A stretch of DNA of 33,316 nucleotides from Gammaproteobacteria bacterium (GTDB taxonomy: Bacteria; Pseudomonadota; Gammaproteobacteria; Poriferisulfidales; Poriferisulfidaceae), in assembly GCA_026713705.1 (NCBI GenBank), contig JAPONY010000093.1:1-33316 (forward strand). Direction: 5' to 3'. The first letter of the stretch is position 1. Each line of letters begins with the position of its first letter. Positions 1 to 33,316 of the stretch are shown here, piece by piece. The notes beneath the pieces are model-generated. The model saw nothing but the letters and a program-made list of their open reading frames with translations. It was not told where the DNA came from and did no database searches. The position numbers were made by a program, and so were the translations under genes.

Positions 1-187
1 ACTTTGCTACAGATTTTTTCGGTCACGTTGTTTGAAAAGATCGTTTTGAATCAAGACTTTCTGAAACCCGAATACACTTGTCACCGGAACCGCCACGCTA
101 ACCAATTGAATCTATTTGATTATTTGACCGGACACTAGTGATTGTACGAGGGAACGCCGAATTGGCACAAGGAACAAAATGTACTCA

Positions 188-775
188 CTATGGCGATGTT
201 TCCTCAAAATCTGGAAGAATGCCGAATTCGGACAACACCACACAGGTTTCGTTCAGAGGCAGCCCGACCACATTGGTGTAACTGCCTCGAATCTCCCGCA
301 CCTGGCTCCCCGCCCGACCTTGGATTGCGTAACCCCCTGCCTTGTCTTTCGGTTCCCCGCTCATCCAATACGCTTCAATCCATGCCGACGACAAATCCCC
401 AAACACAACCGTCGTCACGCAATGAAAAATCTTCTCCCGATCTTCCGACATTACGCAAACACCGCTGACCACATCGTGGGAAGCACCACTGAATTCTTTC
501 ATCATCGCCACGTAATCCTCGTGACCCCTAGGTTTGCCTCGAGGCTCGCCCCGGCACAAAACCACGGTATCCGCCGCTAGCACTACGGTTTCTGGATGCT
601 CTCGCAGGCAAGCCGCAGCCTTGTCATGCGCCAGCCGCCTTGCCAACGCAATGCCTTCTTCCCCCGAGCGAGGCGATTCGTCTATCGAAACCGGATGTGG
701 TTCAAAATCCAGCCCGACCACGCGAAGCAGTTCGGCCCGCCTCGGCGAAGCCGAAGCCAAGATCAGACGGTTCAT
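188..775 (-). CDS. maf: Maf family nucleotide pyrophosphatase (septum formation inhibitor Maf)
   Basis: N-terminus MNRLILASASPRRAELLR is the classic Maf signature; start overlaps the rsfS stop (ATGA). Confidence 0.93.
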   Translation of the reverse strand: MNRLILASASPRRAELLRVVGLDFEPHPVSIDESPRSGEEGIALARRLAHDKAAACLREHPETVVLAADTVVLCRGEPRGKPRGHEDYVAMMKEFSGASHDVVSGVCVMSEDREKIFHCVTTVVFGDLSSAWIEAYWMSGEPKDKAGGYAIQGRAGSQVREIRGSYTNVVGLPLNETCVVLSEFGILPDFEETSP

Positions 776-1143
776 TGGCCAACGCTGGCGCGTACTTCAG
801 CGGATGGAACCGACCAAAGCTTCTCCAAAGCGTACAGTTGGCGGGTTTCCGGCAGCATGACATGCACCACGACGTCCCCCGCGTCCAGCAACACCCAGTC
901 GCGACTGCACTCTTCAGACACCCTGCCCATGCGGGCATCGCGCACCCTCTCCACCACCCGATCCGCAATGCTGCGCACATGCCGATCCGAACGTCCACTT
1001 GCGACAACCATATAGATGGCGATCGTCGTTTTGTCCCGAACATCCAACACGACCGTTTCTTCGGCCTTCATGTCGTCCAACGCGTCGACCACCAGTTGCC
1101 TGAGCGCATCGGCCTCCATACGGGAATCAGTCTCCGGCAGCAT
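772..1143 (-). CDS. rsfS: Ribosome silencing factor RsfS
   Basis: DALDDMKAEETVVLDVRDKTTIAIYMVVASGRSDRHVRSIAD...DWVLLDAGDVVVHVM is typical RsfS; located between nadD and maf. Start could be 1143 or 1119. Confidence 0.92.
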   Translation of the reverse strand: MLPETDSRMEADALRQLVVDALDDMKAEETVVLDVRDKTTIAIYMVVASGRSDRHVRSIADRVVERVRDARMGRVSEECSRDWVLLDAGDVVVHVMLPETRQLYALEKLWSVPSAEVRASVGQ

Positions 1144-1148
1144 CCTGC

Positions 1149-1766
1149 TCAATCGAGGTACAGACGATTGCGGCGAATATAGGCCCACACGGAGCCTGGG
1201 ACACAATAACGCGGTGACGTTCCGGCACGGATGAGGTCGCGAACCTGAGTAGACGAGAAATCGTACAAAGTCCCTTGATGAAGGTAAATCCTACCATAGG
1301 GCAATTGCTCCAGGGCCTCGGGGTCCGAGGTGCAACGCGAAGCCCACGAATCCGGCAGCGACGCCCCCAATTCATCTCCCGATCGTGCGATGGCCGCCAC
1401 ATGACACAATTGAATCAATTCCTCCGCCCGGTGCCAGGACGGCAGCCCCTCCAGTGCGTCTGCCCCGACCAGCAGGCACAGGGGAGCCGGATCCTCATCT
1501 TTCAAGGAACGCAGCGTTTCGTAAGTGTAGGAGGGATCCGAGCTCTTGAGCTCCCGATCATCTGCCACCAGTTTCACGCCGTCCGCCACCAACCGCACCA
1601 TGTTCCAGCGATGCTCCGCAGAGGCGTGCGGCACGGCGCGGTGCACCGGGCGGCCGCATGGAACCAAGCGGACCTCCGTCAGGCCCAGAATCGGCATCAA
1701 TTCCAGCGCAGGCCGGTAGTGCCCGAAATGGATAGGATCGAACAGTCCGCCGAGAATGCCGCGCAT
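1149..1766 (-). CDS. nadD: Nicotinate-nucleotide adenylyltransferase NadD
   Basis: GGLFDPIHFGHYRPALE (GxFDPxHxGH nucleotidyltransferase motif) and C-terminal SSTQVRDLIRAG; ATG at 1766 preferred to the TTG at 1784. Confidence 0.93.
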   Translation of the reverse strand: MRGILGGLFDPIHFGHYRPALELMPILGLTEVRLVPCGRPVHRAVPHASAEHRWNMVRLVADGVKLVADDRELKSSDPSYTYETLRSLKDEDPAPLCLLVGADALEGLPSWHRAEELIQLCHVAAIARSGDELGASLPDSWASRCTSDPEALEQLPYGRIYLHQGTLYDFSSTQVRDLIRAGTSPRYCVPGSVWAYIRRNRLYLD

Positions 1767-1770
1767 CGGA

Positions 1771-3510
1771 TCAGAGCGACTCAATGTGCTGGATATTCAG
1801 CATGCACGACCGATGCCCTTGATATTCGTCCACACTCAGCTCGTACACCAACCTGAATCGGGAACTTTCCGGGTCCCAGTCGAAGCGATCGTGAGAAAAC
1901 GCCATTGCCTTGATGCGGCACTCCGGATGACCAACCGGATTGAGATGGAACCGGGTGTGTGCGCCTTTGAAGGTCTTTCTTTCCTGAATCTCGAATTCGC
2001 CTTCGAACAGCGGCGGCAGGAAATCCCGACCCCAAGGGTGGCCCCGTACGGCGAATTCCGCATTTTCCAGCGTCAATTCTTTGCTGGCCAATTCACCGTC
2101 TGTTTCGATGGTCTGGCTCGGGCGGCTGCCGCCCAACGCCTTCGAGACCGCCTCTTCGAGCAGCCCCTGAAACCTCTCCAGCCCGTCTTCCTGAAGAGTC
2201 AGCCCGACGGCCATCGCGTGACCCCCGTAGCGTTGCATGAGCCCCGGTTCCGCCTGTTCGACATCGACCAGCGCATCCCTGAGGTTCAGCCCCTGAACCG
2301 AACGCCCTGACCCTTTAAGAAGATTGTCCTGGCTTCGGGCAAAGACAATGGTCGGCAAGCCGACCTTCTCTTTGATTTGTGACGCAATAATCCCGACTAC
2401 ACCTTCATGCCAATTGGACCGATACAGGCACAGGCTCATAGTTTTTTCGGCATCAAGGGACAGTTGCTCGACCTCGCGCAATGCTTCCGTATGCATCGAC
2501 CCTTGCTCGTCGCGCCGCCGGGTATTGATTTGATCCAATTGCTGGGCAAGATCGTGCGCTTCTACACGTCCTTCCGTGAGGAGGCACCGGATTCCAATCG
2601 CGATGTCTTCCATTCTCCCGGCCGCATTGATCCGCGGCGCCACAGCGAAGGCCAGATCCGTGCTGCCGACCTGCCGTGGGTCTCGCTTGCCGCAGCGAAG
2701 GAGCGAAATAATGCCGGGGGCGCCCCGGCCCTGCCGAATGCACCGTAGCCCGTGCTCCACCAGAATCCGGTTATTCTGATCCAGCGGCACCACGTCGGCG
2801 ATCGTGCCCAGCGCCACCAGGTCCAGAAACTGGGCCATGTTCGGCATCTCGATGCCATGCCGGGCAAACCATCCTTCCCCTTCCAAATGCTGGCGCAAGG
2901 CCAGCATTACGTAGAACATCACTCCAACACCAGCGAGCGCCGTGCTTGCGAAACTGTCGGGCGGGCTATTCGGATTGACGATGCAGTCGGCCTCCGGCAA
3001 CTCGTCTCCCGGCAAGTGGTGATCGGTGATCAGCACCCGGATGCCGCGCTTGCGAGCCTCCGCAACCGCCGCCTGGCTCGACATCCCGTTGTCGACCGTG
3101 ACGATCAAGGCGGGGCTTCGCTGCTCGACTTCCTCCATCAGCTCCGGGCAAAATCCGTAGCCATGCCGGAAGCGATCCGGCACCAGATAATCCACATGCT
3201 CGTAGCCCATCGCATGCAAACTGCGTATCGCGACGGCCACGCCCGTTGCGCCATCCGCATCGTAATCCCCCACCAGAAGGATTCGCCCGTCCTCGCGCAT
3301 CACGGAATACAGCAATTCTGCCGCCTGGATGCAGACCGGAAATTCATTGACCGGATGCAATTGCCGCAATGACAGTTCGAGTTCGCTTGGATCAGTGATC
3401 CCACGTTGAGCAAACACCCGCCGTTGCAATGGCGGTAAAACCTGAAGCGCATCCAGCGCTTCCGGAGAAGCGCTCCTGCGGATGATCTTGGGCTGAGGCT
3501 TAGTGTTCAA
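1771..3510 (-). CDS. recJ: Single-stranded-DNA-specific exonuclease RecJ
   Basis: DHH-family motifs: VGDYDADGATGVA, VTVDNGMSS, ITDHHLPGDELP, GRMEDI, GGHAMAVGLTL. Start codon reads as TTG. Confidence 0.96.
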   Translation of the reverse strand: MNTKPQPKIIRRSASPEALDALQVLPPLQRRVFAQRGITDPSELELSLRQLHPVNEFPVCIQAAELLYSVMREDGRILLVGDYDADGATGVAVAIRSLHAMGYEHVDYLVPDRFRHGYGFCPELMEEVEQRSPALIVTVDNGMSSQAAVAEARKRGIRVLITDHHLPGDELPEADCIVNPNSPPDSFASTALAGVGVMFYVMLALRQHLEGEGWFARHGIEMPNMAQFLDLVALGTIADVVPLDQNNRILVEHGLRCIRQGRGAPGIISLLRCGKRDPRQVGSTDLAFAVAPRINAAGRMEDIAIGIRCLLTEGRVEAHDLAQQLDQINTRRRDEQGSMHTEALREVEQLSLDAEKTMSLCLYRSNWHEGVVGIIASQIKEKVGLPTIVFARSQDNLLKGSGRSVQGLNLRDALVDVEQAEPGLMQRYGGHAMAVGLTLQEDGLERFQGLLEEAVSKALGGSRPSQTIETDGELASKELTLENAEFAVRGHPWGRDFLPPLFEGEFEIQERKTFKGAHTRFHLNPVGHPECRIKAMAFSHDRFDWDPESSRFRLVYELSVDEYQGHRSCMLNIQHIESL

Positions 3511-3649
3511 AAACGATGCGGTCCGAATGCGCGACTTGTCCTAGAATTTTGAAAGAGCAGATCACCTGATAGAAATTTTACAGGACTGCCTCTAACCGTG
3601 CCTTAAATTTTTTTGCTCTGAATTTTCGCTATGCGGCAGTTGCGTCGCC

Positions 3650-3937
3650 CTAAGCGGCAGCAACTCGCTCAACTTTGATTCTATGCTCTAGGTCGCGCGA
3701 CTGGGCAAGGTCAAAAGCCAACTGCATTCCAAGCCACGTTTCAGGGGTTGAACCAAACGCCTTCGATAGCCGGTAAGCCATTTCAATCGAAACAGATGCC
3801 TTTTCATTGACCAGATTGGAGAGTGTCTGGCGCCCGACTCCGAGCCTATTGGCTCCCTCGGTCACCGACAGACCCAACGGCTTCAGGCACTCTTCGCGCA
3901 CGATGACGCCAGGGTGCACAGGGTTCTTCATTGCCAT
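3650..3937 (-). CDS. higA: HigA-type antitoxin, HTH (XRE) domain
   Basis: MAMKNPVHPGVIVREECLKPLGLSVTEGANRLGVGRQTLSNLVNEKASVSIEMAYRLSKAFGSTPETWL matches the HigA antitoxin family; directly downstream of higB. Confidence 0.93.
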   Translation of the reverse strand: MAMKNPVHPGVIVREECLKPLGLSVTEGANRLGVGRQTLSNLVNEKASVSIEMAYRLSKAFGSTPETWLGMQLAFDLAQSRDLEHRIKVERVAAA

Positions 3938-3948
3938 TTCAACACCTC

Positions 3949-4227
3949 CTAATGGTAGTCAAGATAGTCGACATCCAAAGCATGTCCTTCCTCGAATCGA
4001 AATACAACTCGCCAATTGGCCGAGACAGAAACCGAATAATAACCTTTCATGCGACCCTTTAGTGGATGTAATCGAAAGCCTGGGATATCCATTCCTGTGG
4101 GGCTGAGGCTCTGATCCAATACGGTTAGGATTCGCATAATTTTCGTAACGTGACTTTGTGCCACCTTGGAGGAATGTCCTCGTTCATAGATCTCTTTCAG
4201 GCCGCGATGCCGAAACGTCTTGATCAT
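3949..4227 (-). CDS. higB: HigB-type toxin (RelE superfamily mRNA interferase)
   Basis: MIKTFRHRGLKEIYERGHSSKV...HPLKGRMKGYYSVSVSANWRVVFRFEEGHALDVDYLDYH is canonical HigB. Confidence 0.93.
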   Translation of the reverse strand: MIKTFRHRGLKEIYERGHSSKVAQSHVTKIMRILTVLDQSLSPTGMDIPGFRLHPLKGRMKGYYSVSVSANWRVVFRFEEGHALDVDYLDYH

Positions 4228-4233
4228 TTGCTT

Positions 4234-4262
4234 ATTGTATGGTGTCTATCGACAGTAGTCAA
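4234..4262 (-). promoter_or_regulatory. Predicted sigma-70 promoter of higBA (TTGACT-N17-TACAAT) with an internal palindrome TGTCTATCGACA (4243-4254), candidate HigA operator
   Basis: Minus strand: -35 TTGACT (4262-4257), 17-nt spacer, -10 TACAAT (4239-4234); the 12-nt palindrome lies inside the spacer. Confidence 0.6.
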
Positions 4263-4312
4263 TGTCAGTTCGAATGGGTCTCCTTGCTAAAATTAGGTTC
4301 AGGCTCGTATTC

Positions 4313-5728
4313 ATGACCGAAAAAATCCTGTTTCTGACTGGGAAGCTTGCCGAGCGGAGCCTGCATCGCGTGCTGGAATCCATGCAGCCGACGGATTTCG
4401 ACTACGAGGTCCGCCAAGTCGGCGCAAGCGTTGCCGCGCTGATGACCTCGAAACTGATCCAGAAACGGCTTGAACTCCCGTCGGGAATCGACCGCATTCT
4501 CCTGCCTGGCCGGGTTCGCGGAGACCTAAAGCCACTGGAGGTGCAATTCGGAGTGCCGGTCGAGCGCGGCCCCGATGAACTCAAGGATCTCCCTACTTAT
4601 TTTGGCCGGGCTGCGATGGCCGAAGACCTGACTCGCTACGATGTCCGAATCTTCGCCGAAATCACCGAAGCGCCCAATCTCAGCCTGGATGCCATCCTGG
4701 CCGAAGCCCGCCGCTATCAGAAAGATGGCGCCGACATTATCGATGTCGGCTGCCTGCCAGGAGTGGAGTTCCCGCATCTGGTCGAAACCGTGCAGATGCT
4801 GAAACAGGAAGACTTCGTGGTGAGCGTCGATTCGCTGGAAACACAGGATCTGATCGCTGGGGGACAGGCGGGAGCAGATTTCCTCCTGAGCTTGAGATCG
4901 GACACTCTATGGGTTGCCGACGAGGTTGATTCCATCCCTGTGCTCATCGCCGACAACAACACGGATCTCGACTCCCTGTACGCCTGCATCGAACACTGTC
5001 TGGAGAAAGACCAGCCGTTTCTCGCCGACCCCATTCTCGATCCCATCCATTTCGGCTGCGCCGACTCGATTGCTCGCTATGTCGAGCTTCGACGCCGTTA
5101 TCCGGACATCCAGATCATGATGGGCATCGGCAACCTGACCGAACTGACCCATGCAGATACGGCCGGCATGAATGCCCTGCTGTTCGGCTTGATCTCCGAG
5201 CTGAACATTCAGTACGCGCTGACCACCCAAGTCAGCGAGCACTGCCGGGCTTCGCTGCGCGAAGCCGACCGCGCCCGTAGAATCATGCGGGCCGCGGCCG
5301 CGCACGGGATTCCTCCGAAAGGCATTGACGACCAGTTGATGATGTTGCACGAACGGCACCCTTTCCCGTACAGCCCGGAAGAAATCGCCGAATTCGCAGC
5401 CCAAGTAAAAGACCCCAATTTCAGGATTCGGGTCGCCGAAGACGGCGTTCACCTGTACAATCGGGACGGCGAATTGATTCATACGGACCCGCTCGACTTC
5501 TACCCGGACCTGGATCTGGACGACGACCCCGGGCACTTGTTCTATTTAGGCATCGAACTGACACGAGCCCAGATCGCATGGCAGCTTGGCAAGCGTTATG
5601 AGCAGGACGAGGAATTCCTGTGGGGCTGTGCCGTGACGGAATCCGCCAAGGACCTGTCGGCTTTCAGGGAAGTCGGCCCTACCCGCCAGAAACACAAGGA
5701 CAAGATCAAGCACAGGAAGTCATCCTAA
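4313..5728 (+). CDS. DUF6513-type, dihydropteroate synthase-like (pterin-binding) protein of H4MPT-type C1 metabolism
   Basis: MTEKILFLTGKLAERSLHRVLE N-terminus; TIM-barrel pterin-binding-like segment DGADIIDVGCLPG...VSVDSLETQDLIAGGQAGADFLLSL; C-terminal GHLFYLGIELTRAQIAWQLGKRYEQDEEFLWG. ATG at 4313 preferred to the upstream 4262 start. Confidence 0.8.
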   Translation: MTEKILFLTGKLAERSLHRVLESMQPTDFDYEVRQVGASVAALMTSKLIQKRLELPSGIDRILLPGRVRGDLKPLEVQFGVPVERGPDELKDLPTYFGRAAMAEDLTRYDVRIFAEITEAPNLSLDAILAEARRYQKDGADIIDVGCLPGVEFPHLVETVQMLKQEDFVVSVDSLETQDLIAGGQAGADFLLSLRSDTLWVADEVDSIPVLIADNNTDLDSLYACIEHCLEKDQPFLADPILDPIHFGCADSIARYVELRRRYPDIQIMMGIGNLTELTHADTAGMNALLFGLISELNIQYALTTQVSEHCRASLREADRARRIMRAAAAHGIPPKGIDDQLMMLHERHPFPYSPEEIAEFAAQVKDPNFRIRVAEDGVHLYNRDGELIHTDPLDFYPDLDLDDDPGHLFYLGIELTRAQIAWQLGKRYEQDEEFLWGCAVTESAKDLSAFREVGPTRQKHKDKIKHRKSS

Positions 5729-6303
5729 TGCCGAAAATCCTGGAAAGCATCGTGACGACGCGCGGTGCCGACGATCAGACGCACATCGCTCCGATGGGCG
5801 TGCATTGCCTTGATCGAAGATTGTTGCTCAAGCCGTTTCGGCCTTCGCAGACCTTGGAAAACCTCCAGCGGGAAGGTTGCGCCGTCGTGAATCGCCCGGA
5901 CGATATCCGCGTCTACGCCGGGTGCCTGACCGGACGCTACGAGTGGCCCCTGACCAGCGCCGAAATCGTACCCTGCCAGCGACTGGAGAATTGCCTGTCA
6001 CATGCGGAAGTGGAAGTAGAAAGTTTCGACGACGATCCCATCCGCCCGACCTTTACCTGCAAGATCGTGCATGAGACGGTTCATGCTCCGTTCCAAGGCT
6101 ATAACCGGGCGCAAGCAGCTGTCATTGAACTGGCCATCCTGGTCAGCCGGCTGGGCCGGCTGCCGGATGAGAAAATCCGCGGCGAAATCGAATATCTCGA
6201 AATCGCAATTGAGAAAACCGCTGGGGAAATCGAACTGGAAGCATGGAATTGGCTTATGGAACGCGTCCACGAGCACTTTGCGCCCAAAGAGGCTGCATCA
6301 TGA
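5728..6303 (+). CDS. DUF447 family protein (archaeal/methylotroph-type)
   Basis: MPKILESIVTTRGADDQTHIAPMGVHC...LENLQREGCAVVN resembles DUF447; start overlaps the preceding stop (TAATG). Confidence 0.75.
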   Translation: MPKILESIVTTRGADDQTHIAPMGVHCLDRRLLLKPFRPSQTLENLQREGCAVVNRPDDIRVYAGCLTGRYEWPLTSAEIVPCQRLENCLSHAEVEVESFDDDPIRPTFTCKIVHETVHAPFQGYNRAQAAVIELAILVSRLGRLPDEKIRGEIEYLEIAIEKTAGEIELEAWNWLMERVHEHFAPKEAAS

Positions 6304-7046
6304 CCCGTATCCTTGGAAGTGTGCGCAATCCCCAGGAGGCTGAACTGCTCCTCCAGACCTCGGTCGCAATTCTGGACTTGAAGGATCCTGCCCGAGGAGC
6401 ACTGGGGGCAGCAGACCCTGTGGCGGTCTGCCAAGTCGTCGACCAAGTCCAAGGCCGGCGTCACGTCAGTGCGGCTGCCGGCTCGGCAGATGATGGGGAT
6501 GTACTGGAGCAAGCCCGCCGATTGTCTCTGGAAGGTGTCGATTTCGTCAAGATTGGATTTTCCCGCCCATCCCAGCAGGCCCTGCTGCCTGAATTCCGGG
6601 CAGCCATCACCGCCCCCGTCCAGGCCGTTGCAGTGCTGTTTGCGGACAGCCCGGAAATCGACCCCATGCAGTGGGTCGGTCCAGCCCGCATGGCGGGCTT
6701 TGCCGGTCTGATGCTGGACACCGCCGACAAGCATTCCGGGTCGCTGGATCAGCACATGGATTTGGCACAGGCAGCAGACTGGGTGCGGGCCACCAGGGAG
6801 TCAGGGCTGTTGTGTGGACTGGCCGGCCGCTTGGATGCCGAATCCGCCCGGTATTTTCTATCCGCCCGCCCAGATTACCTAGGTTTTCGAAGCGCCTTGT
6901 GCAACCGTTCCATCAGGACTGGACCCATCTGCCTGGAGACGACCCTCAGGTTACTCGAAACTCTGCGTGAATCCAGTGCCGAATTGCCGGACCTGCCGAC
7001 TATGATCGACATGCGTCCTGCCTTGGCTCCTGACAATGCGCTATAA
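6300..7046 (+). CDS. MfnB-like (5-formylfuran-3-yl)methyl phosphate synthase (DUF556 family)
   Basis: MTRILGSVRNPQEAELLLQTSVAILDLKDPARGALGA, ...GVDFVKIGF, ...MLDTADKHSGSLDQHM, ...GLCNR-type barrel features; start overlaps the DUF447 stop (ATGA). Confidence 0.82.
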   Translation: MTRILGSVRNPQEAELLLQTSVAILDLKDPARGALGAADPVAVCQVVDQVQGRRHVSAAAGSADDGDVLEQARRLSLEGVDFVKIGFSRPSQQALLPEFRAAITAPVQAVAVLFADSPEIDPMQWVGPARMAGFAGLMLDTADKHSGSLDQHMDLAQAADWVRATRESGLLCGLAGRLDAESARYFLSARPDYLGFRSALCNRSIRTGPICLETTLRLLETLRESSAELPDLPTMIDMRPALAPDNAL

Positions 7047-7070
7047 GTTTTCCGACGAGGCCGTTCGATC

Positions 7071-8621
7071 CTATCGGAACCTTCTGGGAAAATCCAAACC
7101 TACTCGTTTTTCACGCTGGTAGAAGCAAAACGTAAGAACCAGCAAAGACAGAGCAGCAAAGAGCCATTCTCCAAATCGAACATACGGCGTAACCCCTTCC
7201 CGGGGCTGCACCTCACCTTCCAAGATCGCCGTTGCAAACTGAGGGGCAGTTGCCCGGAGAGTCCCGTCTGCGCCAATAATCGCGGTCACGCCAGTACTTG
7301 CGACCCGAAGGAGCTCTCGGGCCGTCTCCGCAGCGCGCACTCGGCTTGATTCCAGATGCTGCCATGGCGCCCGGGTCGCCCCGAACCATGCATCATTGCT
7401 CACGTTCACCAGATAGGCTGCTTCTGGAAAAGACAGGCGGGGGATCGACGGATAGACCGATTCATAGCAGATGGTTATCCCGACCGGACTGCCGCGCACC
7501 TGAAGCAGGGGCCGGCCTTCGGCAGGCTGCAACGCGCGCATCCTGAAATGAATCTTCCGATACAGCGGGCCGAGCCAGTCTTCCAGCGGGGAATATTCCC
7601 CGAAGGGCACCAGCCGGCGTTTTCCGTAACGCTGGCCAGTCCTGATGTTCATCAGTCCGTTGTGCGGGCCGGACTGATCGCCCTCGCGGTAGAAAACACC
7701 GGCAAGCAGCGTGGTGTCGTCGCCTAGAACCTCATCTTGAATATTTTTATAGAAATCTTCTATCTCACTGTAATATTGAGGAATTGCCGCTTCTGGCCAG
7801 ATGATTAGGGGGGTTTCCTCTACCTGTTGCGTCAAATGCCAGTAAGTCTCCTTGATGACCCCCCGTTTTTTCGCCCGCCAGCGTGCGTCCTGATTCAGAT
7901 TGGGCTGAACCATGGCCACTTCAATTGATTCCCCAAACGGCGTGCTCCACATACTCCATGCGACGGGGCGTAGGAATTCTCCACCCGCGACTATCACCAT
8001 CACGGCTCCCAGCCAGACTGCCCGCATGGAAAACGGCCGGCGCAACCATGCCGCCGTCCACCCTGCCGCCAGCAGGAGCATCAATCCGGCCCCATGCACT
8101 CCCAGTAGCGGCAAATAACTGGCCCAGGGGCTATCCAAGCTCCCCTGCCCGATCAGTACCCAGGGAAATCCGGTGAGCAGCGTTCCGCGCAACCATTCCG
8201 CCGCCGCCAGCAACACGGCTGCGCCAGTCAAACGTTTTACCCCTTTTGGCAACAGGCATGCGGCCATCGATGCCGCCAGCATCGGGTACAAGGACAAATA
8301 CAACACCAGAAGTGCAGCGAGCGCGATGGCCAGCCACAATGGCGTGCTGGCATAGTTGTAGAGGCTGTAGTAGACCCAATAGACCCCGAATCCGAAATAT
8401 CCAAGGCCGAATAATCCCCCTCGCTTCGCAGCCGTTGCGGTCGTGCCCGAGTGGAGCGTGCAGAAGAATAGAACCAGTCCAGCCCAGAGTGCCGGACGGA
8501 AAGCGTATGGGGCAAACCCAAACGAGGCGATAATGCCGCCCGCCAGAGCACTGGCGTGACCCCACGGCAACCGGCCAAGTCCGCGCCAAAGCCTCAGCGG
8601 ACCGGACAGGTTGACGTCCAC
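7071..8621 (-). CDS. lnt: Apolipoprotein N-acyltransferase
   Basis: N-terminal hydrophobic segments plus nitrilase domain: IIWPEAAIPQYY, KRRLVPFGEYSPLE, GITICYESVYP. Confidence 0.95.
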   Translation of the reverse strand: MDVNLSGPLRLWRGLGRLPWGHASALAGGIIASFGFAPYAFRPALWAGLVLFFCTLHSGTTATAAKRGGLFGLGYFGFGVYWVYYSLYNYASTPLWLAIALAALLVLYLSLYPMLAASMAACLLPKGVKRLTGAAVLLAAAEWLRGTLLTGFPWVLIGQGSLDSPWASYLPLLGVHGAGLMLLLAAGWTAAWLRRPFSMRAVWLGAVMVIVAGGEFLRPVAWSMWSTPFGESIEVAMVQPNLNQDARWRAKKRGVIKETYWHLTQQVEETPLIIWPEAAIPQYYSEIEDFYKNIQDEVLGDDTTLLAGVFYREGDQSGPHNGLMNIRTGQRYGKRRLVPFGEYSPLEDWLGPLYRKIHFRMRALQPAEGRPLLQVRGSPVGITICYESVYPSIPRLSFPEAAYLVNVSNDAWFGATRAPWQHLESSRVRAAETARELLRVASTGVTAIIGADGTLRATAPQFATAILEGEVQPREGVTPYVRFGEWLFAALSLLVLTFCFYQREKRVGLDFPRRFR

Positions 8622-8622
8622 A

Positions 8623-9471
8623 TTATCTACCGGAAGGTGCCTGAGACACGTCCAACAGGCGGATTCTCCGATCCGAGACCCTCACCACCGTGAACACGAA
8701 CCTTTCGATCTCGACCCGTTCCTCGATTGCAGGGAGATGGCCGATCCTTTTCAGTACAAGCCCTCCGATGGTTTCCTGCCCCACCGAATCCAGAGAAGAC
8801 TTGAAATGCCGGTTGAAGTCCGCAATCGACACGGTCGCGTTCACTTCGTGGTGCCCTTCCCCGACGACGCGAATCGACGGCGACTCTATTTCCCGGTCAT
8901 GTTCATCCTCAATTTCGCCGACTATCTCTTCCAGAACATCTTCGATTGTCACCAAGCCCGCCGCTTCCCCGTATTCGTTGATCACGATGCCCATATGGCT
9001 GCGTTTATGCTGAAAGTCCCGCAACAATGAACTGAGCCGCTTGCTTTCCGGCAATGTGTGTGGCGGCAGCATCATGTCCTTAATCGAGAAATCTCGATCT
9101 TCCGAGGCACTTACCCGAGTTAGTACATCCTTGGCCAATAAAATTCCCTCGACCACGCCGCGGTCGTCGTCAATGACCGGATAGCGGGAATGGCCATGCT
9201 GAATTACACTTTCGATTACGTCCTCGTGCGAAGCGTCGATCTGGATCACCTTCATCTCCGAGCGCGGAATCATGATGTCCGACGCCCGCAACCGCGAAAT
9301 ATTGAAAGCCCCTTCGAGCATATTTCGCAAACTCTCGCTTAGCAGATCCCTCCAGTGGAGCTCCCGGATCAGGGTTCTCGCCTCATCCTGATTCTTCGGT
9401 TGCAACCAAACCCTCCGCCACACCCACCGCCGGATACGAGAGTCCAAGGCATGCCAGAACTTAATCTTCAT
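8623..9471 (-). CDS. corC: CorC/HlyC-type CBS-domain transporter-associated protein
   Basis: ASDIMIPRSEMKVI, HSRYPVIDDDRG, EYGEAAGLVTIEDVLEEIVGEIEDEHD; ATG at 9471 overlaps the ybeY stop (ATGA). Confidence 0.93.
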   Translation of the reverse strand: MKIKFWHALDSRIRRWVWRRVWLQPKNQDEARTLIRELHWRDLLSESLRNMLEGAFNISRLRASDIMIPRSEMKVIQIDASHEDVIESVIQHGHSRYPVIDDDRGVVEGILLAKDVLTRVSASEDRDFSIKDMMLPPHTLPESKRLSSLLRDFQHKRSHMGIVINEYGEAAGLVTIEDVLEEIVGEIEDEHDREIESPSIRVVGEGHHEVNATVSIADFNRHFKSSLDSVGQETIGGLVLKRIGHLPAIEERVEIERFVFTVVRVSDRRIRLLDVSQAPSGR

Positions 9472-9914
9472 CCGAGTGCGTAGGGATCCGGATAGCCCAA
9501 CCGCTCCATTGCGGCACGTTCCATCCCTTCCATACAAGCTGCCGTCCCGGCATCGCCATGATCGTATCCCAATAGATGCAGCAGCCCATGAATCGTCATG
9601 TGCGCGAATCTTGCCTCTGCCGCATGCCCATATTGGCGTGCTTCCCGAAACACTTCCGGCGCGCAAATGACGACATCGCCCAAGCAACCCTGATCGCGTT
9701 CAGCCTGGTCCGCTTCAAAGGCCAAGACGTTGGTTGCCCCCGACTTTCCACGGTAGCGTTCGTTAAGTGCTTCCATCTCCGCTTCATCGACGACCCGGAT
9801 ACATGCGGTGACCTTCCGCGGGTGGTCGATCGCCTCGGCCCAATCCTGAAATCGCTCCGCCGAAGGCACCCCGGACGGTTGGATGGCGTGCTGGACCTCC
9901 GTCTGAATGGCCAT
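9468..9914 (-). CDS. ybeY: Endoribonuclease YbeY (rRNA maturation)
   Basis: Zn motif HMTIHGLLHLLGYDH (H-G-x-L-H-L-x-G-Y-D-H) and RYRGKSGATNVLAFE. Confidence 0.94.
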   Translation of the reverse strand: MAIQTEVQHAIQPSGVPSAERFQDWAEAIDHPRKVTACIRVVDEAEMEALNERYRGKSGATNVLAFEADQAERDQGCLGDVVICAPEVFREARQYGHAAEARFAHMTIHGLLHLLGYDHGDAGTAACMEGMERAAMERLGYPDPYALG

Positions 9915-9915
9915 C

Positions 9916-10866
9916 TCAGCTCTTCCGGGAATATGCCTTGATGACCTGTCGCACCAATGGATGCCGCACGACATCGTGCTCCGTGAAATGCACGCACGCA
10001 ATGTCCGGCATGTCGCCAAGGAGATTGAGAGCCTCTTCCAGCCCCGAGCATTCATCCGACGGCAGATCGGTCTGCGTCAGGTCGCCGGTGACCACGGTAC
10101 GTGAACCAAAACCGAGCCGGGTCAGGAACATCTTCATCTGCCCGCGCGACGCATTCTGCGCCTCGTCCAGAATCACGAACGCATCCTTCAAGGTCCGCCC
10201 GCGCATGTACGCCAGAGGCGCGATCTCGATGATATTGCTTTCCATCCGCCGCGTCGCCCGGTCGTGCCCCATCAATTCGTCCAGCGCGTCGTACATCGGC
10301 CGCAGATAGGGATCGATTTTTTGCGCTAAATCACCGGGAAGAAATCCCAGCCGCTCTCCGGTTTCCAGCACCGGTCGCACCAAGACGATCTTTTGGACCA
10401 GATCCTGTTCCAGCGCATAGATTGCCTGTGCGATGGCCAGGTAGGTCTTGCCTGTGCCGGCAGGCCCCACGCCGAACACCAGATCGTGATCCTGCAAGGT
10501 TGACAGATAGTGCTCCTGATTCTCGCCATATGCGCGCAAGCGGGAGTGACGCAAGACCAGTTCCTTCACCCGTCCCGGTGCCGTGCCCTCGTCCTGTCTG
10601 GAAGTTAGCAGAAACCGATTGACGCTATCCTCTGAAAGTTCCGCGTGTTCTGTCTGGCGGTAGAGCGCCTGCAATGCGCCCGCCGCCGCCGCCACGGCTG
10701 CTTCCTCGCCAAGCAACTGGAAGTCATGGCCGCGGTGCTGAATCTCAATGCCGAACCGTTCCTCCAATTGATGCAGGTGTGTGTTGAGCGGGCCACAAAG
10801 GCTGGCCAAGCGGGGGTTGTCCGCGGGCTGCAGGAGCAGTTTCAGGGTACTGGCCTGGGTGCTCAA
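9916..10866 (-). CDS. PhoH-like ATPase (PhoL/YbeZ)
   Basis: [19 protein letters not shown] Walker [12 protein letters not shown] Walker [23 protein letters not shown] start overlaps the miaB stop. Confidence 0.94.
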
Positions 10867-12200
10867 TGCTGTTGGGCTGAAGCCCAGTCTCCACGCAGTG
10901 AATGAGCCCGCATCCCGGTGACGCGGACCGGTTGAAACGTCCCGATCAGGTCTTTCGGGCCCCTGAAATTGATGACCCGGTTGTCCGAGGCTCGGCCTGC
11001 CAATTCCTCCGGGTCACGGCGTGAAGGGCCTTCCACCAGAACCTCCTGGACGGTATCGAGACGGGTTTCCGAAATCGCAGTCCCTTGTGCCTCCAATTGC
11101 TTCTGGAGCCGTGCCAAGCGGGCTTTTCTTTCTTCCAGCGGCGTGTCGTTAGCCAATTCCGCGGCCGGGGTGCCAGGGCGCGGGCTGTAGAGGAAACTGA
11201 AGCTTTGGTCGAAGCCGACCTCTTCCGCCAAACGGCAGGTGCAATCAAAATCTTCCTCGGTCTCTCCAGGGAATCCCACAATGAAATCCGAAGAAATGGA
11301 AATTTCAGGGCGTGAATCCTTGAGTCTGCGTATGATGGATTTGTATTCCAGCGCCGTGTAGCCGCGCTTCATCGCGGCCAGCACTCGGTCCGAGCCGCTT
11401 TGAACCGGCAGGTGCACATGCGCCGCCAGTTCCTCGACTTCCGCGTGAACCTGAATCAGCGAGTCGGTGAATTCCCTCGGGTGCGACGTCGTGTACCGAA
11501 CCCGCTCGATGCCGTCGACGGCCGAAACGTAACGCAACAGGAGAGCAAAGTCGGCGGGTTGCCCGTTGTGCAGATTGTCTCGCCAAGCGTTAACGTTCTG
11601 TCCCAGAAGCGTGACTTCCCGAACACCGCGTTCCGCCAAACCCACCACTTCCTGGATGATTCCGTCGAAGGGTCGGCTGACTTCCTCCCCACGGGTGTAC
11701 GGCACCACGCAGAATGAACAATATTTGCTGCATCCTTCCATAATCGACACGAACGCCGATGCCCCTTGGACTGAAGGCTCGGGCAGGTTGTCGAATTTCT
11801 CGATTTCCGGAAAGCTGACGTCCACGGCCCCTTCGCTCCCCTGACGCACCTGCATGATCAGGTCCGGCAGGCGATGCAGGGTCTGAGGCCCGAACACAAG
11901 ATCGACTTGCGGGGCGCGTCTGCGCAAAGCCTCGCCTTCCTGGCTGGCCACGCATCCGCCAACACCGATCAGCACATCGGGCTTGGACTCCTTGTACCGG
12001 GCGAGTCGGCCCAGGCGACTGAATACTTTTTCCTGGGCCTTCTCGCGTACCGAGCAGGTATTGAGCAGGAACAAATCGGCTTCGGTTTCGTCCGAAGTCG
12101 GAGTCATGCCCAATCGATCTCGCAGCACATCCCGCATTCTGGCGGAATCGTACTCGTTCATCTGACACCCGTGGGTCTCGATGTAGACCTTGCCTGCCAT
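10863..12200 (-). CDS. miaB: tRNA-2-methylthio-N6-dimethylallyladenosine synthase MiaB
   Basis: [22 protein letters not shown], radical-SAM motif [16 protein letters not shown]; upstream of the phoH-ybeY-corC-lnt order. Confidence 0.96.
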
Positions 12201-12242
12201 TACCCTTTTCGCCAGCGCGGCAGGGTGTGCCTGCACAGAGAT

Positions 12243-12725
12243 TTAAAACGGGATGTCGTCATCAAAGTCGGCATCATCTCCCGTCGGAGCCCCACCCGAG
12301 CCCGGGCTGTTGCCGCTCGGCTTCGAGTTTTCCGGCATATAGTTGCCGCCTCCTTGATTTTCCGATGCATAGCTGCCACCACCACTGCCGCGTGCTCCCA
12401 GCAGTTGCATATCGTTGGCAATCACTTCGGTGCTATAGCGATTGTTTCCGTCCCGATCCTGCCATTTTCGGGTCCGCAGCTTTCCTTCAATATACACCTG
12501 AGACCCCTTCTTCAGGTATCGTTCCGCTACTTCGGCCAAGCGTTTGAATAGCACGATGTTGTGCCATTCGGTCGTTTCCACCCGTTCATTCGTCGCACTA
12601 TCCCGCCGCCAGTCGTTGGTGGCGATTCGCATATTGCAAACACTGGATCCGCTGTTGGTCTGGCGAAGTTCGGGGTCAGCCCCCAAAGTTCCCACCAGAA
12701 TCACTTTATTGACTCCTCTCGACAT
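12243..12725 (-). CDS. ssb: Single-stranded DNA-binding protein
   Basis: [23 protein letters not shown] fold, Gly/Ser-rich linker, acidic tip DFDDDIPF. Confidence 0.96.
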
Positions 12726-12843
12726 TGTTCATCCTCCGGACTGTCATGCTTTCGCTTCCTTGCGTTAATACTTAAGCATATTCTTATTATAATTCAACGC
12801 ACTACCGCATATTACTAGAAAAACTATTCTCCTCGCGGTGGCC

Positions 12844-14025
12844 TTATATGCGCCGTTCCTCCGACAATTCTAGCCCATTCAGAAGCAGAGCCCAAAACAC
12901 AGTGAAACCAGCCAGGGTCAAGTACAGGAGTTCCGCGTTTTGCCATTCCAGGAACACCCCCGCCAGAAGTCCTCCCAGAAAGGCCCCTCCGAACTGAGCT
13001 GAGGAGAAAACTCCCAGCGCCATGCCCTTGAGATCCACCGGACACAGGCGGGACACCTGAGTCGGCAATTGAGCCTCCAGGAAATTGAATGCAATGAAAA
13101 ACAGCAGCAGCACACTTCCCAATAAGAAGATTTCATGGCGCACGAAAATCAACAGAACCTCGCAACCCACCAGTACCAGTGCAAAAACCCGCATCCACCC
13201 TGTGACACGGGACTGTGCCAAGCGGAGGACCGGAAAAAGAAACAATGCGGATCCGGTCAGGACGACCAGATAAAACATGCTGTGCTCCTCGACCTGAAGA
13301 CCAGCCATGTCCCGCATTGCCAGCGGCAACGACATGAAATTCGCAGTCAGCAACATGTGAATGACGGCTGCGCCCAAGCTCAATCGCAATAGCCTGGAAT
13401 CCTGCAATACTTTCCCCATGTCGCCCCACGTGCCTGCAGCCTGATGGGAGGACTCCCGCCCTGCCGGAATCAGCACCAGCACCATGACCATGGCCAACAC
13501 AGCCAGACTCGCCACCAAAGCAAAAATTCCGTCGACCCCGATTTTCCCGGCCAGCAAAGGTCCAGCAATCAAGGAGACAATGAAAGTTGTCCCGATCAGC
13601 ATCCCGACCATCCCCATCATCCGAGCCCGCACCTGTTCCCGGCTCAGGTCGGCCACCCATGCGGTCAGGGCCGCGGAAATCGCGCCCGCCCCCTGCAATG
13701 CGCGTCCGATGATCATCTGCTCGATACTGGTGGCATCCGCCGCCACCAAGCTCCCCGCCATGAACACCGCCAGCCCCAGCAGCACGACGGCACGACGGCC
13801 GAAGCGATCCGACAGCCAGCCCATCGGCACCTGCAGGGCCGCCTGCGTCAATCCGTAGATGCCCACCGCGATGCCAGCGAGCATCGGGGTCGAGTTTTGC
13901 AGGGTCTCCGCGTAGATGGCAAAGACCGGGAGAATGATGAACAGGCCCAGCATGCGCAGGGCATACACCCCGCCAAGGGTGCCCACCGCCCTGCGTTCCA
14001 GCGCGTTGAGTGAAGAGTCGGTCAC
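12844..14025 (-). CDS. MFS transporter, YajR/DHA1-like
   Basis: 12-TM hydrophobic pattern with MFS motif GWLSDRFGRRAVVLLG; adjacent to ssb as in many gammaproteobacteria; GTG start. Confidence 0.88.
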   Translation of the reverse strand: MTDSSLNALERRAVGTLGGVYALRMLGLFIILPVFAIYAETLQNSTPMLAGIAVGIYGLTQAALQVPMGWLSDRFGRRAVVLLGLAVFMAGSLVAADATSIEQMIIGRALQGAGAISAALTAWVADLSREQVRARMMGMVGMLIGTTFIVSLIAGPLLAGKIGVDGIFALVASLAVLAMVMVLVLIPAGRESSHQAAGTWGDMGKVLQDSRLLRLSLGAAVIHMLLTANFMSLPLAMRDMAGLQVEEHSMFYLVVLTGSALFLFPVLRLAQSRVTGWMRVFALVLVGCEVLLIFVRHEIFLLGSVLLLFFIAFNFLEAQLPTQVSRLCPVDLKGMALGVFSSAQFGGAFLGGLLAGVFLEWQNAELLYLTLAGFTVFWALLLNGLELSEERRI

Positions 14026-14192
14026 GGAGGGATTCAGGCCATCAAAAAATTCGTGCAGCCCGCGGACCTGATGCGGCAGATACTTGGCTGTCGAACTATT
14101 TTATCAATTAGAGGTCAACTTGGCGTTTCGTCTTAGCTAGAGATATCACCCTGATTTACAATACGCCGCTTGTTGATCTGAAATAACACTCC

Positions 14193-14963
14193 ATGGTAGC
14201 CGAAGAAGATACCCCCAACTTGGCGCTTGAACACGTCAAAACTTTAGAAAGCATCCTTATTGCAGCCGCAACAGGCGGCTCCCACGAGGATCACAACCAT
14301 GACTATGAGCGTCTGCGACGAGAGTTCATGAATAGTCCAAAGATAAAGCCACTCCTCCCGGACTTCGTCCGTGATTATCGAAGCCTTTCAGCATTCTGGC
14401 CCTTTATCAAAGAGCAAGCGAGTACTTATGCCGAACGACGCCAAATCATTGGGACAGCATTCAATCCACTGGTCGATCAACTTGAAAGTTTGGATTGCAT
14501 GCCAAGTGATGCCGCCATATCGGATGTGCTTAAGAAGTTTGATGCTGAAAATGTCCACGTTATCTGGGTTAAAGCACTTGAAAGGCGTTCAACCGATCCG
14601 GAAGGTGCGATCACAATAGCACGAACATTGTTAGAGGCTGTGATGAAACGTATTCTTGATGAGAGAGGGAAAAAATATATGGATAAAGAGGATTTGCCGA
14701 AACTCCACGGCATGGTTGCGGTCGAGTTGAACCTCGCCCCAAACCAACATTCAGAGGAAGCATTTCGAGCAATTTTAGGGGGAGCAATGAATCTGGTGAA
14801 CGGCATTGCCACACTTCGTAACCGCTTGTCCGATTCCCATGGGCGAGGTGGGCCTCTACCTGTTCGTCCATCAGCACGTCATGCCAATTTAGCCGTCAAT
14901 ATGGCAGGAACTGTTGCTGTCTTTTTGATTGAAACACATCTTAACCAGTTAGATGAGTGCTGA
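14193..14963 (+). CDS. Abortive infection family protein with Abi_C-like C-terminal domain
   Basis: DPEGAITIARTLLEAVMKRILDE...DKEDLPKLHGMVAVELNLAPNQHSEEAFRAILGGAMNLVNGIATLRNRLSDSHGRG...RHANLAVNMAGTVAVFLIETH matches the Abi_C pattern. Confidence 0.82.
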   Translation: MVAEEDTPNLALEHVKTLESILIAAATGGSHEDHNHDYERLRREFMNSPKIKPLLPDFVRDYRSLSAFWPFIKEQASTYAERRQIIGTAFNPLVDQLESLDCMPSDAAISDVLKKFDAENVHVIWVKALERRSTDPEGAITIARTLLEAVMKRILDERGKKYMDKEDLPKLHGMVAVELNLAPNQHSEEAFRAILGGAMNLVNGIATLRNRLSDSHGRGGPLPVRPSARHANLAVNMAGTVAVFLIETHLNQLDEC

Positions 14964-15075
14964 CTTTAGATAATCTCAAGAATGGAACACAGCACCCGGC
15001 AACAGTAGCTGGTCAGGTAGCGGGCAAGTCCGATTCTGTCGTATAGTAGGGGGCTAACCGTAAGGAAGCCCCGAC

Positions 15076-17883
15076 ATGGAACAAATCCGGATCCGCGGAG
15101 CACGGACGCACAATCTCGACAACATCGACCTAGACATCCCGCGCGACCGGTTGACCGTGGTGACTGGCCTGTCCGGATCCGGTAAGTCTTCGCTCGCCTT
15201 CGACACCATCTTCGCGGAGGGACAGCGTCGTTACGTCGAATCCCTGTCGGCGTACGCCCGGCAGTTTCTCGCACGAATGGAAAAGCCCGATGTAGACAGC
15301 ATCGAAGGGCTATCCCCCGCCATCTCGATCGAACAGAAAAGTGCCTCGCACAATCCCCGCTCCACCGTCGGCACTATCACCGAGATCCACGACTACCTGC
15401 GCCTGATGTACGCCCGCGTCGGGACCCCCCGATGCCCTCGCCACAGCCATGACCTGCAAGCCCAGACCATCACCGAGATGACGGATCACGTGCAGGCCCT
15501 GCCCGAGGGCCGGCGGATCATGATCCTCGCGCCGGTGGTGCGCGACCGTAAGGGAGAGCACCAGGAACTCCTACAAGGGCTGATGGCGCAAGGTTTCCTG
15601 CGCGCGCGCATTGACGGCGAGGCTCGCGAGCTTGACGAGCCGATCCGCCTGGACCTCCGCCGGAAGCACACGATCGAGGTGATCATCGACCGACTCAAGG
15701 TTCGCGACGGAATCCGCACCCGCATCGCCGAATCCTTCGAGACCGCACTACGGCTCGGGCAAGGAGTGGCACGCGTGGTCAACATGGATGGCGATCCCAT
15801 CGACGAGACCTTCTCCAGCCAGTACGCCTGCCCGGAATGCGGATACAGCCTGAACGAACTGGAACCCCGGCTGTTCTCCTTCAACAGTCCGGTCGGCGCC
15901 TGTAGTGAGTGCGACGGCCTGGGCGTGCAGACGTTCTTCGACGAGGGCAAGGTGATCCATTCCGACCGATCCTTGCGCCACGGCGCAATCCGTGGCTGGG
16001 ACGAGCGGAACGTCGCCTATTTCCGGATGATCAAGACCTTGGCGAAACACTACGAATTTTCCGTCGATTTGCCTTTCCAGCGGCTACCGCGCCGAGCGCG
16101 CGACATCATCCTGTACGGCTCCAACGGCGAATCCCTTTCCTTCGGATACACCGACACCCATGGTCGCCGAATGCGTTCCCGGCATCCGTTCGAAGGCGTG
16201 ATCCCGAACATGGCACGCCGTTTCCGAGATACGGAATCTTCTGCCGTGCGCGACGAGTTGTCACGCTACCGCAGCCAGCGCGCCTGTCCGGCCTGCGAAG
16301 GCGAGCGCCTGTGCGAAGCCGCCCGAAACGTCTTCATCGACGGAGCCCCCCTGCCCCAATTGCTGCGCTGGCCTATTTCCGAGGTTTCCGGATTTTTCGA
16401 AAAGCTCAACCTTTCCGGGTACCGGGCACAGATCGCTGCGAAAATCATTGCCGAGATCGGCCAGAGACTCCGGTTCCTGATGGATGTCGGCCTTGAATAC
16501 CTGAGTCTGGAACGCCGGGCCGAAACCCTGTCCGGTGGCGAGGCGCAACGCATCCGCCTGGCCAGTCAGATTGGCGCTGGGCTGGTCGGCGTGACCTATA
16601 TCCTGGACGAGCCGTCCATCGGCCTACACCAGCGGGACAACGCCAGGCTCTTGAAGACACTTGCCCACCTGCGCGATCTCGGGAACACGGTGATCATCGT
16701 CGAGCACGACGAAAGTGCTATGCGGAGTGCCGACCATCTAGTCGACCTGGGACCCGGCGCAGGAATCCACGGCGGCCGCATAGTTGCCCAAGGCTCACCG
16801 GAAGAGGTGGTCCAGGATAAGGACTCCCTGACTGCCCAATACCTCTCGGGCCAGCAAAAGATCGAAATACCTCTGCAACGGGTGCGGGCGCAGAAGGACC
16901 GGCAATTGGTGATTCGCAAAGCTTCCGGAAACAACCTTCGCGACCTGGACGTGTCCATCCCGGTCGGGCTTCTCACCTGCGTCACCGGAGTTTCCGGATC
17001 CGGAAAGTCCACGCTGGTGAACGACACCCTGTACGGTCAGCTGATCCGACCGAAAGACTGGATTCCCGGCCCCTGCGAGAGTTTGGAAGGTCTGGATCAG
17101 ATCGACAAAGTCATCCGAATCGACCAGAGCCCGATCGGCCGCACGCCTCGTTCGAACCCGGCCACCTATACCGGCCTGTTCGGCCCGGTGCGGGAGTTGT
17201 TTGCAGGTACCGAGGAAGCCCGCTCCCGGGGCTACCAGCCCGGACGATTCAGCTTCAACGTCCGCGGCGGCCGCTGCGAGGCCTGCCAAGGTGACGGTGT
17301 CATCAAGGTCGAGATGCACTTCCTGCCCGACGTCTACGTTCCCTGCGACGTCTGCGCAGGCCTGCGCTACAACCGGGAGACCCTGGATATCCGCTACAAG
17401 CACAAGAACATTGCGGAAGTCCTTGACATGACGGTCGAGACGGCCCGCGAATTTTTCGAGAACATCCCTCCGGTACGCCGCAAACTCGACACCCTGGCCC
17501 AAGTCGGCCTGTCCTATCTGCACTTAGGGCAAAGCGCCACCACCCTGTCGGGGGGAGAAGCCCAGCGTATCAAGCTGTCCCGCGAACTGTCCAAACGCGG
17601 AACCGGGCAAACTCTCTACATCCTGGACGAGCCGACCACCGGGCTGCACTTCCACGACATCAAGCTCCTGCTGCACGTCCTGCACCAGTTGCGGGACCGC
17701 GGCAACACCGTGATCGTGATCGAGCACAACCTGGACGTCATCAAGACGGCCGACTGGATTATCGATCTCGGCCCGGAAGGCGGCCAAGCGGGAGGCCGGA
17801 TTGTCGCTGAAGGCTCACCGGAGAAAGTCGCGCGCAACAAGCGATCCTATACCGGGCAGTTCTTGGCCCCGGCATTAAAGTAA
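15076..17883 (+). CDS. uvrA: Excinuclease ABC subunit UvrA
   Basis: [44 protein letters not shown], two ABC ATPase modules (LSGGEAQRI twice), Zn-finger Cys pairs. Confidence 0.98.
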
Positions 17884-17951
17884 GAATTAAATACAGCTCT
17901 GGCTAGGGTAGACTGTTTGACAATTAGTAACATATAAGTCACCATAAGAAA

Positions 17952-18281
17952 ATGGTCGAAATCAGGGAGTTCGTTGACTCCAAAGGTCACAGCCCATACG
18001 CCAAATGGTTCAATCGTCTCAACGCTCATGCCTCTGCCAGAGTAGCAGTTTCCATAATCCGCATGGAGAAGGGGAATCTCTCCAATGCAAAGAGTGTCGG
18101 AGCTGGCGTTCTTGAGTATCGAATCAACTACGGCCCAGGCTATCGAGTCTATTTCGGCAAAGATGGCGACTCTTTGATTATTCTTTTGGGAGCTGGGACG
18201 AAAGTGCGGCAACAACAAGATATTGAGACCGCCAAGAACCGATGGCAAGATTACAAGCGACGTAAGTTGCGGAAGGAGTAA
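17952..18281 (+). CDS. RelE/ParE-family toxin (COG3657-like addiction module killer protein)
   Basis: VEIREFVDSKGHSPYAKWFNRLNAHASARVAVSIIRMEKGNLSNAKSVGAGVLEYRINYGPGYRVYFGKDGDSLIILLGAGTKVRQQQDIETAKNRW. Confidence 0.88.
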   Translation: MVEIREFVDSKGHSPYAKWFNRLNAHASARVAVSIIRMEKGNLSNAKSVGAGVLEYRINYGPGYRVYFGKDGDSLIILLGAGTKVRQQQDIETAKNRWQDYKRRKLRKE

Positions 18282-18286
18282 AACTT

Positions 18287-18604
18287 ATGGCTTTGACACG
18301 AGATTTTAAAGAAACGATCCTCGCTCGTATTGAGCGCGATCCTGATTTTCGCGAAGCTCTTCTTGAAGAAGGGGTACAGTGCCTGCTTTCCGGTGATGTG
18401 GAAACCGGCAAATCGGTACTGCGCGATTACATCAACGCAACCGTTGGATTCCAAGAACTTGGAAGGCTGACTGATAAGTCACCAAAGAGCTTGATCAGGA
18501 TGCTCGGCCCGACCGGCAACCCTCAAGCCCGCAATTTATTTCAAATAATCAATTGCCTCCAAAAACATGAAGGCTTGCAGTTGAAAGTTCAGGCAGTACG
18601 TTAG
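18287..18604 (+). CDS. Cognate HTH antitoxin of the RelE-type toxin
   Basis: MALTRDFKETILARIERDPDFREALLEEGVQCLLSGDVETGKSVLRDYINATVGFQELGRLTDKSPKSLIRMLGPTGNPQARNLFQII, known antitoxin-regulator pattern; 5 nt after the toxin stop. Confidence 0.85.
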   Translation: MALTRDFKETILARIERDPDFREALLEEGVQCLLSGDVETGKSVLRDYINATVGFQELGRLTDKSPKSLIRMLGPTGNPQARNLFQIINCLQKHEGLQLKVQAVR

Positions 18605-18618
18605 CCTACAACTCGGAA

Positions 18619-18648
18619 TTTTAGCGGCTTGGCCTGACGCGCCTAAAA
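18619..18648. terminator. Possible weak bidirectional terminator between the TA pair and rplQ
   Basis: Convergent gap contains TTTTAG(CG)...(CG)CTAAAA inverted repeat with a 1-nt bulge; weak stem judged by eye. Confidence 0.25.
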
Positions 18649-18659
18649 ACAGGTTTCGC

Positions 18660-19088
18660 TTATTCCGTAGCTTTGGCAGCTTCTTCGACAGTTTCGGGAA
18701 CAGGCGCTTCTGCTTCCGATTCTAGACTCGTCTCCCGGTCCACCAACTCGACATACGCCATCGGGGCCTTGTCCCCAGGGCGGTAGCCATTCTTGAGAAC
18801 CCGCATATAGCCCCCGGGACGGTCCTTGTATTTCGGACCCAGTTCCGTGAAGAGCTTGCCGACGATCTGACGGTCGCGCAACTTGTCGAACGCACGGCGA
18901 CGATGGGCCACCGTATCTTCCCCAGCCAGCGTAATCAGCGGCTCGACGACACGGCGCAACTCCTTGGCTTTCGGCAGAGTGGTATGAATTCCCTCGTGCT
19001 GCAGCAGCGACACCGCCATGTTGCGGAACATGGCACGGCGATGTGCCGAAGTACGGTTCAGGCGGCGGCCGGCCTTGCGGTGGCGCAT
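18660..19088 (-). CDS. rplQ: 50S ribosomal protein L17, with acidic C-terminal tail
   Basis: [29 protein letters not shown]...[11 protein letters not shown]. Confidence 0.97.
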
Positions 19089-19098
19089 GACAAATCCC

Positions 19099-20094
19099 TC
19101 AGAACAGCGGCGTACGTCCGCGCACCAGGTCGGCGGGCGGCCAGTTTTCGATCGCCATGCTCAGCGTCAACTCGCGTGCGGCCAAGGCCTGCTTGATTTC
19201 CGCGACGGTCTTCACTCCGATGTTCGGCGTTTGCTTCATCAACTCCTCTTCGCCCTTTTGCACGAGATCCCCCACGAAGAAGATGTTTTCCTGCTTGAGG
19301 CTGTTGATTGAACGCACGCCCAGCTCCAACTCGTCGATCGGCAGTTTGAAGACCGGGTCGACCTCGGTGGTATGGGTCGGCACCGGGCGCATGACTTCGC
19401 CTTCCAGGCCAACCAGCACCGACAGTTGCTCGCTGAGGATCACCGCAGCCAGGCGGATGATTTCTTCCGGCTCAACGGTGCCGTTCGTCTCCAGGTCCAG
19501 CACCAGCTTGTCCAGATCGGTGCGCTGCTCCACACGGGTGTTCTCCACCTGGTAGGCCACCCGGCGGATCGGGCTGAAGCTGGCGTCCAACAGCAAGGTG
19601 CCGATGGAATGTTCCTGTTCGTCGCGCTGGCGAGCCGGCACCGGGACGTACCCGCGGCCCCGTTCGATCTTCAGCCGCATATCCAAGGAGCCCGTATCGG
19701 TCAGGTGTGCGATCACATGATCCGGGTTTGAAATCTCAATGTCGTGGCCAAGCTCAATGTCGCTCGCACACACGACCCCTGGACCGCTTTTCTTCAGATG
19801 CAACTCCGCCTTCACGCGTTCGTGCATGCGGATGGCGACGCCCTTGAGGTTGAGCAGGATGTCCACGACATCCTCCTGCACCCCGTCGAGCGTGTCGTAT
19901 TCATGCTTCACGCCCTCAATCTCGACCTCGGTGATGGCCGAGCCCGGAATGGACGACAGCAAGACCCGGCGCAGTGCATTCCCCAGCGTATGCCCGAATC
20001 CTCGCTCCATCGGCTCCAACACCACGCGCGCTTCGCGGCCGGCCGTGTACTTGGCCTCCACTACGCGGGGCACCATCAATTCGCTGCTCAGCAT
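19099..20094 (-). CDS. rpoA: DNA-directed RNA polymerase subunit alpha
   Basis: [29 protein letters not shown]; alpha-[21 protein letters not shown]...IENWPP. Confidence 0.98.
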
Positions 20095-20114
20095 TCTTTC
20101 AGTCCTCTTCAGGG

Positions 20115-20744
20115 TTATTTCGAATAGAACTCAACGACTAAAGATTCGTTGATTTCCCTGTAAATCTCTTCGCGCGCAGGGGGCTGTTTGAAGGTCCCTT
20201 CAAATTTGTCGAAGTCGACGTCCACCCAGTCCGGCAGACCTTGCTGCTTGGCGATACCGATCGCGTCCTTGATCCGTACCTGCTCGCGCATCTTCTCGCG
20301 AACCGCGATCACGTCGCCGGCCATGACCGAATACGATGCGATGTTGACCACCTTCCCGTTCACCTCAATGCCTTTGTGCGAGACGATCTGGCGGCATTCC
20401 GCGCGGGTCGTGCCAAATCCCATTCGGTACACCACGTTGTCCAACCGGCACTCCAGCAGACGCAGCAGGTTGTCGCCGGTCGAGCCTTTGGCCTGCGAGG
20501 CTTTTTGGTAGTAGTTGCGGAACTGCCGCTCGAGTACGCCGTAGAGGCGGCGCATCTTCTGCTTCTCGCGCAGCTGCAGGCCGTAGTCGGAGATACGCCC
20601 GCGGCGGCCTCCGCGCCCACCCTTGCTGCCTGGCGGCACGTCGAGCTTGCACTTCTTGTCCAGATCGCGCGCTGGCGACTTGAGCTCCAGATTGGTGCCC
20701 TCGCGCCGCATCAGTTTGCATCGGGGTCCGAGATAGCGTGCCAT
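20115..20744 (-). CDS. rpsD: 30S ribosomal protein S4
   Basis: [23 protein letters not shown]...[15 protein letters not shown]...[26 protein letters not shown]. Confidence 0.97.
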
Positions 20745-20753
20745 GGCCCTGCC

Positions 20754-21161
20754 TCAGACGCGGCGCCGCTTCGGGGGGCGGCAACCGTTGTGCGGAATCG
20801 GGGTGATGTCCCGGATGTTCGTGATGCGGAATCCGCTGGCGTTCAACGCCCGCATGGCCGATTCGCGGCCCGGTCCCGGCCCGCGCACCCGGACTTCCAG
20901 ATTGCGGATGCCGAATTCCTGGGCTTCCTTGCCGACTCGTGAGGCCGCGACCTGGGCGGCAAACGGCGTGCTCTTGCGGGACCCCTTGAAGCCGGAGCCC
21001 CCGGAGGTCGCCCAGCACAGGGTGTTGCCCTGCAGGTCGGTGATGGTCACGATCGTATTGTTGAACGAAGCGCGGATGTGCGCGATCCCGTCGGTCAGGG
21101 TCCGGCGGATCTTCTTACGCGCTCGAGTAGCGGTTTTTGGTTTGGACTTGGGAGCAGCCAT
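20754..21161 (-). CDS. rpsK: 30S ribosomal protein S11
   Basis: [18 protein letters not shown]...[43 protein letters not shown]. Confidence 0.98.
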
Positions 21162-21164
21162 GGG

Positions 21165-21521
21165 TTACCTTCGGATTGGGCGACGCGGCCCTTTGCGGGT
21201 GCGCGCATTGGTTCGGGTTCGTTGACCGCGCAGCGGCAGGCCGCGCCGGTGGCGCACCCCCCGATAGCAGCCGAGGTCCATCAGGCGCTTGATGCTCATG
21301 GCACCCTCGCGGCGCAGGTCACCTTCGATGGTGTACTTGCCGACCGCCTCGCGCAACGTGCCCAGTTCCGCCTCGCTGAGGCTGCCGAGCTTTTCTGCCG
21401 GGTTCACCGAACAGGCCGCACAGATCTCTACTGCCCGGCTGCGTCCAACGCCAAAAATATACTGCAGCGCGATCACCGTATGCTTGTGATCGGGGAGATT
21501 AACGCCTGCAATTCGTGCCAT
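21165..21521 (-). CDS. rpsM: 30S ribosomal protein S13
   Basis: [30 protein letters not shown]...[25 protein letters not shown]. Confidence 0.98.
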
Positions 21522-21558
21522 GGTTGTTTTTGTGCGTAAAAGGATCTATTTTACCGCA

Positions 21559-21672
21559 TTAGCCCTGCCGCTGCTTGTGGCGGGGAATCTTGCAAATCAC
21601 CCGGACGACGCCATTGCGCCGTACGATCTTGCAATGACGGCAAATTCGTTTGACAGAAGCCTGAACTTTCAT
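21559..21672 (-). CDS. rpmJ: 50S ribosomal protein L36 (37 aa; below the ORF-track size cutoff)
   Basis: Manual translation: [37 protein letters not shown], located between secY and rpsM. Confidence 0.96.
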
Positions 21673-21684
21673 GGGATCCTCCTC

Positions 21685-22995
21685 TTATCGCAGGAGACTG
21701 CGGGAGCGCATGCCCCGCGCCTCGGCTTTCTTCAACAGTCCTTCGTACTGATGCGACATCAGGTGCGTCTGCAACTGGGCAATGAAATCCATCACCACTA
21801 TCACGATGATCAGCAGCGAAGTCCCACCGAAATAAAACGGGACGCTCAGGCCCAGAATCAGAAATTCGGGCAATAAGCATACAAACACGATGTACATCGC
21901 GCCGACCGCGGTCAGGCGAGTCATCACGGTATCGATGTAGCGGGCCGTCTGCACGCCCGGGCGGATGCCCGGGATGAACGCGCCGGAGCGTTTCAGGTTG
22001 TCGGCGGTATCCTTGGAATCGTACACCAGCGCGGTATAGAAGAAACAGAAGAACGCGATGGCGAGTGCGTAGAACAGCACGTACAGCGGCTGCCCCGGCG
22101 CCAAGGTGGACGAAATGTCGCGCAGCCAGCCCATGCCTTCGGTCGAGCCCGCCCACTGTCCGAACGTGGCCGGGAACAGGATGATGCTGGAAGCAAAAAT
22201 CGGGGGGATGACGCCGGCCATGTTGAGCTTGAACGGCAGGTGCGTCGACTGCATGGCGACATTCCGGCCCTGCTGCTGCCGAGCGTAGTTGACCGTGATG
22301 CGACGCTGCCCGCGTTCGATGAACACGACGAATGCGGTGATGGCGAGCACTAGGGCGAACAGGAATACCACCAGCGCGGACGACAGCTCGCCGGTGCTGG
22401 CCAGCTCCAGAGTGCCGCCGACTGCGGTCGGCAATCCGGCGACGATGCTGGTGAAGATGATCAGCGAGATTCCATTGCCGATGCCGCGTTCCGTAATCTG
22501 CTCACCGAGCCACATCAGGAACATGGTGCCAGTCACCAGGGTGATGATGGCGGTGATCACGAAGCCGTAGCCGGTGTAAAGCGCAATGCCTTGGCTTTGC
22601 AGCGCCACTGACACGCCGCCAGCCTGGAACGTCGCCAGGGCCAGGGTGCCGTAGCGCGTGTACTGGGTAATCTGGCGCCGCCCCTGCTCTCCTTCCTTGC
22701 GCAGTTCCTTGAGGCTGGGGATTACGGCCGTCATCAACTGCATGATGATCGCGGACGAGATGTACGGCATGATGCCGAGCGCCAGGATGCTGAGGCGCTC
22801 CAGCGCGCCGCCCGAGAACATGTTGAACAGGTCGATGATGGTTCCGCTTTGCTGTTCGAAGAAGCGGGCCAATGCGTTGGGGTCCACTCCGGGCACCGGG
22901 ATGTAGGTGCCGATGCGGTACACGATCAGCGCGCCCGCCACGAACAGGAGGCGCTGGCGCAACTCGGCGAACGGCGAGGCCTTGGGCGGTGCCAT
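21685..22995 (-). CDS. secY: Preprotein translocase subunit SecY
   Basis: [28 protein letters not shown], multi-TM; between L15 and L36. Confidence 0.98.
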
Positions 22996-22998
22996 CGT

Positions 22999-23430
22999 TT
23001 ACTCCTTGATCTCTCCGCCGGCGGCCTCGATGGCCGCGCGTGCGCCACGGGTCACGGCGACCCCCTGCACGGTATAGGCCCGGGTCAACTCGCCGCGCAA
23101 CATGATCTTCGCACGCGTCGCATGGTTTGGTACCAGCTTGGCGGCACGCAGAGAATCCAAGGTGACGGTCAGATCTTCCAGGCTCTCCAGGCGACCGGAA
23201 CCGACCTCGGCACACGGCGAACGATGCGAGCGGAAACCGGATTTCGGCAACCGGCGCTGCAGGGGCATCTGCCCCCCTTCGAAGCCGACCTTGTGGTAGC
23301 CCCCGGAGCGCGACTTCTGGCCCTTGTGGCCCCGGCCCGCAGTCTTGCCGGTCCCGCTGCCGATACCACGCCCTACCCGCTTGCGCGAGCGACGGCTGCC
23401 GGGCGGCGGTGTCAGAGTGTTGAGGCGCAT
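22999..23430 (-). CDS. rplO: 50S ribosomal protein L15
   Basis: [44 protein letters not shown]. Confidence 0.98.
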
Positions 23431-23612
23431 CAGTTTTCCTCCACTTTAAGCAGGTAGTCCACCTTGTTCACCATGCCGCGGTTCTGCGGCGTGTCCTGCA
23501 CCTCGACGGTATGGTGCAAACGGCGCAGACCCAGGCCGCGTACGCAGGCCCGGTGCTTCGGCAAGCGCCCGATCAGGCTCTTCACCAAGGTGACTTTCAG
23601 GCTTTTCGCCAT
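23430..23612 (-). CDS. rpmD: 50S ribosomal protein L30
   Basis: [60 protein letters not shown]; start refined within a longer ORF. Confidence 0.96.
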
Positions 23613-24127
23613 TGCATGCGCTCCTTCATTTCGGAGGCGGGCTTGCCGAGCTTCTCGGCCACCTGCTCCGGCGACTGAATGGACTGCAACCCCTTGAGGG
23701 TGGCGTAGACGGTGTTGATCGGATTGCGCGAACCAATGCATTTGGCGAGCACGTTGTGCACGCCCAGCACCTCGAACACGGCACGCATGGGTCCGCCGGC
23801 AATGATTCCGGTTCCCTCGGAGGCGGGTTGCATATAGACCCGCGCCGCTCCATGTATGCCCGTGATCGGATAGTACAGGGTGCCATCGCGAAGCGGCACC
23901 GTGATCATGGACCGCCGCGCCTTCTCCATGCTCTTCTGGATAGCCAGCGGCACCTCGCGCGCCTTGCCGTAGCCGACCCCGACGCGGCCGTTGCGGTCGC
24001 CGACCACGGTCAGTGCGGTAAAGCCGAATTGCCGGCCGCCCTTGACGACCTTGGCCACGCGGTTGACCGCGACCATCTTCTCGACCAGTTCTTCACTGCC
24101 TTGCAGGACTTCAAGATTCGTCGCCAT
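23597..24127 (-). CDS. rpsE: 30S ribosomal protein S5
   Basis: [42 protein letters not shown]...[14 protein letters not shown]. Confidence 0.98.
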
Positions 24128-24137
24128 TTTCGTCTCC

Positions 24138-24494
24138 TTAGAACTTGAGTCCCGCTTCCCGCGCGGCTTCCGCCAGCGCGCGCACGCGACCGTGATACCG
24201 GAACCGCCCGCGGTCGAACCAGACCTCTTCGACTTTCGCTTCGAGTGCCCGTTCCGCCAATACGCGCCCGACCTGTTCGGCCGCCGTGCAATTGCCGGTT
24301 GTCTTGATTTCCTTGCGCAGGTCCGGAGTCAGGGTCGAGGCCTGGGCGAGCACCTGGGCGCCATCCGGGCTGAGCACCTGAGCATACACGTGCTGCTGCG
24401 TGCGGTGCACGGTCAGCCGACACCGATCGGAGTCCTGCAGTCGGGTGCGGACCCGGCGGATGCGCCGGCGGCGGGTCGGATCAGTCTGGCTCAT
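24138..24494 (-). CDS. rplR: 50S ribosomal protein L18
   Basis: [33 protein letters not shown]...[26 protein letters not shown]. Confidence 0.97.
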
Positions 24495-25015
24495 TTCTTC
24501 TTCGCCTCCTTGCGTAGCACCCGCTCGTCGCTGTAGCGCACGCCCTTGCCCTTGTACGGCTCCGGTGGCCGGTACGAGCGGATCTCCGCCGCCACCTGGC
24601 CAACTTGCTGTTTATCAATCCCGGACACCACCACCTCGGTCTGGCTGGGGGTCTCCAGGGTCACGCCCTCAGGCGCGGTATAGTCGATCGGGTGCGAAAA
24701 GCCGAGGTTCAGGTTCAGGGCCTTGCCGCGCATCTGCGCCCGGTAGCCGACACCAATCAGTTCCAGCTTCTTCGAGTAGCCGTCCTGAACTCCCTTGATA
24801 TTGTTCACAAGTAGGGAATTCATCGTTCCCGCCAACGCAGACGCCTGCGGCGGCGCATTGAAGTACACCACGCGATCCTCTTCGCGCACACTGACCGACT
24901 CCGCCAGTTGCAGCGACAATTCACCCTTGGGCCCCTTGACCGTCATCTGTCGGCCGTCGAGGGAAAACTCGACCTTGTCCGGCAGCGGGATGGGGCGGCT
25001 TGCGATTCGCGACAT
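24491..25015 (-). CDS. rplF: 50S ribosomal protein L6
   Basis: MSRIASRPIPLPDKVEFSLDGRQMTVKGPKGELS...[26 protein letters not shown]. Confidence 0.98.
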   Translation of the reverse strand: MSRIASRPIPLPDKVEFSLDGRQMTVKGPKGELSLQLAESVSVREEDRVVYFNAPPQASALAGTMNSLLVNNIKGVQDGYSKKLELIGVGYRAQMRGKALNLNLGFSHPIDYTAPEGVTLETPSQTEVVVSGIDKQQVGQVAAEIRSYRPPEPYKGKGVRYSDERVLRKEAKKK

Positions 25016-25018
25016 CGT

Positions 25019-25414
25019 TTACTCCACGATACAGAGAATCTCGCCGCCATGGCCGCCCTTCCGGGCCGCATGGTCGGTCATGACGCCGTGCGAAGTCGAC
25101 ACGACCGCGATGCCCAGGCCTCCCCGAACCCACGGCAAGTCGTCTGCAGCGCGGTAGACGCGAAGCCCAGGCCGACTCACCCGGCGCAGGCTGTTAATCA
25201 CCGGCTTGTCTTGGTGATACTTCAGGGCGATCTCCAGCTGGTCGCAGGGCTGGTCTTCCTCGACTTCGTAGCCGATGAGATAACCTTCGTCGCGCAACAC
25301 CCGGGCGACCGACTCGCGCTGCTTCGAATAGTTCATTTTCACCGTCTCGTGCCGCGCCTGCTGGGCATTGCGGATGCGGGTCAGCATATCGGCGATCGGG
25401 TCTTGCATACTCAT
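25019..25414 (-). CDS. rpsH: 30S ribosomal protein S8
   Basis: [25 protein letters not shown]...[10 protein letters not shown]...[16 protein letters not shown]. Confidence 0.98.
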
Positions 25415-25424
25415 GGCTTTGTCC

Positions 25425-25730
25425 TCACCAGCTGGACTTGGTCAGTCCCGGAATATCGCCGCGCATAGCCGCTTCGCGCAGCTTGTTGCGGCCCAGGCCG
25501 AAGCGACGGTAATACCCGCGCGGACGGCCGGTGATGCTGCATCGGTTGCGCAGACGCATCGGCGAGGCGTCGCGCGGCATCTTCTGCAGCGTCTCCTGGG
25601 CTGCCATACGCTGCTCCAGCGTGGTGCCCGGATCCTTGATGACGGCGCGCGCAGCGGCGCGGCGCTTGGCGTAGCAGCGAACCAGGCGCTGACGCTTACG
25701 ATCTCTCTGAACCATGCTGACTTTGGCCAT
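25425..25730 (-). CDS. rpsN: 30S ribosomal protein S14
   Basis: [41 protein letters not shown]; long, zinc-free (C-) form. Confidence 0.97.
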
Positions 25731-25733
25731 GCT

Positions 25734-26273
25734 TCAACTCCGAAGGGGAAATTTGAACGCGCGCAACAGCGCCTCGGCGTGGGCGTCGTCGCGGGCATTG
25801 GTGGTAATGGTCACATCCAGACCTCGCATCTGGTCAATGTTGTCGTAGTCGATCTCAGGGAAGACGATCTGTTCGGGGATGCCCATGCTGTAGTTCCCGC
25901 GTCCGTCGAAGGAGCGCAGCGACAATCCGCGAAAATCGCGCATCCGGGGGATCACGATGTTGATCAGCCGATCCAGGAACTCGTACATCAGGGTCCGGCG
26001 CAGGGTCACCCGGCAACCGACCGGCCAGCCATCGCGAATGGCGAATCCGGCCACCGACTTGCGTGCCCGGGTCACCACCGGCTTCTGGCTGGTGATGCGC
26101 TCGAGGTCGTCCAGTGCGTTCTGGATAATCTTCTTGTCGCGCGCGCTCGCGCCAAGTCCCATGTTCAGCGTGATCTTCTCAAGCCGAGGCACAGCCATCG
26201 GACTGCTCACCTTGAGCTCCTTCTGCAGCTGGGGCAGGATCTCTTCCTGGTACTGTTGTTTCAGACGAGCCAT
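25734..26273 (-). CDS. rplE: 50S ribosomal protein L5
   Basis: [21 protein letters not shown]...[30 protein letters not shown]. Confidence 0.98.
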
Positions 26274-26280
26274 GGCAACC

Positions 26281-26598
26281 TCAGATGTCGATGACTTCCT
26301 GGTTGGACTTGAAGAAGCGAACCTTGCGGCCGTCCTCCAGAGTGCGGAAGCCGACCCGGTCCGGGCGCTGGGTCGTCGGGTTGTAGATCTGCACGTTGGA
26401 AAGGTCCAACGGCGCCTCGCGCTCGACGATGCCGCCCTGCAGGCCAGCCTGCGGGTTCGGCTTGGTGTGCTTCTTCACCAGGTTCAGCCCTTCCACGACC
26501 ACCCGCCTGTCCGGCAGCATGCGCAGCACCGTGCCCTGCCGGCCGCGGTCCTTGCCGGCTGTAATCACCACCGTGTCGCCTTTGCGGATCTTGTTCAT
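26281..26598 (-). CDS. rplX: 50S ribosomal protein L24
   Basis: [50 protein letters not shown]. Confidence 0.98.
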
Positions 26599-26605
26599 GG
26601 CCGCC

Positions 26606-26974
26606 TCACAGCACCTCCGGTGCCAAAGAGATGATCTTCATGAATTTCTCCGAGCGCAATTCCCGGGTCACCGGACCGAACACGCGCGTGCCGATCGGCT
26701 GCATCTGGGCATTGAGCAGCACGGCCGCATTGCGGTCGAAGCGGATCAGCGAACCGTCGCCACGGCGAACGCCGTGCGCCGTGCGCACCACCACCGCGTT
26801 GAGCACCTCGCCCTTGCGCACCTTGCCGCGCGGGATCGCGTCCTTGACGCTGACCTTGATCACGTCGCCGATGCGTGCATAGCGTCGGCGGGACCCGCCG
26901 AGCACCTTGATGCACTGCACCTTGCGCGCGCCGCTGTTGTCGGCCGCGTCCAGCATGGTCTCGACCTGGATCAC
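26606..26974 (-). CDS. rplN: 50S ribosomal protein L14
   Basis: [28 protein letters not shown]...; GTG start at 26974 overlaps the rpsQ stop (GTGA), giving a 122-aa product. Confidence 0.96.
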
Positions 26975-27234
26975 GAACTTCCCTCCGTCGCCACCTTGAG
27001 GACTTCGACCAACTCCCAGGCCTTGTGCCGGGAGTGCGGGCGGCATTCGCGAATCCGCACCTGGTCGCCAATATGAGCCTGGTTCTCCTCGTCGTGCACC
27101 AGGACCTTGGTCGACCGACGAATGTACTTGCCGTACAAGGGGTGGCGGATCTGGCGCACCACCTTGACGGAGGCAGTCTTGTCCATGCGGTCGCTGACCA
27201 CTTGGCCGATTGCGGAGCGGATCTTCTCGCTCAT
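26971..27234 (-). CDS. rpsQ: 30S ribosomal protein S17
   Basis: [57 protein letters not shown]. Confidence 0.97.
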
Positions 27235-27431
27235 TCCTTTTCTCCCTGCCGACGTTCCGTCAACAATGTCTTGACCCGGGCGATGTCGCGGCGCGTTTCC
27301 CGGAGGGTGTGGTTGCGCGCCAGCTGGCCGGAGCGTAGTTGCATCCGCATCTCGAACTCGCTGCGCCGTAGCCGCAGCAGTTCGTCACGCAGTTCCGCGT
27401 CGTCTTTCGTGCGCAGGGCCGGCATGTCCAT
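27231..27431 (-). CDS. rpmC: 50S ribosomal protein L29
   Basis: [55 protein letters not shown]. Confidence 0.96.
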
Positions 27432-27844
27432 CAGGCAAGTGTCCGGTGCGCGAAGGTCGTCTGGACCGGCAGCTTGGCGGCAGCGCGGCGAAATGCCTCG
27501 CGCGCCATCTCCTCCTGGACGCCTTCAATTTCGTAGAGCATGCGGCCCGGCTGGATCTTGGCCACCCAGTATTCGACATTGCCCTTGCCTTTGCCCTGGC
27601 GAGATTCCAGCGGCTTCTTGGTCACCGGAACGTCCGGGAACACGCGAATCCAGATTTTGCCGCCGCGTCGGATGTGGCGGGTCATGGCGCGCCGCGCGGC
27701 CTCGATCTGGCGGGCGGTCAGGCGTCCGCCGGTGGTCGCCTTCAGGCCGTACTCGCCGAAGCTGACCTTGTGTCCGCGCAGGGACAGGCCCCGGTTGCGG
27801 CCTTTCTGCTGCTTGCGGTAGCGGGTGCGCTTGGGTTGCATCAT
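27431..27844 (-). CDS. rplP: 50S ribosomal protein L16
   Basis: [36 protein letters not shown]...[35 protein letters not shown]. Confidence 0.98.
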
Positions 27845-27858
27845 GACAGCGGTCTCGG

Positions 27859-28518
27859 TTACTTGCCGGTCGAGCCATCCGGCCCGCCGATCTCTCCATT
27901 GAAGATCCAGGCCTTGACGCCAATGGTGCCGTAGGTGGTGTGCGCCTCGGCGAATCCGTAGTCAATGTCCGCCCGCAGGGTATGCAGCGGAACCCGGCCC
28001 TCGCGGCACCATTCGCTGCGCGCGATCTCGGCGCCGTTGAGGCGCCCGGCCACGTTCAGCTTGATCCCTTGGACACCGAGCCGCATGGCATTCTGCACGG
28101 CCCGCTTCATGGCGCGCCGGTACATGATGCGCCCTTCCAGTTGCTGGGCGACGCTTTCGGCCACCAGGTGGGCGTCCACTTCCGGGTTGTGGATCTCGTC
28201 GATATTGATCTTGACCGCACCGAGGGCCAGGTCCATCATCTGCGCGACTTCGCGGCGCAGGTTTTCGATGTCGCTGCCCTTCTTGCCGATCACGATGCCG
28301 GGGCGAGCCGTGTGGATGGTGATCTCGGCCGTGTCGTTGCGCCGCTCGATCCGGATGCGGCTGACCGACGCCTGCGCCAGCTTGCGGCGCAGGAAGTCGC
28401 GGATGATGAGATCGTTGTTGAGTTGATCCCGATACTCGCCACGCTCCGCGTACCAGTTCGAGTTCCAGTCGGTCATGATGCCGAGGCGGAATCCGATCGG
28501 ATTGACTTTCTGTCCCAT
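27859..28518 (-). CDS. rpsC: 30S ribosomal protein S3
   Basis: [24 protein letters not shown]...[18 protein letters not shown]. Confidence 0.98.
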
Positions 28519-28522
28519 GAGG

Positions 28523-28864
28523 TTACTCCTCCACGTCGCTCAGCACGACCGTGATGTGGCTGGGGCGCTTGAGGATCCTTCCGACCCGGCCCCGTGCGCG
28601 CGGGCGGAAGCGCTTGAACACTGGCCCCTCGTCGACCATCACGCGGCGTACCCGCAACAGGTCGATGTCTGCGCCGTGATTGTGTTCCGCGTTGGCCAGC
28701 GCCGATTCCATGGTCTTGCGCAACAACTGCGCCGCCTTGTGCGGTGAAAAACGCAAAACCTCCAGTGCCTCTCCGACCGGCAGGCTGCGCACCTGATTGG
28801 CCACCAGCCGGCATTTACGCGGGCTGATGCGCTGGTAGCGGGAGATGCAGCGCGTTTCCATCAT
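28523..28864 (-). CDS. rplV: 50S ribosomal protein L22
   Basis: [55 protein letters not shown]; start overlaps the rpsS stop (ATGA). Confidence 0.97.
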
Positions 28865-29136
28865 ACTTTCGCCTTGCGGTCGCCTGCATGCTGCCGGAAC
28901 GTGCGCGTCAGAGCGAACTCGCCGAGCTTGTGTCCCACCATGTTCTCGTTGACCAGCACTGGGACATGCCGGCGGCCGTCGTACACGGCCAGCGTGAGCC
29001 CGACCATCTCCGGCACGATCATGGAGCGCCGCGACCAGGTCTTAATCTGGCGGCGGTCGTTGTTCTTGGTGGCCTCGAGCACCTTGGCCATCAGGTGATG
29101 GTCAACGAACGGGCCTTTCTTCAGTGAACGTGACAT
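28861..29136 (-). CDS. rpsS: 30S ribosomal protein S19
   Basis: [60 protein letters not shown]; start refined to 29136. Confidence 0.98.
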
Positions 29137-29140
29137 GGGG

Positions 29141-29974
29141 TTACCGTTGCTTCTTGCGTCTGCGGCGGACAATCAGGTAGCTGGTCCGCTTGTTGTGGCG
29201 GGTCTTGTGCCCCTTGGTCGGCACGCCCCAGGGCGTGACCGGATGGCGACCGCCGGAAGTCTTGCCCTCGCCCCCGCCGTGCGGATGGTCGACCGGGTTC
29301 ATGGCTACGCCACGCACCGTCGGGCGCACTCCGCGCCAGCGCTTTGCGCCGGCCTTGCCGAGCTTGGCCAGGGAATGTTCAGAATTGCCTACTTCGCCGA
29401 TCACCGCGCGGCACTCGCTCAGCACCTTGCGCACCTCGCCGGAGCGCAGCCGCAGCGTGGCGTAGGAGCCCTCGCGGGCCAGCAGTTGCACGTAGGCACC
29501 CGCGCTGCGCGCCAGGCGCGCACCGCCTCCGGGACGCAGTTCCACGCCGTGCACCACGATACCGACCGGCATGTTCCGCAGGGGCAGGCAGTTACCCGGT
29601 GAGATCGGCGCCTTGTCGCCGGAGATCACTTCCATCCCCGCCTTCAGGCCCTCGGCGGCAACGATGTAGCGCCGTTCCCCGTCCGCATACAGCAGCAGGG
29701 CGATGTGCGCGCTGCGGTTCGGGTCGTATTCGATTCGTTCCACCCGGGCCGGGATGTCGTCCTTGTTCCGGCGGAAGTCGATAGTCCGGTAAAGCTGCTT
29801 GTGGCCCCCGCCAATGTGCCGGGTGGTGATGCGCCCCTGGTTGTTGCGCCCTCCCGTCTTCGACTGGCCCTGGACCAGGGCACGATGCGGCCGTCCGCGG
29901 TGCAGGTCCGGCGTGCGAACGCTGGCGCGGAAGCGGCGACCGGGAGAGGTCGGGCGAGCCTTGACGACAGTCAT
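29141..29974 (-). CDS. rplB: 50S ribosomal protein L2
   Basis: [31 protein letters not shown]...[34 protein letters not shown]. Confidence 0.98.
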
Positions 29975-30426
29975 GCGCTAATCTCCGTGCCTTCTAGGTT
30001 CTGGCCGGGGGCAAGCCGTACATAGGCCTTGCTCCAGTCATTGCGGCGACCCTGACGTTTGACCTTGCCGCGGACGTTGGTCATCCGCACGGCATCGACT
30101 TTCACGTCGAACATCTTCTCCACCGCGTACTTGACCTCGTTGCGGGTCGCGTCTTTCAGCACCTCAAAGACGTACTGTTCCTCTTCCGCCAGACGGACCG
30201 ACTTCTCGGACATCCGCGTGCTCAGGATCACTTGGCTCAGGCGTTCCTCGCCGGGCTTCTTGACTTCGACCGGGGCCGGTTTGGGCGTGGCCGGAGCTGC
30301 TGCTGCCTTCTTCGCCGCAACCGGCTTGGCTTCGGCTTCCGGTTTCTCGACCTTCTTGACTTCCTCGACCGGTGCGTCCTTCGGCTTGCCCTTCAGGAGG
30401 CCCTTGATCTTTCCGAACATGCTCAT
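29971..30426 (-). CDS. rplW: 50S ribosomal protein L23 with long low-complexity N-terminal extension
   Basis: Core [54 protein letters not shown]...GQNLEG; ATG at 30426 overlaps the rplD stop (ATGA). Confidence 0.95.
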
Positions 30427-31046
30427 GATGCCGCACCTCCCAGACGTTGCTGCAGAAGGCTCAGCGCCGACCGGGTGATCAGCACATGCTCATAGCGCAA
30501 CAGCGAGACCGGATCCACCGCATTCACCTCGCAGGCGTCGTAGTTCGGCAGGTTGCGCACGGCCAGGTACACGTTCGGCTCCATGCTCTCGATCAGGATC
30601 AGCACGCTGGTCAGACCGAGCCCGTCAAGCTTTTCGCGCGCCAAGCGGGTCTTCGGCTCCGGCAGCTCGAACGACTCCACGACATGCAGGCGTTCCTGAC
30701 GCAAAAGTTCGGAGAAGATCGAACGCATCGCATGGCGATACATCTTCTTGTTCAGTTTGGCGTTGTACGTGCGGTTGCTGGCTGGATGCACCACGCCCCC
30801 ACTGCGCCAGATCGGTGAACGGATACTCCCGGCCCGCGCTCGTCCGGTGCCTTTCTGTCGCCAGGGCTTGGCTCCGCCGCCGCGCACGGCGGCACGGTTC
30901 TTCTGCGCAGAGGTCCCTTGGCGGCCTCGTTGGGCATAGGTCACCACCGCCTGGTGGACCAGCGCCTCGTGAAACGCCACGTCGAAGCATTCGTCCGCAA
31001 CGGTCACGGCAGCTTGGGTATCGCGGGTCTTCAGTTCCATGTCCAT
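30423..31046 (-). CDS. rplD: 50S ribosomal protein L4
   Basis: FHEALVHQAVVTYAQRGRQGTSAQKNRAAVRGGGAKPWRQKGTGRARAGSIRSPIWRSGGVVHP; start refined to 31046 within a longer ORF. Confidence 0.96.
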   Translation of the reverse strand: MDMELKTRDTQAAVTVADECFDVAFHEALVHQAVVTYAQRGRQGTSAQKNRAAVRGGGAKPWRQKGTGRARAGSIRSPIWRSGGVVHPASNRTYNAKLNKKMYRHAMRSIFSELLRQERLHVVESFELPEPKTRLAREKLDGLGLTSVLILIESMEPNVYLAVRNLPNYDACEVNAVDPVSLLRYEHVLITRSALSLLQQRLGGAAS

Positions 31047-31050
31047 GCCC

Positions 31051-31680
31051 TCACCGCGCCGGACGGACGACGACCCGCCCGCCGGTGGCGCCTGGAACGG
31101 CGCCGCGAATCCACAGCAGCTGCTCTTCGCTGCTGACCTGGACGACTTCAAGGTTGCGCTGGGTGACCTGCTTGCCGCCCATGCGCCCGGGCATCTTCTT
31201 GCCCTTGAATACGCGCCCCGGGAACTGGCACTGCCCGGTCGCGCCCATGACCCGGTGCGACAGCGAATTGCCGTGTGAATTGTCCTGGCCGTGGAAATTG
31301 TGGCGCTTGATCGTACCGGCAAAGCCCTTGCCGATGCTGGTGCCGCTGACGTTGACTTTCTGACCGGCCTCGAACAGATCCGCGCCCACCTCGGCGCCGA
31401 CCTCCGGGAGCTCCGTGTCCGCGTCGACTCTAAATTCCTTGAGGCCGCGGGCGGTCTCCAGCCCAATCTTCTTGAGTTCGCCTGCCAACGGGCGACGCAT
31501 GCGCTTCGCCTGTCGGGTGCCGTAACTCAGTTGCACGGCCGAGTAGCCGTCCGACTCTCCGTTCTTGATGCGCACCACCCGGTTGGAGTCGACCGCCACC
31601 AGCGTCACCGGCACGGACTCGCCGCTGTCGCGGAAGAGCCGCGTCATGCCGATCTTGGTTCCGATGATGCCGAGACTCAT
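31051..31680 (-). CDS. rplC: 50S ribosomal protein L3
   Basis: [28 protein letters not shown]...[33 protein letters not shown]. Confidence 0.98.
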
Positions 31681-31692
31681 GACGTCGTCCCC

Positions 31693-32085
31693 TTACTTGA
31701 GCTGGACGTTGATGCCTGCGGGAAGATCCAACTTCATCAACGCGTCCACCGTCTTCTCGGAAGGGTTGATGATGTCGATCATGCGCTTGTGGGTGCGGAT
31801 CTCGTACTGGTCGCGCGCATCCTTGTCGACGTGCGGGGAAATCAGTACGGTGAACAGTTCCCGGCGGGTCGGCAGTGGAATGGGGCCGTGCACCTGGGCA
31901 CCAGTGCGCCGTGCCGTCTCGACGATCTCGCGCGCCGACTGGTCCACCAGCCGATGATCGAACGCTTTCAATCGAAGCCGCAGGCTGCTGTAGCGGCCTT
32001 TGCCTTTCTTCGGTACGGCCGCGACCGCTTCGGATACCGCAGTCTCCGGTTTCGGTTGGCGGGCTTTTTTCTTTGGTGCGGCCAT
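31693..32085 (-). CDS. rpsJ: 30S ribosomal protein S10 with N-terminal extension
   Basis: Core [67 protein letters not shown]. Confidence 0.97.
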
Positions 32086-32124
32086 GATTTGATTCGGTCT
32101 GCGGTTGTTTGGAATAGATCGGCG

Positions 32125-33315
<1,191 letters not shown>

Positions 33316-33316
33316 C

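Follow-up and report, generated by a model that had tools for sequence, protein, structure and literature searches.

The question raised by this locus is what three closely packed genes of an archaeal-type C1-cofactor cassette do inside a housekeeping region of a gammaproteobacterial genome, and, in particular, which branch of cofactor synthesis is served by the two DUF proteins among their products. In the window (the whole stretch of 33,316 nucleotides analysed here), a DUF6513 or TIGR00284-like gene (4313..5728, 471 aa), a DUF447 gene (5728..6303, 191 aa) and an mfnB/Orf22 homolog predicted to encode (5-formylfuran-3-yl)methyl phosphate synthase (6300..7046, 248 aa) follow one another on the plus strand. 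As the first-pass annotation had described, DUF6513 and DUF447 are joined by a TAATG stop/start overlap (5726..5730, plus strand), DUF447 and mfnB by an ATGA start/stop overlap (6300..6303, plus strand), and the surroundings comprise recJ, a nadD-like gene, lnt, corC and miaB, to which phoH can be added; the trio itself lies between recJ and lnt. The starts at 4313, 5728 and 6300 are backed by alignments of 19 to 22 homologs, which lend no support to the longer mechanical open reading frames beginning at 4262, 5620 and 6243. A congener (locus L059) likewise has the three frames open, at 90-97% identity and with the overlaps kept. A recent transfer of the cassette was also considered and set aside, its GC3 (0.65-0.72, against 0.63-0.69 in the neighbours) being that of its surroundings and its GC content (0.590) that of the genome (mean 0.587). 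The gap between recJ and DUF6513 (3511-4312) measures about 800 bases, and is shorter (about 130-590 bases) in two congeners (L055 and L057). Elsewhere in the window, uvrA has as its neighbour a gene (14193-14963, plus strand) whose product carries an abortive-infection domain at its C-terminus (Abi_C, 7.2e-19).

The family calls made at first pass were borne out by profile search, each above its Pfam gathering cut-off. The first protein matched DUF6513 (PF20123; E = 6.5e-36, 122.9 bits against a cut-off of 23.9), the second both DUF447_N (PF04289; 5.4e-24, 84.8 bits against 24) and DUF447_C (PF20766; 2.4e-16, 59.9 bits against 24.8), and the third 4HFCP_synth (PF04476; 2.6e-51, 175 bits against 22.4). 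The latter also matched the MJ1099 structure 4rc1 (2e-9) and, with a best score of 201.8 bits against an NCBIfam equivalog cut-off of 297, was filed as a divergent homolog of MfnB. The residues corresponding to D25, K27, K85, D151 and K155 of MJ1099 are identical and invariant across the alignment, all five belonging to the active site of that archaeal enzyme. Lys155 of MJ1099 is catalytic (PMC11365854). From its family and its conserved active site, the protein would convert glyceraldehyde 3-phosphate into the furan phosphate precursor of methylofuran.

Furthermore, an H4MPT-type pathway had been predicted for the host from these three genes alone. A genome devoid of other H4MPT or methylofuran genes was looked for as the contrary outcome; instead, the rest of the genome carries fae, mch, mtdB, mptG, fhcABCD, mfnF, myfA and myfB. 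One contig (C51) carries mptG, mtdB, myfA, mch, myfB, orf7 (CitG family) and fae in this order, and also groups MfnF, a second ATP-grasp protein and Orf17, while another (C45) carries fhcB, fhcA and fhcD, with fhcC recognised by its GXGXG domain and its position. The fae, mch, fhcA, fhcB and fhcD products score above NCBIfam equivalog cut-offs, mptG above the RFAP-synthase subfamily cut-off and myfB above the RimK subfamily cut-off; mtdB and myfA were assigned by tblastn to the Azoarcus cluster, with 51% and 37% identity, respectively. The host enzymes downstream of the cofactors (Fae, MtdB, Mch and Fhc) are complete. A second formylmethanofuran:H4MPT formyltransferase (FTR) gene (L007, 2557-3483, plus strand), followed by a folD-like gene, lies on a 9.9-kb contig (C28) with a GC content of 0.609 against 0.587 for the genome, and could be a paralog or belong to a mis-binned contig. 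The closest public matches are gammaproteobacterial MAGs, which, judging from how the isolates are named, may come from sponge or marine samples, and the host is probably sponge-associated.

Other parts of the pathway were not recovered. The local host searches covered 1.69 of 1.94 Mb (87%), so that absences drawn from them are provisional, and those of DmrB, MfnE and XoxF were rechecked by whole-genome searches. DmrB was found neither in the host nor in the whole genomes of its genus, one of which is a single contig, and DmrA was not found in the host. MfnE had no recognisable match in the whole genomes of the genus or in the 87% of the host genome covered, and may be divergent or replaced. 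The search for mxaF/xoxF suggested at first pass returned, across the genus (genomes G000-G005), weak partial matches only (E about 1e-4), the best XoxF match reaching E = 8e-5 with 31% identity over 105 aa; no methanol dehydrogenase was found.

The arrangement of the trio recurs well beyond the host. In a set of 113 genomes, made up of the host and 112 relatives that mostly share its class, DUF6513 was present in 25, DUF447 in 24, MfnB in 25, Mch and CitG/Orf7 in 28 each, and RFAP synthase in 31, with a score above the cut-off in 26 of them. Each cassette gene co-occurred with each of Mch, RFAP synthase (a set of 29, two weak matches being left out) and CitG at a Fisher p of about 5e-14 or lower, uncorrected for the relatedness of the genomes, and nearly all exceptions were incomplete genomes. 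The 18 related loci holding both DUF447 and MfnB have them in the same order throughout, overlapping in 17 (in 12 by four bases), with DUF6513 directly upstream in 17. With relatives repeating the order and so widely keeping the overlap of DUF447 and MfnB, the arrangement is more than chance.

In a scan of public genomes, which yielded 80 loci, DUF447 was within the flank in 64 and MfnB in 62, and the same trio order was seen in about 60 of these proteobacterial loci, mostly of methanotrophs and methylotrophs, often along with the same overlaps; among 61 DUF6513/DUF447 pairs lying on one strand, 43 share between 1 and 11 bases. A DmrB/AfpA flavoprotein gene lies within 10 kb in 64 of the 80, usually directly upstream, and the order DmrB-DUF6513-DUF447-MfnB was observed in Methylococcales, Methylophilaceae, Rhodocyclaceae and Paraburkholderia. 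In 37 of the 80 loci (L189 and 36 others) folP lies upstream of DUF6513 on the minus strand, and in many Methylococcales it stands close 5' of the cassette that begins DmrB-DUF6513, facing the other way. In annotated replicons of Azoarcus (the pAZKH supercluster of Azoarcus sp. KH32C, L073), Azospirillum, Thiodictyon and Phyllobacterium, DUF6513 and DUF447 are adjacent as in the host, and MfnB follows them directly in three of the four. In Azoarcus, Azospirillum and Phyllobacterium the DUF pair lies inside full H4MPT superclusters and is surrounded by fae, mch, mtdB, mptG or PQQ dehydrogenase genes; the trio adjoins formate dehydrogenase genes in Thiodictyon, and dihydroneopterin aldolase and flavoprotein genes come between the DUF pair and MfnB in Phyllobacterium. 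Unlike the host, three of these replicons have a flavoprotein gene upstream, and those of Azoarcus and Azospirillum have a PQQ methanol/ethanol dehydrogenase nearby.

In this context, the idea of a special minimal unit, put forward at first pass, did not survive: the trio is one island of a scattered pathway, keeps its order across proteobacteria and is already contained in the published archaeal-like cluster (PMC8141765; PMC3615186). An archaeal-like cluster has been described in which Orf22 is MfnB, Orf21 is MfnE and Orf9 is MfnF (PMC8141765), and Methylosinus trichosporium has an orf19-orf20-afpA-orf21-orf22 island (PMC3615186). By elimination, which is our own step and not that of the papers, DUF6513 and DUF447 are probably Orf19 and Orf20. 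The trio belongs to this published set and is not unusual, sharing with it the families, their tight linkage, MfnB as Orf22 and the same partner enzymes. The archaeal-like cluster, however, includes AfpA/DmrB and MfnE/Orf21, whereas the host has no AfpA/DmrB gene or recognisable MfnE/Orf21, and its trio differs further in lying between recJ and lnt in a genome in which no methanol dehydrogenase was found. We found no assigned activity for Orf19, Orf20 or DUF6513 in the literature.

The DUF6513 protein consists of an N-terminal DUF6513 domain, a central TIM barrel like that of dihydropteroate synthase (DHPS) and a C-terminal DUF4346-like part. It is homologous to TIGR00284 (E = 7.8e-51), with 173.1 bits lying below the cut-off of 256.65, and gave sub-threshold matches to Pterin_bind (PF00809; 4.4e-5, 23.7 bits against a gathering cut-off of 25.5) and PterinBD-DUF4346 (1.3e-4). 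In a Foldseek search of the PDB with the AF2 model (pLDDT 88.1, pTM 0.75), dihydropteroate synthases took nearly all top ranks, with TM scores of up to 0.67 of the target, and the sequence profile weakly matched sulfonamide-resistant DHPS chains. An authentic folP is present on another contig of the host genome. The fold match, taken with the coexisting folP, speaks for a second, DHPS-like enzyme that serves the RFAP branch, and the modelled DUF6513 protein most likely plays the part of a dihydropteroate synthase in methanopterin synthesis. For the TIGR00284 protein of the archaeon M. jannaschii, a DHPS-like nature is a suspicion of long standing. Beyond the shared barrel, the DUF6513 protein differs from FolP in its extra N- and C-terminal domains and in that the FolP motifs were not recovered. 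SRK and RVHD occur in every FolP row, and none is visible in DUF6513, the profile alignment omitting that half. Against the DHPS-like role speak the scores below the Pterin_bind and TIGR00284 cut-offs, the restriction of the alignment with FolP to the N-terminal part of the barrel and, by eye, the GIGN of DUF6513 where FolP has SRK.

That same GIGN resembles, by eye, the Asn-containing motif of pterin-dependent methyltransferases such as MeTr, and MetH is also among the fold matches, as would be expected if DUF6513 bound a pterin in order to transfer methyl or C1 groups, in the manner of MetH or MeTr, and were not a condensing enzyme. With DHPS structures so dominant among the top ranks, and no corrinoid partner gene beside DUF6513 in the inspected loci, we regard this as quite improbable. 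A role of both DUF proteins in methylofuran rather than pterin synthesis would suit the translational coupling of DUF447 to MfnB kept in related loci, and has a precedent in Orf17, which proved to be a methylofuran gene although a homolog of it had earlier been placed with H4MPT (PMC8141765). It is nonetheless unlikely, given the predicted pterin-type fold of DUF6513, the separation of MfnB from the DUF pair in Phyllobacterium and the genome of Sulfolobus acidocaldarius, which has DUF6513 and DUF447 without MfnB. Of the first-pass proposal that the DUF products act in pterin or furan assembly, the pterin side is favoured, since both families occur in archaea that lack MfnB. An unused or decayed remnant, to which the undetected MfnE and the want of a strong XoxF match in the genus could point, is extremely improbable in view of the open, conserved frames and retained overlaps in the congener, the intact MfnB catalytic residues and the complete downstream enzymes.

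As regards DUF447, the AF2 model (pLDDT 95.8) has an FMN split-barrel fold and matched four solved DUF447 proteins over the whole length, namely 3b5m (TM 0.86; 34% identity) and the archaeal entries 2iml, 2nr4 (MM1853) and 2ptf (MTH_863), about 20% identical and bound to FMN or riboflavin phosphate. By analogy with these structures, the host protein would bind FMN, and its most likely role is a step of the pterin branch that depends on this cofactor. A link of DUF447 to cannulae is stated elsewhere (PMC13140500), where no functional test was seen, and does not fit the present context. Of the named control genomes, the same four archaea give matches to DUF447 and to RFAP synthase; CitG matches those four plus E. 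coli, and MfnB matches only the two methanogens. Moreover, in Natrinema thermotolerans (L264) a CitG-domain gene (7084-7935) and DUF447 (7932-8528) share a 4-base overlap, in a locus where the annotation lists neither H4MPT nor furan genes within 8 kb. The archaeal pattern shared with RFAP synthase and the CitG-DUF447 overlap indicate that DUF447 follows RFAP chemistry and not furan synthesis. That it is an FMN enzyme of this chemistry together with RFAP synthase and CitG/Orf7, for example a reductase of the ribofuranosyl ring to ribitol in methanopterin synthesis, is possible if doubtful, and the opening of ribofuranose to ribitol itself is a guess at what DUF447 perhaps does. Against a role on the RFAP ring stands Haloferax, which has DUF447 and an RFAP-synthase homolog without DUF6513, the control genome search returning no match there to DUF6513 or TIGR00284. 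Haloferax is said to be without methanopterin-specific enzymes (PMC8305020). The FMN-binding fold would also suit a dihydromethanopterin reductase that carries out the last step, from H2MPT to H4MPT, and takes the place of DmrA or DmrB in this lineage, where DmrB occurs in 3 of the 113 genomes against 28 with Mch, and neither protein was found in the host. However, the DmrB genes near most public loci mostly accompany DUF447, so that the two are not alternatives, and the folate-containing Haloferax also has DUF447; this assignment is hardly a likely one.

In brief, we consider the three genes to be translated together as one island of the bacterial pathway that makes the H4MPT and methylofuran cofactors, and give the whole explanation a probability of roughly 0.6. 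In this scheme, MfnB would supply the furan step, DUF6513 would couple 6-hydroxymethyl-dihydropterin diphosphate to RFAP (ribofuranosylaminobenzene phosphate), the predicted product of MptG, and DUF447 would most likely, on its fold and archaeal distribution, carry out a redox step next to RFAP in the methanopterin branch; the finished coenzymes would then serve Fae, MtdB, Mch and Fhc in the oxidation of formaldehyde to formate.

Any bacterium that has the H4MPT/methylofuran pathway should carry the trio, and the present host is a small-genome example of which parts survive in a scattered pathway without DmrA, DmrB, a recognisable MfnE or a methanol dehydrogenase. Such an example opens the roles of DUF6513 and DUF447 to testing. 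If DUF447 does act in RFAP chemistry together with RFAP synthase and CitG/Orf7, haloarchaea, in which RFAP-synthase homologs, CitG and DUF447 are retained while DUF6513 and MfnB are absent, would make an undescribed related compound. The agreement of DUF447, RFAP synthase and CitG in their archaeal distribution, along with the haloarchaeal gene overlap, points to a specific and assayable partnership.
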